Positions 1 to 64,000 of a stretch of 64,000 bases of DNA are shown here, piece after piece. The translations under genes were made by a program, and so were the position numbers. Source of the stretch: Sutcliffiella sp. FSL R7-0096. GTDB lineage: Bacteria; Bacillota; Bacilli; Bacillales; Bacillaceae_I. Within the stretch, counting starts at the first letter, position 1. The number at the start of each line of letters is the position of its first letter. The notes under the pieces are model-generated. The model did not search any database. It had not been told where the DNA came from and saw only the letters and a program-made list of their open reading frames with translations. The stretch lies in assembly GCF_038595065.1 (NCBI RefSeq), contig NZ_CP152003.1, positions 4,382,001 to 4,446,000 of the forward strand. The letters run 5' to 3'.

Positions 1-25
1 CCAATGTTAATCTTCCCTTTATTCC

Positions 26-280
26 TTAACCGATAATATCTAGTTGTTCTGCTCCGCCGTGCGACAAACCACGAATGAATACATTTTTATTCATTACATG
101 GACTAAATCTTCAGTGTAACTTCTCTCATAAAACGCCTGTTTCTCGTCAAATGAGCGCTCTGGAATACAGATAGTCTCTTGGACACCTTCAGCTTCAATC
201 CCAACAAAAACAAATTTGCTACCTTCTTCTTTTGCTTTGTTGAAGATTGTTTTTAAATCTTCCTTGGTTAACTTGGACAT
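26..280 (-). CDS. small phage protein, unknown
   Basis: An 84-residue protein with no family I recognise. Residues 1-40 look helical and charged (MSKLTKEDLKTIFNKAKEEG), the rest mixed. The ATG is preceded by AGGAGGG at good spacing, so the start is firm. It lies directly downstream of the minor capsid gene, so it is probably part of the head operon, where small proteins near the scaffold gene are common. The rest of the head operon lies beyond the left edge of the window. Confidence 0.75.
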   Translation of the reverse strand: MSKLTKEDLKTIFNKAKEEGSKFVFVGIEAEGVQETICIPERSFDEKQAFYERSYTEDLVHVMNKNVFIRGLSHGGAEQLDIIG

Positions 281-290
281 GATATCCCTC

Positions 291-1466
291 CTAATCTTTA
301 TATGAAAAATCCTCTAGCAAAGTAGCTAAAGGAGTGTAGACTTTTTCTCTTTTGTAGTTCCTTCTCAAATATCGGCCATTACTCTCCAAATGCTCGCGCA
401 TGGCAGCCTGTCTTTTTTTCACCATCATTCCCCAATAGTCTGCATGCTTGCTTTTAAGCGCCTCTGCAACCATTAGATTCTTCTTGTATTTCACTATTTC
501 TCTTTCTATACGTCTTTGAACATCCATTGCCTGGGCAACCTTAGCGTTTAATTTCTCATCATATACAGGTTGATTGTTTGTATTTACCCCAGGAATGAAA
601 GGTATGTGTAGATGCTTGCAATTTACCCCTCTATGGCCCCCGGCTTCACCATAACTTGCTTTCCAGGAAGAATCATAGATGGACTTATACTGGCTATCGG
701 GAGGCAGCTGATCCACTGGCCTGAGATCCACCACGTTACCTTGGATGGTAGAACAAGCTTTTCTCGCTCCAACGTGGCTAGTTACAAGGACTGTATGGAC
801 TCCGTACTCCGCCATCCTTTCCGTTCTCAATTGGTTATAGGTGTTGCCAAGAGTTGACTTTAGGACGGTCCGAACGTACCTTTCAAGGCTCCAAGTGTTG
901 CCTCCTTTATCAAGCAAGGTAGATTTAATACCCTTTTGGGCCAATTCAGTTACAGCTCGTTCCAATGATTGTTCGAATGTATATAATCCAGTGTTAAACA
1001 TTGCAGCAGTTTTGCTTAATACATTTTGATAGGCAATTTGCGCAGTACCCATCCCGTATCTAGTTGTGATGAGTGTCTGGTTTACGTAATTGTCCATCTC
1101 AGTCCACACTTGATTGTGGTAAGCTCGCATCAGGTTATCGATGTTATTTGGCATAGGTTTTGTTGCAAATGGCATAGCCTTATCTACATCTTCGATTATA
1201 GCTACACCTGTTTCTTCAAACATCTTTCTAATTTGTGGCTCTGCTACAACTGTAACCCTGGATAACTGTTTCATCACTTCGTTATTGAACAACCCTAATT
1301 CATACATCTTTTGAGCTTGCCACTCATGAATTTCATTAAAACCACTATTCAATTGCTTAATAATAATTCGAATGATTTCACCTTCAAGAGAATTGTATAT
1401 CTCGGCCATGTTTCCAGACCATATGTCTAATTGGTGAGGAGTGATTCTAGGCTTTTTAGGATCCAT
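291..1466 (-). CDS. phage minor capsid protein (Phage_min_cap2-like)
   Basis: A 391-residue protein resembling minor capsid protein 2 of Listeria A118-type phages, which sits at the portal-proximal vertex of the capsid. Helical N-terminal two thirds are followed by the family's C-terminal signature: a VTSHVGARKACSTIQGNVV segment, then HRGVNCKHLHIPFIPG, with the conserved Cys and His residues that make this region resemble other head-morphogenesis proteins. It follows portal and one 66-residue gene, the usual order terS-terL-portal-minor head. An AAGGAG site overlaps the preceding stop, indicating translational coupling. Family assignment is from motif and position; length is close to that expected. 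Confidence 0.85.
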   Translation of the reverse strand: MDPKKPRITPHQLDIWSGNMAEIYNSLEGEIIRIIIKQLNSGFNEIHEWQAQKMYELGLFNNEVMKQLSRVTVVAEPQIRKMFEETGVAIIEDVDKAMPFATKPMPNNIDNLMRAYHNQVWTEMDNYVNQTLITTRYGMGTAQIAYQNVLSKTAAMFNTGLYTFEQSLERAVTELAQKGIKSTLLDKGGNTWSLERYVRTVLKSTLGNTYNQLRTERMAEYGVHTVLVTSHVGARKACSTIQGNVVDLRPVDQLPPDSQYKSIYDSSWKASYGEAGGHRGVNCKHLHIPFIPGVNTNNQPVYDEKLNAKVAQAMDVQRRIEREIVKYKKNLMVAEALKSKHADYWGMMVKKRQAAMREHLESNGRYLRRNYKREKVYTPLATLLEDFSYKD

Positions 1467-1470
1467 TTAA

Positions 1471-1671
1471 TCACTCCTTACCAGTTACTTTAATTTCTCC
1501 TTGGTCGGTTTCTATTTCCACATCATGGACGCGGTAAGTTAACGTTAAATAATTACCATTCATTACACTCATGTCCAAATTCATTGCTGTTAAATAATTT
1601 AACTTTATCGGCTCACCGTCAAGAAAGACTTCGGTTTCCTTTTTGACTTGCTTTATTTTAAGCTTAGCCAT
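1471..1671 (-). CDS. small phage protein between portal and minor capsid
   Basis: A 66-residue protein with a beta-rich pattern (alternating hydrophobic residues, e.g. VFLDGEPIKLNYLT). I do not recognise the family. It is packed 4 bp after the portal stop and 4 bp before the minor capsid start, so it belongs to the head operon. It could be a small head accessory protein; nothing in the sequence gives a function. Confidence 0.75.
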   Translation of the reverse strand: MAKLKIKQVKKETEVFLDGEPIKLNYLTAMNLDMSVMNGNYLTLTYRVHDVEIETDQGEIKVTGKE

Positions 1672-1675
1672 TCAC

Positions 1676-3223
1676 TTATTCCTCCTCACCAAACATATGC
1701 TTTGCTGTACGTTCACTAATTTCAGTTGGATCCACACCAGTGACTTCTCGATTTATTTCATCAAGCCATTGCTTTGCTGTTTCCTTTGGCACCTTAAATA
1801 CTCGCTGAATGATCTCAGAAGTAGGTATGAGCCCCATAAGCTTTGCTTGTCCGTAGAATTTAAGCAGCGCGGACCGGTCCTGGAATACACCATCGTCAAA
1901 GTCTACGCCAATGTGTTCATGTGTTGGTATATCGCCCTTAAACAGGTCATAGGCTTGCGCTAATTCTAAAACGGATACAACCAACCCTTTGATGAATTGT
2001 TCCACCTCATACACATGATCGTTCCTTGTACGATAGGTTAAGTCATTCTCACTTACAATCTCAGTCGCTGTTTTCATGGAACGGCCATCGAAGGAGAAGG
2101 TACCCACTGATAGTTTCAATTCCATTTCTAGTGTTCTTAGCGATTGATTAATGGCTGCTATATACTGTTCCGTTCGAATGTCACTAGTCACATCTTTCAC
2201 AGGGTCCTGTTTATCGTCCGTTGTGGGCATAGACTTAAATATATTCACATCCGGGTCAAATACCTGTTTCGGAGGTCGCCCTGTTTCATCTGGCAAAGTG
2301 TTAAGCATGGCATCACTTACAAACACTGTGCGTTGCCCCATTTTAATTTCCCACCAGAACTGATCGTAGGTGTCATTTACCTTCTGCAACGTGGAAACAG
2401 AGTTATCAGTAATCCCTAACCCTAGTGGGCTGTGAGGATTGATATTATTAAATCCTGAAGGCTTCAAGTAATTGAAAAGTGGTCTTGATAAACGTGAAAT
2501 GTATGTTACTTCTTGCATTTCTTCGTATATATCACCTAATGGAACTCGCTTCCCGACTTCAGTTGGACTTTCAGATTTGTAGAGCTCATTGGTTATGACG
2601 TAGAGATCTTTTTTCCACTCATGGAATTCTAGCAAGGTATAATAAATGACTTTCTTTCCATCAACTCTAGTCGTTACAGACTTCATGACGCCCTCTGAGA
2701 TACCATTGCTGTTACTTCTCAACGGATAAAATGCATTGGCCAAAGCCCATGAAAATTCAATCTCTCCGGAAGCATGGTCCACATATGGACGTACTGTCAA
2801 CCCACCTAAAGCGAATGTAGGTTCCAGGTAATCAGCAAGATTCTTTTTGAATCTGTTATGTTCAAATACGTGTTGGATGAATTCATGCGCCGATTTGTAT
2901 GTGTTCCCTTTTTCCTCTTCTTCTTTTGCATCCGATATAGTAATCTCACATTGTTCATTGAATACCAGGCCAGATAACACATCAGCACTTAATTTTCTTA
3001 GGTTCAGCGTCATGAAGTCCCGTTCTTTTAAATCTCCATTCGAGTTCAAATACTGGACTTTAGGATACTTTCCCTTGTATTGCGATAAATTGCGATCAAT
3101 TCTCGCTAACTCCTCTGGATCGATGTTAATTTTAGGATGGTCATTAATCGACTTGAGTGTTTGTTCTGTCAAAGCATACCCTCCTCTCTTAAATAGATTT
3201 TTAATGCGTTGAATAACATTCAC
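1676..3223 (-). CDS. portal protein, SPP1 gp6-like
   Basis: A 515-residue portal protein, forming the dodecameric DNA-entry ring at one capsid vertex. Length, acidic C-terminus and the long helical region from about residue 330 to 440 (the VKDVTSDIRTEQYIAAINQS stretch and following helix) fit the SPP1 gp6/A118 gp3 lineage. It lies 12 bp downstream of the terminase large subunit, the standard order. An AT-rich N-terminus and an ATG at 3223 with a purine-rich upstream site support the start. Confidence rests on length, context and general sequence character. Confidence 0.9.
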   Translation of the reverse strand: MNVIQRIKNLFKRGGYALTEQTLKSINDHPKINIDPEELARIDRNLSQYKGKYPKVQYLNSNGDLKERDFMTLNLRKLSADVLSGLVFNEQCEITISDAKEEEEKGNTYKSAHEFIQHVFEHNRFKKNLADYLEPTFALGGLTVRPYVDHASGEIEFSWALANAFYPLRSNSNGISEGVMKSVTTRVDGKKVIYYTLLEFHEWKKDLYVITNELYKSESPTEVGKRVPLGDIYEEMQEVTYISRLSRPLFNYLKPSGFNNINPHSPLGLGITDNSVSTLQKVNDTYDQFWWEIKMGQRTVFVSDAMLNTLPDETGRPPKQVFDPDVNIFKSMPTTDDKQDPVKDVTSDIRTEQYIAAINQSLRTLEMELKLSVGTFSFDGRSMKTATEIVSENDLTYRTRNDHVYEVEQFIKGLVVSVLELAQAYDLFKGDIPTHEHIGVDFDDGVFQDRSALLKFYGQAKLMGLIPTSEIIQRVFKVPKETAKQWLDEINREVTGVDPTEISERTAKHMFGEEE

Positions 3224-3235
3224 ACTCTCACCTCC

Positions 3236-4582
3236 CTAGACTTTTAAGCGCAAGTCTCTAGCGTTGGAAACACAAAAATACTGAAAATCATCACATGTAT
3301 GGTCGTCTTCTTTGACCACCTGTGGATTGTCAGTGTTCCTTGTCTTCTCTATCCATTGATACTTTTTATGCTCCTCTATGAATATGTCGTTGCTATCACA
3401 GTTTGCTAACCCGGTAGGTAATGGATTAAGAAGATAATAAAAACGACCCTGTGCTAAAAGGTCGTGGACGTAATCTACCATATCTACTTTTTTGAGTTTG
3501 TTGATAGGCAGCCAATGTTGCCCGTGATCTTTATAGTATTGATTTCGTAATGCACCCTCGGCACTATCGATGGTACGCTTTCTAATTCTTGCCCCTTTAT
3601 AAGGTGCTTGTGTTGAAGTCATCTTGATGAACTGGTATATATCCTTTGAAAGTTCACTAGGAGCCTTTTTATTCACCTGACCAGCTGGGCTGTAGTAGTA
3701 GCCATTTAACCTGATAACCTTCCCCTTGGCTGTAAGTCCATAACACCCACAGGATGTAGCGGAAACACTGTGTCCTGTGTCCATGGCATAGTAGAGAGCA
3801 ATGACCTTGTCATCGTCCGGCAACTTCTCCAACTTATTGAATAAGTTCATGTTGTAGACGTTGGTTCCAAGCCCCACAGGTTCACCTAGGTACAAATAGC
3901 GATAATAGTCATAATCATTTTTCTTTATTCTCTCAATGTCTTGCAGCATCTGTTCTGTGACAAATCCAAGCTCATCGTTTTTGTAACTGGAATCGTGGAC
4001 CAGGTAATTATCTTCCGCTGCCATTTTGTCCGACCATTCGTTTATCCACGAGTACGGATTCCTAGGGGGATTATACGACCAAAAGAAACGTACAATATCC
4101 GCCAGTTGGTGCTTCTGTCTCATAAAGGTGGTATTCGACTGATCAAATTCTTCGGCATCATTGAACTCAGCTGCTTCCTCGTACCAGACAGCGATGATAT
4201 TCCCGATATCGTTTGATTTAAGCTTTTGAAAGTCATCCTGTCCATAAAAAAAGAACGTGGATCCAGTAGCCTTGTGCGTTAATTTGAAAGGGGATACCGT
4301 ATCTTTAAATTCTCCCATTATGCCGAATTTTTCTAAGGCCCACTTGATCTTGAGGAAAACCGAATCTCGAATCGTGTTCGCTACTTTCCTAATGACTACG
4401 ACGTTTGCCTTTTCTCCTTTTTGGAGGTACCAAAGTATCATGTAAACAAGCAACAAGGCGATAACTGATGACTTAAAGGAGTTACGCCCTCCCCTAAGGA
4501 CATTATATGGCTTCTTGGTTTTCCACACTCGTTTAAAGTGAGGGTTCACATTCTTCTGGATGTCAATGGTTGGCTTATTCAT
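3236..4582 (-). CDS. terminase large subunit (PBSX/SPP1 type)
   Basis: ATP-driven packaging motor and headful nuclease. With the start chosen it has 448 residues. The N-terminal ATPase carries a variant Walker A ([13 protein letters not shown], with Phe where Gly is usual) and a Walker [13 protein letters not shown]. The C-terminal RNase H-like nuclease begins near YYAMDTGHS, whose Asp is the first metal ligand. A longer frame runs to 4648, but the ATG at 4582 has GGAG at 8 nt and overlaps the small-subunit stop by 8 bp, typical coupling of the pair. Portal follows immediately. Confidence 0.93.
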
Positions 4583-5336
4583 CGTCATCACTCCACGCAT
4601 CCACAATAGTAATGGTTGGCGGTTTATTTTTGTTTTCATCCTTTGCAAGCTTATCAGCTTCTACTTCTGCTTTCTTAATATTAGCCTGCATCAGTTGGAT
4701 TCTAAGCTTGCGTTCATCATCATCATGGGCTAAGTCATTAAACTGCTTAATCAAGCTCCTAAGCTCACTCATGGCTCTGGATTGGGCAGTTAAAAATGTT
4801 GCTTGGCGATCCCATGCAAACTGAAACTCAAACTCTTCTTCCGTTACTACCTTTTCAACTCCTCCACCCTGATCATCTGGAATCTCATGATACTCATATC
4901 TACCTTTCTTTAGCTCTTTGATCACTTCCTCTTTGCTAGTTACCCACATAACCTTCTGAGCTCGAATAATTGCTGCATACTGTATTTGTATCTGGTCCCA
5001 AATTATATCTGCTGGGGATCGTTCACTCATTTCCTCCATAATCTCTAAGGTCTCAAGAGGAAGGAATTTAGAGAAGAAGCCATGAGTTACTGCATTAGAA
5101 TTACCTTTAGGAGCTGATCCGCCTTTATTACCTTTTGCGTTGATATTACCTTTAGGCGCTCCTCTGTTTTTTGTGTGCACACCTTTTTCTTTGGGTGCAC
5201 CCCTTTCTCTATTCCAAGCATATCGTTTCTTCCATGACTTAACGGTGTTAATAGATACCTGATACTTCTCTGCAATATCCTTATATTTCATGCCTTTAAC
5301 ATAATCTTTTTCTGCTAATACATACTTCTCAGCCAT
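4575..5336 (-). CDS. terminase small subunit
   Basis: A 253-residue DNA-recognition subunit that would select the pac/cos site and recruit the large subunit. The N-terminus is a helix-turn-helix ([20 protein letters not shown]), followed by a Gly/Pro/Lys-rich stretch with repeated GAPKGN/GNxNA motifs ending in THGFFSKF, which is characteristic of Bacillus and Listeria PBSX-type small subunits. The C-terminal half is helical and acidic. It opens the late packaging operon and overlaps terL. A GGTGAT site precedes the ATG. The DNA encoding the repeats may contain the packaging site, as in SPP1-like phages (inference). Confidence 0.9.
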
Positions 5337-5380
5337 ATCACATCACCTTCCACCTCCTATAATTTGTGTTTGTTTTGGAA

Positions 5381-5410
5381 AAAGAAAAAAGCACCCAAGA
5401 TTGGATGCTT
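5381..5410 (-). terminator. intrinsic terminator after the prophage lipoprotein
   Basis: On the minus strand AAGCATCC and GGGTGCTT form an 8-bp stem (one G-U pair) around a 6-nt loop, followed by TTTTTTC. It begins one base after the lipoprotein stop, so that gene ends its own transcript before the packaging operon. Confidence 0.85.
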
Positions 5411-5881
5411 CTAATCTAAACTTTCTATACCGGTTACCCCTCTTATAGTCGGAGGTAGTTTACCGTCTAAATATGCCCTTGAAAAATCCCCAACTAGTCC
5501 ACCTGCTTTAACAGAGTTGTCATATTTTGTACTATATTCACCTAATAGCATTTCATCTATAGCAAATTTCACAAAATCGGAAATTTCAAGAAGATCCTTC
5601 ACCATAGGAGAATCTTGGATATATTCATCTTTTATTTCTGTTGTTGTAATATTAAGTTCTGTCAAAGCTAAATCCAATGCCTTATTTTTTTCAGGACTAC
5701 GGTCTTCATGAACATCTATCAGTAGGTAATTCCCGGTTAGTTGTTCAAGATAGGCATATGCCAAGTTCTCGGACATTTCGATTTTCTTTACCTCTTCTTC
5801 TACATATGCTTCTTCTCTAGTATCATCGTTGCAAGCCACTAAAAACAATAAGCTTGTAAGTAAGATAATTATTTTCTTCAA
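5411..5881 (-). CDS. prophage-encoded lipoprotein
   Basis: A 156-residue secreted lipoprotein: Lys-Lys, hydrophobic IIILLTSLLFLVA, then a lipobox ending in Cys17 (LVAC). The mature part is acidic and helical and I recognise no family. The start is TTG behind a GGGGGG site. It lies between the late regulator and terminase and is bracketed by terminators, the layout of a lysogenic-conversion (moron) gene. Lipoproteins in this position in other Firmicutes prophages can block DNA entry of superinfecting phages (Ltp of phage TP-J34 is the known case); that role here is only an inference. It could also modify a host surface function. Confidence 0.85.
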   Translation of the reverse strand: MKKIIILLTSLLFLVACNDDTREEAYVEEEVKKIEMSENLAYAYLEQLTGNYLLIDVHEDRSPEKNKALDLALTELNITTTEIKDEYIQDSPMVKDLLEISDFVKFAIDEMLLGEYSTKYDNSVKAGGLVGDFSRAYLDGKLPPTIRGVTGIESLD

Positions 5882-5943
5882 AGGAAGATCCCCCCCAGGC
5901 TAGTTATATGTAAATCTTACCACTTAAAGGAGGTTCATTCTAT

Positions 5944-5977
5944 ATCAAAATACAAAGCACCCTCGAAAGGATGCTTT
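5944..5977 (-). terminator. probable terminator after the DPG-repeat peptide gene
   Basis: Minus-strand AAAGCATCC and GGGTGCTTT can pair over 9 bp around a 6-nt loop; the tract that follows (GTATTTTG) is only moderately T-rich. The stem is nearly the same as that of the terminator after the lipoprotein. Confidence 0.6.
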
Positions 5978-5985
5978 AAATAATA

Positions 5986-6111
5986 TTAATGTCCTACTGT
6001 TCCTGGGTCCATTACTTTATGACCACCGACTCCTGGGTCGTTATGTTGCATACCACCAGTACCCGGGTCTACTTTATGACCGCCTACTACTCCTGGATCA
6101 AATGTTTTCAT
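5986..6111 (-). CDS. 41-residue DPG-repeat peptide
   Basis: A short gene with a near-perfect Shine-Dalgarno (AGGAGGTGAT, 5 nt before ATG), implying strong translation. The product starts MKTFDPGVVGGHKV and then repeats the unit: DPGTGGM, DPGVGGHKVM, DPGTVGH. There are four Asp-Pro-Gly modules, Gly- and His-rich, with no hydrophobic signal segment. A longer in-frame extension to 6177 exists but has no ribosome site. It is bounded by a terminator on each side. I do not recognise the family. Possible roles are a cytoplasmic metal- or protein-binding peptide, or a precursor of a processed peptide; none is shown by the sequence. Confidence 0.7.
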   Translation of the reverse strand: MKTFDPGVVGGHKVDPGTGGMQHNDPGVGGHKVMDPGTVGH

Positions 6112-6164
6112 TGATATCACCTCCTGCTTTTTAAATTCGACAAAAGGAGATAATTTCCTGCAAT

Positions 6165-6194
6165 AAAAAGACACCACTCAAACTGAGTGATGCC
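6165..6194 (-). terminator. intrinsic terminator ending the early operon side
   Basis: Minus-strand GGCATCACTC and GAGTGGTGTC form a 10-bp stem (two G-U pairs) with a 5-nt loop followed by TTTTTATT. It separates the late-regulator region from the DPG-peptide gene. Confidence 0.8.
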
Positions 6195-6195
6195 C

Positions 6196-6371
6196 TCTTG
6201 ATATATTTCGTTAATACCATAATAACACCCTGAAAGCGAAATGCTCATTTAACTTTCGTTTTAAAAACGTTTCAGAATCGTTGATGTTTCGTTGCGAAAA
6301 CATTTTGTTCACGTTGGTATTAAAAATAGCTGAATCTGCCCTTATATCGAAAATGTGACGGTCTGGTGATA
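6196..6371. promoter_or_regulatory. candidate late control region with several dyads
   Basis: Non-coding stretch directly downstream of the ArpU-type regulator. It contains the inverted pair TTAATACCA (6211-6219) and TGGTATTAA (6315-6323), a palindrome CGTTTTAAAAACG (6257-6269) and TTTCG-TTG-CGAAA (6287-6299). Non-coding space this long is rare in the otherwise packed early region. Regulatory targets next to arpU are expected, but no binding site is defined for this phage. Confidence 0.4.
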
Positions 6372-6824
6372 TTATATGTCCCCATCCACTTCATAGACTT
6401 CTATTCTTAATATGAATGCTAGTTTATAGAATATTCTTGGCTTAAATTTTTGATGGTAGTGAAACTCACTCATTCCCATCTCGTTGTACACTTCGTAATC
6501 AAAAGCTTCTTCTTCCCCGAAATACTTCAGGATCACCGCCTGTCGTTCCCGTTTTCCTAGCCTGTTAACCGCCTTCCTGATACGCTCAATATAGCTGTCT
6601 CTTTCAATCTCGAAGTCTACCTTCTTAATTGCTGCATCTTCAGTAGAGGAATGGAATTCATTGGTGTTAGATGGTGGGACAAGCGAATAAGAGGCGGTTA
6701 CTTTAGGCAAGCGTTCTTCCGGAACTGTGAGTAAATAATAACGATAGAGTTCTAGGGCTTCTTCAACGTTCTTTTGTGTTTCTTTTCTATTTATTTTAGG
6801 CAACTTAAACTGTAATTGAGACAC
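6372..6824 (-). CDS. ArpU-family late transcription regulator
   Basis: About 150 residues, matching the ArpU/phage late-gene regulator family, sigma-like proteins that switch on packaging and lysis genes. The C-terminal half contains the region-4-like helix-turn-helix: VNRLGKRERQAVILKYFG, then a loop and EMGMSEFHYHQKFKPRIFYK, where a canonical sigma factor has its recognition helix. Two starts are possible: TTG at 6827 (4 nt from GGGGGA) or GTG at 6824 (7 nt); I prefer the latter. It is the last gene of the early block and precedes the late genes, as in A118-like and PBSX-like phages. Confidence 0.85.
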   Translation of the reverse strand: MSQLQFKLPKINRKETQKNVEEALELYRYYLLTVPEERLPKVTASYSLVPPSNTNEFHSSTEDAAIKKVDFEIERDSYIERIRKAVNRLGKRERQAVILKYFGEEEAFDYEVYNEMGMSEFHYHQKFKPRIFYKLAFILRIEVYEVDGDI

Positions 6825-6898
6825 CAAGATTCCCCCTACGGTAAAATATTCTTAGGGTTGGTCGGGAGAAATCTCGGCTTTTTTTATTTACCTAATTA

Positions 6899-7102
6899 TT
6901 AGTGCTTATTTATTTCAGTAATGCTTTCTAGGCTGATGGCAGGATTTCTTTTATTACCTACATCAATATGAACGCTCTTATTGGTAATCTTCGAGATTTT
7001 ACCCACACGTCCACCACCATCTAATGTACGAAATGCAGCTGTGTCACCAACAAAAAACTTCTCATTAATGCCCTGAATAAAAGTGCCGGTAGAATACTTC
7101 AA
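6899..7102 (-). CDS. small phage protein, unknown
   Basis: A 67-residue protein with a beta-rich pattern (FFVGDTAAFRTLDGGGRVGK) suggesting a small SH3-like barrel, but without a recognised family. It overlaps the upstream gene by 4 bp. Probably an accessory early protein. Confidence 0.7.
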   Translation of the reverse strand: MKYSTGTFIQGINEKFFVGDTAAFRTLDGGGRVGKISKITNKSVHIDVGNKRNPAISLESITEINKH

Positions 7103-7323
7103 TGTTCAACCCCCTTTTCATCTGCATCTCCTAAGCACATCAACATTGTCTTACTGCCTTTTCCTGGTACATATACACCTTCGACTTCTATTGACCTTCC
7201 AGGAAAATGTACTGTTTCCTTGCCTTTATTTTGAAGAATGTTCAAGAGATCTAACAGTAACTTCTGTGGCATTACTGCTTTTTCAAATTTCCCATTAGAA
7301 ATTAGATAACAAGGTATATTCAT
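7099..7323 (-). CDS. small phage protein, unknown
   Basis: A 74-residue protein, no recognised family. It overlaps its neighbours by 1 and 4 bp, with GGAGG six bases before ATG, so it is surely translated in the early operon. Confidence 0.7.
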   Translation of the reverse strand: MNIPCYLISNGKFEKAVMPQKLLLDLLNILQNKGKETVHFPGRSIEVEGVYVPGKGSKTMLMCLGDADEKGVEH

Positions 7324-7487
7324 TATTTTCCTCCCTGTTTTTTCACACGTTCACCATAAGTATGGATGTTGGAAAACGCTTCTTTCTTTTTCTGTAACCT
7401 TTCATCATCCGGTTTAGGCGGATATTTCTTCCTGTATTCCTCTAGCTCCTCGGGAGTCATTTTCCACTCGGTTACTTTGCCAATCAT
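7323..7487 (-). CDS. small phage protein, unknown
   Basis: A 54-residue protein when started at the ATG at 7487 (GAGGTGATTCCC before it); a frame open to 7505 begins with GTG and lacks a site. The sequence MTPEELEEYRKKYPPKPDDE is charged and looks partly disordered. Overlaps the next start (TAATG). Function not recognised. Confidence 0.7.
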   Translation of the reverse strand: MIGKVTEWKMTPEELEEYRKKYPPKPDDERLQKKKEAFSNIHTYGERVKKQGGK

Positions 7488-7524
7488 GGGAATCACCTCT
7501 TTCACTATATGGTCGAATAGTTCA

Positions 7525-7839
7525 CTAAAACGGTATCTCTATTTCATCATCAACCATACCAAGAATTACGTATCCTTCTTTAACATATTGTTCATCAGTT
7601 AACATGTAGGTGATTCGCTTTGTAATCCGTTGACCTAATTGTTTTGTTTGTTGATTATAATGTACTAAGTCGATAAAATCCCCTACCTGAAAGTCTCTAT
7701 CAAACTTTCTTACTTCGAACGTTTTCTCTCCTCTTTTTACTGCTGAAAAGTAAGGCTCTATCGTCTTCAATTGATGCTCTCTTATATTTCGGTTGTCTGT
7801 TTTATAAATAATCGGCTGTTCTTTTTCCAAATTTCTCAC
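7525..7839 (-). CDS. DUF3850 (ASCH/PUA-like) protein
   Basis: About 100 residues. The segment REHQLKTIEPYFSAVKRGEK followed by TFEVRKFDRDFQVGDFIDL and, near the C-terminus, KEGYVILGM is the hallmark of the DUF3850 branch of the ASCH superfamily, small PUA-like domains thought to bind RNA or modified nucleic acid. These are frequent in Bacillus and Listeria phages, role unknown. The frame opens with GTG at 7839, which has AAAGG directly against it; a TTG at 7830 has AAAGGGTG at 6 nt and is the likelier start. Confidence 0.8.
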   Translation of the reverse strand: MRNLEKEQPIIYKTDNRNIREHQLKTIEPYFSAVKRGEKTFEVRKFDRDFQVGDFIDLVHYNQQTKQLGQRITKRITYMLTDEQYVKEGYVILGMVDDEIEIPF

Positions 7840-7874
7840 CCTTTCGTTATGACGCTATATCGGTCAAATATTTA

Positions 7875-8252
7875 TTACTTCAGTACACTTTCTAAATCAA
7901 ACCTCACTCTAAACCGATAGTTACGGTTTTGGTGTTTAACTTTAATGTTTCTAATATCCCCGAGCACCTTCCCAATTGATTTCTCTGAAGGCTTTTGATT
8001 AAATATTAGTTCCTTTAGTGGGGCCAGTAATTCTATTTCGTCTTTTATTCGCCTGCGTTCCTTCCTAGCTTTTTGTAGTTCCTTTGCTAATTTGTAACCA
8101 TCGCGGGCATTGAAGTTACTCAGTTCAATTACATGGAGCAAGTCCTGGATTTCTTCATCAATTTTCTTGAGCTCTTCCTCATTGGACCTACATCTTTTCA
8201 TAGAATCAACATATACCTCTCTTACCGCCAATAAAGACTGTTCGACATCCAA
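7875..8252 (-). CDS. phage coiled-coil protein, unknown
   Basis: Open frame extends to 8384, but the upstream part overlaps the 60-residue gene at 8270-8452 in another frame. A TTG at 8252 preceded by GGGGGAG at 4 nt gives a 125-residue protein. It is strongly helical (SNEEELKKIDEEIQDLLHVI, then KARKERRRIKDEIELL), a short coiled coil, with a basic C-terminus (RNYRFRVRFDL). No family recognised. Confidence 0.65.
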   Translation of the reverse strand: MDVEQSLLAVREVYVDSMKRCRSNEEELKKIDEEIQDLLHVIELSNFNARDGYKLAKELQKARKERRRIKDEIELLAPLKELIFNQKPSEKSIGKVLGDIRNIKVKHQNRNYRFRVRFDLESVLK

Positions 8253-8269
8253 GTTACTCCCCCCATTTT

Positions 8270-8452
8270 CTAAAGAAAAATCCCATCCAACCCCAAAGGC
8301 TCTTTCTCTTCTATCCGCTTCTTTTCCTCTTGGCCTCGTTTGATTTGGGAAGGGTGCTGTAGCTGGTATCTCCTCCCCTGCCATTCTATAACCGTTGGAA
8401 CACCCTTCTTCTCTTTAATGACTTTGATAACCCTTGCCTGGTCTGCTCTCAT
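8270..8452 (-). CDS. small phage protein, unknown
   Basis: A 60-residue protein (MRADQARVIKVIKEKKGVPT at the start, with EWQGRRYQL following). The ATG overlaps the stop of the 38-residue gene upstream as ATGA. The WQGRRY segment is compatible with a small beta domain. Function not recognised. Confidence 0.65.
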   Translation of the reverse strand: MRADQARVIKVIKEKKGVPTVIEWQGRRYQLQHPSQIKRGQEEKKRIEEKEPLGLDGIFL

Positions 8453-8565
8453 TTAAGTAATCCAGCTTTCACAAAAATGTTTCTCCAAGCCCTGGCAACA
8501 CTCTGCTTATGACGGCGGGCAAGTGCTTTGCCCAACCGTCTTTTCTGCTTTTTACTTTTCACCAT
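8449..8565 (-). CDS. 38-residue basic peptide
   Basis: A very short gene: MVKSKKQKRRLGKALARRHK then a hydrophobic amphipathic tail ending AGLLK. About a third of residues are Lys or Arg. Its ATG overlaps the stop of the duplicated-domain gene upstream (TAATG) and its TGA overlaps the next ATG (ATGA), which argues strongly that it is translated. GGAG lies 11 nt upstream. A nucleic-acid-binding role is plausible from charge only. Confidence 0.6.
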   Translation of the reverse strand: MVKSKKQKRRLGKALARRHKQSVARAWRNIFVKAGLLK

Positions 8566-9017
8566 TAGTGGACGTTCTCCGGATCCGTCTCTTCATCTTC
8601 ATCCTGGTACTCGTCAAGTGTCAGCTGGCCATCAGCAACCTTCGCTGTTCCATCCTTATCCACGTTGTACTTAATGCCCTCGTGTGCATCATTGAATTCA
8701 TCGATGCTCATTTGAGATTCGATAATGTTTAGCGTGACATCGGATCCAGCCTTCTTGTAAAAATTGAAGGATTGTTCTGCAGAGGTATCGCCTTTTACGA
8801 TAAAGTCAAGAGTCGTTTTCTTGCCATCTTTCGTGGTCTTGCTAAATTCACATGTAAGCTTTTCCTCTACTCCTTCGATTTGCAATTCAACTACTTCACG
8901 AACCAATTGAGAGAGTTCTTGCTTTTTCTCATCCTCACCCTTTACATAGAATTGAATGAGCTCCTTCTTGCTGTCCTTTGTTTGTTTGTTGAAGTTTGCT
9001 TTTACGGTTACTTGCAT
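8565..9017 (-). CDS. phage protein with tandem duplicated domain
   Basis: A 150-residue acidic protein with an internal repeat: residues 8-50 (FNKQTKDSKKELIQFYVKGE onward) align with residues 58-98 (FSKTTKDGKKTTLDFIVKGD onward), each beta-rich. The C-terminal third is acidic and ends DEDEETDPENVH. It lies just downstream of the RuvC-like resolvase, 1 bp after its stop. No family recognised; duplicated small beta domains beside recombination genes suggest a nucleic-acid or protein-binding accessory. Confidence 0.75.
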   Translation of the reverse strand: MQVTVKANFNKQTKDSKKELIQFYVKGEDEKKQELSQLVREVVELQIEGVEEKLTCEFSKTTKDGKKTTLDFIVKGDTSAEQSFNFYKKAGSDVTLNIIESQMSIDEFNDAHEGIKYNVDKDGTAKVADGQLTLDEYQDEDEETDPENVH

Positions 9018-9018
9018 G

Positions 9019-9570
9019 CTAACACGCTCCTTCTAGAATTTTTTGTATGACTTGAGATTGATAGTTTGGTAGCAATGAAGAATTAGTTTCTTGTATAAAA
9101 AAGCATTCCATCGCTATCCGTGCCATGATATATGCATCTACCACGTTGTCACTTTGATGAGTAAAGCCAAAGTGCTCCTCCACTGCTTTCATGACAGCTT
9201 TCTTCTTTTGAGGGCCGGTAAGTCGTTTCTTACTGCCAACTTCTCCAACCCAGCCTGTGACATTCACAAACTTCTTCACAGCATTTGGTGCTGCCTCGTA
9301 ATAGCTCAATTTTCGCTTGTAGAGCTCATTTCTAATGCCATGGTGTAATCCCCCTGCGAACATGGCTTTCTGCGTGTCAAAGGGGAATCCCTCAATGCAA
9401 ATAATGTCTCCTGGTTTAAGATGAGCAACTACATCATTTATCAAAGTGACCATCCGTTTAGGATCCACACTGCCCACTCCTGTTAACTCTTTTGCCCGCA
9501 ATACCTGACAGTGGGCATCCAGAGCGACAAAACCTGTTTTGGATGCTGGATCTATTCCTAAAAACCTCAA
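9019..9570 (-). CDS. RuvC-like Holliday junction resolvase
   Basis: A 183-residue RNase H-fold nuclease. Acidic residues are placed as in RuvC: Asp7 in FLGIDPASKTGF, Glu in IICIEGFPFD near residue 60, and the C-terminal DNVVDAYIMARI pair. The segment KKFVNVTGWVGEVGSKK resembles the loop preceding the last helix in phage resolvases. It would cut branched DNA made during replication and recombination before packaging. It sits downstream of the replication genes and overlaps the upstream stop by 4 bp. Phages of this group often use RusA instead; this one uses a RuvC type. Confidence 0.88.
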   Translation of the reverse strand: MRFLGIDPASKTGFVALDAHCQVLRAKELTGVGSVDPKRMVTLINDVVAHLKPGDIICIEGFPFDTQKAMFAGGLHHGIRNELYKRKLSYYEAAPNAVKKFVNVTGWVGEVGSKKRLTGPQKKKAVMKAVEEHFGFTHQSDNVVDAYIMARIAMECFFIQETNSSLLPNYQSQVIQKILEGAC

Positions 9571-9767
9571 TATCTCTCCTCCTCTTGCATTCTGTAAAAC
9601 TCTGTTTCTAGTTCCTCGACGGTGAGCTCTCTTAAAAGCCGGCCGTCTTGGGCTTCTTGCTTCCCTTTTAAAGAGAGTTCATGAAGCATTACCTGTCTCC
9701 TTAGCTCCATCTTATTCCCAGCAGCTTGCTTCTTCTTCGCAAGCTCCCTCTCGTATCCACTGATCAT
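9567..9767 (-). CDS. small helical phage protein
   Basis: The frame gives 66 residues from 9767 but overlaps the upstream gene by 56 bp. An ATG at 9710, 1 bp after that gene's stop, would give a 47-residue protein (MELRRQVMLHELSLKGKQEA onward), a layout more like its neighbours, though its ribosome site is weak. Charged helix, no family recognised. Confidence 0.55.
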   Translation of the reverse strand: MISGYERELAKKKQAAGNKMELRRQVMLHELSLKGKQEAQDGRLLRELTVEELETEFYRMQEEERY

Positions 9768-9939
9768 TTACTTTGCCATCATACAATCCATCATTTATGT
9801 CATTCTGTACCATTTCGTCTATGTCTTGTTTGGTATATCCTGCAACCAAGCACATTCTTTCGTAATATCCTGCTTTGGGATAACGAAATTTCATAAAGAA
9901 CATTTGAAACTTCCATTTTAATTCACGAAACTTGTTCAT
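9712..9939 (-). CDS. small phage protein, unknown
   Basis: A 75-residue protein starting at the ATG at 9939, which has AGGGGGAG at a good distance; the open frame extends to 9969 without a site. The N-terminus is basic and aromatic (MNKFRELKWKFQMFFMKFRY), the rest acidic. Function not recognised. Confidence 0.65.
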   Translation of the reverse strand: MNKFRELKWKFQMFFMKFRYPKAGYYERMCLVAGYTKQDIDEMVQNDINDGLYDGKVNDQWIREGACEEEASCWE

Positions 9940-10153
9940 TTTTCTCCCCCTGTTCTTTGAATTTGGCAAGGTGCTCGTTCATTTTCCCTCGAAATTTATC
10001 TTGGAAGTAGAAGTGCAGCTTTTCTTCCGAATCATCGAAGCTTAGGACCTTTTTTTCATAGATGAGGAAATCAAGAAGTAATAAAAGAGGCTCCTGGTTG
10101 TAATCAACGGCATCCAGATACCAATCCCTAATTAGCTTGGGCATGTCGGTCAT
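9923..10153 (-). CDS. small phage protein following DnaB
   Basis: About 76 residues from ATG at 10153 (or 73 from 10144). The frame remains open to 10237, but that part lies within dnaB. Sequence PKLIRDWYLDAVDYNQEPLL and an aromatic acidic centre look like an all-helical small domain. It overlaps dnaB by 26 bp. No recognised family; its place suggests a helicase or replication accessory. Confidence 0.6.
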   Translation of the reverse strand: MTDMPKLIRDWYLDAVDYNQEPLLLLLDFLIYEKKVLSFDDSEEKLHFYFQDKFRGKMNEHLAKFKEQGEKNEQVS

Positions 10154-11438
10154 GTAAATCCCGCATTCTCTGTGTTTTTTTGTTGTAATAGATATCCACC
10201 TTTCCAGTTGGGCCATTACGCTGCTTGGCAATATCAATTTCTAAAATGCTCTTTTTTTCAGAATCGGCATTATAGTATTCATCTCGATAAAGGAATCCAA
10301 TGACGTCCGCATCTTGCTCAATGCTTCCACTTTCCCTTAAGTCGGACATTACCGGTCTTTTGTTGGATCGTTGTTCCACTCCCCGTGATAACTGAGCAAG
10401 GGTAAGGACAGGACACTTAAACTCTTTGGCCATTCCTTTTAATGCAGCACTAATTTCTGATACCTGCAGATGGGCATTCCCATTGTGGCTTTCTTCTGGC
10501 TTGATCAAGGTGAGATAGTCAATCATCACCAGAAGCTTTTTATCCGGATTTTCCCGTTTCACGTCTCGGATATGAGCACGCATTTCATTCACCGTCTGAC
10601 CAGGCTTATCAAATATCTGCATGTTGATCCGTTCCAACAACCCAATGGCTGCCACCCAATTCTCATGATCCTTGTCATCAAAATAATGGTATGGGTTTCG
10701 TGCTTTAATACCTTCTATTCCGCCAAGAAGGCATAACATGCGTTTAATTAGGCTTTCCGCGCTCATTTCTAGGGAGAAGATGACCGGGATGGCTCCCTTA
10801 TATCCAGCATTGGCAGCAATGTTCAGAATAAGTGCTGTCTTCCCCATGGAGGGCCTTGCCCCGATGATGATACTGTCCTCATCCTGAAATCCATCTGTCA
10901 TGTCATCGAGGTCCTGGAAGCCACTCGGGATCCCGGAATAGCCTTTTTCCTTCTTGATAAGTGGCAGCTGATACATTTGGACCAGGTGCTCTTTGAGATC
11001 AAACTTTTCCTTTGTCCCTGTTTTATCTATGTCATTCAGCTGCTTGATCATCTTTTGAATATCACTCGAGTCAAATTCCTGTTTATCCACAATCGGCTTC
11101 AAGATATTGTGGATATTTTGTTTCTTCCAGGCATCGATGACAGCTGCTTCATAATTCCGGAATGCATGGATGGAAGGGACACTTTCTTTTAAGAGGGAAA
11201 GATGGCCCGTTCCACCTAATCGAGAAAGGTTGTTGCGTCCAATCAGTTCAATGATTGTTATGGCATTAATCGGTTCGTCCTTTTCACCAATCTTTTTCAT
11301 GGCCGTAAACAATTCCTTGTTTTGATAGTGCTGGAAGTGTTCAGGCTTTGTTACTAGTTCATTTAATATGCTGTTATCAATGAGTATGCAGCCTAGTAAG
11401 GCGCATTCTGCTTCGTAGTTATTAATCACGCGATCCAC
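10128..11438 (-). CDS. replicative DNA helicase, DnaB family
   Basis: A 436-residue hexameric helicase for phage replication. The N-terminal domain (residues 5-110, YEAECALLGCILIDNSILNE) is followed by the RecA-like motor with Walker A GARPSMGKTALIL near residue 193, Walker B LLVMIDYLTL, and the C-terminal motifs SDLRESGSIEQDADVI and IAKQRNGPTGK, the last containing the arginine finger region. Length is normal for the family (about 440-450). It overlaps the loader gene by 17 bp. With RepO-like initiator and loader upstream it forms a complete lambda/SPP1-like initiation set. Confidence 0.95.
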   Translation of the reverse strand: MDRVINNYEAECALLGCILIDNSILNELVTKPEHFQHYQNKELFTAMKKIGEKDEPINAITIIELIGRNNLSRLGGTGHLSLLKESVPSIHAFRNYEAAVIDAWKKQNIHNILKPIVDKQEFDSSDIQKMIKQLNDIDKTGTKEKFDLKEHLVQMYQLPLIKKEKGYSGIPSGFQDLDDMTDGFQDEDSIIIGARPSMGKTALILNIAANAGYKGAIPVIFSLEMSAESLIKRMLCLLGGIEGIKARNPYHYFDDKDHENWVAAIGLLERINMQIFDKPGQTVNEMRAHIRDVKRENPDKKLLVMIDYLTLIKPEESHNGNAHLQVSEISAALKGMAKEFKCPVLTLAQLSRGVEQRSNKRPVMSDLRESGSIEQDADVIGFLYRDEYYNADSEKKSILEIDIAKQRNGPTGKVDIYYNKKTQRMRDLHDRHAQAN

Positions 11439-11730
11439 TCCGTAACTTTCTCATGTATTCCAGGTGCTCATGGTTCACTTTTGACTCGGATGGTTCTTCA
11501 TAAAGATCTGCGATGGTAGGTGGGAATTTGTTTTTAGTGCAATGATTATCAAACCTTCTCATTACGCATTTAAAATCCTGATTTCTCAAAAGTCTATGCC
11601 AAGCTTCAACAAGCTTTATCATTTTATCCGTTGCTGTTTCCCCATCATTTAAATTGAAATTCCGACTAAATGGTTGATTGTAGAAAAGCTCAATCTGTTC
11701 TATCAAACTTACAACCTCTTTTTTATTCAT
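11422..11730 (-). CDS. helicase loader, SPP1 G39P-like
   Basis: A 102-residue protein resembling SPP1 gene 39 product, the loader and inhibitor of the phage helicase. The conserved core is visible: a helix with VEAWHRLLRNQDFKCVMRRF and then NKFPPTIADLYEE, matching the family's PPTIADL motif. It would hold DnaB until contact with the origin-bound initiator. It is between repO-like and dnaB genes with 8- and 17-bp overlaps. Confidence 0.88.
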   Translation of the reverse strand: MNKKEVVSLIEQIELFYNQPFSRNFNLNDGETATDKMIKLVEAWHRLLRNQDFKCVMRRFDNHCTKNKFPPTIADLYEEPSESKVNHEHLEYMRKLRSGSRD

Positions 11731-12496
11731 CTTCCATACCTTCCTTCAAAGCTTTCCAATCAAGTGATTTAGCTGCTTTCTTCTTCACTTTCGAATCAAA
11801 CTCATTGTGATTTGCTTTAACAGCATCTAAAGTTAAACGATTGTTTTTATGGTGATCCAACAGAATCTTGTCAATATACTGCATTGGATGTTTTGCTTCA
11901 TTCGTTTTAGCTCTAGTAATCACTTCACAGATGATTTCTTCTGGATTTACAAACTGACTATCATCTAACCAGTAATTAAATTTATTGATAACTGAACTTG
12001 ATAATAGACCAAAATTTTTCTCATATTCTTTAAAAGGATTTATGTTCATCTCATATGCATCTTTCTTTATATTTTTCTTTAAGTTCTTTCTTTCTTCTTT
12101 GGTAGAATTACCAATAGTGCCTTTGGTAACTTTACCAATAGTGCCTTTGGTAGAATTACCAATGGTAGAACTACCAATAGTTTCACTTTCTAACCATTCG
12201 TCATGATTTTTATTGAAGCTAATTATCCTAGGTTTTCCTCTTTTAACTTTCTGGACAATTATCTTTCTTTGTTCTAGCTTTATTAATTCTCTTTGTAGTT
12301 GCCTTTGATCGTACTCTGTTGCAGTTCCTATAAAGCTTAGTGAAAACTCATGCTCTTTTCTGTTAAAACCATATGTGTATCTCCAGATGACAAAGAGTAT
12401 TCTATACTGTATTGGGCTTAGCTTTGTTTTTGCCATCTGCTCGAATATATCGTTTGCAATTCTTGTAAATCCGTTTTCTAGTTGTACATCCGCCAA
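11723..12496 (-). CDS. phage replication initiator, RepO N-terminal domain
   Basis: Origin-binding protein. Residues 1-95 form the winged-helix RepO domain (LENGFTRIANDIFEQMAKTK, then SPIQYRILFVIWRYTYGFNR). A linker of repeated TIGNSTKG/TIGKVTKG units is encoded by the iterons at 12098-12180. The C-terminal part (residues 150-257) is helical and would contact the helicase loader. The open frame reaches 12505, but TTG at 12496 has AAGGAGGTG at 6 nt and gives the family-typical start MADVQLENGF. Having the origin inside the initiator gene copies the lambda O arrangement. Confidence 0.9.
   Translation of the reverse strand: MADVQLENGFTRIANDIFEQMAKTKLSPIQYRILFVIWRYTYGFNRKEHEFSLSFIGTATEYDQRQLQRELIKLEQRKIIVQKVKRGKPRIISFNKNHDEWLESETIGSSTIGNSTKGTIGKVTKGTIGNSTKEERKNLKKNIKKDAYEMNINPFKEYEKNFGLLSSSVINKFNYWLDDSQFVNPEEIICEVITRAKTNEAKHPMQYIDKILLDHHKNNRLTLDAVKANHNEFDSKVKKKAAKSLDWKALKEGMEDE
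12098..12180. repeat. iterons: likely phage replication origin
   Basis: Four copies of the palindrome TGGTA-N4-TACCA at 12100-12113, 12124-12137, 12148-12161 and 12163-12176. The first three are spaced 24 bp and have the repeat TTTGGTAGAATTACCAATAG with small changes; the last is 15 bp on. A T-rich (one strand pyrimidine) tract at 12030-12097 adjoins them and could melt. They lie inside the initiator gene, as lambda ori lies in gene O. Assignment as origin is inference from this layout. Confidence 0.8.
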
Positions 12497-12509
12497 GCCC
12501 AACACCTCC

Positions 12510-12686
12510 TTACTTCTTGATGCATATTACAATGTCAGGCAAATTTTCGCCTCTTGGCATAATCTTCATGGGATACAACCGGGGATAATAGAGGTTTATG
12601 TACCCCTTTATATATCTGATATAAAGATTCTTGTTCCCGGCTGCTAACCATTTGTAGGTGTATGGTATCAGCACCTGCTTGTCCAT
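12510..12686 (-). CDS. 58-residue phage protein, unknown
   Basis: A short gene filling the gap between recT and the initiator: MDKQVLIPYTYKWLAAGNKN and a Tyr-rich centre (LYIRYIKGYINLYYPRLYPM). It starts 1 bp after the recT stop, and its end overlaps the ribosome site of the initiator gene, consistent with coupling. No family recognised; rich in Tyr and Lys. Confidence 0.7.
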   Translation of the reverse strand: MDKQVLIPYTYKWLAAGNKNLYIRYIKGYINLYYPRLYPMKIMPRGENLPDIVICIKK

Positions 12687-12687
12687 C

Positions 12688-13590
12688 TTAGTCCAGCGTC
12701 ATTCCCTCAAAATCGTCAAAGCTCATTGCTTCTGCATCCTGCTTTTCTTCTTGTTTAGGAAAACTAAAGTCTATCAACTTATTAAGGGCCACCGTTTCCT
12801 GCAGTGTTAGTTCCTTGCCTTTCTTTTCAAACTTCTCCTGGACGAATTTGTTCAAATCGGTCTTGGTAACACCACGTTCTTTGGTCTTTTTCTGAATTTC
12901 GGCCCAAACTTTTGCAAGTTCTTCATCCGGATCAATCACCTTGTCACCAGTGTCAACACTATTTTTCTCAGGCGTAATATCTACCCTCTGGCGCGGTTCG
13001 TATTGGTCATAAGCATCTTGCTGTGTTTGATCGTCATCTACTTCAATACCAAACTGCAATTTAAGAGCACGTTTCAACGCATGTTTTTTGAACATATCAT
13101 TGTAGTACGTTTTCCACTGGCTCCCTTGCTTGTTTCGTAAGTGTTCCACCTCTTCGGCTTCAATAATAATCACTTTATCTGGATATCCTTCACGGCGTGC
13201 AATGGCGTAGGCAGCTGCCACTTTCCCCCGTGGAAATTTTATAGAGTGCTTGGTAATCTTAAGTTCCTGAGTTTCTGAATCAATTTCCACCTCAAACTCA
13301 TCGTTCTCATGTACCAGTTGAGTAGTAACTCCTTTGTAATCATCCCGTTGCTGGGCCAAGTATTGAATCCCTTCCACGGAAACCTGGATGCTCATCTGGT
13401 TTCCATACTTGATGAAGTAAATATGGTTCTTGAAAGGATCCAGTCCATTGTGTTTGCAGATTTGGATGAAGAGAGCAAGCTCCTCATTTGTTGCGTTCTT
13501 AGCAATGCTGTTGACCACTACCTCCAATTCTTTCTGGGTAAAGTAGTATTCAAATTCCTTCGTGTTGATAGCTGCCAATTGATTACTCAT
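12688..13590 (-). CDS. single-strand annealing protein, Bet/RecT family
   Basis: A 300-residue recombinase that anneals complementary single strands in phage recombination. The Bet-type core is evident: EELALFIQICKHNGLDPFKN, then HIYFIKYGNQMSIQVSVEGI, VAAAYAIARREGYPD and WKTYYNDMFKKHALKRALK. The acidic C-terminus (residues 255-300, ending FDDFEGMTLD) would bind SSB. No YqaJ- or lambda-type exonuclease is next to it; a SbcC-like ATPase gene lies upstream instead. It overlaps the 86-residue gene upstream by 8 bp. Confidence 0.92.
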   Translation of the reverse strand: MSNQLAAINTKEFEYYFTQKELEVVVNSIAKNATNEELALFIQICKHNGLDPFKNHIYFIKYGNQMSIQVSVEGIQYLAQQRDDYKGVTTQLVHENDEFEVEIDSETQELKITKHSIKFPRGKVAAAYAIARREGYPDKVIIIEAEEVEHLRNKQGSQWKTYYNDMFKKHALKRALKLQFGIEVDDDQTQQDAYDQYEPRQRVDITPEKNSVDTGDKVIDPDEELAKVWAEIQKKTKERGVTKTDLNKFVQEKFEKKGKELTLQETVALNKLIDFSFPKQEEKQDAEAMSFDDFEGMTLD

Positions 13591-13840
13591 TAATAATTAC
13601 CTCCTCGATTTCCTCAGTTTGGATATCATGAACTGTATGCTTAAATACCTTTCCGTTTAAAGAACTAGCAACTTTTGTTGCAAAATCCTCTTTAACAAAT
13701 TTCGTAGCATTTCTCCCATAGAAAGTTATTAATTCGTTGTTTGTTCCAAACCCTTCTACCTTCGTCACAACTCGATTTCCTACTTGAACTGTGTAGAAAG
13801 TGCTAGTCTCATTCTTTAACACCTTGGACTCTTTCTCCAT
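13583..13840 (-). CDS. small phage protein upstream of bet
   Basis: An 85-residue protein from ATG at 13840, which has GGAGG nine bases upstream and overlaps the previous stop (TGATG). The pattern is beta-rich (TFYTVQVGNRVVTKVEGFGT). No family is recognised with confidence. Operon position suggests an accessory to the recombination module. Confidence 0.7.
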   Translation of the reverse strand: MEKESKVLKNETSTFYTVQVGNRVVTKVEGFGTNNELITFYGRNATKFVKEDFATKVASSLNGKVFKHTVHDIQTEEIEEVIINE

Positions 13841-14295
13841 CACAACTTTCCTCCTCCGTAGTTATCCGATATCATCATGGCGAAGTTGGCCATGTTTGCG
13901 CATCTTAGTGTAATTTCATACTTATCATGGTCCTCTTTGGCGAGCTCTTTTTCCAACTTCACAGCGTTCTTTCCAAGCTCTCGAAGAAGATACTCATGAT
14001 GTTCTCTACGCCAGTGTCCTTTTTGTTCGTTTGAAGCAAGCTGTAATTCCATAGCCTGAGCAAATTCCCTTACTTCTTTTCTTGGGCCAGGTTGCGGATC
14101 CATTTGCTGAACAAAGTTGGCAACCTCATCACCTAGTTCAAAAACATGAACACAATCCCTGTCAGATCCCATTCGAAGGGCGATCATTTCACTTGTCGGA
14201 TGGTCCCTGTACGTTTCTAATAAAGGATTATTTTGAAATGCATCTTTCGCCTTTTCTACAAATTGCAAGTGCTGATTAGTTATCTGATGGGTCAT
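13840..14295 (-). CDS. MazG-like helical phage protein, degenerate
   Basis: A 151-residue protein. The segment FAQAMELQLASNEQKGHWRR, then YLLRELGKNAVKLEKEL and MANFAMMISDN resembles the all-helical MazG/dATP-dGTP pyrophosphohydrolase proteins of Bacillus phages, which read roughly WLLxRLxEEVxELxxAL ... EAVDVANFAMMIAD. Here the two key acidic positions after the first helix are Lys and Asn, and EAVDVANF is CANMANF, so metal ligands seem lost. I infer a non-catalytic or binding role, with family membership itself only probable. Confidence 0.55.
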   Translation of the reverse strand: MTHQITNQHLQFVEKAKDAFQNNPLLETYRDHPTSEMIALRMGSDRDCVHVFELGDEVANFVQQMDPQPGPRKEVREFAQAMELQLASNEQKGHWRREHHEYLLRELGKNAVKLEKELAKEDHDKYEITLRCANMANFAMMISDNYGGGKL

Positions 14296-14438
14296 TTAGT
14301 TGCTTCCTCCTTCAATTGCTCAGACACACATTTAATATGGCAAAACAAATCTTTTCCTCGTTTCCAAACTGTGTCTCCTTGATAGATTGGCTTTTCACAG
14401 TTTATATTGGCACATACATTAATGGGGTCCTTACTCAT
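14292..14438 (-). CDS. 48-residue zinc-ribbon-like protein
   Basis: A short gene with four cysteines in two pairs: CANINC near residues 9-14 and CHIKC near residues 37-41, separated by a beta-rich stretch (IYQGDTVWKRGKDLF). The layout resembles small treble-clef or zinc-ribbon proteins. ATG overlaps the upstream stop (TAATG) and TGA overlaps the next ATG. Probably metal-binding; role unknown. Confidence 0.7.
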   Translation of the reverse strand: MSKDPINVCANINCEKPIYQGDTVWKRGKDLFCHIKCVSEQLKEEATK

Positions 14439-14866
14439 TAGTAATTACTCTTATCGAATTGAACTGTGATAGAGGGTCTCCATTCATTTTCAAGATTGGA
14501 AACAGTATTGTTTATCATTGTCTTGGTAAAAGCTTCAATACTTCTTTCACTGGACAATTGTTTCTTCAACTCCTTCTTTATTGAATCCCGATGCTCTTGA
14601 ATTAGTTCAACCGCTAACTCCTTGCACATTTCTGTTACAGTGTTATGAACATGAAAATCTATTAAATTAAATTTATTGTCATGAGAGTAGGTGCTAACCT
14701 TACCGTTCTTATCAACTTTGGTCATTAACATTGTTTTCACCGCACTGCCCACTAGCTCATCCTTCACTCCAAGTGCTTCAACTATGCTAGCTTGAACAAC
14801 GTTTTTAACAATTTCACCAATATACTTTTCATCAACTTTTAAATCTAAGCCCATAATGTTACTCAT
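14438..14866 (-). CDS. phage protein coupled to SbcC-like ATPase
   Basis: A 142-residue protein, helical with a central segment NLIDFHVHNTVTEMCKELAV and a basic C-terminal helix. The ATG overlaps the ATPase stop (ATGA), so the two are probably made in similar amounts. No family recognised. It could be a partner of the ATPase, as SbcC-type proteins usually work with a nuclease, but I see no nuclease motif. Confidence 0.7.
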   Translation of the reverse strand: MSNIMGLDLKVDEKYIGEIVKNVVQASIVEALGVKDELVGSAVKTMLMTKVDKNGKVSTYSHDNKFNLIDFHVHNTVTEMCKELAVELIQEHRDSIKKELKKQLSSERSIEAFTKTMINNTVSNLENEWRPSITVQFDKSNY

Positions 14867-16383
14867 TTATTTTCTCCCTCCAACGAAACATTTTTTATAC
14901 TAAACTCTTCATCTACCACTCTTGCAACGATCAACTGACCAGGCGGTGATGTAAAATGAAGAATAGATTCTGCATTATCCACAAAGCACGGTGTAATTAT
15001 CTGTGACTGATTAGAAAGCACTTCTATGAGTTCCAATCCTGCCTTTATCTTCTCTGCAGTGGAGAGCTTGCTATATGGCTTCCCATCCATTTCAATCTCA
15101 AAAGTGGCTTTCTCTTCACCGTTCTTCAGTTGTTCATAAAGCTTCACCGAGATTTTGGTAAAGAGAGCATCAACTTTGTTCACCATCAGTTCTGAACGGA
15201 CAGACCGGAATGTTTTAATGGCATCCAGGATGCTGATAGATGTGTTACGGTCCTTGCGAAGTTTTTCTTTGTTTGCTTCTGCTACTGATACATCCTGATG
15301 AAGTTGCTCCACTCGACCAGCACCATTCATCTTTACTTGCAAACTCACAATCTTGTTATCTACCTCGCTAAGTTCCGTCCGGTCTATTTCTTCTGGTACC
15401 GGCATTGCTGCAAGTGATTCTTTTAATGCATTTAATTTTTCTAGCATCTCTTTTCCGGTTGAAACTTCTTTATCGAAACGTGCCTGTCTATTTTCTTTTA
15501 CTTTGTTGATAGATTTTTCATCTAGGCCCTGACCACATGTTTGGCATGCTTCTTGAATTTCTTCATCTTTAATTCCTTGTACAACAGATTTCTGTCTATC
15601 GATACGTTCTACCAAGGATTCAATTTGGGATTCGATACGACCTCGGGCACTTTTTCTTTGATAAAAAGTGTCAATTTCCTCTTCCAAAGTAGTTCGTTTG
15701 CTAATCAAAGGGGCTAATTCTTTTTGAATGGCTGCCACATCTACGCTTTCGGAAGAACCTTGTTCCAATTGCTCTTTCAAAGTAAGATATCGTTCAGCTG
15801 CTCGTTCATAAGAAACATCTAACTGACGTTTTTTATCTTTGTTCAGCTTCTCCAGATCCTCCAAAGAGTATTTCTTTAGATTCTCTTCCAGGGTTTCGCT
15901 TTCAACCTTTCCCATCTTGGCCAAAACTTCTTTATTCAAAGGTTCACTGATGTATTGGAGCAACTGCTCACGCTGTTCTGTCCATTTTTGAGAAGGGAAG
16001 AATCCTGGTGTGAATAAAGAGAAGAACAATTTCTCGTCCAACATAGAATCCACAAACTCTTTAAAAACAGTCGCTTTCTCTGGTACCTCATTGATGTAAT
16101 ACTTGGCCGTTTTCTTCTGACTTCGACCTAGCAGATATTGCTTGCTGCCTACCTGCAAGAGCAACTCCACTTTCGTTTCTAAATCTGTTCCGATTGGCTG
16201 CGGTTCTAACTTGGATCCCATTACATCTTTTCCGTAAAGGCACCAGGTAATGGCATCACCAATGGATGATTTCCCTGCACCATTCTTTCCTTGAATGTTG
16301 GTGATATCACTGAAATTCACTTCCAATGACTCATGGTTCTTGAAATTTGTTAATACTAACTTGATAAATGAAATTTGATTCAT
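14863..16383 (-). CDS. short SbcC/Rad50-like ATPase
   Basis: A 506-residue SMC-like ATPase. Walker A GKNGAGKSSI is near residue 35, followed by the Q-loop region; a first coiled coil spans about residues 165-250, then a zinc-hook-like CQTC near residue 284, a return coil, a signature-like KLSTAEKIKAGLEL near residue 440 and Walker B QIITPCFVDNAES. All ATPase motifs are present, though it is about half the length of bacterial SbcC, with short coils. Such proteins replace or aid exonucleases in phage recombination modules; it would tether or process DNA ends for the Bet protein. No SbcD-like partner is seen. Confidence 0.88.
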   Translation of the reverse strand: MNQISFIKLVLTNFKNHESLEVNFSDITNIQGKNGAGKSSIGDAITWCLYGKDVMGSKLEPQPIGTDLETKVELLLQVGSKQYLLGRSQKKTAKYYINEVPEKATVFKEFVDSMLDEKLFFSLFTPGFFPSQKWTEQREQLLQYISEPLNKEVLAKMGKVESETLEENLKKYSLEDLEKLNKDKKRQLDVSYERAAERYLTLKEQLEQGSSESVDVAAIQKELAPLISKRTTLEEEIDTFYQRKSARGRIESQIESLVERIDRQKSVVQGIKDEEIQEACQTCGQGLDEKSINKVKENRQARFDKEVSTGKEMLEKLNALKESLAAMPVPEEIDRTELSEVDNKIVSLQVKMNGAGRVEQLHQDVSVAEANKEKLRKDRNTSISILDAIKTFRSVRSELMVNKVDALFTKISVKLYEQLKNGEEKATFEIEMDGKPYSKLSTAEKIKAGLELIEVLSNQSQIITPCFVDNAESILHFTSPPGQLIVARVVDEEFSIKNVSLEGENK

Positions 16384-16395
16384 ACTTACCTCCCA

Positions 16396-16424
16396 TTGAT
16401 TTTTAAGGGGAAACTCGATATCAT
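16396..16424 (+). promoter_or_regulatory. candidate plus-strand promoter antisense to the early operon
   Basis: TTGATT (16396-16401), exactly 17 bp, then TATCAT (16419-16424). Transcription would begin near 16431 and meet the hairpin GATCCGTG-N6-CACGGATC at 16459-16480 with TTTTATTTT after it, giving an RNA of about 55 nt. There is no coding sequence in it. Seen as a pattern only. Confidence 0.4.
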
Positions 16425-16453
16425 GGGTATAAGCCTATAGAGTTTAACCCCTT
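16405..16453. repeat. inverted repeat ahead of the SbcC-like gene
   Basis: AAGGGGAAACTC (16405-16416) and GAGTTTAACCCCTT (16440-16453) pair over 12 bp with a 2-nt bulge. It lies in the leader of the recombination genes and overlaps the candidate plus-strand promoter, so a repressor site or an mRNA hairpin are both possible. Confidence 0.55.
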
Positions 16454-16458
16454 TAATG

Positions 16459-16489
16459 GATCCGTGTTCCAGCACGGATCTTTTATTTT
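16459..16489 (+). terminator. plus-strand intrinsic terminator inside minus-strand operon
   Basis: Perfect 8-bp stem GATCCGTG / CACGGATC with a 6-nt loop and TTTTATTTT on the plus strand. On the minus strand no T-run follows, so the terminator is directional, against the surrounding genes. Confidence 0.65.
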
Positions 16490-16680
16490 CCTGCCGTCTT
16501 TCTTACTGCTCCAAGAATGTCCACTAGGTAATCCATAGCATTACACTCCAGGATCAATTCACCGTCATGCTCAAGAATGTAATCTCCTTCAAACACTTCA
16601 TCACCACATGCATCAGTTCCAAAAATCTTCCCTTCAGGAAGTCCTTCTTTCTCCAATTTAGTAATTGTCGGATGTTCCAT
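16483..16680 (-). CDS. YqaI-like small protein
   Basis: A 65-residue acidic protein resembling YqaI of the B. subtilis skin element: PTITKLEKEGLPEGKIFGTD and then DEVFEGDYILEHDGELILEC correspond to the YqaI GDEVTPVDDYVIDGGEIILREN core. As in skin, it precedes the phage recombination genes. Function unknown. AGGAGGT lies 4-10 nt before ATG. Family assignment is from memory of the core motif. Confidence 0.7.
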   Translation of the reverse strand: MEHPTITKLEKEGLPEGKIFGTDACGDEVFEGDYILEHDGELILECNAMDYLVDILGAVRKTAGK

Positions 16681-16720
16681 CCTGTACCTCCTTTCTTATG
16701 TATTGGTGCTTTCTGTTGCA

Positions 16721-16797
16721 CCGGGCTGAGTACAAGGGGGGCTTTGAAAAGGGGGGAACAAAGACCTCATACTCAGCCCGGCAAAACAGATTGCCGG
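16721..16797. promoter_or_regulatory. highly structured leader upstream of the YqaI-like gene
   Basis: CCGGGCTGAGTA (16721-16732) and TACTCAGCCCGG (16770-16781) form a perfect 12-bp inverted repeat. Nested in it are two G6 tracts and a CTTTG/CAAAG stem. Next to it CCGGCAA (16778-16784) and TTGCCGG (16791-16797) form a second stem that shares bases with the first, so the two hairpins exclude each other. Such mutually exclusive stems in an mRNA leader suggest an attenuator, but no known riboswitch consensus is seen. Confidence 0.45.
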
Positions 16798-16819
16798 AAC
16801 ATATTGTTTATGTTAAAAT
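16791..16819 (+). promoter_or_regulatory. second candidate plus-strand promoter
   Basis: TTGCCG (16791-16796), 17 bp, TAAAAT (16814-16819) with an extended TGT before it. A start near 16826 would give an RNA of about 55 nt ending at the terminator below. Confidence 0.4.
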
Positions 16820-16834
16820 GAAATTCCATATCCC

Positions 16835-16882
16835 AGAGCAGCGTTTTAAGTGTTGGTTGCACTTAGCTGCTCTTTTCTATTT
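16835..16882 (+). terminator. plus-strand terminator at the end of the 110-residue gene
   Basis: AGAGCAGC (16835-16842) pairs with GCTGCTCT (16866-16873), and TAAGTG with CACTTA inside it: 14 bp with a 4-nt bulge. TTTCTATTTTT follows on the plus strand. On the minus strand GGGATATGG follows, so it does not serve the flanking genes. Confidence 0.65.
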
Positions 16883-17195
16883 TTGGACCATTTGTGTATT
16901 GATAATATTGGCGTTGTAAATCAATGTTGTTTGCCAGTTCGTGGAGAAAATCACTATCTCTTAATCTGTCATTTTGATACAACATGGTTGATCTATAGCG
17001 AAGTGCCTCCACAAAAGTAATCATTTCCCCTCCATCAACTTTCGGGTTTGAACTGTCTAGCAACTTCTTGAATGCTACCTTTGCATATGGAACATAACCC
17101 TTTCTTGTTTCCATACTTCCCAACCATTTGATGTATCTTCGTAGAGCAATGAGTAGTATGAATCTTTCTGACTTCGTGATCTCCAACTTATGCAT
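16863..17195 (-). CDS. early phage protein, unknown
   Basis: A 110-residue helical protein from ATG at 17195 with GGAGGAAGG upstream; a longer frame to 17219 lies inside the previous gene. Sequence ITKSERFILLIALRRYIKWL, then a mixed region and KNDRLRDSDFLHEL-like helix. No family recognised. Its last codons lie in the plus-strand terminator stem. Confidence 0.65.
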   Translation of the reverse strand: MHKLEITKSERFILLIALRRYIKWLGSMETRKGYVPYAKVAFKKLLDSSNPKVDGGEMITFVEALRYRSTMLYQNDRLRDSDFLHELANNIDLQRQYYQYTNGPKIEKSS

Positions 17196-17472
17196 GATCC
17201 TTCCTCCCTTTCCAGGCAATTAGTTCAACGTTATATCCCTGCACTTGCAAATCCTTCACCAGCTTCTCCATCCGGTCCTTCAGTTTCTTCCTTTCCATCA
17301 ATTGATCCAGCTCTTTCTTGCATCGCTGGAACTCAATCATCCACCTTTCACATTCGTCCAGATTATCTCGATACATTTCCATTCGCACTCTGTTTAAGCA
17401 GCTGAAACAACATTCATATAAATTTATGGCTTGTTTTAAATCATTTGGGTGCACCTTTGTATGTAAGTTCAT
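17188..17472 (-). CDS. early phage protein, Cys-containing helix bundle
   Basis: A 94-residue protein, almost entirely helical, with five Cys (ECCFSCLNRVRM, CERW, RCKK) and a basic coiled coil (KKELDQLMERKKLKDRMEKL). It overlaps neighbours by 4-8 bp. No family recognised. Confidence 0.65.
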   Translation of the reverse strand: MNLHTKVHPNDLKQAINLYECCFSCLNRVRMEMYRDNLDECERWMIEFQRCKKELDQLMERKKLKDRMEKLVKDLQVQGYNVELIAWKGRKDHA

Positions 17473-18194
17473 GATGTTGGCACCTTCGCTTTCGTGAGAA
17501 ATCCAGTGAGTATGCTATTAAATTTGTCCAAGCATTCCATTCGAACCATGACGTCAATCCCATTCACTTTCTGTTTAAGAGTGGATTCGGCATATAGCTT
17601 TCCGGTGCGCTGGTAGTATTCAGCATTTAGCTCGCGTCTCTCGTTCTCCACTCTTGCTTTCACATCAATCCCGTGTTGTGTTTTTAGAATGGAATAAATG
17701 CTGTTGTACACTTCGTTATGGCCAACCCTTGTCCACCTGGAATATTCTTTAACATTTTCAGATACTTCTTTTAACAGGAGGGCTTGTCGCTCTCGATTGG
17801 CTGTTTCTCTTTCTTCCTTTACCATCTGCTTTGCACGATGGAGGAGCATCTCTGCTGGAGTCTTTGGCAAGGATTTTTCTTTCTCTATAAAATGTTTCCG
17901 TAATGCTCTTCCCATTTCATTGTTCTGGACCATAGCCAATTCTTTTCCTGCATCTATAGTCAACCAATAATCATGTTTCCTCACATTTTGCAGTGTTCCT
18001 ACTATCGAGAAAGTAAGGAAATAATCTTGATTTTCAACGAATTCATATTTCTTGATTTTGTCCTTAATCCACGTTGTGAAATCTTTACCTATCACTAGTT
18101 GTTCGTGAAGCTCCCTGGCATTAATCAGCCGGTCTCCATTTTCATTCTCGTAAACTGGTAAGAAGTCATCTGCAATAACTTTCAAATTCTCCAT
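17469..18194 (-). CDS. phage antirepressor, AntA/AntB domain
   Basis: A 241-residue antirepressor starting at ATG 18194 (AGGAGG before it; the frame extends to 18236). Residues 10-80 are the AntA/AntB domain: LINARELHEQLVIGKDFTTW, then IKKYEFVENQDYFLTF and DYWLTIDAGKELAMVQNNE. A central coil with many Arg/Glu leads to a C-terminal domain (residues 150-241) that resembles those of other Bacillus phage antirepressors. It would counter the CI-like repressor. It is transcribed with the early genes. Confidence 0.9.
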   Translation of the reverse strand: MENLKVIADDFLPVYENENGDRLINARELHEQLVIGKDFTTWIKDKIKKYEFVENQDYFLTFSIVGTLQNVRKHDYWLTIDAGKELAMVQNNEMGRALRKHFIEKEKSLPKTPAEMLLHRAKQMVKEERETANRERQALLLKEVSENVKEYSRWTRVGHNEVYNSIYSILKTQHGIDVKARVENERRELNAEYYQRTGKLYAESTLKQKVNGIDVMVRMECLDKFNSILTGFLTKAKVPTS

Positions 18195-18329
18195 AAATCC
18201 TCCTATCTTCGACTTAGCAATAACGCTAAGTGACATTTAATTTTGTTTTTGCGTGTTTCCGACTTCATTCAGCACAATTTTTCGCCATTTAGGGTAAAAA
18301 AAGTAGGGTGGTTAGCCCTGGTAATCACT

Positions 18330-18482
18330 TTATATAGAGGATAGAAGTCTACATTTTTCTTCCATCAATTCTTCAACTAGTGCCACATCCAAATCGATTG
18401 TTGCCTTAGCTATTAATTTGTTTAACCTTCTCAAATCTCCTCGTATGGAGAGATATTTGTTCTTCCTTCGGAAAATCTTCAC
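18330..18482 (-). CDS. 50-residue phage protein
   Basis: A GTG-started gene (GGAGGG six bases upstream) whose start overlaps the preceding stop as GTGA: MKIFRRKNKYLSIRGDLRRL followed by a helical acidic end (VALVEELMEEKC). No family. Between it and the antirepressor (18195-18329) there is an AT-rich non-coding stretch without clear features. Confidence 0.6.
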   Translation of the reverse strand: MKIFRRKNKYLSIRGDLRRLNKLIAKATIDLDVALVEELMEEKCRLLSSI

Positions 18483-18658
18483 TTCACACCCTCCTCAAAG
18501 TTGTAGGAGGGATTTTCACGATCAATTGATAAGATGATATTTTCGAGTTCCAGCTTTACTCGTTCCAAGTCGCTGTCACCTGAATTAATTCCGGAGTAGA
18601 TATCCATCAGTTGGTTCTGCAGCTGGCGGATCGTTGAGACCAAGTGGTTTTCTAACAT
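18479..18658 (-). CDS. 59-residue helical phage protein
   Basis: Starts ATG 18658, overlapping the stop of the gene upstream: MLENHLVSTIRQLQNQLMDI, then LERVKLELENIILSIDREN. Two amphipathic helices. Ends in GTGA overlap with the next gene, good evidence for translation. Function unknown. Confidence 0.65.
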   Translation of the reverse strand: MLENHLVSTIRQLQNQLMDIYSGINSGDSDLERVKLELENIILSIDRENPSYNFEEGVK

Positions 18659-18897
18659 GACCTAGCCTCCTTGTACTTTCTGATTTCTTTGTGCATAAGT
18701 TCTTTATAAATCTTGAGACGTTGACTCCTGTATTTGTAGGAGCGAGGTTGTTTGTGTGCTGGGTGAACTGAAAGCTTTTCAGCAACCTTCCTTGTAAAAT
18801 ATTCAATGCGATGTACCACACCTTTTTTCACTTTCATAGCCTCCTTTGGATATCCAACTTCTAAAATGATAAAATCCAGTATTTTGAAAGTTCCCAT
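18652..18897 (-). CDS. early basic phage protein
   Basis: An 81-residue protein from ATG at 18897, preceded by AAAGGGAG at 10 nt; the frame extends to 18969 through the divergent promoter, which argues against the longer form. The second half is strongly basic (KQPRSYKYRSQRLKIYKELM). First gene on this side of the divergent region with the plus-strand gene at 18948. A DNA-binding role is possible from charge. Confidence 0.65.
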   Translation of the reverse strand: MGTFKILDFIILEVGYPKEAMKVKKGVVHRIEYFTRKVAEKLSVHPAHKQPRSYKYRSQRLKIYKELMHKEIRKYKEARSC

Positions 18898-18915
18898 CTC
18901 CTTGTCTCTCCCTTT

Positions 18916-18924
18916 TGGTATAAT
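18916..18924 (+). promoter_or_regulatory. extended -10 promoter for the 80-residue plus-strand gene
   Basis: TGGTATAAT is a consensus -10 with a TG extension; no good -35 lies 16-18 bp upstream. Start would be near 18931, just before the GGAGGAGGTGAT ribosome site. Confidence 0.55.
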
Positions 18925-18947
18925 TTTCATGGGAGGAGGTGATATTG

Positions 18948-19190
18948 ATGAAAATAGATGTGCACTCAATAGCTAGCGAGATAATGAAAGAAAATCGAGA
19001 GGCCGAAATAGCAATGATGGAACAACTTTATGACGAGTTTAATGGTCAATTAATTGAATTAGATAATTTACCCGGAAAGTTAATAGAAATGAGTACTAAA
19101 ATCAGTTCTAAGCAAAGGAAGGCTCAATCAATTTTTACGATAGAACTTATTCAACGTGTAGTCGATGAATTAAGTAAACAGGAAGATTAA
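18948..19190 (+). CDS. plus-strand 80-residue prophage protein
   Basis: The only plus-strand gene between the antirepressor region and the Cro-like gene. The ATG at 18948 follows GGAGGAGGTGAT at ideal distance. The product is helical and acidic (MKIDVHSIASEIMKENREAE), no signal or membrane segment. It points toward the Cro-like gene, its stop overlapping that of the convergent gene at 19187. With a separate extended -10 promoter it could be expressed in the lysogen. No family recognised. Confidence 0.7.
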   Translation: MKIDVHSIASEIMKENREAEIAMMEQLYDEFNGQLIELDNLPGKLIEMSTKISSKQRKAQSIFTIELIQRVVDELSKQED

Positions 19191-19396
19191 TCAATATCTT
19201 CAGTTGTTAGAATTTTTGCTAATTCTTTTCCATCAATTTGAAGAGCTACCGTTGCCGCGGTGGCTTTTTCTTTTTCTAGCTTTAAAACATCTTCTTGCAA
19301 AGAACTTACAATTCCAAAAAGTGTTGAAACCTGTGCTTCAAGATTTGCTATTCGTCTATCTGTATTTGATTGATGAACTATCTTTGTTTCTGGCAT
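19187..19396 (-). CDS. small coiled-coil phage protein
   Basis: A 69-residue protein with a coiled coil over residues 12-45 (RRIANLEAQVSTLFGIVSSL, then QEDVLKLEKEK). GGAGGATG precedes ATG. Early gene of the Cro-like transcript. Function unknown. Confidence 0.65.
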   Translation of the reverse strand: MPETKIVHQSNTDRRIANLEAQVSTLFGIVSSLQEDVLKLEKEKATAATVALQIDGKELAKILTTEDID

Positions 19397-19426
19397 GTTT
19401 CATCCTCCTAATTGGTTCTAAGTTAA

Positions 19427-19663
19427 CTATGATACCTTCTCTTTCTCAGCTAACCCTACATGTCTCAATTGGGTTTTTATTACTCCGTCTACTACAGTGA
19501 CTTGACGTTGATACAATGATGGAGTTTTTATATTCTCCTTTTTTGAATCTTCTTTTCTCCAGACCCCCGCTTGATTAAAAAGCTCAGATAACCCCTCAGG
19601 GATTCTCACCTCTTTTCCATCTAATTTAATTTTAGTAATTATTATTTCTTCTTTAATCCTCAA
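19427..19663 (-). CDS. small phage protein after the Cro-like gene
   Basis: A 78-residue protein beginning with TTG behind GGAGTGG. Beta-rich start (EEIIITKIKLDGKEVRIPEG) and a basic end. The operator-like sequence at 19681-19695 lies just upstream of it. No family recognised. Confidence 0.65.
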   Translation of the reverse strand: MRIKEEIIITKIKLDGKEVRIPEGLSELFNQAGVWRKEDSKKENIKTPSLYQRQVTVVDGVIKTQLRHVGLAEKEKVS

Positions 19664-19680
19664 GAAATTCCACTCCTCTC

Positions 19681-19695
19681 TCTACTTTAAGAAGT
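19681..19695. promoter_or_regulatory. operator-like site A
   Basis: TCTACTTTAAGAAGT matches 13 of 15 positions of the perfect palindrome TCTACTTTAAGTAGA. It overlaps the stop of the Cro-like gene. Confidence 0.6.
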
Positions 19696-19920
19696 TGCAG
19701 CCTTCCGAAAATTTCTACTTAAAGTAGAGTTACGATCAAAAAAAATATAATCATAATCCAATCCTAAAATTTCGCTAATTCTCTTGGCTTCTCCGATAGT
19801 AACAGTGTCAGGTTCTTTCTCCATCTTGCTATAAGTTTGAACGTGAACTCCAAGCTCATTAGCAATGTCTCGTTGAGTAAACCCTTTTAATAGGCGAGCT
19901 TGTTTTAGTGTGAGTTTCAA
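19687..19920 (-). CDS. Cro-like XRE regulator
   Basis: A 77-residue DNA-binding protein with an XRE helix-turn-helix: LTLKQARLLKGFTQRDIANE, LGVHVQTYSKMEKEPDTVTI, then a helix and a hydrophobic end. The frame extends to 19956 but TTG at 19920 has GAGGTGAT at 4 nt. It is the first gene from the early promoter at 19955-19983 and faces the CI-like gene across the operators, the classical switch layout. One operator (19734-19748) is inside its 3' end. Confidence 0.88.
   Translation of the reverse strand: MKLTLKQARLLKGFTQRDIANELGVHVQTYSKMEKEPDTVTIGEAKRISEILGLDYDYIFFDRNSTLSRNFRKAATS
19734..19748. promoter_or_regulatory. operator site B, perfect palindrome
   Basis: TCTACTTAAAGTAGA, a 15-bp perfect palindrome within the coding sequence of the Cro-like gene. 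Same family as the site in the early promoter. Confidence 0.7.
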
Positions 19921-19954
19921 ATGTATCACCTCGCTTTTTTTCTTGCTTAAACAC

Positions 19955-19983
19955 ATATTAATCTACTTTAAGTAGAGTGTCAA
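19955..19983 (-). promoter_or_regulatory. early lytic promoter with operator in its spacer
   Basis: On the minus strand TTGACA (19983-19978), a 17-bp spacer, then TAATAT (19960-19955). The spacer contains the perfect palindrome TCTACTTTAAGTAGA (19962-19976), so a bound repressor would block polymerase. It drives the Cro-like gene and the early operon. Half-sites TCTACTT at 20004-20010 and AAGTAGA at 20033-20039, and a degenerate one near 20067, lie between it and the CI-like gene. Confidence 0.85.
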
Positions 19984-20116
19984 CAACCTTTTATCACATT
20001 TTTTCTACTTAATGTTCACCTTTTAATGAAAAAAGTAGAATTTTTTCAACTTTTTGTTGTCTTTTTTCTACTTTTAGTTTATTGTTTTAATTATAAATTA
20101 GTCCGGAGGTAACAAA

Positions 20117-20773
20117 ATGAGTATAGGAAGAAATATTAAAAGGTTAAGAGAACTACATAATCTATCTCAGAAAGAATTTGCAGAGATAGCAGGGGTTAGC
20201 GACAAAGCCGTTTCAACTTGGGAAAACGAAATTAAAGAGCCACGTATGGGAGCTATTCAAAAAATTGCCGATCATTTCAACATTTTAAAAAGTGACATCA
20301 TTGAGGATAGAAATTTCAACGTAAGTCCAATCGACAAAAATGCACCAGTAATTAAGGGAAGTTCTAAACCAATGCCCTTACTTGGCTCAATAGCAGCTGG
20401 AGTCCCGTTGGAAATGGTAACTGTTCGAGAATGGATAAACGTACCTACAGAAGTTGCTGATCAATACCCAAATGGTTTTTTAGTAGAAGTCAATGGAGAT
20501 AGCATGAATAAGATAATTCCTTCTGGTGCGTTAGCCTTAATCGTACCAGTGACTGATGTCAATAACGGAGATATTGTTGCCGTTGCTGTTAATGGTTATG
20601 ACGCTACTCTAAAAAGATTTTATAAGTTTCAAAACGGAGTTACATTAGAGCCAGAAAGTTATAATCCTAAAAATGTAACTCAGTTTTATAACTGCAATGA
20701 TTTAGAAATTAATCCAATCAGTATAAAAGGTAAGTTAGTTTGGTATATGGCCCCATTGAATATGAAATTCTAG
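20117..20773 (+). CDS. CI-like repressor with S24 autocleavage domain
   Basis: A 218-residue lysogeny repressor. Residues 1-65 are an XRE helix-turn-helix (LSQKEFAEIAGVSDKAVSTW). The C-terminal LexA/S24 domain has a cleavage site Ala-Gly in GSIAAGVP near residue 96, the catalytic Ser in EVNGDSMNKI and Lys in DATLKRF, so RecA-stimulated self-cleavage and SOS induction are expected. CGGAGG precedes ATG. It reads away from the Cro-like gene over the operator region and is followed after 12 bp by the integrase, an arrangement that couples lysogeny and integration. Confidence 0.93.
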   Translation: MSIGRNIKRLRELHNLSQKEFAEIAGVSDKAVSTWENEIKEPRMGAIQKIADHFNILKSDIIEDRNFNVSPIDKNAPVIKGSSKPMPLLGSIAAGVPLEMVTVREWINVPTEVADQYPNGFLVEVNGDSMNKIIPSGALALIVPVTDVNNGDIVAVAVNGYDATLKRFYKFQNGVTLEPESYNPKNVTQFYNCNDLEINPISIKGKLVWYMAPLNMKF

Positions 20774-20785
20774 AGGTGACGAATC

Positions 20786-22144
20786 ATGAATAAGGCTGCT
20801 ATTTATATTAGAGTTAGTACACAGGACCAAGTTGAAAACTATAGTATTGAAGTTCAAAGAGAGCGTTTAGAGGCTTACTGTAAAGCCAAGGGGATGGAGA
20901 TATACAATATCTACATTGATGGTGGATATTCTGGTGCCAGTATTGAAAGACCAGATCTAAAAAGATTACTAAGCAACTTAAAAGATATTGACGCAGTTGT
21001 TGTTTACAAGTTAGACAGGCTTTCAAGGTCCCAAAGAGATACCTTAGAGTTAATAGAAGAACATTTCCTTAAAAATAATGTGGATTTTATATCAATGACA
21101 GAAACTATTGACACTTCTACACCATTCGGGAAAGCGATGATTGGTATTTTATCAGTTTTCGCACAATTGGAAAGGGAGACTATAGCCGAAAGAATGCGTA
21201 TGGGTCATATTAAACGTGCAGAGAACGGTTTTAGGGGGATGGGAGGGGACTATGACCCTGCTGGGTATATCCGTGTAGATGGTCTTCTTGAAAAAAATGA
21301 GGAAGAAGCAACACACATAAAGAGGGCGTTTGACTTATATGAACAATTACATTCAATAACTAAAGTCCAAGAGGTTTTAAAACAAGAGGGTTTCCCTGTT
21401 TGGAGGTTTAGAAGGTATAGAGATATCCTTGAGAATCCATTGTATATTGGTAAAGTTAAATTTTCAGGTAACTTGTACAAGGGGAAACATGATTCTATTA
21501 TCTGTGAGAAACAGTTTAAACGGGTCCAAAACTTATTGCAAAGACATAAAGGAAATAACGCTCATAAAGCAAAAATGAGTCTTTTAACCGGTTTGGTACG
21601 TTGTGACCAGTGCGGTGAATCTTTTGTCTCATATTCAACTGGTATATCCCAAAAAAATAAAAAGCCATATTATTACTACATTTGCAGATCAAGAAGATTT
21701 CCATCAGAATATGATGTTAAATGTCAGAATAAAATTTGGAGCAGAAAAAAACTTGAATCTTTAATCATACAAGAACTTAACAACCTCTCTTTTGAAAAGT
21801 CGAAGTCAGATAGTCCTATGAAGAAGAAAGTGAATTACGATAGGCTTCTAAAAGAAATAGACAAAAAAATGGAAAGGTTAATTAACTTATATGCATCTAA
21901 TACCAAGATTAGTTCACAAATGCTAGAGTCCCAAATCGAAAATCTTAATACTGAAAAAGAAAAATTGATTGCGGAACAAAGTAGCTCATCTGAAACGGAT
22001 GAATTGATTCCAGAAAATATGCTTGAATTAATTAATACCAATTTTGATGATTTAGAGTTTAGCTTTAAACAAAGTATAGTTCAAAAATTAGTGAAAGAAA
22101 TCCATATTAATGAATTAGACGTCACCATTGATTGGCGTTTTTAA
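20786..22144 (+). CDS. int: large serine integrase
   Basis: A 452-residue large serine recombinase. The catalytic resolvase domain (residues 1-140) starts AAIYIRVSTQDQVENYSIE with the nucleophile Ser in RVST, and contains YKLDRLSRS and FAQLERETIAERM. A recombinase domain follows (residues 160-260), then a zinc ribbon (VRCDQCGESF and the later YYICRSRR, VKCQNKIW) and a coiled-coil tail (residues 355-430) that controls directionality. It ends about 30 bp from the comFA junction, so attP would lie just downstream. Related enzymes insert Listeria A118 into comK. Confidence 0.95.
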   Translation: MNKAAIYIRVSTQDQVENYSIEVQRERLEAYCKAKGMEIYNIYIDGGYSGASIERPDLKRLLSNLKDIDAVVVYKLDRLSRSQRDTLELIEEHFLKNNVDFISMTETIDTSTPFGKAMIGILSVFAQLERETIAERMRMGHIKRAENGFRGMGGDYDPAGYIRVDGLLEKNEEEATHIKRAFDLYEQLHSITKVQEVLKQEGFPVWRFRRYRDILENPLYIGKVKFSGNLYKGKHDSIICEKQFKRVQNLLQRHKGNNAHKAKMSLLTGLVRCDQCGESFVSYSTGISQKNKKPYYYYICRSRRFPSEYDVKCQNKIWSRKKLESLIIQELNNLSFEKSKSDSPMKKKVNYDRLLKEIDKKMERLINLYASNTKISSQMLESQIENLNTEKEKLIAEQSSSSETDELIPENMLELINTNFDDLEFSFKQSIVQKLVKEIHINELDVTIDWRF

Positions 22145-22185
22145 TTTTAATATTTTTTATGTATTCATTACCGGCTGTTCAGACT
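22145..22185. other. prophage-chromosome attachment junction in comFA
   Basis: The comFA frame reads through Trp-Ala-Val (TGGGCAGTC on the minus strand) and then meets TGAACAGCCGGTAATGAA, where an intact gene would encode Cys-Gly-Ala-Gly-Lys-Thr-Glu. Comparison with that motif suggests crossover at or close to GTCTG, and the phage side still resembles it (GCCGGTAA). The exact core dinucleotide cannot be fixed without the other junction. Confidence 0.8.
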
Positions 22186-22721
22186 GCCCAAACTAGTAAT
22201 GATGAGTTGGTTTGGATAGCTCCCACAACCTCGTCGGACGCTTGTTGTTGCCCCTTTGAAAGGGTACCTTTCCATTCCAATTTACAACTATTGGTTCCAC
22301 GCGCAGGCTTCGGTCCACTCCAGCTAATGAGAGGCGTGCATTCACTCACCCTTCCCATCATGATGCAGTGCCGGCAATAATTGCATTCTCGCCTGCATCG
22401 GGCACAATGAAAAGCCGCAATGAGACTAGCTTTTTCATTTCCACATCTTTGACAAGCGTAGCCAAGCTTGGTGGCAGTCACACCGTGATCATATTTCAAA
22501 TATCCATGCTGGTAATGAGATTGAATGGTTTCTAAAGGAAAAGGAATTTCATCAAGGAGAAGTCTTTTGCCATGGAGATAGTGCTGAAGCTGTTGGTTGA
22601 TGGGGAAAGTGGTGTCGAGCAGCTGTTGGGGTATGTCTGGAAAATCAGAGATCCTTTTTGCGAGCTCACTTTCTCCGGCGGTCTGAATCAATATTTTATT
22701 TTCTTTTGTACAAAATAGCAT
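22179..22721 (-). pseudogene. comFA: comFA, 5' fragment cut by prophage at Walker A
   Basis: The first 180 codons of the late-competence DNA-uptake helicase ComFA (about 460 residues when intact in B. subtilis). Three CxxC pairs of the N-terminal zinc domain are present (ACQRCGNEK, HCARCRRECNYCRHC), then IMMGRVSE, KGQQQASDEVV (Q motif) and LLVWAV, after which the phage begins and a TGA follows. The ATPase motor is lost. Start ATG 22721 has AGGAGG six bases upstream. The remainder should lie beyond the prophage's other end, outside the window. It follows degV, as in B. subtilis. Confidence 0.93.
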
Positions 22722-22740
22722 CACTTTCCTCCTCATATAA

Positions 22741-22784
22741 AAAAACAGACACCCCAAGCAAGCCTGCTCATGATGTCTGTTTTT
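22741..22784 (-). terminator. terminator between degV and comFA
   Basis: AACAGACA (22744-22751) and TGTCTGTT (22774-22781) pair, with an inner AGCA/TGCT stem; T-runs follow on both strands (seven on the minus strand). It ends the degV transcript ahead of comFA. Confidence 0.85.
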
Positions 22785-22813
22785 GTCGTTATGGTTGTAT
22801 AGTAATTTAAGTA

Positions 22814-23656
22814 TTATCGCTTGTACCAGCCAAGTCCCAATGCACCTTCACCTAAATGCGTGCCAATTACCGGGCCGAAGTAGCTTAGGAAAAACTCCAC
22901 ATGTGGGTACTTCTGTTCCAGTTCTTTTTTCATCTCTTGTGCTTCCGTCTCACGATTGGCATGAATCACTACCGCACGCATTGGCACTTGCTCTGAAGCT
23001 ACTTCATCTAGTAGGTCATGGATGCGCTTGACTGCTTTTTTTCGTGTGCGAATCTTTTCAAATGGCACAATTTTCGTGTCAACAAAGTGCAAGAGCGGTT
23101 TTACCTGTAACAGGCTTCCGACTATCGCCTGCGCGCTGCTTAGGCGTCCGCCGCGCTGAAGGTGAGAAAGGTCATCCACCATAAAGTAGGCACGGATGGA
23201 TTCTTTCATTACGTCCATGCGTTCGATAATCTGTTCGGGATCCTTTCCTTCTGCGGCCATCTCTGCCGCTTCCAAGACGTATAATCCTTGAACCATACAA
23301 CTAATCTCCGAATCATAAGCGTAAACCTGGATGCCTTCGACCATATCCCCTGCAGCAGCTGCTCCCTGGTAAGTTCCACTGATGCCGCTGGAAAGGTGGA
23401 TGCTGACTACTGCATCGTATTCCTTTGCAAGTTTCTCATATAGGGCTACGAACTCGCCGATTGCCGGCTGTGAGGTGGATGGTAGGTCGCGACTATTTTT
23501 TACTTCTTCGTAGAATTGGTCGACTTTAATATCGACTTCCTCTTGGTACGATTCGTTCCCGAAAATAACATTCAGCGGGATCATATGTATATCATGCTTT
23601 GCGCGTATTTCTGCTGGGATGTAGGCAGTACTGTCTGTAACAATCGCCGTTTTCAT
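22814..23656 (-). CDS. degV: DegV family fatty-acid-binding protein
   Basis: A 280-residue DegV protein, the fold that carries fatty acids to the FakA-type kinase. It begins KTAIVTDSTAYIPAE with the conserved DST, has the TSQPAIGEFVALYEKL loop of the fatty-acid site, HLSSGISGTYQGA, and the LQRGGRLSSAQAIVGSLLQV segment and ends with GEGALGLGW. Length is typical (about 280). It sits between degU and comFA exactly as in B. subtilis. Not a regulator despite the name. Ends in a terminator at 22741-22784. Confidence 0.95.
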   Translation of the reverse strand: MKTAIVTDSTAYIPAEIRAKHDIHMIPLNVIFGNESYQEEVDIKVDQFYEEVKNSRDLPSTSQPAIGEFVALYEKLAKEYDAVVSIHLSSGISGTYQGAAAAGDMVEGIQVYAYDSEISCMVQGLYVLEAAEMAAEGKDPEQIIERMDVMKESIRAYFMVDDLSHLQRGGRLSSAQAIVGSLLQVKPLLHFVDTKIVPFEKIRTRKKAVKRIHDLLDEVASEQVPMRAVVIHANRETEAQEMKKELEQKYPHVEFFLSYFGPVIGTHLGEGALGLGWYKR

Positions 23657-23849
23657 AAATAGTAGACCTTCCTTATACTAAGTATTTCTGTTATCTATTT
23701 AGATTGTACATGAAATGTGGATAACTTTCACCATTTGTTTGATTTTTATTGGCGTAGGTGATATATCAACCAAGCCGGACTATTTATCAACCATCCTACA
23801 CCACCAGACAAATTCCGCCACCTCTCTGTCCTCCGCCACTAACACCCAC

Positions 23850-23884
23850 AAAAAAAACCTTGGAGACTTGAAATCCCCAAGGTT
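23850..23884 (-). terminator. terminator of degSU
   Basis: Minus-strand AACCTTGG / CCAAGGTT, perfect 8-bp stem followed by TTTTTTT. The first arm includes the degU stop codon. Confidence 0.9.
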
Positions 23885-24605
23885 ACCTAACCTCTACCCA
23901 GCCATTCTTGATTGCCACAACCACAGCCTGTGTACGGTCATTTACATTCATTTTTTGAAGGATGTTACTTACATGGTTCTTAACCGTCTTCTCACTGATG
24001 AAGAGAGACTCACCAATCGCCTTGTTGCTCTTACCGTCAGCAAGCAACTGAAGCACTTCGCACTCACGGCGTGTCAGCAAGTGAAGTGGACGGCGAATTT
24101 CGATTTGTTGGTAAGTTGTAGCCGTTGAACCGCCACCGTTTCCGCCACGTCTGCTTCCGGTTCCGACTCCGTTTTCGGTTAAGCGTCGATACTCCCTAAC
24201 CAAATTGTGTGTCACTTTCGGGTGCAGATAAGATCCGCCATCCGCAACGACCTTGACTGCATCCACCAAAGCATCTGCATCCATTTCCTTCAGCAAGTAT
24301 CCTCGTGCACCTGTTTGCAAGGCATGTGTTACATAGTTTTCGTCATCATGAATGGATAGTACGATGACCTTCGCTTCCGGGTTGGCTTCGACAAGCTGTC
24401 TTGTAGCCTCCACACCGTTCACTTTCGGCATGTTGATGTCCATGATGAACACGTCGGGCTCATGCTTTTCCATGAGGTCAAGCGCTTCCGCTCCGTCGTC
24501 CCCTTCCGCTACCACGTGAAAGTTTGTTTCAAAATCCAGAATGCGTTTAACTCCTTCACGGAAAAGCTGATGATCATCAATAATAACGATTTTTGTCGTA
24601 TCCAT
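23883..24605 (-). CDS. degU: DegU response regulator
   Basis: A 240-residue NarL-family regulator from ATG at 24605 (GGAGG nine bases before; the frame extends to 24614). Receiver domain: [20 protein letters not shown], phospho-acceptor Asp in [17 protein letters not shown], and Lys in [12 protein letters not shown]. After a linker unusually rich in Gly and Ser ([12 protein letters not shown], residues 154-165) comes the LuxR-type HTH ([37 protein letters not shown]). Partner of DegS; governs exoenzymes, competence and motility in Bacillus. It closely matches B. subtilis DegU outside the linker. Confidence 0.97.
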
Positions 24606-24630
24606 TCCTCTCATCCTCCCAAATACATCT

Positions 24631-25773
24631 TTAGCTTAACGGAATTTTGATAAAGACGGTGGTACCCTTACCGGTTGAGGACTGGATGTCCAAGTCACCG
24701 CTGATAAGCTCTACCCGCTCCCTCATTCCGATTAATCCAAACGACTTTTCTTTTTTTTCTGTCGTATCAAATCCTACACCGTCATCTTTGACAATGACAA
24801 TAATATGGGTAGGTTTCACTTCCAATTTCACATAAATGGAGCTTGCTTCTGCGTGCTTGATCGCATTGGTGAGCGATTCCTGCACAAGCCGGAACACTGC
24901 CACTTCCAGGTTTGCGGAAATGCGGTGCTCCACTCCTAGGTTCATGAATTCAATTCTCGGATACCCATTATGATAATCCTCGATAGTCGAAATATATTTT
25001 TTTAAAGTAGGCACCAACCCAAGATCGTCGAGTGCCATCGGACGAAGATCATAAATGATTCTCCGTACTTCATATAGAGCGGAGCGCACCATCACTTTCA
25101 AGGAGCGGATCTCTGATAAAGCCTCTCCAGGGCCCCGCTCCCGGAAAGTGCGATCAATCAAGTCGGAGCGCACCATCACATTCGCCAGCATCTGTGCCGG
25201 ACCATCGTGTATCTCCCTTGAGAGGCGCCTGCGTTCCTCTTCCTGTGCTTCCATGATTTTAAAGCCAAACTCACGTTTCTCAGATGCGTCCGCTATCATT
25301 TGGCCAACCTGTTGCAAGTCCCCGGTAACATAATTGAGTACCACGGAGACTTGGCTGACAAGTCGATCCGCCTTAATAATCGTTTCTTCGAGATTCAAAA
25401 GCCTGCGCTCAATTTCATTTCTGCGATTTCGCAGTTGCACTTCTTTTTGGGAGATGGTATGTAGTTCTAGTTGAAGTTCGTGTGCGTGATCATACGCATC
25501 TCTGATTTGTTCTTCTGTATAGTTTTTAAATTGCCTGCTTACTTCTGATAGTCGGTTTCGTGCCATGCGGACCTGAATTTCAAGCTTATCTTGTTTTTGA
25601 ATAAGCTGTGTCACTTCAAGCTTTACCGCATTCAACTCTTTGCCAAGGTTCTCAAATTCCTTGCGGGAACTTTCCCCTATCTCGAAAATTTCATCCTTGC
25701 TCACTTCCACCGTTTTAACCATTTGTTCAATAATCATGTCTAATTGTTTAGAGTTTATAACTTTCCGCGACAT
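24631..25773 (-). CDS. degS: DegS sensor histidine kinase
   Basis: A 380-residue cytoplasmic kinase starting at ATG 25773 (GGAGG seven bases upstream). No membrane segments. A long N-terminal coiled coil with the signal-binding region (residues 1-180) is followed by HisKA_3 with the phosphorylated His in [20 protein letters not shown], and the ATPase ([38 protein letters not shown]). It phosphorylates DegU encoded next. A TATAAT-like -10 is visible at 25843-25848 on the minus strand without a clear -35. Confidence 0.97.
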
Positions 25774-25791
25774 AGGACATCCTCCAAAAGG

Positions 25792-25817
25792 CCCGGTATT
25801 CTTAAAAGAATATCGGG
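25792..25817 (-). promoter_or_regulatory. hairpin in the degS leader
   Basis: CCCGATATTCTT and AAGAATACCGGG pair at 11 of 12 positions around a 2-nt loop on the minus strand, followed by CCTTTTGGAGG, which is the degS ribosome site. It could be a weak attenuator or a stabilising stem. Confidence 0.5.
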
Positions 25818-26038
25818 AATACTTCATTATCCGATATAGTACATTATACCCAAACGCATGAAAGACACTATATGCTATATCATTCCAATTTTACCAAACG
25901 TTTGTGGGGGTACCTGTCGAAAATTGTCCACACTTTATTATATCGGACCAAAGTTTTACTTGTATAACATTATTATTACAATCGGGTTAAAGTTTGTCGA
26001 TTTTTGACGCACAAAAGGAGTTATGGACTAGAATTCAT

Positions 26039-26067
26039 TTGATGTCCTTCCCTTTTGCACTTATAAT
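26039..26067 (+). promoter_or_regulatory. SigA-type promoter of yvyE
   Basis: TTGATG (26039-26044), exactly 17 bp, then consensus TATAAT (26062-26067), about 60 bp upstream of the GTG start. It probably also serves tagV. Confidence 0.8.
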
Positions 26068-26133
26068 AGAAAGGGTATGGGTATAAAAAAAACACCATAC
26101 AAAAGTGCCAGTCATCAAAGGGGAGTTGTCAGA

Positions 26134-26769
26134 GTGCTGTCTCACTACTATACCGTAAAAGGGCATGGAGAGCATGAAATAACGATTCAAAAGTCCAGAT
26201 TCATTGCACATATCGCCCGTGCCACAACCGAGGAAGAAGCCCAAAACTTCATACAAGAGATAAAAAAGAAGCACTGGGGTGCAACACACAACTGCTCCGC
26301 CTACATGATCGGTGAACAAAACCAGGTTCAAAAAGCCAACGATGACGGAGAACCGAGCGGCACAGCCGGCGTCCCCATCCTTGAAGTTTTAAAGAAAAAG
26401 GACCTAAAAGACACTGTAGTTGTCATTACCCGCTACTTTGGCGGTATTAAACTTGGCGCAGGAGGATTAATCCGTGCGTATGGGAAAGCCACCTCTGAAG
26501 GGATAAGCGCCACAGGAATGGTAGAACGAAAATTAGTGCAAATTATGCATACAAACGTTGAGTACACACTTCTAGGAAAACTGGAGAATGAATTGCGTTC
26601 GTCCTCATTATTCTTACTAAAAGACATCCACTATCTAGAAGATGTGACATTTGACGTGTATGTAGAGGAAAATAAAATAGAGACGTATCAAGACTGGATG
26701 ACGGAACTTACAAATGGAAAAGCAGAAACCACTCCTGGAGAATTGCTATATCTTGAACAGGACGTGTAA
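26134..26769 (+). CDS. yvyE: YvyE/YigZ (IMPACT family) protein
   Basis: A 211-residue IMPACT-family protein of uncertain role, thought to bind nucleic acid or ribosomes. Start GTG 26134 with GGGGAG upstream gives MLSHYYTVKGHGEHEIT, like the B. subtilis protein; the frame extends to 26077. The N-terminal UPF0029 domain has IQKSRFIAHIARATTEEEAQ, WGATHNCSAYMIG, DDGEPSGTAGVPIL and VVITRYFGGIKLGAGGLIRA; the C-terminal DUF1949 domain follows (residues 140-205). Sits between degS and tagV as in B. subtilis. Confidence 0.95.
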   Translation: MLSHYYTVKGHGEHEITIQKSRFIAHIARATTEEEAQNFIQEIKKKHWGATHNCSAYMIGEQNQVQKANDDGEPSGTAGVPILEVLKKKDLKDTVVVITRYFGGIKLGAGGLIRAYGKATSEGISATGMVERKLVQIMHTNVEYTLLGKLENELRSSSLFLLKDIHYLEDVTFDVYVEENKIETYQDWMTELTNGKAETTPGELLYLEQDV

Positions 26770-26793
26770 ATTTTTGATAGGGGAGACAAAACA

Positions 26794-27774
26794 TTGGTTA
26801 ATTCTAGATATGAAAAGAAGAAAAGGAAGGGTAGAAGGTTAAAGCGAGTCCTTTTCGTCTTTCTGACACTTTTTTTGGCAGTTGTTGCTTATGGCGGTTA
26901 TCTTTTTTATGAAACATACCGAGCTGCAAATGAAGCATATACGGAATTGGACAGAGACAAGTCCAAGTACCGGGACAAAGAAGTAGAAATGAACAAAGAT
27001 CCTTTTTCCGTCCTGATTATGGGGATTGAGGATTATTCCACCGGTGGAGAAAATGGACGAACGGATACACTGATGGTCGCTACCCTTAATCCTAAAGACA
27101 AAACGATGAAACTGTTAAGCATCCCTCGTGATACGCAGGTTTATTATGAACATCTCGGCTATTATTCCAAAATAAATCATGCCAATGCCTATGGTGGCAA
27201 AGAAATGACTATTGAGAAAGTGGAAGAACTGTTGGAAGTTCCGATTGATTATTATACAACTGTGAATTTTGAAGGCTTCAAGAATGTCATTGACATTGTA
27301 GGCGGAGTAGAGGTAGAAGTTCCATTTGATTTTACTGAAAAATCTGATGTAGACAGCTCCAGAATTTATTTTAAAGAGGGGCCCATGAAGCTTAATGGCG
27401 AAGAAGCTCTTGCATATGCGAGAATGAGGAAACAGGACCCTCGTGGGGACTTTGGTAGAAATGACAGACAAAAGCAGATTATTCAAGCAGCAATGAGTGA
27501 GATACTCTCTCCAAGTAATCTGCTCAAAGTTGATAATATCGCTAAGGAAATGGGGACAAATGTCCAAACGAACATTCGAGTATCTGAAGGTATCGGTTTA
27601 AGCAAGCTATATTCAGGCTTTAACTCCTCTAAAATGGAGAATCTTATACTTGAGGGCGCCGATGACAATAGTAGTGGTATCTACTATTTCATTCCATATG
27701 AAGAGAGTATTATTGAGGTCAGAAGCGCATTGAAAAAGCACTTAGAAATTGAAGAGACAACTATAGAGGAATAA
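26794..27774 (+). CDS. tagV: LytR-CpsA-Psr family ligase TagV (YvhJ)
   Basis: A 326-residue membrane-anchored LCP protein that attaches wall teichoic acid or other anionic polymer to peptidoglycan. A basic N-terminus (KKKRKGRRLKR) precedes one membrane helix (VLFVFLTLFLAVVAYGGYLF). The LCP domain (residues 75-240) has FSVLIMGIEDY, GRTDTLMVATLNP, LLSIPRDTQV, and ALAYARMRKQDPRGDFGRNDRQ with the Arg residues that bind the lipid pyrophosphate. Start TTG with GGGGAG. Position between yvyE and tagO identifies it as the yvhJ orthologue. Confidence 0.92.
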   Translation: MVNSRYEKKKRKGRRLKRVLFVFLTLFLAVVAYGGYLFYETYRAANEAYTELDRDKSKYRDKEVEMNKDPFSVLIMGIEDYSTGGENGRTDTLMVATLNPKDKTMKLLSIPRDTQVYYEHLGYYSKINHANAYGGKEMTIEKVEELLEVPIDYYTTVNFEGFKNVIDIVGGVEVEVPFDFTEKSDVDSSRIYFKEGPMKLNGEEALAYARMRKQDPRGDFGRNDRQKQIIQAAMSEILSPSNLLKVDNIAKEMGTNVQTNIRVSEGIGLSKLYSGFNSSKMENLILEGADDNSSGIYYFIPYEESIIEVRSALKKHLEIEETTIEE

Positions 27775-27778
27775 AACT

Positions 27779-27826
27779 GACGGTTCGTAAAGCAGGTATG
27801 ACCTACTTTCGGGCCGTCTTTTTTGG
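27779..27826 (+). terminator. terminator of tagV
   Basis: GACGG...CCGTC with an inner AAAG-AGGT/ACCT-CTTT stem, then TTTTTT. Strong. Confidence 0.9.
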
Positions 27827-27906
27827 TGAAATTACGTATAATATACACTTCAACAGGATATAGTAATAATCTCCAGCTCCGAAAGTAAGAGTAATTTCTA
27901 ATTGCA

Positions 27907-27947
27907 TAAAAAAAGAATGTAGAAAGATTGAACTTAACCTTCTACAC
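27907..27947 (-). terminator. terminator of tagO
   Basis: Minus-strand GTAGAA...TTCTAC stem followed by ATTC and T7. Stem is short, but position just after tagO fits. Confidence 0.6.
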
Positions 27948-27958
27948 CCTTTTAATCA

Positions 27959-29020
27959 TTAATTTTTCCCTGTAACTTTCTTATAAAAGCTTAGAAACGG
28001 TTTATGCCTTACATTGATGATACCGACCAATTCTGCAATAAACTGTATTGTTATAACTAATGCAATCATAATAAGGATAGTACCGAGGAATGTTGCAGAC
28101 GTCAGCATAACGGCACATACACTAAAGAAAATACCAAAAACATAAATGAGTAGAACCGTATTTCTATGGGAGATACCAATCGCCAATAATCGATGGTGCA
28201 GGTGACTCTTATCAGGTGCAGAGATAGGCTGTTTGTTTAAGAATCGTCGAATAATGGCAAAAGCAGTATCAAAAATCGGTACACCTAGGATGATAATTGG
28301 TATAACAAAGCTGAATAACGTAACACTTTTATATAAGCCCAATAAGGAGAATACCGATATACAATACCCTAAGAACAACGCACCCGTATCACCCATAAAT
28401 ATCTTTGCGGGATGGAAGTTATAAAATAAGAAACCAACAGTACTTCCCAAAACGATCAGGCATAATGTCAGGATCATTTCTTTTCCGGCCATACCGGCCA
28501 TTACGGCCAATGTAGCAATCGCAATAGAAGAAATACCTGCAGCCAGACCATCAAGGCCATCAATTAGATTAATGGCGTTGGTAATACCAACAATCCATAA
28601 AATGGTGACAGGAATAGCTAGCCAGCCAAGGTCGAATCGCTCAATGACAAAAGGAATAGTGATAAATTCAATTTTCAAACCAGTATATACGACCACACCA
28701 GCGACTAGAAGTTGACCAATCAATTTGGTTCTAGCCTTTAATTCGTACATATCATCTAAAATACCGATCATTACAATGAGGATAGCTCCTGCTGTAATCC
28801 CATATATTCGTTCATCATAAAGACCTGAGGCAATGTAACCAACTACTACACCAATGAAGATTGCTAAGCCACCAAGTCGCGGCATCACCTTTTGATGCAC
28901 TTTTCGATGATTTGGTTTATCTGTTGCACCAATTTTATGAGCAAACTTTATCACTAAAGGGGTAACCAAAAGGACGGTACCAAAAGCAGCCAAGAATGAT
29001 AAGATTAATTTAATGTCCAT
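27959..29020 (-). CDS. tagO: undecaprenyl-P GlcNAc-1-P transferase TagO
   Basis: A 353-residue polytopic transferase (about 10-11 membrane helices) that starts wall teichoic and teichuronic-type polymers by moving GlcNAc-1-P to undecaprenyl-P. Conserved parts: TPLVIKFAHKIGATDKPNHR, DDMYELKARTK (acidic pair), NAINLIDGLDGLAAGIS, GFLFYNFHPAKIFMGDTGAL and the cytoplasmic HLHHRLLAIG loop. ATG at 29020 with AGGTGG. It faces tagV convergently. It would also supply the neighbouring tua and ABC-type polymer loci with a primer (inference). Confidence 0.96.
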   Translation of the reverse strand: MDIKLILSFLAAFGTVLLVTPLVIKFAHKIGATDKPNHRKVHQKVMPRLGGLAIFIGVVVGYIASGLYDERIYGITAGAILIVMIGILDDMYELKARTKLIGQLLVAGVVVYTGLKIEFITIPFVIERFDLGWLAIPVTILWIVGITNAINLIDGLDGLAAGISSIAIATLAVMAGMAGKEMILTLCLIVLGSTVGFLFYNFHPAKIFMGDTGALFLGYCISVFSLLGLYKSVTLFSFVIPIIILGVPIFDTAFAIIRRFLNKQPISAPDKSHLHHRLLAIGISHRNTVLLIYVFGIFFSVCAVMLTSATFLGTILIMIALVITIQFIAELVGIINVRHKPFLSFYKKVTGKN

Positions 29021-29302
29021 TGTTAGAACCACCTGTAATTTTATTTTCTGTCTTAGTTTATTTTTAACCCTATAAGAAAAATGAATGTTATTTTTTTTTC
29101 GCCAAAATTTGCAATTAAATTTGTTAAACCCTGTACCATTTTAACAAATAATCTGGTTTTAATAAACTGTCTAAAGAATTAATTTTATGTTACGTTTGTA
29201 AACCTGACATAATATAAAGGTTCCCCCTTGTTATACCCCCTTATAGAGACGTAAAAACTCTTGAAAAGTTTCGAGTTCTACTGAGTATTGAATTGGTAAT
29301 AC

Positions 29303-29500
29303 TTTCTACAAGGCTCTTTTCCTAAGCTTGTTGCTATCCGCTAGTAAAAAGTCGGCAGTTGGACTTTTTACTGCTTTGATACTTTAATAATACAACAGTA
29401 AATTTAGTAATACAGGGAAAAGAGCACGAAAATAAGGTATATTACGGTTGGTTTTTAAGTACGAAAAAGCAAAAAGTTTACGCAAAGAGCCTTCTACAAA
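29303..29500. mobile_element. MITE-like 198-bp inverted-repeat element
   Basis: Ends TTTCTACAAGGCTCTTTTCC (29303 onward) and its counterpart at 29479-29500 are 22-bp terminal inverted repeats matching at 18 positions, sharing AAGGCTCTTT. Inside is a perfect 11-bp stem AGTAAAAAGTC (29343-29353)/GACTTTTTACT (29362-29372). No transposase and no clear target duplication. The flanking 29021-29302 holds an AT-rich tagO leader with a TGTTAAAAT-type -10 (29138-29143, minus). Confidence 0.5.
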
Positions 29501-29501
29501 T

Positions 29502-29544
29502 AAAAAAAGCAGGAGAATATTGATATTCTTTCCTGCTTTTTTTT
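29502..29544. terminator. bidirectional terminator after tuaG
   Basis: AAAGCAGGA / TCCTGCTTT with an inner GAATAT/ATATTC stem and long A and T runs on the two sides. Ends the tua operon. Confidence 0.9.
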
Positions 29545-29555
29545 CATAAAGGATA

Positions 29556-30314
29556 TTATGCTTGAATTCTCTTCTTGACTGCATAATAGGCATAATTAAT
29601 TAGGCACCAGCTTGCATATGGAATACTAAGCTTTTCAATATGCCTGTAAACATACCAGTTTCTCTTTGCTGCTTTCAACTTGTTACTCGATATGGATCCT
29701 TCCACAAGGCGGTAATTGGATAATGGCTCTTGGATCCCGTACGCTATATATCCATCACGAAGAACTTGCAGCCATAAGGCATAATCTTGCCGGGTTCTTA
29801 TTAATGGCATTTGTAGCTGTCCAACCTGCCTGCGATCTATCATAACTGTTAAACAACCAATAATCGTATTTTTCAGCAAGCCTTTATAATCAATTTCAGA
29901 AGGGATTCTAATGACTTTATCTAAAAGATTACCGCTCTCATCCATTAAGTTATAGGCTGTGTAAGAAAAAGCATGATTATGTTGTTGCATGAACGCTAAT
30001 TGTTTTTCTAGCTTTTCTGGTAACCAAAAATCATCGCTGTCCAAAAAGGCTACATAATCACCTTTCGCTTCATTTAGTGCCGTATTCCTTGCAACAGCGG
30101 CACCACTATTTTCTTTAAGGAAGATTGGTTTGATCCTTGGATCATTAGCTGCATAGTCCTGTAAGATTTCCCTTGTATTATCACTTGAACAATCATCCAC
30201 GATGATCATTTCCCAATCGGTGAAAGTTTGTTTTTTTACTGATTCAATGGTTTCAGCAATAAACCTCTCCGCATTGTAGGAAGGAGTGATGACTGAAACT
30301 AATGGGGAAGACAT
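29556..30314 (-). CDS. tuaG: GT2 glycosyltransferase TuaG
   Basis: A 252-residue GT-A family 2 enzyme, last gene of the tua operon. N-terminus LVSVITPSYNAERFIAETIE, the metal-binding VDDCSSD, then YVAFLDSDDFW (DxD) and WLPEKLEKQ, and the acceptor-side RTRQDYALWLQVL. The start ATG at 30314 has AAGGGTGGTG; a GTG at 30326 has no spacing. Adds a sugar of the teichuronic repeat unit; acts at the inner membrane face. Confidence 0.88.
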   Translation of the reverse strand: MSSPLVSVITPSYNAERFIAETIESVKKQTFTDWEMIIVDDCSSDNTREILQDYAANDPRIKPIFLKENSGAAVARNTALNEAKGDYVAFLDSDDFWLPEKLEKQLAFMQQHNHAFSYTAYNLMDESGNLLDKVIRIPSEIDYKGLLKNTIIGCLTVMIDRRQVGQLQMPLIRTRQDYALWLQVLRDGYIAYGIQEPLSNYRLVEGSISSNKLKAAKRNWYVYRHIEKLSIPYASWCLINYAYYAVKKRIQA

Positions 30315-30328
30315 AGAAAACACCACCC

Positions 30329-31012
30329 TTACATATCGTCTTCTCTGAATAGAATTGGAACCACAATATATGCAAACACAAATGTTAGACCAACAAGCCC
30401 ACCTAAAACTGCCCGCTTTTTGGCAGAAAAGTTTTCTTGACGGTATTCATTTACTTTGATTGGCTCGGATAACTGCGAAGGATACAATGTCAATAACTCA
30501 TTTTGCAGTTCAAAGATAAAGCGTTGTTTATCTACCTTTGAATCCTCGCTCACCGTTTCATCACTCAGTGTTTGATAACTATCTTCCAAAATGGATGCTT
30601 TCTCTTGATACTTATCTTCGTCAAACTTTAAAAATGCGCCGACAAGCTTGTTCGATACTTCTTCGACTTCCTCTTCATCGTCCGAGCGGTAAGTCAAGTC
30701 AATGGCACTATTGGAAACAGTGTTTATAACCAAGCCCGATTTAACATCCTCTAACTCTTCAGGCCCATATTGAGGAAATACCGATTCAAGAAACGAATAT
30801 CCGGAGATAAAGTTTTTAACACTCTCTGGACTATTCATATTGGGGTCATCATAATACCCCAATTCTATCTTTGTCTTAGCAGAGTAACTAATGATAGGCT
30901 TTGTACTTTTTTCCAAAAAATAACCTAATCCTCCTAATAACAAAGGTAATATGATAAGCAACGGGATCGTTTTTTTTATTCGAGTCAACAATTTCTTAAA
31001 TAAGTTGTCCAT
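30329..31012 (-). CDS. tuaF: TuaF, Wzz-like membrane protein
   Basis: A 227-residue protein with membrane helices at residues 15-33 (IPLLIILPLLLGGLGYFLE) and about 198-218 (AVLGGLVGLTFVFAYIVVPI), flanking an extracytoplasmic helical, acidic domain: Wzz/chain-length-regulator topology. Matches TuaF in size and place between tuaE and tuaG. Likely modulates polymer length or assembly. Confidence 0.85.
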   Translation of the reverse strand: MDNLFKKLLTRIKKTIPLLIILPLLLGGLGYFLEKSTKPIISYSAKTKIELGYYDDPNMNSPESVKNFISGYSFLESVFPQYGPEELEDVKSGLVINTVSNSAIDLTYRSDDEEEVEEVSNKLVGAFLKFDEDKYQEKASILEDSYQTLSDETVSEDSKVDKQRFIFELQNELLTLYPSQLSEPIKVNEYRQENFSAKKRAVLGGLVGLTFVFAYIVVPILFREDDM

Positions 31013-31028
31013 GTTAATCTCCTTTTTT

Positions 31029-32504
31029 TCAAAGGTTATGATGAGGTACTATATTATCTCTTCGTTTCGTTCTTAATAAATTTAAAGTGGCTATGCCAAA
31101 TGCCAACAGCACCCAATGGAAGAACAGGTTAGCAACCGAACTAGGGCTTATACTAGAAATGACGAAGGCAGCCAAGGCAACAACGATTGCTTCCGTTACA
31201 AGTTTATACTGAGTGGTTAATCCATGCTCATGGTGTTTATAAAGTTTAAATAGTAGATATCCAAAAAAGGTTAAGTATCCGAGAACAACAAAGATACCGA
31301 AATTAGTGAAAATCTCTAGAAACCAAAAATGTACATTGGCTACTTCATCCGTATCATGAATGGAATAGTTTTGCATATAGTATTCGGTATTACCAGCCCC
31401 AACTCCCATCCCAAAAGAATCCAATGAGAAGTTGAAAGCATTTCTAATCAGATTGGCTCTACCAACATTGGATGGAAGCCTTTCGGAAAAATCATGGATG
31501 GTTGGGCTAAGGAACAAGCCGGAGAAGGTAGTCCAAAGTTTGTTGTGGAATACGGCAACAAATACTGCTGTCCCAATTGCCCCCAAGCGTAGTATCCATT
31601 TCTTCAACATTTTATTGCATAGAATAAATACATATACACCGATCCCAACCATCACAGCCAATTGGCTTGCGCGTGATTCACTTAAAAGAATGAGATGGAT
31701 TGCCATAAGTGATAACACAATTCCAAGAGCCTTCCAATATTTATTTTTCCCATTACGTATTAACGATAGGAAAAAGAATAAAGTAACAGACAGAAAGGTT
31801 GCAAAATCGTTTTGGTTCGTAAAGACGGAAGTAGGATAATGCTGTTTATATTCCGGCCCCAAATATAAAGTGGAGCTAGGAAGATGGTTTTTGGTAAAGG
31901 CATTCCAATAACCAATTAACATCACAAATACAGACATGAAAACCCATATGTAATAGAAATTCGACAGCCTTTTCAAATCATTGATAAATAGGGTTACGAC
32001 AAATATCAGAAAGATCCCCATAACCAAGATGGAAAGGTACTTAATTCCATTTGTAACCGATTTAGCCCACAAAAGTGTCAAAAGGGCATAATATAGCCAA
32101 AAAACAAAAAAAAGTAGAATTCCCTTTACCTTTATTCCTTCCCACTGTGCCCACAAATCTTTTCTAAAATCACTGCGAATGAAATTAAAAACAATCAAAA
32201 AACCTACTATTAACAGCAATATCCGATAGGGAAACAGACTGAAAAATCCTAAGTTAATCGCGAAAAAAGCATTGTTCAAGAAGGTAAGCCCCAATAAAAC
32301 GTAAATGGACACCATCAAGAACCTACTATCGAAAAGGTATTGTTTCATGATTACCAATAATAGCAGACCTATATTCAATAAAACTAAGAGAATAGAGAAT
32401 TTCGGTATATCAAGAAAGATTAAACCTACAGTTAGTATTGCACCCAGTAATAATCCTCCTACCCCAATTGCCACTTGCCTGTTGCCAGCAAATCCCAGGT
32501 TCAT
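31029..32504 (-). CDS. tuaE: TuaE, O-antigen polymerase-like
   Basis: A 491-residue protein with about 11-12 membrane helices and the large external loop of Wzy/O-antigen ligase proteins around residues 330-400 (FSERLPSNVGRANLIRNAFN, GMGVGAGNTEYYM), including the arginines typical of polymerases. It would polymerise teichuronic repeat units on undecaprenyl-PP outside the membrane. Length equals B. subtilis TuaE (about 488). Confidence 0.9.
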   Translation of the reverse strand: MNLGFAGNRQVAIGVGGLLLGAILTVGLIFLDIPKFSILLVLLNIGLLLLVIMKQYLFDSRFLMVSIYVLLGLTFLNNAFFAINLGFFSLFPYRILLLIVGFLIVFNFIRSDFRKDLWAQWEGIKVKGILLFFVFWLYYALLTLLWAKSVTNGIKYLSILVMGIFLIFVVTLFINDLKRLSNFYYIWVFMSVFVMLIGYWNAFTKNHLPSSTLYLGPEYKQHYPTSVFTNQNDFATFLSVTLFFFLSLIRNGKNKYWKALGIVLSLMAIHLILLSESRASQLAVMVGIGVYVFILCNKMLKKWILRLGAIGTAVFVAVFHNKLWTTFSGLFLSPTIHDFSERLPSNVGRANLIRNAFNFSLDSFGMGVGAGNTEYYMQNYSIHDTDEVANVHFWFLEIFTNFGIFVVLGYLTFFGYLLFKLYKHHEHGLTTQYKLVTEAIVVALAAFVISSISPSSVANLFFHWVLLAFGIATLNLLRTKRRDNIVPHHNL

Positions 32505-32630
32505 TTTCCTCCTCCTAAATCCACAACCAATATTAAATGAGGGGGCTCTCCTTGGAACTTTAGAAAGCCCTTAAAAATAAGTGTTGCAAATTATTATTCC
32601 AAAATATTCTTTACTGATACACACATAACA

Positions 32631-33938
32631 TTAATGAATCACAGGTCGCCCGATGGAATGGTAGATGATAGAATGTTTTCTTGCATCTTCCAGAGTAAAG
32701 ATGTTCCTGCCATCTATAATGATAGGGTTTTTCAAGTACCCTTTCACCTCATGAAGGTCTAGAGCCTTGACCTCAGGTAGGTCTGTTACAATAATGCATG
32801 CATCTGCATCCTTTAAAGCTTCGTACTCCTTCTCAAAATACTCTATGCTATCACCAAAATGCTTTTTCGCTTCATGAAGTGCTATCGGATCAAAAGCCTT
32901 TACCTTCGCTCCTGCATCAAGCAGCTCAGGAATGATCTCAAGTGACGGGGCATCTCGCATATCATCGGTGTTTGGTTTGAAGGCCAAGCCCATTACGGCA
33001 AAGGTTTTCCCTTCAATGTCACCGAAGACATCCATGACCTTTTTAACCACTTTGGTTTTTTGATTATCATTTGTCTCCATAACTGCCCGGATCAATTTAA
33101 AATTATATCCGACTGAATTTGCTATATGGAGCAAAGCACTAGTATCTTTTGGGAAGCAGGACCCTCCGTAGCCTATACCAGCGTTGAGGAATTTCTTGCC
33201 GATTCGACTGTCTAGACCCATACCTTCTGCCACTTTGGTCACGTCTGCACCGATTTCTTCACAAATGTTAGCTATATCATTAATGAAAGAAATTTTTGTG
33301 GCTAGAAAAGCGTTTGAAGCATATTTAATCATTTCAGCGCTTTCCAAGTCTGACTTGATTATCACGGTATTAAAAGGAGCATGTAATTCTTCAATGATTT
33401 TTGCTGCTTTTTCACTGGAAGCACCAATCACGGCACGTTCCATATTCATAGTATCTTGAATTGCCGACCCTTCACGGAGAAATTCAGGATTTGAAACCAC
33501 ATCAAATTCCTGGTTTCCACCAGAGACTTCTCTGATTATTTTAGTCACACGTTTCCCTGTACCAACAGGGACAGTGCTTTTATTTACAACTATTTTATAA
33601 CCGTTCAGGTTCTCGCCGATAGTCTTTGCAACAGCATCCACATAAGACAAATTAGCTTCGCCGGTATCTGCCATCGGTGTACCTACAGCGATATAAACAA
33701 TATCCGCTTCCTGGATAGCATTGGGAATATCGGTTGTAAAGGAAAGGGTATTTCTCTCCACATTTTTCTTTACGAGGTCTTCTAACCCCGGCTCATAAAT
33801 AGGAATGATCCCTTTTTGCAAGTTGCTTATTTTAGCTTCGTCTATATCGCAACATGTTACATGATTTCCAATTTCCGCAAAACATGTACCGGACACTAAA
33901 CCCACATATCCAGTCCCCATTACTGCTATTCTTTTCAT
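32631..33938 (-). CDS. tuaD: UDP-glucose 6-dehydrogenase TuaD
   Basis: A 435-residue NAD-dependent enzyme making UDP-glucuronate from UDP-glucose. Rossmann motif AVMGTGYVGLVSGTCFAEIG, then STVPVGTG, NPEFLREGSAI, NAFLATKISFINDIANICE and the catalytic Cys in GIGYGGSCFPKDTSAL near residue 260; the C-terminal domain has GLAFKPNTDDMRDAPS. Follows gtaB after 5 bp, so substrate supply and oxidation are co-expressed. Confidence 0.96.
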   Translation of the reverse strand: MKRIAVMGTGYVGLVSGTCFAEIGNHVTCCDIDEAKISNLQKGIIPIYEPGLEDLVKKNVERNTLSFTTDIPNAIQEADIVYIAVGTPMADTGEANLSYVDAVAKTIGENLNGYKIVVNKSTVPVGTGKRVTKIIREVSGGNQEFDVVSNPEFLREGSAIQDTMNMERAVIGASSEKAAKIIEELHAPFNTVIIKSDLESAEMIKYASNAFLATKISFINDIANICEEIGADVTKVAEGMGLDSRIGKKFLNAGIGYGGSCFPKDTSALLHIANSVGYNFKLIRAVMETNDNQKTKVVKKVMDVFGDIEGKTFAVMGLAFKPNTDDMRDAPSLEIIPELLDAGAKVKAFDPIALHEAKKHFGDSIEYFEKEYEALKDADACIIVTDLPEVKALDLHEVKGYLKNPIIIDGRNIFTLEDARKHSIIYHSIGRPVIH

Positions 33939-33943
33939 ATTAC

Positions 33944-34834
33944 CTATCCTTTCGTGATGTAATTGGATTGAGCTAAGGAATTTAGATAGTCTATAACTTC
34001 TTCTCTCAGATCATCTCTATCAAGGGCAAAATCAACAGTGGCTTTAATAAAGCCGAACTTATCTCCGACATCATAGCGAATTCCACCAAATTGATAGGCT
34101 AAGACTTGTTGCTGGGTATTCAGGGTGTTAATCGCATCTGTTAGTTGTATCTCCCCACCTGAACCCTTTGGCGTATTTTCGAGTATCTCAAATATCTCAG
34201 GAGTTAACACATAACGTCCCATGATAGCATAATTCGAAGGGGCATCAGCCAGTTTAGGCTTCTCTACAAATCCATCTACATTTATGACATTCTCTTCTAG
34301 CTTCTCTTCTTTTGGGGAAACAATTCCATATTTTGATACATCTGTATCAGGCACGCTTTGAATACCTACTACAGACGAACCGTATTTATCATAAACATCA
34401 ATTAATTGCTGCAGACAAGGAGTCTCTCCTTTTACGATGTCGTCGCCAAGCATGACTCCAAAAGCATCGTTTCCAATGAACTTCCTTGCACACCAGATGG
34501 CATGTCCGAGTCCAAGGGGCTCTTTTTGCCTTATGTAATGGATGTTCGCCAAATTTGCAATGGATTTAATCTCTTCCAGGATGTCGTACTTTTCTTTTTT
34601 CTCTAACGTTTCCTCTAATTCATATGATTTATCGAAATGATCTTCAATTGCCCGCTTACCTCTTCCACTGACAATGATGATATCCTCAATACCTGATTGT
34701 ACCGCTTCCTCCACGATATACTGGATGGTAGGTTTATCTACAATCGGTAGCATTTCTTTAGGCTGTGCCTTTGTGGCAGGCAAAAAACGCGTACCAAGTC
34801 CAGCAGCTGGGATAATTACCTTTTTAATAGTCAT
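33944..34834 (-). CDS. gtaB: UTP-glucose-1-phosphate uridylyltransferase
   Basis: A 296-residue nucleotidyltransferase making UDP-glucose. N-terminal [20 protein letters not shown] and [20 protein letters not shown] are diagnostic, followed by [10 protein letters not shown] and the uridine-site GFVEKP. ATG 34834 has GAGGTGG. In B. subtilis gtaB stands elsewhere; here it is embedded between tuaC and tuaD, providing UDP-glucose for TuaD. Confidence 0.95.
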
Positions 34835-34859
34835 TGCTTCCACCTCAGAAATTGAATTT

Positions 34860-36032
34860 TCATTTTAATAATTTTCGATAAGTTTCTATAAGCTCTTTTG
34901 AATTTTCCGTAACATCAAACTTGGTAGTCACTCTATCGTAGAGATCCTTAATGATTTCTACATTATAAACCCCTTCATCTATATACCCTAAAACTCCTTT
35001 TACAATCTCACTTGAGGATTTAGGTTCAATCAAAAGGTCCTTATATTCTCCAAACAATTCAGGAATACCGCCAACATTGGAAGAAAGTACAGGAACTCTT
35101 AAAGCCAACGCTTCAATGATGACAGTAGGCATCCCTTCCCTGTATGAAGGAAGAAGGAAGATATCGGCTGCTTGAAGGTGCTCCTTTACCTTTTCGTTCG
35201 GAAGTTGTCCCGTTAGAATGATCTTATCATTCCCAACCATTGTCGTCCTTAACGGTCCATCGCCAACAAGCACTAATCGGAATCGGTCATCAAGTTCGTC
35301 TATTGCCTGAGCAAGCTCTCGAATACCCTTTTCATTCATCAAGCGGCCAACATACAATAGAAGCTTTTTATCATCAGGTAAGCCAAGCCTTTGTCTTAAC
35401 TCGCATTTTTCCTGATGACTCAAATCATTACTTGAGAACCTCTGCATATTCACCCCGATAGGAAGAACCTCAGGCTTTACACCTGTCAGTTTCTCTGTAC
35501 TCTGAGCTAATGCACCACTCACAGCTGTTACCTCGCCAGCATTTCTAACTGCCAGTTTAAATGCTTCCATTGCGCCTTTACTGTAATGGGGATATACATT
35601 TACATCACTACCGTGTAGCGTCAACACATAAGGTACATTGTATTTCTTTGATAGAATTGCTGCGGCACCACCACTTGGCATCGCAAAATGTGCGTGGATG
35701 ACATCAAATTTAACGTGTTTTTTTTCAATATATTGACTGATAGCTTTTGCAAAGCGTTTATGAGGCTGAGCCCATTTCAGTTGCCCTGGCAGAGCTAAGA
35801 ACCGAGGACGATGAACATTGACCCCATTCCACTCATAGTTTTCCGGGAACTTTTTATAATTACGATATTTGTTACTTACCTTTGTTAAAATGCCGGGTGA
35901 ATAAGGTACAGGTGCCACCACTTCAATATCCACCCCTAATCCCCGAATAGATTCTGCCTGTGTTTGATGGAACACACCAGCACCCGGCAAATGATCTGAA
36001 GGATATGCTGATGTAATAAAAAGCACCTTCAT
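34860..36032 (-). CDS. tuaC: GT4 glycosyltransferase TuaC
   Basis: A 390-residue GT-B family 4 enzyme. N-domain [20 protein letters not shown] and [40 protein letters not shown]-domain [20 protein letters not shown], then [20 protein letters not shown] with the E-x7-E motif. ATG 36032 overlaps the tuaB stop as TGATG. Acts in teichuronic repeat assembly. Confidence 0.9.
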
Positions 36033-37495
36033 CACAATCCCCCCTTTTTAAGAATTTTCTTCACAGGTTTCCATTCTTTAACTTCTGGATACCCAAAATA
36101 GATTGCAAAGATATAGATGATCCCACCGACTCCAACCGAGAGGGCAATATTTATATAGATATTAACAGCTTCGACATTGTATAAAGCCGTCTTGAGGAAA
36201 TAGACCAAAATGGCCATCATACCTGTTAGAACAATCGGTTTTAACAAAGTTCTAACGTATTCCCTCATTTCCAAATCAATTAATAATTTCAGTAACCATC
36301 TTCCAATCAAGAAGTTGATAAAACTTGTGACAACATATGTCCAAGCAACTATATATATATCATACTTAGTAGCAAAGTACATAGTGATACCATATAGGAG
36401 CATGACACCGAAGTCCCAATAGAAGGCAATATTTGCTTTTCCTTTTGCCAAGATGACGGAACCATTAGGGTTCATCAGCACTCTTAAGATACCCACTATC
36501 GCCAAGATTCCTAAAATAGGTGCTGCATCCAACCATCTTGCTCCAAAGAACACTTCAATAAACAAGTCGGAAATGGCCATTAACCCTAGTAATAGAGGCA
36601 AACTGACAAGTGCCAGCATTTTCGTTACATTTAGGAACCCTTCAATCAGCAACTTGTTATCAGACTGGCTTCTTGAGAACACCGGAAAGGCAACCCGCGT
36701 TATGATTGGGTTTATCTTCATCACCGGGATTGTGACGACTTGATAGGCCAGTGAGTAGATACCGAGCGCTTCTGCTCCTAGAAATCTTCCTATTAATATG
36801 TAGTCGATGTTTGCTCCAATCCTATTTACAAGACGGGACATCAGTTGGAATACACCAAACGACATCAATTCTTTAATGGAAGATAAATTAAATATGAAGG
36901 ATGGCTTCCAAGTTTTTGAGTACACAACAAAATACAAAATGCCCTTTAAAGAGTTAAGAATAACTTGCGAGATGACATAGGCATATAACTCCTGGATAAG
37001 GAAAATCAATACAAGTAAACTTATAAATGAAGCAACGTTCGTAGCCACTTCTATCCTACTTAATAGATTGAAATTAAGGTCTTTCTGTAGCAAATATTGA
37101 AATTGCTGACCAATCGGCGCAATCAGGAACATTATTCCGAGTACTTTTATTAATGGGATTAATTCAGGCTGGTTATAGAATCCTGCAATCAACGGACTCG
37201 CAAAAAATAGTCCAATAAATAAAAGGATACCTACAATGATATTCAGCCAATATAACGTAGATAATTGTTCATGAGATACCTTTTCTTTCTGAATGATAGC
37301 TGCACTAAAACCCATATCTAGAAGAATTTGAGTGAAAATGACTACGGTTGTTATCATTCCTACAACACCGAATTGTTCTTTTGTTAAAAGATTCCCCAAG
37401 ATGGCAAATTGAACAATTTGAATTACGGTAATGATAATGGTGGATAATGCTGTCCATTTTGCCCCGGATAAAATCTGTTTTGTGATTGTCGACAT
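36032..37495 (-). CDS. tuaB: TuaB, polysaccharide flippase
   Basis: A 487-residue membrane protein with about 14 hydrophobic segments of the Wzx/MATE superfamily, beginning QILSGAKWTALSTIIITVIQ and LGNLLTKEQFGVVGMITTVV. It would flip lipid-linked repeat units. First gene of this operon; a tuaA-type priming transferase is not seen next to it. Confidence 0.9.
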   Translation of the reverse strand: MSTITKQILSGAKWTALSTIIITVIQIVQFAILGNLLTKEQFGVVGMITTVVIFTQILLDMGFSAAIIQKEKVSHEQLSTLYWLNIIVGILLFIGLFFASPLIAGFYNQPELIPLIKVLGIMFLIAPIGQQFQYLLQKDLNFNLLSRIEVATNVASFISLLVLIFLIQELYAYVISQVILNSLKGILYFVVYSKTWKPSFIFNLSSIKELMSFGVFQLMSRLVNRIGANIDYILIGRFLGAEALGIYSLAYQVVTIPVMKINPIITRVAFPVFSRSQSDNKLLIEGFLNVTKMLALVSLPLLLGLMAISDLFIEVFFGARWLDAAPILGILAIVGILRVLMNPNGSVILAKGKANIAFYWDFGVMLLYGITMYFATKYDIYIVAWTYVVTSFINFLIGRWLLKLLIDLEMREYVRTLLKPIVLTGMMAILVYFLKTALYNVEAVNIYINIALSVGVGGIIYIFAIYFGYPEVKEWKPVKKILKKGGL

Positions 37496-37556
37496 ATATA
37501 TATACCTTCTTTAAAATACTTTCTGCTATTATTTACAAATAAAAACCCATTTATAG

Positions 37557-37562
37557 ATTATA
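37557..37562 (-). promoter_or_regulatory. -10 element of the tua operon
   Basis: TGCTATAAT on the minus strand, an extended consensus -10 about 60 bp upstream of tuaB; no clear -35. I looked for 11-bp-spaced TT(A/T)ACA repeats expected for PhoP control as in B. subtilis tua and found only a lone TTTACA. Confidence 0.5.
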
Positions 37563-37653
37563 GCACAAAGTAATTTAATACTACCTCTAAGACGGCGTTT
37601 AGATATTACAATTACTTTTCATTCATGTAAAGATTTTCACTAAAGTTTCAAAG

Positions 37654-37694
37654 GAAAAAATTATAGCCTGCTTCTTTGAAAAGAAACAGGCTAC
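37654..37694 (-). terminator. terminator of lytC
   Basis: Minus-strand TAGCCTGTTTC...GAAGCAGGCTA stem (one mismatch region) followed by TAATTTTTTCC. Confidence 0.85.
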
Positions 37695-37710
37695 ATGAAC
37701 ACTCATTATT

Positions 37711-39213
37711 TTAATTAGAGAAATACTTCTCTACCCCATTGTAGATTGCTTGGGCTGCTTTTTCTCTGAAGGAGGCATTAGCTAAAAGCTTTGCTTCATC
37801 AGGGTTACTAATGAATGCAATTTCAACCAATACACTAGGCATCTGCGAATCCCTGATCACTACGAACGAACCTTCTTTAACACCTCGATCACGTAAACCA
37901 AGCTCTTTCACCAACTCTCCTTGGATAGCTTCTGCAAGCTCTTTACTCTCTTTTGATTGATATCTGCCATTATACCAAGTCTCTGTTCCATTAGATGAAG
38001 GATCGGTGAAAGAGTTTGCATGGATACTGACAAAGATATCTGCCCCCCTATTTTGTGCGTCTAGCACACGATCTGCTAAGGGAATATATACGTCGTTAGT
38101 CCTTGTCATTAAAGGTAGTGAACCAGCAGTGGTGACTTTACTCTCTAATCGCTTGGCAATATCCAACACGACTGTTTTCTCTTGTACGCCATTCCCCACA
38201 GCACCCGGATCTGTTCCACCGTGTCCCGCATCAATCGCTACTCTTTTCCCGAGCATAGGCGCAGATAATGTTCTTACAACATTTGTCCCAACCGAAGTTG
38301 TCCCACCTAGCACCACAAAAGTCCCGATACCTTTTTCCTTGATTACATTTATTGTTGTACTCGGCACCTGAGTAGGCTGAGTCAATAGAATAACAGAGTT
38401 TTGCTTAGCCGCAAGGACAGAACCTGCCAAAGCATCGGCATAGGCATGTCCATTAGCAATGTAAGCTTTCTTTGCATTTAGGTTTAACTGCTTCACAACA
38501 TTCGTTGCAACCTGGAAACGATCATTACCGCCAATTCTGGTTTTGGTCGTAGATGGTAAGTTGTTGAACACAGTACGGGAAACACTTGTTTCCCCTCCCA
38601 TAACATATGTGGTCGAAACATTTCGATTTCTTAAGGTAGTGGAAGTGATACTCGGAATACTATTGCTTTCTGTCAACAAGATAGGAATACCGTTTCTTGC
38701 CGCATATGGAGCGATGGATAGGGAATCAGCTTCCGCTCTTCCATTTGCTACTATCGCGATGTTTTTAGCCGGTAACTCATTTGCGATATTAGCTGCCACT
38801 TCAAAACGATCTTTCCCACTAATTCTTCTTACATTAATGCTACTTCCCAATCTTCTAATCTCAGATATTACATTATCAGATACACTTGTCGTACCACCGA
38901 TTACAATTACATTGCTTGCCCGTAATTCTTGTAATCTCTTTTTCGTTGTATCTGGTAAACTTCCAGCTCGTGTCAATAGTATCGGTGCATTTAAACGATA
39001 TGCCAATGGAGAAGCTGCCAATGCATCTGCATAGGCATCACCTGAAGATATGATAACGGTATTGGATGTAGTCCAGCCTTCCCTTGAAACATTCACAGCA
39101 ACATCGTAACGATTTGCTCCATCTATTCTTGTTGGTCCACTAGCTTCAGCAGTATTTACCTCTAAAAGCGTAGTAAAAAGAACCAAACAGATGAGCATAA
39201 TAAACTTACGCAC
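37711..39213 (-). CDS. lytC: N-acetylmuramoyl-L-alanine amidase LytC
   Basis: A 500-residue secreted autolysin. Signal peptide (KFIMLICLVLFTTLLEVNTAEA), then three CWB2 wall-binding repeats over residues 30-310, each with R(I/D)xGxNRYDVAxN and VIGGTTSVS signatures. The C-terminal Amidase_3 domain (325-500) has KRVAIDAGHGGTDPGAVGNG and IFVSIHANSF with zinc ligands and the catalytic Glu in VLVEIAFISN. Start GTG behind GGGAGG. Follows lytB and has its own terminator and a TGGTATATT extended -10 upstream, so it can be expressed apart from lytAB. Confidence 0.95.
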   Translation of the reverse strand: MRKFIMLICLVLFTTLLEVNTAEASGPTRIDGANRYDVAVNVSREGWTTSNTVIISSGDAYADALAASPLAYRLNAPILLTRAGSLPDTTKKRLQELRASNVIVIGGTTSVSDNVISEIRRLGSSINVRRISGKDRFEVAANIANELPAKNIAIVANGRAEADSLSIAPYAARNGIPILLTESNSIPSITSTTLRNRNVSTTYVMGGETSVSRTVFNNLPSTTKTRIGGNDRFQVATNVVKQLNLNAKKAYIANGHAYADALAGSVLAAKQNSVILLTQPTQVPSTTINVIKEKGIGTFVVLGGTTSVGTNVVRTLSAPMLGKRVAIDAGHGGTDPGAVGNGVQEKTVVLDIAKRLESKVTTAGSLPLMTRTNDVYIPLADRVLDAQNRGADIFVSIHANSFTDPSSNGTETWYNGRYQSKESKELAEAIQGELVKELGLRDRGVKEGSFVVIRDSQMPSVLVEIAFISNPDEAKLLANASFREKAAQAIYNGVEKYFSN

Positions 39214-39351
39214 TTGATTACCTCCCTAAAATTTTCATCTCTCGACAAATATACCAAATTTCTGCAAATTTTTCATTAGTTTATTACAAATCCAAGTCGT
39301 TTTTTGCAAAAATAAGTCAATATTCACAGGTAACCTACTATTCTATGACCA

Positions 39352-39380
39352 TAAAAAATAAGCCGGAGTGATCCGGCTTA
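39352..39380 (-). terminator. terminator of lytB
   Basis: Perfect 8-bp stem AAGCCGGA-N4-TCCGGCTT followed on the minus strand by ATTTTTTATG. Confidence 0.9.
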
Positions 39381-41540
39381 TCGTTTTGTAACATTTGTAC
39401 CATAATAATAGAAATCTAGGATCTGCTTGTAATTATGACCTGCTTTAGCACGAGATTGGGCGCCATGCTGGCTCATTCCTACTCCATGTCCAAATCCATT
39501 ACCGACTACTTTTAGGGTGTTGCCACCATTTTCAACTTGATACATCGTACTTTTGATATTCATAGTACCAAACATGGTTCTAAACGCATTCGCAGTAATC
39601 GTTTGGGATAAAGTATGCTTCTTCAAAGTCCCATCCGATTCGTTGACAAACCCTTTGCTGAGATCTCTCACAAAATATTCAACCTCAATTTTTGTGTCTT
39701 TATTACGTCCGCTACTATTAACATTCAGCGGTTCAATATTGTTTATGCCTACAATTTTAAATTCAGAATTGCTATGATGATTGTCTGACAACCACTTTTT
39801 CAGACCGTTCATAGAACTCGCCTGAACCTCTTGTGTTCCATTCCACCAAGCAGTCGGATTCTTCAAGTCAAGCCCAGACAAATCTAACTGTGTCTTATTC
39901 ATGGTAAGGTTCCAACCTTGGTAGGAAGTATCCATGGAATCAGCTTTTGCTGTTAAGTATGGTAATTGAGTAGACGGCCAAAGATTGGAGTTCGATTCGG
40001 TAAACCCTCCATTACTTGAGGAGAATACCGCATTTTGACCAATCGGATTTCCGTTGAACGTCAGGATTTCTCCTTTTGTAGCTTCGATGGCGTTGTTTGT
40101 ATTCACATGCCACTCATAACCTCTGTAAACCTGGAATCCTTGTGTATCATTGATGGTAGTACCCATTGTGGAATAAGCGTATGTTCTTGCTGCAACTGAC
40201 TGCGCCTTTAATGCTTCCATTTCCCAAGATGCAGGCATTTCAGCAGGAACCACACCTTTTAAATAATCATCAAACGGGATATTACGGTTATAAGGTCTAA
40301 CAAAACCGTTTTCTAGAATGTATTCTATCTTACCCAGATATGGACGGTTATTTAGCTTAATGACATTACTTTCATTGTATGCTTGAGGAACCATGCTGAA
40401 ATTCGAAGTTCCAAAGTCCTTTACAAGTTGTGTACCTTCATACAATCCAAGTCGTCCGTTGTTGTTCTTGACATGATATGTCTTGCTGCTATCAAGGTAT
40501 AATTCATTCGGAAGCTGGTTTTCCACTTCTCTTGTAACAGAAAGTGTACCACCCAGAATAGTAAATGATCTAGTGTTCTTACTCTTAATAATATCTTGAA
40601 CAGCAGTTGGAATACTAGATGCTCTTGTCAGTAAAAGAGGACGGTTATTCTTGGCAGCTAACACTGCTCCCGTAAATGCATCTGCATATTTCTCTCCGTT
40701 GGCAAGATAAACCTCGGACGCTGCCAAATTAAGCGTTTGAATAATATTAGCAGAAACCTCGTAACGATCTGCCCCACCTATACGGCTTTTAGTACCTGGC
40801 AGTTGATTATAGACATTTTGAGAAACACTTGTTGTTCCACCTATTACTGTTACCTGTGTTTTCCCATTCAAGGCTTCGGATGTTGATGATGGAATACTAG
40901 TGTCTCTAGTTAAAAGAATTGGAATTTTATTCACAGCAGCATATGGCGCTACAGACAATGCATCCGCATAAGCGTTTCCACCAACGACTATTGCTCTGTT
41001 GGAACTGCCTAATAATGTTGAAATATTCTTAGCTACTTCATATCTATCAGAACCATTCACTCGAGAAATAGTGGTAGTAAGAGCCTTTAGTTCGTTAAAA
41101 ACAGTATTAGATACGCTCGTTGTTCCACCAATAACGATGATCTCTCTCGGCTTCAATTGTTGAAGCTTCTTTTTAGTCGTATCAGGCATGGAGTGAGGGC
41201 GTGTTAATAAAATGGGTGCATTTTTTGCATACGCAAATGGTGCAGTTGATAAAGCATCTGCATAAGCTTCCTGACTAACGATAAATACTGTATCCGCTAC
41301 ATTCCAACCACTTGAAGCAATATTTGCCGCCACTTCAAAACGATCAGCTCCAGAAAGTCTAACATTACCGTTTTCCAGTTTGTATTGACCAGTAGTGTTG
41401 ATTTGGATTTCCGTTTTATTACCTATGTAGTTCTGCAACTTTATTGAGATGGTTGAAGCTGAACCGATTGATGTTAAAACAGGTGAAAAGAACAGAAACA
41501 ATGCGAGCGTCGAAACTAACAAAAACTTAAATTTATTCAA
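39378..41540 (-). CDS. lytB: amidase enhancer LytB (SpoIID/LytB domain)
   Basis: A 720-residue secreted protein that stimulates LytC. Signal peptide (FKFLLVSTLALFLFFSPVLT), three CWB2 repeats at about residues 60-340 (RLSGADRFEVAANI, VIGGTTSVSNTVF, RIGGADRYEVSAN), then the SpoIID/LytB domain (410-720) with FDDYLKGVVPAEMPASWEME, ALKAQSVAARTYAY, and GFGHGVGMSQHGAQSRAKAG. Start TTG at 41540 with AAGGGGG upstream. Same CWB2 scaffold as LytC, suggesting shared wall targeting. Confidence 0.95.
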   Translation of the reverse strand: MNKFKFLLVSTLALFLFFSPVLTSIGSASTISIKLQNYIGNKTEIQINTTGQYKLENGNVRLSGADRFEVAANIASSGWNVADTVFIVSQEAYADALSTAPFAYAKNAPILLTRPHSMPDTTKKKLQQLKPREIIVIGGTTSVSNTVFNELKALTTTISRVNGSDRYEVAKNISTLLGSSNRAIVVGGNAYADALSVAPYAAVNKIPILLTRDTSIPSSTSEALNGKTQVTVIGGTTSVSQNVYNQLPGTKSRIGGADRYEVSANIIQTLNLAASEVYLANGEKYADAFTGAVLAAKNNRPLLLTRASSIPTAVQDIIKSKNTRSFTILGGTLSVTREVENQLPNELYLDSSKTYHVKNNNGRLGLYEGTQLVKDFGTSNFSMVPQAYNESNVIKLNNRPYLGKIEYILENGFVRPYNRNIPFDDYLKGVVPAEMPASWEMEALKAQSVAARTYAYSTMGTTINDTQGFQVYRGYEWHVNTNNAIEATKGEILTFNGNPIGQNAVFSSSNGGFTESNSNLWPSTQLPYLTAKADSMDTSYQGWNLTMNKTQLDLSGLDLKNPTAWWNGTQEVQASSMNGLKKWLSDNHHSNSEFKIVGINNIEPLNVNSSGRNKDTKIEVEYFVRDLSKGFVNESDGTLKKHTLSQTITANAFRTMFGTMNIKSTMYQVENGGNTLKVVGNGFGHGVGMSQHGAQSRAKAGHNYKQILDFYYYGTNVTKR

Positions 41541-41704
41541 TTTTTATGTATCCCCCTTAAACTTTTCCTATTAATCTCTTTATTACTAATCTAACAAAAT
41601 ATTACCATATAGTAAACGGGTATTTTGTAATAGAATGTCAAGAAATATCAAAAACTGTAATAGGAATCGGGGGTAACGGAATGATTTCTGTAGAATTCCG
41701 CATG

Positions 41705-41729
41705 AAAAAAACACCCTAAAATGGGTGTT
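41705..41729 (-). terminator. terminator after lytA
   Basis: AACACCC-N6-GGGTGTT stem followed on the minus strand by TTTTTTC. Some read-through to lytB is possible, but a TTGACA near 41640 suggests lytB also has its own promoter. Confidence 0.85.
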
Positions 41730-41740
41730 ATGTAATCACG

Positions 41741-42103
41741 TTATTTAGCTTGGATGCTTTGTAGTTCCAATCTTCCTTCTTCATTTTCCAAAAAAGAAAT
41801 CGTCACTTCAGATCCTTCTTCCATTGCCTCTACTTCTTCTTGCTTTTCAGGTGTTACATAGTAGGTAACATATCCACTGTCAGTCTCCACTTCAATGGTA
41901 TGATTATCTGCCCATCCTTTGAACACGCCAACCGATTCTTGGATAGTAGCATCGGGAGTTTCTTCACTTGATCCACTATTGTTATTGTTAGCACCTGAAG
42001 TATCTTCATTCGATTCATTATTACCGGCATTATTAGTAGTGGAAGTTCCGCAAGCTGACAATACCATTACGATTGAAAACATTAAAATCGCTAGTTTCTT
42101 CAT
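41741..42103 (-). CDS. lytA: LytA lipoprotein
   Basis: A 120-residue lipoprotein: signal KKLAILMFSIVMVLSAC with lipobox LSAC, an Asn/Ser/Glu-rich linker (residues 20-50), then a small beta domain GVFKGWADNHTIEVETDSG ... GSEVTISFLENEEGRLEL, matching the B. subtilis LytA domain (GLADTHTIEV, GDKVTITYEKNDEGQLLL). First gene of the lytABC cluster; proposed to help export or place the LytB/LytC pair. The ATG at 42103 has GAGGAGG; the frame open to 42136 is not needed. Confidence 0.9.
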   Translation of the reverse strand: MKKLAILMFSIVMVLSACGTSTTNNAGNNESNEDTSGANNNNSGSSEETPDATIQESVGVFKGWADNHTIEVETDSGYVTYYVTPEKQEEVEAMEEGSEVTISFLENEEGRLELQSIQAK

Positions 42104-42139
42104 TGTATTTCCTCCTCTCTTATCATGATTACACATTTC

Positions 42140-42168
42140 ATACTATGAAACGTTTGGTGTTTAGTCAA
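42140..42168 (-). promoter_or_regulatory. SigA promoter of lytA
   Basis: Minus-strand TTGACT (42168-42163), exactly 17 bp, TAGTAT (42145-42140), about 37 bp from the ATG. A SigD element, known for B. subtilis lytA, was not found. Confidence 0.8.
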
Positions 42169-42272
42169 TGAATTATTAGTATCATTTTGCTTTATTTCAA
42201 TTTTTAACCATTGTTATACTAATATAATTCCGTTACAATGTTGTTGGCATTCCAGCAAAGGAGTGAAACAAT

Positions 42273-43361
42273 ATGAAAAAACAAAAATCAACTTATATAG
42301 AAGAAATTCACATTATTAGAGCCGTAGCCTGTCTCCTAGTGGTTTTAGTCCATGTTTCCGCCACTTATTACTACCAGCAAGACGGCTATAATAATATCAC
42401 TTTTTTCTTTAACCAAATAGGTAGATTCGGGACTCCACTTTTTGCAGTGATCAGTGGCTTTTTATTATTCTATCATGTAAGAAAAAAAGGATTTCAGTTA
42501 AATAAATTTATTACTTCACGTTTTGTGAAAGTCGGCTCACCATTTTTATTTTGGAGCCTATTCTATATTATGCTACTTGTATTTCTAGAGGGTGCAACAC
42601 CATTAGCTGAAGGGAAAAGAATTTTTACTGTTAATTTCCTTTTAGGTAATTCATATGTACATCTTTATTTCATGTCGATTGTTTTCCAATTTTATCTACT
42701 GTTTCCATTATTGCAGAAGATTCGCTCGAAAAAATTATGGAGTATTCTCTTACTATTATCATTAGCAATGAACTATTTCTTCGTTGAGATCTATTCGCCT
42801 AGCGCTAATAACGAATTGATTCATTATGCGTTATCACAAAGAGCTCTATTTCTCAATTGGATTTTCTTTTTTATCTTCGATGGCTTTGCTGCCTATCACT
42901 GGGAGAGCATTTATTTTTATTCAAAAAAATTCAAGTTAATTTCATTGGTTGCGTCTATTTTCATCATTCTACTCACGGTTTATGAGTACAAAGCAAATGG
43001 TTCTGTCTCTTCCAATAGACCCTTGAACTTTATTTATATACCTGTTCTTTTTGCCGCAATCATAGGCTTATATGACTATATATCTAAAGTTAGGATTATT
43101 AAAAACGCACTTTCGTTTGTTGGACAATTATCCATGGGTATCTACTTGGTACACATGTTTATCATCTATGCGTTTGTGAATAATATGCCAGAATCCATCT
43201 GGACAACATTAAACTTCCCCGTTGTATTCATTGGCATCCTGGTAGGCTCCATCTTATTTGTAAAAGTCATTCAGCTATTACCTTTTGATCAGTATTTGGT
43301 AACCGTGCCGAAAGCAACCAAATCCAGCAAAATAAACAATCAGTTAGCAAAATCTGCTTAA
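42273..43361 (+). CDS. acyltransferase 3 family membrane protein
   Basis: A 362-residue protein with about 10 membrane helices of the AT3 family that O-acylate surface glycopolymers. N-terminal EEIHIIRAVACLLVVLVHVS contains the conserved R and the catalytic His; FFNQIGRFGTPLFAVISGFL and the late MGIYLVHMFIIYAF are typical. AAAGGAG precedes ATG. Divergent from lytA and monocistronic (terminator after). Its substrate could be the teichuronic or ABC-exported polymer encoded nearby (inference). Confidence 0.9.
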   Translation: MKKQKSTYIEEIHIIRAVACLLVVLVHVSATYYYQQDGYNNITFFFNQIGRFGTPLFAVISGFLLFYHVRKKGFQLNKFITSRFVKVGSPFLFWSLFYIMLLVFLEGATPLAEGKRIFTVNFLLGNSYVHLYFMSIVFQFYLLFPLLQKIRSKKLWSILLLLSLAMNYFFVEIYSPSANNELIHYALSQRALFLNWIFFFIFDGFAAYHWESIYFYSKKFKLISLVASIFIILLTVYEYKANGSVSSNRPLNFIYIPVLFAAIIGLYDYISKVRIIKNALSFVGQLSMGIYLVHMFIIYAFVNNMPESIWTTLNFPVVFIGILVGSILFVKVIQLLPFDQYLVTVPKATKSSKINNQLAKSA

Positions 43362-43362
43362 C

Positions 43363-43405
43363 AAAAAGCTTTCTAGTAGAGTAACATCACTAGAAAGCTT
43401 TTTTG
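43363..43405 (+). terminator. terminator of the acyltransferase gene
   Basis: AAAAGCTTTCTAGT / ACTAGAAAGCTTTT, perfect 14-bp stem, T6 following. Confidence 0.93.
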
Positions 43406-43553
43406 TTTGAATTTCTATCAAAAAGGGAAAAGAATACTTTGAAAGAGTCTCATAATTTACTATTTCCACTTCAACATCTTATTCTATCCGCCCAAGTTGC
43501 TTCATAGATTAATACATATATATTTTCATACATTCGAGAAAGAGGGTGGCAGT

Positions 43554-43928
43554 TTGGCAGCACTTACAGACAAATTAGTTCCTTATATGAAAAACAGATT
43601 CGAAGGCATAAAAGCTAGGGGAATGAATTGGGATTGGGACACCACTAAAGTTATCATGAATGCATATGGAATACGATTGATAATCTTAACATGCTTAGCT
43701 CCCCTATTGACCGTGATTCCTGCAGTCACATTCAAACTGGCAACAGGTTCTCATTCTCTATTGGGGTATATACTTTCGATTATTCTTTTGTTGCCTTGGT
43801 TGTTAATACCTACACTATTTATACAGCATTTGACGGAGCATTCTAAGAAAGGTAAGATTTTGTCTTACTGTTATTTAGGATTGCTTTTAGTTACATGTGT
43901 AATATGGATTATTATTATTAATATCTAA
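43554..43928 (+). CDS. small membrane protein, unknown
   Basis: About 124 residues from TTG at 43554 (GAGGGTGG upstream); the frame extends to 43497. A soluble basic start (LTDKLVPYMKNRFEGIKARG) is followed by three membrane helices (around IRLIILTCLAPLLTVIPAVT, YILSIILLLPWLLIPTLFIQ and the C-terminal YLGLLLVTCVIWIIIINI). No family recognised. Monocistronic. Confidence 0.6.
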   Translation: MAALTDKLVPYMKNRFEGIKARGMNWDWDTTKVIMNAYGIRLIILTCLAPLLTVIPAVTFKLATGSHSLLGYILSIILLLPWLLIPTLFIQHLTEHSKKGKILSYCYLGLLLVTCVIWIIIINI

Positions 43929-43979
43929 ATACCTAATCAAGAAAATTAAGTGCACCACTTTATGCAAACGCCTAAAAAA

Positions 43980-44022
43980 TAATAGCCCTTCATTTCATTC
44001 TTAACTGAAACGAGGGGCTATT
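43980..44022. terminator. bidirectional terminator
   Basis: AATAGCCC...GGGCTATT with an inner TTCA/TGAA stem, T-rich after it on the plus strand; serves the small membrane protein gene. Confidence 0.75.
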
Positions 44023-44075
44023 TATGGTTTAAAAATCTCTCGTAAACTCAACATAAAAACTGAATACAAACACTT

Positions 44076-44360
44076 TTATTTATTTAGTATATAAATGAAG
44101 TCATCAACTGCATTCTTAAAATCTTCTTTTAACCAATGCCATGTTCTACTTGATTTGAAAATATTAAGGCACAAAATTAGATCTTTTCGTAGACTTGGGG
44201 AAAGTTTCATCTTAATATTATCGGACGAAATATTTTTAGTGAAACTTCTAATAGCCTGATTTTGAAAGAAACTTAAATCACTGTAAGTAACCTCGTGTGC
44301 TACCTTTAAAGACTCTTTAAGTGCGTACACGTCTCTCACTTTTAATTCAAGTTGCATCAT
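44076..44360 (-). CDS. unknown 94-residue protein
   Basis: A helical, basic protein (LELKVRDVYALKESLKVAHE, then SFFQNQAIRSFTKNI). No signal, membrane segment or family seen. ATG-ATG start with GAGGGG upstream. AT-rich, isolated gene at the border of the accessory envelope island. Confidence 0.55.
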   Translation of the reverse strand: MMQLELKVRDVYALKESLKVAHEVTYSDLSFFQNQAIRSFTKNISSDNIKMKLSPSLRKDLILCLNIFKSSRTWHWLKEDFKNAVDDFIYILNK

Positions 44361-44495
44361 TATATTACACCCCTCTATCTATATTTATCTTTATCATATA
44401 GATACCCCATTAAGAAAGTTATCAAAACAAGTCGGGGAAAAGAGTTTATTTTATCTTACAAAACAACAAATTTCTACATATAATTCTCACTTTAG

Positions 44496-45263
44496 TCACT
44501 TTGAAACAAAATATTTGATGATATAATCTGCCCAAATGTTTTGCCCATTAGCGTTTGGAAAGGTCCCTTGCAAGGCTTCCTTAATATTGTCAGAAGATGT
44601 GTCTGGCCAATCTTGCCAATGATTAAAATACTCAATATTGTTTTGTGATGTAAACTCTTTTAAAGCATTTTCTTGATCAAGGTATGTAACCGGCTCAAAG
44701 ATAGGGTTAGGCGGCTGAACTATTATATATGTTTCAGGATTAAGCTGCTTTACTGTATCAATTATCGTCTCGAGATTTTGTAATGTATCCTCCACTTTAA
44801 CAAATCCGTTGTCATTTAACAGTAATGGTTCAATGATCAATATATCAGATTTTGCTGCAGCTATTTGCTCATGACCCTTTGTTTCAATTAAGTGATTTGT
44901 AGTGATGTTTTCAAAATTCATTACATCTAAATTAAATATATCCTGGCCATAATTTTCTTCCAACGCATTTTTCACTTGTAGTGGCCAAGGCAGGTTGTTT
45001 GCATCCCCATTCATAATTGCTTCAGAACCAACAATAAGAATATCAATTACTTCTTCAGACTCAAGCTTAGTTTTTACGTTGTTTTGCAAATCCTTACTCA
45101 TATTATTTGTTAGCTTAAACAAATTGCTGTTTATCGGATCATCATTTTGACTTTGAGCTGTTACTTTACCAGCCTGCGTAATTTTCTTATCATACTGTAT
45201 CTTTCCTATGAAAATTAAAGAAATAGCTACTGCACATATCAGTAAAATTGATACCTTCTTCAT
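44496..45263 (-). CDS. SGNH-hydrolase-like extracellular protein, degenerate active site
   Basis: A 255-residue membrane-anchored protein (helix VSILLICAVAISLIFIG at the N-terminus) of the SGNH/GDSL type found beside Bacillus exopolysaccharide genes: DILIVGSEAIMNG, KSDILIIEPLLLNDNGFVKV, TYIIVQPPNPIFEPVTYLDQ and PNANGQNIWADYI. In active relatives block I is GDS or GSS with a Ser nucleophile and the last block reads HPNxxGHxxWA. Here block I is GSE and both His are replaced (Phe-Pro-Asn, Gly-Gln-Asn), so hydrolysis is doubtful; a carbohydrate-binding role is possible. Start ATG 45263. Confidence 0.75.
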   Translation of the reverse strand: MKKVSILLICAVAISLIFIGKIQYDKKITQAGKVTAQSQNDDPINSNLFKLTNNMSKDLQNNVKTKLESEEVIDILIVGSEAIMNGDANNLPWPLQVKNALEENYGQDIFNLDVMNFENITTNHLIETKGHEQIAAAKSDILIIEPLLLNDNGFVKVEDTLQNLETIIDTVKQLNPETYIIVQPPNPIFEPVTYLDQENALKEFTSQNNIEYFNHWQDWPDTSSDNIKEALQGTFPNANGQNIWADYIIKYFVSK

Positions 45264-45315
45264 TTATTTACACTCCTAAAAAGAATCTATAACCATTATA
45301 AACATAAACCTTATA

Positions 45316-45335
45316 AACTTATAGATTTATAAGTT
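45316..45335. promoter_or_regulatory. palindrome between divergent envelope genes
   Basis: AACTTATA-GATT-TATAAGTT, perfect 8-bp arms, between the SGNH-like gene and the PEPK-repeat gene. A TGATAAAAT extended -10 for the latter is at 45351-45359. Possible operator; AT-rich composition makes chance plausible. Confidence 0.35.
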
Positions 45336-45403
45336 AATTTTTTCAAAATATGATAAAATAAGTTGAAATCATACATATTTATTAAATTTTTCAGGAGGAA
45401 AAT

Positions 45404-46153
45404 ATGTTTAAATTACGCGTTCCTATTATTTGCTCTCTTACTTTTACCATTACATTATTAGGGATGGACTCTATATCTTATGCGGAAGTTTCAAAAAGTA
45501 AAATCTTTTCACAGACCTCACAGTTCCTTGCTTTAAATACTAGTCCAATTCCGCCCCCTGCTACTGAGCCAGAGCCAGAACCTGAGCCAGTTCCTGAACC
45601 AGAGCCTGCGCCTAAGCCTGAACCCAAGCCTGAGCCTAAACCTGAACCTAAACCAGAACCTAAACCAGAACCTAAACCTGAACCTAAACCTGAACCTAAA
45701 CCAGAACCTAAACCAGAACCTAAACCAGAACCTAAACCAGTTCCACAACCCAATACTCCCACTACTAGCTCTGAGCCTGAAGAGATTTTGGAAGAAACAG
45801 AGGAATTGGAAGAGGTTGAAGAGGAAGAAGTTGATGAAACTGCCTCTATCTCAAAGGAAGCTATAATTAAAATATTCGAAGAAAACCAGAGTAACTATTC
45901 AACGTTAAATACATACATTTTCACAAATATCATTTCTATTCTTATCGAAAACAAATATACTTCTGAATCATCAAGCTCTTATTCTAAATCACCGATAAAT
46001 GATTTAGCAGTTAAACTTTCTTTGCAGCAGATAGAAGAGTTGGAAGGGTTTTTGTCTTTAGAAGTTAAAGAGATGGATACCCTACTTGTAAGCGAGATAT
46101 TGGCTGATGTTCGTGCGAAAAAGTATGAAATAATTAAGAAGGAAGATATATGA
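45404..46153 (+). CDS. secreted PEPK-repeat protein
   Basis: A 249-residue protein: signal peptide ([20 protein letters not shown], cleavage after YAE or so), a rigid Pro-rich stalk of about 60 residues of alternating Pro with Glu or Lys (residues 52-112), an acidic stretch ([20 protein letters not shown]), then a helical C-terminal domain (residues 150-249) without a known family. Such PEPK stalks span walls or periplasm (TonB, surface proteins). No LPXTG motif or C-terminal membrane segment. GGAGGAAAAT precedes ATG. AT-rich. Confidence 0.75.
45600..45740 (+). repeat. 12-bp tandem repeat encoding PEPK
   Basis: Units CCTAAACCTGAA and CCTAAACCAGAA in tandem, about ten copies, nearly identical at DNA level. 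Unit length is a multiple of three, so copy-number change would alter stalk length, not the frame. Confidence 0.9.
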
Positions 46154-46357
46154 AAAATATTCGTAATTGCTACTTTTAACTTAACTAGAGTAACTTTTTC
46201 AAAATAAATAACATTATACAACCTGTTCCTGTTCTAGAATATTACAAGTTAATAAAAAATGTATAACACTAACACTCAAATTTATCTTGTACGATCATTC
46301 TAGTTAACATAAAATTTACAGGTGAAAATTATCATATTGTGACGGGATGGATGTAGT

Positions 46358-47542
46358 TTGTCTTTAAGTAAGGTATACTTTTTTAATTTTTCAATCTCAG
46401 TTGGATATATTGAGTTTTGGTACAAAGATTACAAAAATGATGGAACCATGGTTTCACATAATAAAATATATTTTGAGTTATCCCACCCTATCCAACCTAA
46501 TAACGGTCTAATTGCAATTGCAATTTCAACATTATGCGCAAGGAAATACAAATTTATCCATATAGACCTTCCTATAAGTGAGAAAGTTATTCAATCCATA
46601 AAGGAATTTACTTTAGCAGATGTAACTGCTATTCGTAGCTCTGAAAAAAAACTCGAAAGAAAGAATAGGAATAACATTGTTTTGAATTTCAGTGGGGGAT
46701 TTGATAGCTTGGCCGCAAAATGCTTAATGCCTCCTGATACAAGCCTAGTTTCAATGGATTTTGGAGGTCGATTTTCTAGAGAGCGTTCTTTCTTTGAAAA
46801 GTTTGATACTTACATTGTTAAAACTAATTTATTGGAAACTCCTATTAAAGAAAAAACTTGGTCGTATATGGGTATAGCATCTATTCTTTATAGTGACTAT
46901 TTAGCAACTGACTATCAAACATTTGGAAGTATTCTAGAGGCAGGTCCAGATAACTTTTCTGACTTGCCTGTAGCTGCTAAAAATATCAGTTTTCCTCCTT
47001 TTAAAATGACTGGAATGGAAAACGCCCCTTATGTTCTCGGTCTAACAGAAGTAGGCACATTAAAAGTACTTGGTTATCATGCACCAAATTTCATTGGGGA
47101 ATCACTGGATTCTTTAGCAACACCAGGAGAAGAGAAAAGATATAGAAAACAAGTACTATCTCAAATAGCATCTAAAAAATCAGGGATTGATATCGAATTG
47201 AATATTGTAGATCGTCCGACTAGACCACACTTTAAATTTGGTCAAAATTTCGCAGCTGATTTCCTTTCATTCTATATTATTAAAAACTCAGATTTTGAAA
47301 TTGCTTCAGATACAATAAGCGATATACCAGAAGAAGTTAGGGAAGCAGCAAATAATTTAAAATTAGACTTTTACGAGAGAGTAAACACGAATTTTTTATT
47401 GAATTTTCCTAAACCTCTATTAGGTGGATTACTATCTAGATTAGCAGAAGCTAACGTAATCCCCTATACCCAAAATGACTGGATAGAGTTTTTTGAGGTA
47501 AGAAAAATATTATCTAAGCATTACAACATTCAATATAAATAG
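46358..47542 (+). CDS. PP-loop ATPase family protein
   Basis: A 394-residue protein with the PP-loop motif NFSGGFDSLAAKCLMP near residues 111-126 (SGGxDS), as in asparagine synthetases, N-acetyl-sugar amidotransferases and tRNA-thiolation enzymes. The substrate adenylate would form at this loop. N-terminal 100 residues are beta-rich, the C-terminus helical. No glutaminase or Cys motif seen. The setting among surface-polymer genes suggests amidation or a related modification of a sugar, but this is inference. TTG start with GGATGG upstream; AT-rich. Confidence 0.65.
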   Translation: MSLSKVYFFNFSISVGYIEFWYKDYKNDGTMVSHNKIYFELSHPIQPNNGLIAIAISTLCARKYKFIHIDLPISEKVIQSIKEFTLADVTAIRSSEKKLERKNRNNIVLNFSGGFDSLAAKCLMPPDTSLVSMDFGGRFSRERSFFEKFDTYIVKTNLLETPIKEKTWSYMGIASILYSDYLATDYQTFGSILEAGPDNFSDLPVAAKNISFPPFKMTGMENAPYVLGLTEVGTLKVLGYHAPNFIGESLDSLATPGEEKRYRKQVLSQIASKKSGIDIELNIVDRPTRPHFKFGQNFAADFLSFYIIKNSDFEIASDTISDIPEEVREAANNLKLDFYERVNTNFLLNFPKPLLGGLLSRLAEANVIPYTQNDWIEFFEVRKILSKHYNIQYK

Positions 47543-47582
47543 AAATAAATATTTTATTCTATTGCAACTTATAAATATAAAT

Positions 47583-47619
47583 AAGGGTCAAAAGCGTTTT
47601 CATAATGCTTTTGACCCTT
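47583..47619. terminator. bidirectional terminator between PP-loop gene and tagH-like gene
   Basis: AAGGGTCAAAAGC / GCTTTTGACCCTT, perfect 13-bp stem with an 11-nt loop. Confidence 0.85.
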
Positions 47620-47640
47620 ATTAAGGTTTGGTAGGCTTCT

Positions 47641-49284
47641 TTATAGAGGTTTAGTAGACGACAGTTTAATAGTGTTGTTTTTTTGGTCCAATATTACATC
47701 ATACCCCTTAATTTCAAAGTAATATAAACCCTCTTCTTCTGATGAGAATAGAAAATGTTCTTCCAGGGGTATAATAGATGAACTACTATTATTTATAGAA
47801 TCTATTATTAGCACATTTGCTACATCCTCATCATTAAATAAATATGTTATATTGTCTACACTTACCATTTTTCTACCTTCATTATCTATAAATTCAGTTC
47901 CACTGTTGAATATTTCTGATTCATTATACTCACTTCCTACAAAAGCTAAGTAATATTCATAAGAATTAACAAAAGTTTCTGGAAGTATATATAATATGTC
48001 TTCTAATTCAAGTTCATCCATTACTTTTTTTTCTACTAAGGTTATTTCCATATTGTTTATAAAACCAGTCTTATTATTTGTACTTATTTTATAATAATCT
48101 TTTGTTTTCTCCAGTACTTTTACTTTTGACCCAAATTCTAAAGACTCTATTTTATATTGGGAATCCATTTCATAATAAAGTGCAGCGTTATTTTCTGTAA
48201 TAAAGCCTAATTGGTTTGTATATTTAATACTTTCTTCTTTTTCGGTCTCTTCATCAATATTATTTTCTTGGTCAGCAACTTCTTTATTTACTTCGATTAA
48301 TTTACTCTCCTGAGAGGAGGATAAATTTTTAAATATTGCTGCAGGTTCTTCAGCAAACATGAAATAAACACTTAAGAGAATTCCAAGGAAAAGAAATGAA
48401 ATTTGCGTTATAAAAACAATACTTTTAGGTTTGTTTTTATTATTTCTCTCGGTCTTGGTTCTTGTATAGTTTTTGTTATCAATTATTTCTTTAGATTGTA
48501 TTTTTAATTGTTCTAATTTATATTTCTTTTTGTCAGATTCATTTAATGTATTATACCATTTTATAAATTCATTGTAGTTTTTCAAGATGATATCAGTATT
48601 ACCATACTCTTTAACTTGCCCATAGTGTAACCAAAGAACTTTATCAGAAATTGCTTTGATTTGTCCTAATGAGTGACTGATAAAGAAAATTGTTTTACCA
48701 TTCTTCTTAAACTCATTTATTTTATCTAAGCATTTCTGGTAGAATGTATCATCCCCAACTGACAAAGCCTCATCAATAACAAGTATATCTGGATCAGTAT
48801 ATGCTGAGATAGCAAATCCCAGCCTTGACTTCATACCACTCGAATAATTTTTAACAGGTTGTTCAATAAAATGGCCAATGTCAGCAAAATTTGTAATGTC
48901 AGGAGTTATTTCCTTTATTTGCTCCTTTGTTAACCCTTGCATTAGACACTTCAATTCAATATTTTCCAATCCTGTAAGGCCATTATTCAAGCCGACTGAA
49001 ATTGCGATTAAAGAAGTTTGTCCATTAATTAACACGTTCCCTGAAGAAGGGGGAACTATTTCCGCTAATAGATTGGAAAGAGTAGATTTACCAGAACCAT
49101 TTACTCCAATAACACCAATTGTCTCTCCTTCATTAACTTCAAAGGAAATATTATTCAATGCATAAAATGATTTATTATTTTTTTTTCTATTTATTAAAAA
49201 TAATTCTAAAAGTTTATCCGATTGTTTACTATAGAGGCTATATTGTTTTGAAACATTTTCAAACTTAACTTTTAATTTATTCAT
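47641..49284 (-). CDS. tagH: TagH-like ABC exporter ATPase with extracellular tail
   Basis: A 547-residue ATPase subunit of a glycopolymer exporter. ABC domain with Walker [15 protein letters not shown] near residue 60, signature [13 protein letters not shown], Walker [14 protein letters not shown] and the switch His in [12 protein letters not shown] membrane helix at about 290-310 ([20 protein letters not shown]) is followed by an external region with an SH3-like segment ([16 protein letters not shown]) and a beta-rich end, the layout of B. subtilis TagH (527 residues). Pairs with the TagG-like gene upstream. Whether it exports teichoic acid or the nearby acidic polymer is open. Confidence 0.88.
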
Positions 49285-49302
49285 AAGGTGTTAGTCTCCA
49301 TT

Positions 49303-50106
49303 TTACAAGTAATCCACAAACTTGTTTCGAAATTTTATATGCAAAAAGGATCCTACAGTAAGCATTAACAAAGTAATAAACCAAAAATAAAATGTATAAC
49401 TCATATCGTTAAAAAACCATTCATCACCCAATAGAGTATTTCTGAATCCTTCTATAAGATAATAAAAAGGATTTAATTTCAAGAAATTTTGAAGATTTGT
49501 AGGCATTTCTCCAAAGTCCCATAATATTGGTGTAAGGAAAAACAAAATTCTCATTGTGGATTGAACTGCAAATTGAAAATCTCTTACAATTGTTGATAAA
49601 GTTGAGAATAATAGTGTTATAGAAAATAAGAATGTATACATTGCAAAGAAATAATAAGGAAGTTGTATTAAATAACTTCCCGGATTAATCCCATAAATAT
49701 ACAGTATCACCCCCAAAATCAAGAACATTACAATAAAGTTGAAGGAATTCTTAATAATGGTTATCATTGGTAATACACTTATAGGGAATTTCATTTTTGA
49801 AACTAAATTCACTTTAGAATATACACTGTTTGAAGCCTGAGTAATAGTTGGACTAATAAAGAACCAGGGGATAAGGCCTATAACCAACCAAACAAAAAAT
49901 GGAACATCTCCAACTGGACTACCACCTCTAATCCCTAAACCAAAAACAAACCAATACACAAGAACTTGTGCAACTGGATTTAAAAATTGCCAGACCACCC
50001 CTAAATAATGCATTTGGTAGCTACTTTTAATATCATAAGTAGCTAGTCTGACAATTAGATGTGAGTTGGAAAATTGTTCACGTATGACTTGTGTCACAAA
50101 ACTCAT
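49303..50106 (-). CDS. tagG: TagG-like ABC-2 permease
   Basis: A 267-residue permease with six membrane helices of the ABC-2 polysaccharide export family: YLGVVWQFLNPVAQVLVYWF, FFVWLVIGLIPWFFISPTI, LFFLTPILWDFGEMP, and NPFYYLIEGFRNTLLG. The ATG overlaps the dehydrogenase stop as ATGA, so exporter and precursor enzyme are coupled. Works with the ATPase encoded 18 bp downstream. Confidence 0.92.
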   Translation of the reverse strand: MSFVTQVIREQFSNSHLIVRLATYDIKSSYQMHYLGVVWQFLNPVAQVLVYWFVFGLGIRGGSPVGDVPFFVWLVIGLIPWFFISPTITQASNSVYSKVNLVSKMKFPISVLPMITIIKNSFNFIVMFLILGVILYIYGINPGSYLIQLPYYFFAMYTFLFSITLLFSTLSTIVRDFQFAVQSTMRILFFLTPILWDFGEMPTNLQNFLKLNPFYYLIEGFRNTLLGDEWFFNDMSYTFYFWFITLLMLTVGSFLHIKFRNKFVDYL

Positions 50107-51383
50107 GCTAAGACTACATCCCGTGTCTTTAGGTTACTAGATAAATTTCCAAAATGAATATAGTTAAATTCCTCTGAGTGATTAACTACAATGTTCTTTG
50201 TATCAAAAATTTGCTTTGTAGCCATTCCATTCAATACATCATAATCTAAAAATTTAAATTCATTGTGATCAGCTAAAATTAAAATTAAATCCGAATTATT
50301 TACAGCTTCTCTTATGTCTTTTGTTACCATCTTATGATTAACATGGGGATCAAATGCCCTTACTTCATATTTCGATTCACCTTTAAGTAACTCAAATATT
50401 TCCAAAGCGGGACTTTCTCTTATATCATCAACATTCCCTTTGTATGTTAAACCGAATACGGTAATCACTTTTCCATTATTTTTTTCTAATAATGCATTTA
50501 CATTTTGAATAACATACTTTGGCATAGATGTATTAATCTCTCTTGCCAGACTTATTAATTTTGCAGTTTCTGGAGCTTTCGAAACTATAAAGTATGGATC
50601 AACTGCTAAACAATGTCCACCTACACCAGGTCCAGGCGTATGCAAATTTACTCTAGGGTGTTTATTTGCCATTTCAATAACTTCTAACGCGTTTATGTCC
50701 AATTCATTACACACTTTTGTCATTTCATTAGCTAAAGCAATATTTACATCACGGAATGTATTTTCCATTAACTTTGACATCTCAGCAGTCTTTGCATTGG
50801 TTTTAATTACTTCACCTTTGACAAAGGTTCTGTAGACTTTTGCACCTGCTTCCGTACATTTATTAGTGATTCCGCCTACAATTCTATTATTATAAACTAG
50901 TTCGTGTAAGATTTGACCTGGTAAAACTCTTTCTGGACAGTGTACTAAAAATATATCTTCCCCAACTACAAAACCAGCTTCTTCAACAAGAGGCTTTACA
51001 TAATCATCCATACTTCTTGGAGCGATTGTTGACTCTATAATTAATACATTTCCTGCAGTAACATGTGGTAATACCGCTGAAACTGCACTAAGTACATAGC
51101 TTAAATCACAAGATTTATTTAAATCATCATTATTAGGAGTAGGTACAGCAATAATAAATGCATCTGCTTCTTCTGGTTTAAGAGAAGCTTTAAACTTTCC
51201 ATTTAACACAACTTCATTTAATGCTTCTTGAAGTCCAGGTTCCTCAATATGAATTCTCCCAGAATTTAATGACGATATCACCTCTGGTCTTATATCCACC
51301 CCTACTACATCTACCCCATGCTTTGCAAACATAATAGATGTTGGCAAACCAATATAACCTAATCCAACTGTACATAACTTCAT
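50103..51383 (-). CDS. wecC: UDP-N-acetyl-D-mannosamine dehydrogenase
   Basis: A 426-residue NAD-dependent enzyme forming UDP-ManNAcA. VGLGYIGLPTSIMFAKHGVD, IAVPTP, IESTIAPRS, FLVHCPERVLPG, KLMENTFRDVNIALANEM and the catalytic Cys in PGPGVGGHCLAVDPYF are the WecC/CapL signatures that distinguish it from UDP-glucose enzymes such as TuaD. Its substrate comes from the 2-epimerase at 58104. Indicates ManNAcA in the exported polymer. GGAGGG six bases before ATG. Confidence 0.93.
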   Translation of the reverse strand: MKLCTVGLGYIGLPTSIMFAKHGVDVVGVDIRPEVISSLNSGRIHIEEPGLQEALNEVVLNGKFKASLKPEEADAFIIAVPTPNNDDLNKSCDLSYVLSAVSAVLPHVTAGNVLIIESTIAPRSMDDYVKPLVEEAGFVVGEDIFLVHCPERVLPGQILHELVYNNRIVGGITNKCTEAGAKVYRTFVKGEVIKTNAKTAEMSKLMENTFRDVNIALANEMTKVCNELDINALEVIEMANKHPRVNLHTPGPGVGGHCLAVDPYFIVSKAPETAKLISLAREINTSMPKYVIQNVNALLEKNNGKVITVFGLTYKGNVDDIRESPALEIFELLKGESKYEVRAFDPHVNHKMVTKDIREAVNNSDLILILADHNEFKFLDYDVLNGMATKQIFDTKNIVVNHSEEFNYIHFGNLSSNLKTRDVVLA

Positions 51384-51416
51384 ATTTTTCCCTCCAGCTA
51401 ATATATTTATTTGTAT

Positions 51417-53636
51417 TTAACTTATAACGTGTTTATTTGAATCTCTTACTATCTGTTCAAAAGCATTAGTAGCTTCATTTATATTTCCTAGTTCGGATTT
51501 ATATGGAAGTTCTAATCCACTTAATATACTCCCTTTTTCATAAATAGCCCATATTTTTATCCCACTTCCCAAATAGTCACTGATCTTTGAAGGAAGATAT
51601 GGATTAATATCTTTTTTGTTTTTAGTATAGGCATCGTTAACTACGAGACAATCAAAAGCTGTAGTCAAATTTAGAAATTCCATATAACTTTCATATGGAT
51701 TCACCTTAATATAATCCTTTATGTTACTATCACTCAAGCTATTTATTAATGTCTTAGGATCGGATGTGAAAATATGAAGTCTAATATCTTTTTTTATATT
51801 TTCTTTAACATTATCAAGTCCAATAAATAAATCATCTAAATTCCTTGTTTGATAAAATGTTCCAAAATAGGCTAAATTAACTTTCTCAGTATCAAGATGA
51901 TAGTTACTTTTCTTGATATGATAATATTCTTTAGGTAATGTAGGTTGAGGAGATATTTTTGCTTTATTTTGTATAATTCCTCTAACTTTTTTTATAGGGA
52001 AAGTTTCTAGCATATATTCAAGCTGATTTATATTAGTGAAAATAAGTTCATCTGCAAATAAATAAGGTAGATATTCACACCAAAAGAATAGATTATTGTT
52101 TTCTACTCTTGGAAGTTTATGCATCTTACCTATTTTTTTGTTTGCTTCTTTTAGGAACGATTCATTTTCTATACTTGCCTCTCTATTTTTTCCATGTATA
52201 TCTAGTAATATAGGATCCGAAAATTCTGCTACCCATTTAACTTTCGGATTAGACTTTTTATACAAATATGCCAAAAAATGAGATCCTGGCCACATCGCCC
52301 TACTATAAATTTCTTTATATTGTTTACCTTCATTTAAATTGCTAATTCCTATTTGACAAAATTCCTCTATCGCTTTCCAATTAGAAAAGCTAGGATATGA
52401 GGGAACTTCTATTCTTTCATCAATTAAGTCATCAACCAGATAATTAAGGTTATAATCTTTAGTTCTAACTTTGTCCATTTTATTAAAAATTACGTCTACA
52501 ACCTCGTTCATGTTTCTTAACCTTTTCCCCATAACATTTCCACTCGTATCAACATAAGGAGGGAAACAGTATGAAATAATTAACTTTGTAGCCAATCCTT
52601 TATTAATTATTGGATAAGGTATATATGTTAAGTCTAATTTCTTAATATCAGAAATTACCTCAATTCTATTATTAGGATTTTCTTTAAGGAATTTATTAAT
52701 AAATGTTGATTGGGCATTAATCTTTTGCTTTATAAAAACTACTTTATTTTGATCGGAAGCAACTTCAAGTAACTTATTGAGTTCTTTTATAACTGCTAAC
52801 CTTTGTGTTATATAAAAATCATATGTCATTGCTTTTCTGGATACAGAATTTTCCCTAATTACTCTATAGTAGACAGCTTTATTTGGAATTGGAATTACTT
52901 TAAATTCAAAATCGTTATTCAAATATAATTCTGCAAAAAATACTATGTCTTCCCCGCTTCTTAAATCTGACTTGAACTTGATTTCCTTGACTTTTGTGGT
53001 AGGGATAAGTTTGCAAGCGTTTATGGTAACTACCATATTTAATGTATTAAGATTATTGGTATCATTTTCTTCAGATGCTTTAATGATTTCTTTGTTTATA
53101 GGATTTTTTTTGTCTATATTTCCATTAGCATCAACATTATATATTTGTGACACAACAATTCTGTTAGAATCTGCAATTCCTAATAATTCCTCAAGAAAGT
53201 TATCAGATACATAGTCATCATCATCTAAAAAAACAGTATAAGCCCTTATTGCTTTTTGAATTCCAAGATTTCTAGAAGAAGATGCACTTGCTATTGGTGA
53301 ATAAATAATACTGATATTGTCTATTGCATAATCTTTTATAAATTCTTGTATAATATTTTCAGTATTATCTTTTTCGCCATTTATTACGATAATAACTTCA
53401 AATTTTTCACTACTTAAGGTTTGGTTTTTCATTGATTCCAAACATTTTTTTATTACCTTCTCGCCTTTGTAAGTAGGAATAATTACACTAATACCTTCTT
53501 TAAATAGTTCTTCATTTCCCCCCACTTCTTTAGTCTTAAGAAAATTCTCATTAATTCCAGGAGTAGTTAATTGCTCTAATTTCTTTTTTAAATTTTCGAT
53601 TTCCTTTAACCTTGCAAGGATTTCTGCTCTATTCAT
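51417..53636 (-). CDS. two-domain glycosyltransferase (GT2 + GT-B-like)
   Basis: A 739-residue cytoplasmic protein. A short N-terminal coiled coil (residues 1-25) precedes a GT-A domain (residues 48-270): ISVIIPTYKGEKVIKKCLES, then SSSRNLGIQKAIRAYTVFLD with DDDD. From about residue 365 a second domain starts LIISYCFPPYVDTSG, the opening of GT-B (GT4-like) enzymes, and continues through FSDPILLDIHG and a Rossmann-like C-terminus. A fusion of two transferases could add a disaccharide unit and act as a polymerase. No membrane segments. In one operon with export genes. Confidence 0.8.
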   Translation of the reverse strand: MNRAEILARLKEIENLKKKLEQLTTPGINENFLKTKEVGGNEELFKEGISVIIPTYKGEKVIKKCLESMKNQTLSSEKFEVIIVINGEKDNTENIIQEFIKDYAIDNISIIYSPIASASSSRNLGIQKAIRAYTVFLDDDDYVSDNFLEELLGIADSNRIVVSQIYNVDANGNIDKKNPINKEIIKASEENDTNNLNTLNMVVTINACKLIPTTKVKEIKFKSDLRSGEDIVFFAELYLNNDFEFKVIPIPNKAVYYRVIRENSVSRKAMTYDFYITQRLAVIKELNKLLEVASDQNKVVFIKQKINAQSTFINKFLKENPNNRIEVISDIKKLDLTYIPYPIINKGLATKLIISYCFPPYVDTSGNVMGKRLRNMNEVVDVIFNKMDKVRTKDYNLNYLVDDLIDERIEVPSYPSFSNWKAIEEFCQIGISNLNEGKQYKEIYSRAMWPGSHFLAYLYKKSNPKVKWVAEFSDPILLDIHGKNREASIENESFLKEANKKIGKMHKLPRVENNNLFFWCEYLPYLFADELIFTNINQLEYMLETFPIKKVRGIIQNKAKISPQPTLPKEYYHIKKSNYHLDTEKVNLAYFGTFYQTRNLDDLFIGLDNVKENIKKDIRLHIFTSDPKTLINSLSDSNIKDYIKVNPYESYMEFLNLTTAFDCLVVNDAYTKNKKDINPYLPSKISDYLGSGIKIWAIYEKGSILSGLELPYKSELGNINEATNAFEQIVRDSNKHVIS

Positions 53637-53663
53637 TTAATTTACTCCTCATATTTTTCCTGG

Positions 53664-55229
53664 TTAATTTTTTATACTTCTTCTTAATTTCCAATACTTC
53701 AAGGTAATTTTACCTAATTTAGAACTTTTCAAAGCAGCATATTTTCTTTCTAACATAGATAGTTTCTTTTCTTGAGCTGATATAATTGTGAGATTTCTGT
53801 CAAGCTGCTCTTTTTGTTCTAAATATTTAACTAACACTTCTTCTTCAGAGGTTAAGCTTTTACTAAAGTCATTCTTTAGATTATTAATTTGGCTAATTAA
53901 ATTTTCTACTTCTCTCTTCTTAGAATCAATTACACTTTTCATTTCTTTATTTTCCTTTAAGAGTAGAGAATTTTGGTTTTTCAGTATTGTAGAGGATTCT
54001 TGTTTTTCTTTACTCTCACTAACAATAAGGTTTTTTAGTTCATCTATATGATTAATTAAGGTTTGGCCCCCATCATTATTCTTTTCTAATTGAACAAATT
54101 TTTCATTTATCTGTTTTTGAAAAGCACATACTATTTCATTTTGTTCTTTAGAACGAAATTCATTTACATCAATTATTCCTTGAAGTTGAGTTTTTATAGA
54201 ATTAATAAGGTTTCGGTCTTCCTTATTTCTTTCTAAGAGGCTGCTCATTGCAATGTTTTCTTTACTTGAATACATAAATATATCACTGCTCAATTTATTT
54301 ATAGCAGAATTGTTATCTTTTGATTGATAAAGAATACTATCCATTTTTGTATTAATTTGAGTGTTTTCATCGATTATTTTATTCAATAACTGGTTATTAA
54401 GATTTTTTTCCTGAATTAAGTTTCTTTCTAACTGTTTTATAGTTTCCTCTTTTAATAGGAGTGTCTCTTTATACTCTTTAATATTATTTGCATATTGGGA
54501 ATGGATATTTTTTATTTGGTTGTCTTTTTCTGTCAAGTTTTTGCGAGAGTATTCAATTCTATCAATTAAATCTCTTTCTACATCGTAAAACGCCTTTTCC
54601 AAAGTACGCAATGTTTCTTTGAAATTTTTTTCTTTCATTTGAGTTTCTTTAGATTGAACACCTTTTTTGATACATACAACTCCTGTCCACTTCCCTAGAA
54701 ACTCTACTTTCACAATTTCAAAAAAGGTGGATAAATGCTCATATAACTCTAAATAATAGTAAGTTCTTTTGTGATCGAAATAATCATTAATTCCAAACGG
54801 GACAGTTACAATAAGCACACCTGAGCCTTTAAGTATTTCTTCTATTTTTTTTAAAAAACTTTTGGGATCTGAGATATGTTCCAACACCTCAGTAAGAAGC
54901 ACAGTGTCAAATTGATAAGTTAATGTGCTTTCCGTCATAAAGTTTCCGACTCTAAATTCAATCTTCTCTTGTACAGAAATGTGCTCATTTTTCAAATTAT
55001 TTAAGGCGTAATCAATTGATTCTTGCGCTATATCTAAACCTAGTACTTGTTTGCCTTCTCTGCCTAATATTATTGGAACAATACCTTGTGAACAGCCGAT
55101 ATCAATGACTTTCTCTCCTTGGACATGGTTAACAATCCAATTAATTCTATTTCTAGTTTTGTTTCCAAAATCTTTTCCCATCTCTCCATTATAGGCTTCA
55201 GTTATACGATCTAATGGTTTAATGCTCAA
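53664..55229 (-). CDS. SAM methyltransferase fused to long coiled coil
   Basis: A 521-residue protein. Residues 15-190 are a class I methyltransferase: VIDIGCSQGIVPIILG (motif I), VLLTEVLEHISDPKSFLKKI and VLIVTVPFG. Residues 205-500 are a nearly unbroken coiled coil (MKEKNFKETLRTLEKAFYDV onward), ending in KYWKLRRSIKN. The layout recalls WbdD, the methyltransferase-coiled coil that caps O9a chains and sets their length in ABC-exported polymers. A kinase domain is absent. Start TTG at 55229 has AAGGGTGAG; a GTG at 55238 lacks spacing. Confidence 0.8.
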   Translation of the reverse strand: MSIKPLDRITEAYNGEMGKDFGNKTRNRINWIVNHVQGEKVIDIGCSQGIVPIILGREGKQVLGLDIAQESIDYALNNLKNEHISVQEKIEFRVGNFMTESTLTYQFDTVLLTEVLEHISDPKSFLKKIEEILKGSGVLIVTVPFGINDYFDHKRTYYYLELYEHLSTFFEIVKVEFLGKWTGVVCIKKGVQSKETQMKEKNFKETLRTLEKAFYDVERDLIDRIEYSRKNLTEKDNQIKNIHSQYANNIKEYKETLLLKEETIKQLERNLIQEKNLNNQLLNKIIDENTQINTKMDSILYQSKDNNSAINKLSSDIFMYSSKENIAMSSLLERNKEDRNLINSIKTQLQGIIDVNEFRSKEQNEIVCAFQKQINEKFVQLEKNNDGGQTLINHIDELKNLIVSESKEKQESSTILKNQNSLLLKENKEMKSVIDSKKREVENLISQINNLKNDFSKSLTSEEEVLVKYLEQKEQLDRNLTIISAQEKKLSMLERKYAALKSSKLGKITLKYWKLRRSIKN

Positions 55230-55269
55230 CCGACTCACCCTTCACTTTCATGAATAATATCCCATTTTT

Positions 55270-56571
55270 TTAGTTTTTGGTGCATATATTATTGTAGATA
55301 TTTAAGAATTCAAGCTTTTCATTATCCCAGTTGTATTTAGAACTGGCTACCAAGCTATTTTCACTTAACTCTTTTCTTAATTTAACGTCAGAAAGTAATT
55401 TATTTACAGCAGCTGCAATCTCATTGGGGTTATGAGAATCAATTGTAATACCAGTTTTTTCATTCTCAACAACTTTTTTTATTTCTGGAAAATCACATGC
55501 CACTACTGGTACACCGCTCATCATATATTCAAATAATTTGTTTGAGGAAGCAGAATAGTGATTAAAACAAACATTATTTAATACTTGAAATCCAATGTAC
55601 GCATTTTTTGTATATTTCGGTAGATCGTTCAGTGGCACTTTTGGAAGGAATTTTACTTTCTCTTCAAGATTTAACTCTTTAACTTTCTTTATTAAATCCG
55701 GTTTGATTTTGCCATCACCTATTAATACAAGCGTACCTTCTTGAAAGTATGGAACTGCGTCAATTAATTTATCTAGACCTCTTCCTGTTTGTATTCCACC
55801 TTGATACAGTAAGATTTTTTCTTGGGTAGGAAGATTTAGTAATTCATGTATATTAAATTTCTCTATTGAGACTTCAAAATTATTGAATGGGTAATTATGC
55901 ACTACATTAGGATAAAACCCATATAATTCTTTGTTATACATTGCTCTCGTATGGTTCTCAACAATCATAAAATCAATCTTATTAATATAGAAAGACTCCA
56001 ATTTTGCATAAATACTACTGTTATAGCCTGTTCTACTTGTTTGAACTTCATGTGAATCATAAATAAGATACTTTTTATGCAATCTCAATTTTGCACATAT
56101 GTATCCTTGTGTTAAAGTGTTTAAGTCATTGGAATGATAAATGTCATAATTCTTTTCAAATCCCTTTTTAATCATACGAATAACAATACTTGTTCTAATT
56201 AATAATGTTTTGAATTTCGTTTTAAGAGAAAGCAACATTAAGATAGAAAAACCTATAGTAATTAGTGGTAATAAATATAGTAATAGTAGATAAGTTGATA
56301 GAGCTAAAAGGCCTGCAACCTTATTACTTTTGCAGAAAACTACAAACTTTTGTAATTTAATTAGTAGAGAAGGATATCTTTTAACCCTATGAACTCTAAA
56401 ATGCTCACTACGTTCTTCAAACAATGGTAGTGTTTTATCAGTTGGATCTTCTATACAAACTAAATCTACATTATAGTTATTTTCAGATAAAGCTGTGCAT
56501 TCCCTTAATACACGGGCATCATTTGTAAAATGGTTCCACACAAACATACATACGTTCTTTCTTTTATTCAT
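55270..56571 (-). CDS. GT4 glycosyltransferase with membrane segments
   Basis: A 433-residue GT-B enzyme. N-domain CMFVWNHFTNDARVLRECTA; an unusual hydrophobic insert at about 85-125 (LLALSTYLLLLYLLPLITIG); IYHSNDLNTLTQGYICAKLR; C-domain LLYQGGIQTGRGLDKLIDAV and EYMMSGVPVVACDFPEIKKV. The insert likely anchors it to the membrane. ATG 56571 follows AAGG at 10 nt; an upstream ATG at 56580 overlaps the previous stop. Confidence 0.85.
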   Translation of the reverse strand: MNKRKNVCMFVWNHFTNDARVLRECTALSENNYNVDLVCIEDPTDKTLPLFEERSEHFRVHRVKRYPSLLIKLQKFVVFCKSNKVAGLLALSTYLLLLYLLPLITIGFSILMLLSLKTKFKTLLIRTSIVIRMIKKGFEKNYDIYHSNDLNTLTQGYICAKLRLHKKYLIYDSHEVQTSRTGYNSSIYAKLESFYINKIDFMIVENHTRAMYNKELYGFYPNVVHNYPFNNFEVSIEKFNIHELLNLPTQEKILLYQGGIQTGRGLDKLIDAVPYFQEGTLVLIGDGKIKPDLIKKVKELNLEEKVKFLPKVPLNDLPKYTKNAYIGFQVLNNVCFNHYSASSNKLFEYMMSGVPVVACDFPEIKKVVENEKTGITIDSHNPNEIAAAVNKLLSDVKLRKELSENSLVASSKYNWDNEKLEFLNIYNNICTKN

Positions 56572-56576
56572 AATTA

Positions 56577-57824
56577 TCATACCTTGCCCATCTGTTTATT
56601 ATTAGTAAATCCCCTAATGTATTTTCTTTTAGGAGGTTCTTTTTCTATTAATTCAATTAATTTGTTAATATTTTTCTCCCAAATAAAATTTTTCTCTATA
56701 TATCTTGTTGCATTTCTCGACATTTGATTATACATTTCTTTCTCGTTAATAAGTCTTATTATACCTTCTATCATCTCATCTATATTCTGAGAATCAGTTA
56801 CGAACCCTGTCTTTTGTTCCTCGATAACTTGTTTTGATATTCCAGATACTGATGCTACAATAGGTACACCACAAGTCATATAGTCTATTACTTTACCAGG
56901 AAGAACCGTTTTAAATACCTCTTTATCACATAAGGTTACAATACCTATGTAATAATTTGATATTATAGAGAGACATTCTTTACGAGTTATGGGCTTTATA
57001 AAAGAAACATTTTTCAATTTGTTGTTTTTCACAAAATTCGCAAGTTTATTTACTTTCATCCCATAACCAATTATGTCTAGTCTAATATTCAACTCTGATA
57101 ATCTTTCAGCTAATAGTTTTATTATATTAAAGTCTTGAGCCAGTCCTATATTTCCTGCATAAATAACATTAATATTATCTTTTTGGATATCAGAATACAA
57201 TTCTTCGAGGTTCGCTCCATTAGGTATAAATATAATATTTTTACTTTTGTCTTTTGTTTTTTTTCTTATATGTTCAACAAACCCGAGACTGTTAACTATA
57301 ATTTCATCTGATTTATTGTATAATAGTTTTTCTAAATAGCTAAAGATAGATATTATAATAGATTTATCAAGCACTCCTACTCCTTTTAAAGATTCTGGCC
57401 ATAAATCCCTAACATCTAAAAACATCCTAGTTCTGTAACGATATTTAGCGATTAAGCCTACAAATCCTACAAAAATTGCTGGAGAAGTAACAAATATCAA
57501 ATCGTACTTATTTTTGTCCCGAAAAATATATAACATCATTTTCAAAGCAATTTCTAAGTAATACATTAACCTATGAAATATATTTCTAGAATATTTTCTA
57601 GTTTTCACACTTACTCTATGAACATCTTTACTCTTCACTTCAGAATCATCCCAAAATTTTTCATCTTCATAAATACTTTTTTGGGGATAGGCTGGAACAG
57701 TTGTTATTACCTTTACACTGTAGCCTTGTTTATTAAGTAACTTATAAACATTTTTAATTCTGTTAGCGGCGCTTCCTATTTCAGGATAAAAGTTTTGTGA
57801 AATTAATAAAATTCTTTTTGACAT
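56577..57824 (-). CDS. GT4 glycosyltransferase (WbuB/WcaI-like)
   Basis: A 415-residue enzyme opening the polymer operon. ILLISQNFYPEIGSAANRIK, then LIFVTSPAIFVGFVGLIAKY and MFLDVRDLWPESLKGVGV, the DLWPES motif of the WbuB type, and IIFIPNGANLEELY, VIYAGNIGLAQDFN, KVIDYMTCGVPIVASVSG. Substrates in this family are often N-acetyl-aminosugars. GAAGGGG precedes ATG. The 57825-58058 stretch upstream is AT-rich non-coding and should hold the promoter; a GATAAT-like -10 is visible near 57858. Confidence 0.88.
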   Translation of the reverse strand: MSKRILLISQNFYPEIGSAANRIKNVYKLLNKQGYSVKVITTVPAYPQKSIYEDEKFWDDSEVKSKDVHRVSVKTRKYSRNIFHRLMYYLEIALKMMLYIFRDKNKYDLIFVTSPAIFVGFVGLIAKYRYRTRMFLDVRDLWPESLKGVGVLDKSIIISIFSYLEKLLYNKSDEIIVNSLGFVEHIRKKTKDKSKNIIFIPNGANLEELYSDIQKDNINVIYAGNIGLAQDFNIIKLLAERLSELNIRLDIIGYGMKVNKLANFVKNNKLKNVSFIKPITRKECLSIISNYYIGIVTLCDKEVFKTVLPGKVIDYMTCGVPIVASVSGISKQVIEEQKTGFVTDSQNIDEMIEGIIRLINEKEMYNQMSRNATRYIEKNFIWEKNINKLIELIEKEPPKRKYIRGFTNNKQMGKV

Positions 57825-58058
57825 CGTTGTTCCCCTTCATTAACTAAACTACATTATCTATACATCCTAAAAATTTTAGCTTTCCGCTTTTTAATGTAAC
57901 TTGCCTTAAAATTGATTTAAGCACTTTTAATATTTACTATTAATGATTATGAACTAAAATACTTTAATTAGATAAATTGTCGAATTTTTCTTATTCAATA
58001 GTAAACGAATCATTTACTTATGTAAACACCTATCAATTTTTACCAAAAAATGTTGAGC

Positions 58059-58095
58059 AAAACAAATCCTCACTCCATTTTAGGTTAGTGAGGAT
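58059..58095 (-). terminator. terminator of wecB
   Basis: ATCCTCACT (58066-58074) and AGTGAGGAT (58087-58095), perfect 9-bp stem, TTGTTTTG after it on the minus strand. Confidence 0.85.
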
Positions 58096-58103
58096 ATATT
58101 TTA

Positions 58104-59252
58104 TTAGGTGCTAGTTTCAAATTCTATTGGCTTTAATTTATTGATATTAAAATGATATAAAATTGCTTCAACTATACGCCTGGATGCTTCTCCATCTCCA
58201 TACGGATTAGATGCTCTAGACATACTTTCATACACTGTTTCATCTGTTAGAAGTTCAGATGCTAGCATGTAGATCCCTTCCTCGCTCGTTCCTGCTAATT
58301 TTAAAGTTCCTGCTTCAATACCTTCTGGGCGTTCTGTAGTGTCTCTTAGTACTAGAACAGGAGTCCCCAATGAAGGAGCTTCTTCCTGCACTCCACCTGA
58401 ATCGGTCAGAATAATGTGCGCACGTGAAGCAAAGTTATGGAAATCCTGAACTCCTAACGGCTCTATTAAATGAATTCTGGAATCGTTCCCCAATACCTCA
58501 TCTGCTAATTCACGGACTACAGGATTCAAGTGGACTGGGTAAACAACCTGTATATCGTTATATTCTTCAACTAATCTCTTAATAGCTCTAAACATGTTTC
58601 GCATTGGTTCGCCTAGGTTCTCTCTTCTGTGTGCAGTTAATAGAACCATACGGTCGTCTCCAATAATGTCTAGCACCTCATGATGATACTTTTCCGTCAC
58701 AGTTGTTTTTAGAGCGTCTATTGCTGTATTTCCTGTTATATACACATTTTCAGTTTTTTTGTTTTCATTAATTAGGCTAATCGAAGCTTGTTGAGTAGGA
58801 GCAAAGTGTAAATCAGCCAATACTCCCGTTAATTGTCTGTTCATTTCTTCGGGAAAAGGTGAGTACTTATCCCATGTTCTTAGCCCTGCTTCGACGTGCC
58901 CAACTGAAATTTGATTATAAAAAGCTGCTAATCCAGCCACAAATGTAGTGGTAGTATCGCCATGAACAAGTACAATGTCAGGTTGTACTTGTTTTAAAAC
59001 CTTGTCTAGTCCATGAAGTACATTGGAAGTAACATCAATCAAAGTCTGTCTTTCTTTCATAATATTTAAATCATAGTCGGGAGTTACATCAAATATTTCC
59101 AATACTTGATCCAACATTTCTCTATGTTGACCTGTGACGGTGACAATTGATTCTATATGTTCAGAGTTCTTTTGTAACTCTAATACTAAAGGAGCCATTT
59201 TTATTGCTTCAGGTCGAGTCCCAAAGACAGTCATTACTTTAATCTTTTTCAC
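58104..59252 (-). CDS. wecB: UDP-GlcNAc 2-epimerase
   Basis: A 382-residue non-hydrolysing epimerase (MnaA/WecB) converting UDP-GlcNAc to UDP-ManNAc. KVMTVFGTRPEAIKMAPLVL, VTGQHREMLDQVL, VHGDTTTTFVAGLAAFY, VGHVEAGLRTWDKYSPFPEE, and LTDSGGVQEEAPSLGTPVLV are diagnostic. GTG start at 59252 with GGAGG eight bases upstream. Supplies the WecC enzyme and classical teichoic acid linkage units. Monocistronic: terminator after it, AT-rich upstream with TATATATAG near 59300-59310 (minus). Confidence 0.95.
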   Translation of the reverse strand: MKKIKVMTVFGTRPEAIKMAPLVLELQKNSEHIESIVTVTGQHREMLDQVLEIFDVTPDYDLNIMKERQTLIDVTSNVLHGLDKVLKQVQPDIVLVHGDTTTTFVAGLAAFYNQISVGHVEAGLRTWDKYSPFPEEMNRQLTGVLADLHFAPTQQASISLINENKKTENVYITGNTAIDALKTTVTEKYHHEVLDIIGDDRMVLLTAHRRENLGEPMRNMFRAIKRLVEEYNDIQVVYPVHLNPVVRELADEVLGNDSRIHLIEPLGVQDFHNFASRAHIILTDSGGVQEEAPSLGTPVLVLRDTTERPEGIEAGTLKLAGTSEEGIYMLASELLTDETVYESMSRASNPYGDGEASRRIVEAILYHFNINKLKPIEFETST

Positions 59253-59481
59253 TTTGTGTACCTCCAAAGTTGTACATTAAAATTTGATATAAAGAATCTA
59301 CTATATATAATCCAATTGATAAATTAATCCCCTATATATCCTAAAGGATTGGAATTGTAATGTAAATGTAATAAAGGAAAATTCTTTAAAAAGTTTCTGT
59401 AGACCTCACTAAAGAGAAGATTTCTAATTTAATAGTTTGATGGATATACGGGCCAATATAAGGAAGTTAAATTCTCTTCAA

Positions 59482-60174
59482 CTACCTCCCCTCATACCTC
59501 ACATAATTCATACTAACCTTCAAATTAGCATTACGCTCTCGAATCTCATCAATGATAACCTTATCACTTACATCCGTCTTATTATTAATGAGGTATTCCA
59601 TTTGGATCATCGTTCCGAGATTAGTAGTTTCAACTTTTTGCAAACTGTAGGTTTCGAGATATTTCTCAAAGATGTCGTCGAATAGGTTTTCGTAGTGCAG
59701 GTTTTCCGGCACGGTGATTTTCAGACTTTTAGTTGCTTCTCCTCTGCGTCCGTAGTTAAAGAGGAACAGGATGTATATCAGGATGGATAGGGATACTGTG
59801 AATAGGATGGCAAGTAGATAGAATCCCAGTCCACATGCGATTCCTGTTGCCATTCCGAAAAAGATGAAGGCGATGTCTTTTGGGTCTGCCATCGCACTTC
59901 TAAACCGAATAATGGAAAAGGCTCCGACAAGGCCGAATGCTACTGCGACGTTATTACCTATAACAATCATGATGACCGAAACGACCACACCCATGATGAT
60001 GATGGTATGTACAAAGGATTGAGAGTAGTTGTTCCCTTTATGTGTTCTTTTATAGACCTGTGTAATGATTATAGTCAGGACAAAGGTCAGGAATATGGCA
60101 ATGAAGGCCTGGACAATCGTAAGCTTGGTGGTTAGATTAGCGAGTTTGGAAAACTCTTCGATTAGTTGGTTCAT
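59482..60174 (-). CDS. DUF4956 membrane protein
   Basis: A 230-residue protein with four membrane helices (VQAFIAIFLTFVLTIIITQV; TIIIMGVVVSVIMIVIGN; VAFGLVGAFSIIRFR; FYLLAILFTVSLSILIYILF) and a cytoplasmic C-terminal domain (residues 150-230). The central VAVAFGLVGAFSIIRFRSAM and FFGMATGIACGLG segments are the DUF4956 core. Function unknown; repeatedly found with VTC and CotH genes. ATG 60174 with AAAGGTG. Last gene of the operon. Confidence 0.9.
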   Translation of the reverse strand: MNQLIEEFSKLANLTTKLTIVQAFIAIFLTFVLTIIITQVYKRTHKGNNYSQSFVHTIIIMGVVVSVIMIVIGNNVAVAFGLVGAFSIIRFRSAMADPKDIAFIFFGMATGIACGLGFYLLAILFTVSLSILIYILFLFNYGRRGEATKSLKITVPENLHYENLFDDIFEKYLETYSLQKVETTNLGTMIQMEYLINNKTDVSDKVIIDEIRERNANLKVSMNYVRYEGR

Positions 60175-60200
60175 GCTTGTCACCTTTCTTTCTCTTCCGA

Positions 60201-60797
60201 TTAAAAGTCTTTGTCTTCAATAGAAGGATAATAATGGTCAATCGGACTGTAGTCCGTGATAGGATTGCCTTCTAAGTAAAGGCGGATGGTTAAGTATTCG
60301 TGGTCCTGTAATGCTTCAATGTTCTCAATTCGATTATGTCTAAGGTTAACATCCTCTAAGTACGCTGTTTTTGAAAGAGGAGAAATATCCTCTATTAGGT
60401 TATTTCGTAGATTGAGTACCCTGAGATCTTCGAAATTCGTCAAAGTCGAGATATCGGCGATTTGGTTGCCCCTGAGATTTAGGTCAACAAGTTTGGTCAA
60501 TCCCCCAATAGGTTTAATGTCAGTTATCCGGTTGTCTCGCAAATCCAATGTTTTGAGCTCTGTAAGGAAATGTATGCCTTCGAGATTCTCGATCCCCGCG
60601 TCACGGATAGCCAGTTCTTCAATTGTTTTTAATTGATCTTGGGTGATGAGACCGTCCTCTTGGATGACCTCACGCACTGCCTCTTCCACTTTTTTATCTG
60701 CAAAATATATCCCTTTTGGTGCGAGCTGGAACATAATGCCCCAAAGAATCAGTAGAGGGAGTAGTAACAATATAATGAACATTAGCTTTTTCTGCAT
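60201..60797 (-). CDS. membrane-anchored leucine-rich repeat protein
   Basis: A 198-residue protein. N-terminal membrane helix (LMFIILLLLPLLILWGIMFQ), a helical cap (VEEAVREVIQEDGLITQDQL), then about five 22-residue internalin-type LRR units (LKTLDLRDNRITDIKPIGGL, LVDLNLRGNQIADISTLTNF, LRVLNLRNNLIEDISPLSK). Faces the outside by topology. LRRs bind proteins; in this operon it may bridge the CotH-like and membrane components. AAGGAGGGG precedes ATG. Confidence 0.88.
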   Translation of the reverse strand: MQKKLMFIILLLLPLLILWGIMFQLAPKGIYFADKKVEEAVREVIQEDGLITQDQLKTIEELAIRDAGIENLEGIHFLTELKTLDLRDNRITDIKPIGGLTKLVDLNLRGNQIADISTLTNFEDLRVLNLRNNLIEDISPLSKTAYLEDVNLRHNRIENIEALQDHEYLTIRLYLEGNPITDYSPIDHYYPSIEDKDF

Positions 60798-60816
60798 AAA
60801 TCGGCTCCCCTCCTTG

Positions 60817-62583
60817 CTATGGTTTTTTCAGTATGAATTCCTGTTTTTCTGACAGGTCGATAGACTTTACACTAGTTACTTTATTGGAGAATGGATTTAC
60901 ATAGGAATCTATTATGGTATTTACTGTACCGGCTTCATCCAGTTGAACAAGCTGCAAGTCCCACTGTTCACCAATAGATACGTCCTCATGGTACCAGTTT
61001 TCTTTTCCAATCCATCCTGTATCGTTTCGATAGTAAAGTGTCAGTTGTCCTTTCAAACTACCACCACTAGTTTCAATGACCCAGCAACGGTCAATGTCTG
61101 TAGATGAGCTGCTCGGTTGGACTGTAACGGTTAGGCTTTGGGCATTTTCATTACTTTCCACATCCACTTTTCCGATTACCCAACCCTCTTTGTCTCGTAA
61201 GTAAAGTACATCACTAGCCTTGACGTTGGTAACATCTATGGTGGCAGTATTTTTCACTGTCCCAAGTCCTTCAAGATATTGCGTTAGATATTGATAACGC
61301 AATTCAATGAAATCTAGTATGTTTTCTTTATAATACTCCTCATGCCCTTTTTCGCCTATGCTGTTCTTTTCATGCAAAATAAATTTCTTTTCCGCTGTAT
61401 GTTCACCGTTTAATTCGAGGATGTTAGAAAATTCATCCATTTTATTTTGAAAATAATAGGACGAAAAGGTTTCAGACATCAAGTATTGCATTCGTTCATT
61501 TAACTGTGCTCTTAGCTCTGGTGTATCCAAAAACTTTTGGAGCAATTGGTTATCAAACCTTGATTGGATTGGGGATTCATAGGCAAAGAAATGGTTCCCC
61601 GTCCCTGCCCCTTGACGGTAATGGGAGCCAAAAGAAAGGTCTTTATCCCATGGAATCAGTTTCCATTTGGCTTCGTCTGTTTCTGAATCCAAGTACATCC
61701 AATAGTCATCGGAGAAAGCGTCTACATCAGCAATCAAAAAATGAACGATTAGCCAGTCGATAAAGGCCTGCGTATCCACCCGTTCTTCAATTCCATTAAC
61801 AAAATCCGGGCCAGCCTCTGTATGATAGACCCATTCCAACAACTCTGAAAAAGCTTTCCAGTCCGGCTTATTTCGATAATTGGTGGTTTGCTCCAAAAAC
61901 TCTGCTCTATTTTCTACCGTTTGAATATCAAAACTGAAGATCGAGGAAGACTCTACATTTTCCAGTTGCAGATTGTGTCTGAATTCGTCCCTAACCAATG
62001 TCCCACTAGGGTTCAATCCGAAATGGGCAAGCATGTGATCGTCAATTCTTTCAATATGAAGGTATAATCCTTCAAAACTACCATTTACATAAACATTGAA
62101 GTATTTTGTCCGGGGGGCAGGCAGCCCCAACTCATGAAACATATCAAATGATAGTTTCTCCCTCATCATGGAAGGGTCTGTGTACATGGCATTCAAGTTC
62201 ATATGTGTCCCACCAAAAATAAACTCCTTTGGTGAATCAAATCGAATACTGAACGATTTCTTCGGAAGTCCTCTTGAAGAATTCCCTCTGAACCTAAGTT
62301 CTGCATTATGTTCCTTTAAAGACCCGTCTACCGCTATGGCTTGAATACGTTGATCGTCTTTAGCATCCCTGCTATATAGGTAGTCGAGATCAACCTCGTT
62401 CATAGTCAAATAAAGATTTCCGATTTGGTCATTTTCTTCTGGTGTGTTTTCAGGAATATGAGCTCCATCATTTTCTTGCAGACTAGTAGTCACTTTTTCA
62501 GGGGATGCCGCCAAAAAGAAAGCCAACCCGAACACACCAAGAAAACATATTGATAGTAGTGAAAGTGTTAACCATTTATTCAT
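60817..62583 (-). CDS. extracellular CotH kinase-like protein
   Basis: A 588-residue protein with N-terminal membrane anchor (LTLSLLSICFLGVFGLAFFL). The CotH atypical-kinase domain (residues 50-400) shows AELRFRGNSSRGLPKKSFSI (Lys of the ATP site), GLYLHIERIDD, FLIADVDAFSDDYWMYLD and the metal-binding WKLIPWDKDLSFG. The C-terminal 150 residues are beta-rich. CotH of spores phosphorylates coat proteins; here the protein is outside the membrane and linked to a VTC-type polymerase, so its substrate is unknown. AAGGAG precedes ATG. Confidence 0.9.
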   Translation of the reverse strand: MNKWLTLSLLSICFLGVFGLAFFLAASPEKVTTSLQENDGAHIPENTPEENDQIGNLYLTMNEVDLDYLYSRDAKDDQRIQAIAVDGSLKEHNAELRFRGNSSRGLPKKSFSIRFDSPKEFIFGGTHMNLNAMYTDPSMMREKLSFDMFHELGLPAPRTKYFNVYVNGSFEGLYLHIERIDDHMLAHFGLNPSGTLVRDEFRHNLQLENVESSSIFSFDIQTVENRAEFLEQTTNYRNKPDWKAFSELLEWVYHTEAGPDFVNGIEERVDTQAFIDWLIVHFLIADVDAFSDDYWMYLDSETDEAKWKLIPWDKDLSFGSHYRQGAGTGNHFFAYESPIQSRFDNQLLQKFLDTPELRAQLNERMQYLMSETFSSYYFQNKMDEFSNILELNGEHTAEKKFILHEKNSIGEKGHEEYYKENILDFIELRYQYLTQYLEGLGTVKNTATIDVTNVKASDVLYLRDKEGWVIGKVDVESNENAQSLTVTVQPSSSSTDIDRCWVIETSGGSLKGQLTLYYRNDTGWIGKENWYHEDVSIGEQWDLQLVQLDEAGTVNTIIDSYVNPFSNKVTSVKSIDLSEKQEFILKKP

Positions 62584-62595
62584 AGGAATAGCTCC

Positions 62596-63354
62596 TTAAC
62601 CGGTATAGACCGCTGTATTCTCTAATGTTGAGCTTCTATTTTGTTCTTCTGCCATTAGGTCGATGCTCGTGCAAAATTTGGATACACTTTGCTTTTTGCA
62701 CCGATAGTCACTGAGTAGTCTTGTAAGCCATAACGGCACACTGTGCGTAACCTTCACTTCCATAATGACAAGTTCAGGATTTACGAAATTTGTTCCAAGC
62801 GGCCCATTTTCAATCCGCAAACCATGAGACCGGCACATAAGATTATAATCAAATGTAACCCTTAAATCTTCATCATAAATACCGTGAAACGCTTGGCGGT
62901 CATAACTCACTACCACTTCCGGCTGCAATTGATAAAGAGTGCGAAAGGAATGAACTTCTTTCATTGTTTGGGGATTGGAAATGTTTAAATCCTGTGGAAG
63001 GGATAAATCGCTTTGATTTAAATAGCGGTATGCATCCTGCAGGGTAATTTTCGTCCTTCTTTTATTAACAACATTTTTATACTTTTGTTTTACTTCAAAA
63101 AAAGCGGGATCCTCCATTGTGACCTCGTTATAAACCCGTAATCTTAATTTCTGTCGGAAATTTAATTTATTCCGTGTTTCATAGTAGACCTTATAATCTG
63201 GGGAATCAAAATACAAACTAATAATGTTGTACTTTCCCTCTTCTCCAAATTTGTCATACCTCATGTATGGTTGCATTTCGTCCACAAGCTTCAAATACAT
63301 GTCAAAGGGGATTAAGTACTTCAGTTCATATCTGCTGAAAATCTCTAGTGCCAT
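62596..63354 (-). CDS. VTC-domain (polyphosphate polymerase-like) protein
   Basis: A 252-residue cytoplasmic protein of the VTC/CYTH tunnel fold. Basic and acidic residues that line the tunnel are present: FSRYELKYLI, RQKLRLRVYN, PAFFEVKQKYKNVVNKRRTK, VVSYDRQAF and VIMEVKVT. Yeast Vtc4 makes polyphosphate from ATP with this fold; bacterial members are barely studied. First gene of the operon behind a PhoP-box-like region, which supports a link to phosphate. Ribosome site GGAGG is about 14 nt from ATG, long but without a better start. Confidence 0.9.
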   Translation of the reverse strand: MALEIFSRYELKYLIPFDMYLKLVDEMQPYMRYDKFGEEGKYNIISLYFDSPDYKVYYETRNKLNFRQKLRLRVYNEVTMEDPAFFEVKQKYKNVVNKRRTKITLQDAYRYLNQSDLSLPQDLNISNPQTMKEVHSFRTLYQLQPEVVVSYDRQAFHGIYDEDLRVTFDYNLMCRSHGLRIENGPLGTNFVNPELVIMEVKVTHSVPLWLTRLLSDYRCKKQSVSKFCTSIDLMAEEQNRSSTLENTAVYTG

Positions 63355-63408
63355 AATGAATTCTCGTCCTCCTTTCTTCTGCTAATCTGGACCCTTCTTT
63401 CTTTTACA

Positions 63409-63447
63409 TGTAAGTATAATGTTAATACAGTGTAAATATTTTGTAAA
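63409..63447 (-). promoter_or_regulatory. PhoP box in the VTC operon promoter
   Basis: On the minus strand TTTACA, TTTACA, TTAACA and CTTACA stand at exact 11-bp intervals (63447-63442, 63436-63431, 63425-63420, 63414-63409), fitting TT(A/T/C)A(C/T)A repeats with 5-bp spacers that bind PhoP~P in Bacillus. TATACT overlapping the third spacer can serve as -10. They lie 55-95 bp upstream of the VTC ATG in the direction of transcription. Confidence 0.75.
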
Positions 63448-63493
63448 CTTTGTTATAGGAGGAGGGGGAGTCCTCGAAAGAAAATCCGTTTCA

Positions 63494-63539
63494 AAACAAA
63501 AAAAGAGCTTGGGTGCAATTGTGCACTCCAAGCCCCTCT
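63494..63539 (-). terminator. terminator of the edge dehydrogenase gene
   Basis: AGAGxGGCTTGGAGTGCA / TGCACxCAAGCTCT stem of about 16 bp followed by TTTTTTTG on the minus strand. Confidence 0.9.
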
Positions 63540-63545
63540 CACTTT

Positions 63546-64000
63546 CTATAATCTCCACAACGTCACATTTTCCGGACATTCTTCCTTTGCCAATTTACTC
63601 TTAATATCCACCACTACTCCAGAACTACCTTTCAATAGTTCGGCAAATTGGCTCCACCCTTTATTTACATACTCTTGATGTGGAACTGCGAATACTACTG
63701 CATCGGCCGGTTGTAGGTTCTCATAATCCACTAACTCAATGCCGTATTCTCTAATTGCATCTTCTTTTTCGGCATGTGTATCCGTAACCTGTACTTCAAC
63801 ACCGAACTCCTTCAATTCATCGATTACATCGATGACTCGTGAATTTCTTAGATCTGGCACATTCTCTTTAAAGGTTAAGCCAAGAACGGTGACTTTCGCT
63901 CCCTGCACCTTCATATCTTTTTTTATCATCTCTTTTATTAAGGAAGTAGCGATGTGTTTACCCATATTTTCATTAATTCTGCGTCCTGCCAGAATTACTT
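63546..64000 (-). CDS. nucleotide-sugar dehydrogenase, C-terminal part (cut by window)
   Basis: The last 150 or so residues of a UDP-glucose/GDP-mannose dehydrogenase-family protein; the frame stays open to the window edge (VILAGRRINENMGKHIAT reads across the internal ATG at 63965). VTVLGLTFKENVPDLRNSRV, VDYENLQPADAVVFAVPH and the end are like TviB/WbpA-type enzymes acting on UDP-GlcNAc or UDP-GalNAc derivatives. A third dehydrogenase distinct from TuaD and WecC. Confidence 0.9.
   Translation of the reverse strand, partial: VILAGRRINENMGKHIATSLIKEMIKKDMKVQGAKVTVLGLTFKENVPDLRNSRVIDVIDELKEFGVEVQVTDTHAEKEDAIREYGIELVDYENLQPADAVVFAVPHQEYVNKGWSQFAELLKGSSGVVVDIKSKLAKEECPENVTLWRL

What the first reader, a model, noticed from the sequence alone, without database searches (positions are those of the whole stretch)
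63409..63447. PhoP-box array controlling a VTC/CotH/LRR/DUF4956 operon
Four TT(T/A)ACA-type hexamers at exactly 11-bp spacing point into an operon that starts with a VTC-type polyphosphate-polymerase-fold protein. The repeat pattern is read directly; that such arrays bind PhoP~P in Bacillus is established. A phosphate-regulated operon with an atypical extracellular kinase, an external LRR protein and DUF4956 is, as far as I know, undescribed. It may store, sense or trade phosphate at the membrane.
Basis: partly seen in the sequence, partly recalled or inferred. Interest (0 to 1): 0.85.

Follow-up and report, generated by a model that had tools for sequence, protein, structure and literature searches.

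The report
Phosphate switch on polyphosphate-like surface operon
In a Bacillus-like bacterium, four genes (a polyphosphate-type enzyme, an outward-facing kinase-like protein, a repeat protein and a membrane protein) sit behind what looks like a strong phosphate-starvation switch that most relatives examined lack.

Summary
Four TTTACA-type hexamers at exact 11-bp spacing lie upstream of a four-gene operon (VTC, CotH, LRR, DUF4956) in a Sutcliffiella genome. It is not chance: across 18 genomes of the family, TTWACA x4 (at most 1 mismatch) matches three times, always before this operon; the reversed pattern never. A matrix built from other genera's pstS arrays scores it 19.4 bits; the best of 468 other upstream regions scores 6.7. 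The genome's other exact three-box sites lie at pstS, the phoR end and a phnD-like gene. PhoP control is very likely; WalR, with a nearly reverse-complement motif, is the main rival. The trio CotH/VTC-type/DUF4956 is already in print beside pel genes (PMC7112168); my searches showed no PhoP link. New here: DUF4956 is a distant MgtC relative (97.4% profile probability). PhoP control is lineage-specific: 29 of 33 VTC regions do not beat the null, ten carry a different 11-bp array (YTCTMA) also found beside kinase-PepSY genes, and one carries both. What the enzyme makes and what the kinase does remain untested.

The parts
63409..63447 (-). Four-hexamer, 11-bp-spaced PhoP-type array (TTTACA, TTTACA, TTAACA, CTTACA)
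63401..63406 (-). Candidate -10 element TAAAAG, 2 nt after the last box (TAAAAT in S. horikoshii, TAGAAT in S. rhizosphaerae); no good -35
   Evidence: -35 judged by eye; weak, not tested
62596..63354 (-). VTC-domain protein, 252 aa, first gene of the operon
   Evidence: Pfam PF09359 E 5e-50; profile match to yeast Vtc4 3g3q E 2.4e-4
60817..62583 (-). CotH-domain (kinase-family) protein, 588 aa, with N-terminal hydrophobic segment (by reading)
   Evidence: Pfam PF08757 E 5.4e-67; 5jd9 CotH E 7.3e-26
60201..60797 (-). Leucine-rich-repeat protein, 198 aa, with N-terminal hydrophobic segment (by reading)
   Evidence: Pfam LRR_4 E 1.2e-21
59482..60183 (-). DUF4956 membrane protein, 233 aa; MgtC-like, helices then an ACT/ferredoxin-like C-terminal domain
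   Evidence: Pfam E 7.5e-19; hhalign to MgtC 97.4%; model
63492..63545 (-). Intrinsic terminator after the upstream UDP-sugar dehydrogenase gene, separating it from this operon
   Evidence: folds at -25.2 kcal/mol, z -4.78, followed by a U run; the scan did not list it
63546..63998 (-). 3' part of a UDP-glucose/GDP-mannose dehydrogenase gene (426 aa in L002), upstream neighbour, not part of the operon
58104..59267 (-). UDP-GlcNAc 2-epimerase, downstream neighbour after a 214-nt gap, probably a separate unit

Best explanation
The array is a four-site operator for the phosphate response regulator PhoP. PhoP~P most likely binds it as two dimers in tandem and, under phosphate limitation, switches on the four-gene operon (activation rather than repression: about 0.7). 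The operon encodes a conserved membrane module. A cytosolic VTC-type triphosphate-tunnel enzyme, probably making polyphosphate or a related phosphoanhydride from nucleotide triphosphate, is paired with DUF4956, an MgtC-like membrane protein that I infer anchors, regulates or couples it. Sutcliffiella adds an LRR protein and a CotH-type kinase, both inferred to be outside the cytoplasm and to act on surface proteins or polymers. Shown: the array, its statistics, its conservation in the genus, the operon, the domain families and the DUF4956-MgtC relationship. Inferred: PhoP binding, its sign, the product of VTC, kinase activity and substrate, and the purpose (remodelling of the envelope when phosphate is short). 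PhoP control was probably acquired in this lineage: other genera of the order use a different 11-bp array that also lies beside a kinase-PepSY locus.
For: A matrix from 15 pstS arrays of other genera scores the VTC promoters of the window, S. horikoshii and S. rhizosphaerae at 19.4, 20.5 and 26.9 bits; the maximum of 468 other upstream regions of the same loci is 6.7. TTWACA x4 with at most 1 mismatch: 3 matches in 18 genomes, all at this operon; reversed-pattern control 0. In the genome, exact three-box matches lie only at pstS, the phoR end, a phnD-like/ZIP-like intergenic region and here. phoP-phoR are present; PhoR passes the PnpS model (504 vs 400 bits). Activation: same orientation as at pstS and no recognisable -35 (by eye). 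Core pair: VTC lies next to DUF4956 in 32 of 33 loci and in 22 of 24 phylum-level loci, with CotH in 15 of 24. LRR and CotH are one protein in 6 of 7 LRR proteins of relatives sent to Pfam. VTC residues K12, R71, R73, E87, K89, K98, R153 and R165 pair with identical residues of Vtc4 and are invariant in 9 orthologues.
Against: The candidate -10 lies 2 nt after the last box, against 7 nt at pstS of the same genus, half a helical turn off, so activation is not secure. 29 of 33 VTC regions do not exceed the null maximum, so the module does not require PhoP. The null regions were not restricted to intergenic DNA, which may make that null lenient. WalR would accept two of the antisense hexamer pairs, and the PhoP protein's best NCBIfam model is YycF (=WalR), below its cut-off. 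Only 4 of 16 genomes of the genus have the operon. Making polyphosphate under phosphate shortage is counter-intuitive. The kinase's catalytic-loop Asn is Asp in Sutcliffiella. No expression data exist here.
Confidence: 0.6

Rival explanations
1. The array is a WalR (YycF) operator, so the operon belongs to the essential cell-wall regulon and not to the Pho regulon, or is shared by both.
For: The WalR motif TGT(A/T)A(A/T/C)-N5-TGT(A/T)A(A/T/C) is given in PMC5405149 (passages read). Read on the plus strand, this array contains TGTTAA-N5-TGTAAA and TGTAAA-N5-TGTAAA, two matches. That paper also lists a reverse-oriented site at pstS. The operon looks envelope-related.
Against: Four phased boxes rather than two; a pstS-derived matrix fits it better than any of 468 other upstream regions; the other exact three-box sites in the genome touch phosphate genes. 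No WalR matrix was built here, so the two were not tested head to head.
Confidence: 0.15
2. PhoP~P binds but represses the operon, as I recall for tag genes of B. subtilis, shutting down phosphate-consuming synthesis at the membrane when phosphate is short.
For: Box 4 ends only 2 nt before the best -10 candidate, 5 bp closer than at pstS; a phosphate polymer would be costly under starvation.
Against: Boxes have the same orientation as at pstS; the promoter has no recognisable -35, which is usual for activator-dependent promoters (by eye).
Confidence: 0.25
3. The operon is an accessory set of an exopolysaccharide system (pel-like), with CotH regulating synthesis by phosphorylation; phosphate control only times matrix production.
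For: PMC7112168 places CotH, a poly-phosphate polymerase and DUF4956 next to pelDEADAFG in streptococci and clostridia and proposes such a role for CotH (passages read). The neighbours here are a UDP-sugar dehydrogenase and a UDP-GlcNAc 2-epimerase.
Against: 26 of 33 loci with VTC show no homologue of either neighbour in the stretch held. I did not search this genome for pel genes.
Confidence: 0.25
4. The array is a chance AT-rich repeat without function.
For: Region is 34% GC.
Against: 0 in 100 shuffles of the window, 0 reversed controls in 18 genomes, retained in three species.
Confidence: 0.02

Closest known systems
PhoP-activated promoters of Bacillus (pstS type)
   Same: Four TTWACA-like hexamers at 11-bp spacing, same strand as the gene; same matrix fits
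   Different: Target genes are new for the regulon as far as I searched; last box is 5 bp closer to the candidate -10
CotH/poly-phosphate polymerase/DUF4956 accessory genes of Gram-positive pel loci (PMC7112168)
   Same: Same three families in one cluster
   Different: An LRR protein and a PhoP-type operator here, no DUF4832 in the operon; pel genes were not looked for
Yeast VTC complex (Vtc4 catalytic domain with membrane partners; recalled)
   Same: VTC tunnel domain with matching basic and acidic residues; a membrane protein encoded beside it
   Different: Stand-alone VTC domain of 252 aa with no other Pfam domain; partner is MgtC-like DUF4956
MgtC of Salmonella, which binds PhoR and promotes phosphate uptake (PMC6658541, abstract and outline read)
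   Same: DUF4956 aligns along most of its length with MgtC relatives, C-terminal domain included
   Different: Separate family with its own conserved motif (FGLVGAFSIIRFRSA); function not shown; the genome also has a true MgtC-family gene
WalR (YycF) operators
   Same: 11-bp direct repeat of a near reverse-complement hexamer
   Different: Four boxes, orientation and company of phosphate genes

Membership tests
PhoP operator (Bacillus type) | Tandem TTWACA-type hexamers at 11-bp spacing upstream of the gene | tested here: met
   the hexamer consensus is recalled, the 11-nt repeat form is in PMC4415409 (passages)
PhoP operator (Bacillus type) | Same motif as at known Pho genes of the same organisms | tested here: met
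   pstS matrix; phoR end and phnD-like sites
PhoP operator (Bacillus type) | Conserved before orthologous operons | tested here: met
   3 of 4 Sutcliffiella genomes with the operon fully, the fourth degraded; outside the genus only G356 at VTC and G090 at LRR-CotH exceed the null
PhoP operator (Bacillus type) | Spacing to the -10 as at activated Pho promoters | tested here: inconclusive
   2 nt here, 7 nt at pstS
PhoP operator (Bacillus type) | Bound by PhoP~P and responsive to phosphate | not testable with these tools
   needs footprint and expression data
WalR operator | TGTWAH-N5-TGTWAH | tested here: met
   read directly on the plus strand; consensus from PMC5405149
WalR operator | Fits WalR sites better than PhoP sites | not tested
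   no WalR matrix built
VTC polyphosphate polymerase | VTC domain with tunnel Lys/Arg/Glu residues | tested here: met
   Pfam; HMMER alignment to Vtc4 pairs K12, R71, R73, E87, K89, K98, R153, R165; E199 and K201 pair only in a sub-threshold Vtc2 stretch; K226 placed by eye; that these are the catalytic residues is recalled
VTC polyphosphate polymerase | Makes polyphosphate from ATP | not testable with these tools
   no assay; no PPK1 found in this genome, PPK2 not searched
CotH-domain family | CotH domain with catalytic Asp and metal-binding Asp motif | tested here: met
   the roles of the residues are recalled
Active CotH-type kinase | Catalytic-loop Asn after the catalytic Asp | tested here: not met
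   DAFSDDY in all four Sutcliffiella versus DGFVHNY in 5jd9; importance of this Asn is recalled, so activity is left open
MgtC superfamily (DUF4956) | Profile similarity over membrane part and C-terminal domain | tested here: met
   97.4%, 206 columns; reversed 0.5%, 20 column shuffles at most 2.7%; shallow sets gave only 31.8%; the MgtC Pfam model scores one DUF4956 protein at 20.5 bits, below its 31.4 cut-off
MgtC superfamily (DUF4956) | C-terminal ACT-like domain | tested here: inconclusive
Pel accessory gene set | Contiguous with pelDEADAFG | not tested
   pel genes not searched in this genome

The most novel reading that the evidence does not exclude
VTC and the MgtC-like DUF4956 form a transmembrane phosphoryl-supply machine: VTC builds a phosphoanhydride at the inner face, DUF4956 passes it out or signals its level, and the extracytoplasmic LRR-CotH kinase uses it as donor outside the cell, where ATP is scarce. 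Different bacteria plug this module into different OmpR-type sensors; in Sutcliffiella it was moved from an envelope-type (kinase-PepSY, YTCTMA array) circuit to the phosphate circuit, and G356 preserves both operators side by side.
Probability: 0.15. Interest if true: 0.88.

Novelty: new variant of a known kind. Interest (0 to 1): 0.6.

Why it matters
VTC-CotH-DUF4956 clusters recur in the Firmicutes sampled here and I found no assigned function for them. A clean phosphate operator in front of one gives a condition under which to look for its product. The MgtC relationship gives DUF4956 a testable role (partner of a sensor kinase or of an enzyme). The comparison of arrays suggests one module being wired to different two-component systems, which is open to direct test by footprinting. 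It also bears on how extracytoplasmic kinases obtain a phosphate donor.

Tried and rejected
PhoP control as a general property of VTC operons: rejected. 29 of 33 VTC upstream regions do not exceed the null maximum, and none of the 22 phylum-level first-gene upstream regions that could be scanned (of 24) reached 0 bits; the best was -6.0.

Repeats at lag 11 as a general signature: VTC upstream regions exceed other regions at lag 11 (mean difference 1.73, 53 vs 490; without Sutcliffiella 1.59), and lags 8, 9, 10 and 12 show nothing over all 53 regions. But lags 13 and 17 are mildly raised, and among the 20 phylum-level regions lags 12, 13 and 17 are raised too; only 4 of 53 exceed the 99% null quantile. 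I keep it as a lead.

YTCTMA array: the motif was read off the same loci before it was scored, so 10 of 53 versus 0 of 490 (score 16 or more) is partly circular. The whole-genome scan has a real background: 54 matches in 16 genomes against 17 for the reversed pattern; 12 of the 54 rows lie at VTC, in 9 genomes. The independent support is that sites of that scan lie beside PepSY genes with a kinase gene next to them.

Structure of VTC: AlphaFold model had mean pLDDT 46.4, so no fold search was made with it. Foldseek with the DUF4956 model gave no match at E 0.001 or better. First MgtC-DUF4956 comparison with shallow sets gave only 31.8%; the deeper sets gave 97.4%.

PPK1 and VTC never co-occur in the 18 family genomes (3 and 6 carriers), but zero overlap is not surprising at these numbers.

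LRR-CotH fusion as proof of partnership: weakened, because the window's CotH did not match the fused proteins in phmmer at 1e-5, so they are different subfamilies.

Full report
What is there. The minus strand at 63447-63409 holds TTTACA, TTTACA, TTAACA and CTTACA in exact 11-bp register, ending 55 nt before the ATG of a VTC-domain gene. Downstream follow CotH, LRR and DUF4956 genes with gaps of 12, 19 and 17 nt. A strong intrinsic terminator closes the preceding UDP-sugar dehydrogenase gene, so the array sits at the head of its own transcription unit. The next gene downstream, UDP-GlcNAc 2-epimerase, starts 214 nt later.

The organism. The genome has 4.9 Mb in one contig. Two genomes of the same genus have contigs with the same lengths as named records of Bacillus (Sutcliffiella) horikoshii FJAT-14233 and Sutcliffiella rhizosphaerae CIP 111883, so I take the window to be Sutcliffiella. 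That is an inference from contig lengths.

Is it more than chance? In the window, 100 shuffles gave no match to the four-box pattern, and no other lag from 8 to 16 gives more than 19 of 24 on either strand. In the genome the fitted pattern matches without mismatch only here; the next distinct places, with 2 mismatches, are 79 nt before pstS and at the end of phoR; two places with 3 mismatches are not at phosphate genes by my reading. An exact three-box pattern matches four places: pstS, the phoR end, the intergenic region between a phnD-like and a ZIP-like transporter gene, and this operon; allowing one mismatch adds only a shifted match here (gene names of these loci are my reading of the translations). 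Over 18 genomes of the family, the generic pattern TTWACA x4 with at most one mismatch matches three times, each before this operon; the reversed control never matches.

Independent matrix. I searched for pstS in the 29 genomes that carry VTC; 21 had a match. Of 22 pstS upstream regions, 18 score 20 or more of 24 for four boxes at 11 bp. A matrix from the 15 of these outside Sutcliffiella was applied to VTC promoters: 19.4 bits (window), 20.5 (S. horikoshii), 26.9 (S. rhizosphaerae) and 15.2 (G356, another family). The LRR-CotH promoter of G090 scored 12.7. The best of 468 other upstream regions in the same 33 loci was 6.7; these null regions were not restricted to intergenic DNA. The other 29 of 33 VTC regions did not exceed that maximum; the fourth Sutcliffiella genome, G003, scored about 0, although it keeps two exact and two degraded boxes in phase. 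The three Halalkalibacter-group loci show no such array.

The regulator. phoP and phoR lie together, downstream of a malate-dehydrogenase-like gene (by reading). PhoR passes NCBIfam's PnpS cut-off (504 vs 400 bits); PhoP falls below the cut-offs of all 25 models shown, and its best-scoring model is YycF, so its name rests on the pairing with phoR. WalR's motif, given in PMC5405149 (passages), is almost the reverse complement of the PhoP hexamer, so sequence alone cannot exclude it. The company of phosphate genes and the four-box form argue for PhoP. The 11-nt direct-repeat form of PHO boxes is described in PMC4415409 (passages); the TT(A/T/C)ACA consensus for Bacillus is recalled.

Sign of control. 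In three species a TA(A/G)AA(T/G) element follows the last box by 2 nt; at pstS of the same genus TATATT follows by 7 nt. Neither promoter has a recognisable -35 by eye. I lean to activation (0.7) but the half-turn offset is a real objection.

The operon's proteins. VTC matches yeast Vtc4 by profile (E 2.4e-4); eight tunnel residues pair with identical residues and are invariant in nine orthologues. CotH matches the solved spore-coat kinase (E 7.3e-26); its catalytic and metal aspartates are kept, but an asparagine of the loop is aspartate in all four Sutcliffiella, so activity is open. CotH and LRR both begin with a hydrophobic segment, so I place them outside the cytoplasm (by reading). In six of seven LRR proteins of relatives sent to Pfam, LRR and CotH are one polypeptide, and these six are encoded divergently from VTC-DUF4956. 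The window's CotH is of another subfamily: phmmer did not link it to the fused proteins.

Distribution. VTC of this type (E 1e-40 or better) occurs in 28 of 397 order genomes. DUF4956 lies beside VTC in 32 of 33 loci and in 22 of 24 phylum-level loci, with CotH in 15 of 24 within the 1.5-kb flanks.

A second operator. Ten of 53 VTC upstream regions carry three YTCTMA hexamers at 11 bp (score 16 or more of 18; 0 of 490 other regions, partly circular). In 30 loci of 18 to 20 kb, sites scoring 17 or more occur only before VTC, in 9 loci. G356 has both this array and the PhoP array. In G176 a response regulator, a kinase and a PepSY protein directly precede VTC. Among 30 loci from the genome-wide scan, 7 hold a PepSY match, 6 of these with a kinase match of the same type. 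The scan has a background of 17 reversed-pattern matches to 54 real ones. I read this as an envelope-type two-component system controlling VTC in those lineages and PhoP having taken over in Sutcliffiella. The likeness of the gene order to ykoGHI of B. subtilis is recalled.

In print. Full-text searches for DUF4956 (3 papers), VTC domain/CotH/DUF4956 (2 papers), polyphosphate polymerase domain/CotH/VTC (4 papers), CotH kinase combinations (4 papers) and PhoP with Sutcliffiella (0 papers) listed no paper that I recognised as reporting PhoP control of this set; of the listed papers only PMC7112168 and PMC2879425 were opened, by passages. PMC7112168 describes the trio beside pel genes and PMC2879425 a VTC/CotH cluster in a Clostridium perfringens locus. 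Only an open-licence library was searched.

Verdict.

Noticed in passing
L071, L072, L074, L075, L085, L096-L100 (VTC upstream regions); L073:7075-10060: A different 11-bp array, YTCTMA x3, precedes VTC-DUF4956 in ten loci of other genera of the order; the same kind of site lies beside kinase-PepSY genes, and G176 has regulator-kinase-PepSY-VTC-DUF4956 in a row.
   Followed up: partly
L075 about 5420-5510: One VTC promoter (G356) carries a PhoP-type array and a YTCTMA array in tandem, as if caught between two regulators.
   Followed up: partly
window 59482-60183; DUF4956 genes of L071-L154: DUF4956 is a distant relative of MgtC over most of its length (97.4% profile probability, shuffled controls at most 2.7%).
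   Followed up: yes
L087 about 10100-10150 (same site in L028): In G090 a PhoP-type array points at the divergent LRR-CotH gene instead of at VTC.
   Followed up: partly
L004:1501-1539 (also in L101): A PhoP-type array lies at the very end of phoR, about 370 nt before HflK/HflC-like genes (names by reading).
   Followed up: no
L106:1501-1528: A three-box TTAACA array lies between a phnD-like binding-protein gene and a ZIP-like metal transporter gene (names by reading).
   Followed up: no
L193 and L191, site at 1501: A YTCTMA array (one mismatch) shared by two Sutcliffiella genomes precedes an HtrA-like protease gene (by reading), next to a histidine kinase gene.
   Followed up: partly
18 genomes of the family: PPK1 (3 genomes) and VTC (6 genomes) do not co-occur; too few to be significant.
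   Followed up: partly
L013, between the TTAACA boxes and the VTC start: A long near-perfect inverted repeat lies in the leader of the VTC gene in G001 (by reading).
   Followed up: no
L131, L133, L134 upstream of VTC: TTTAAG followed 11 bp later by a TTAAAG/CTAAAG/TTCAAG hexamer, similar to what I recall for CiaR sites, precedes VTC in three genomes of the same class.
   Followed up: no
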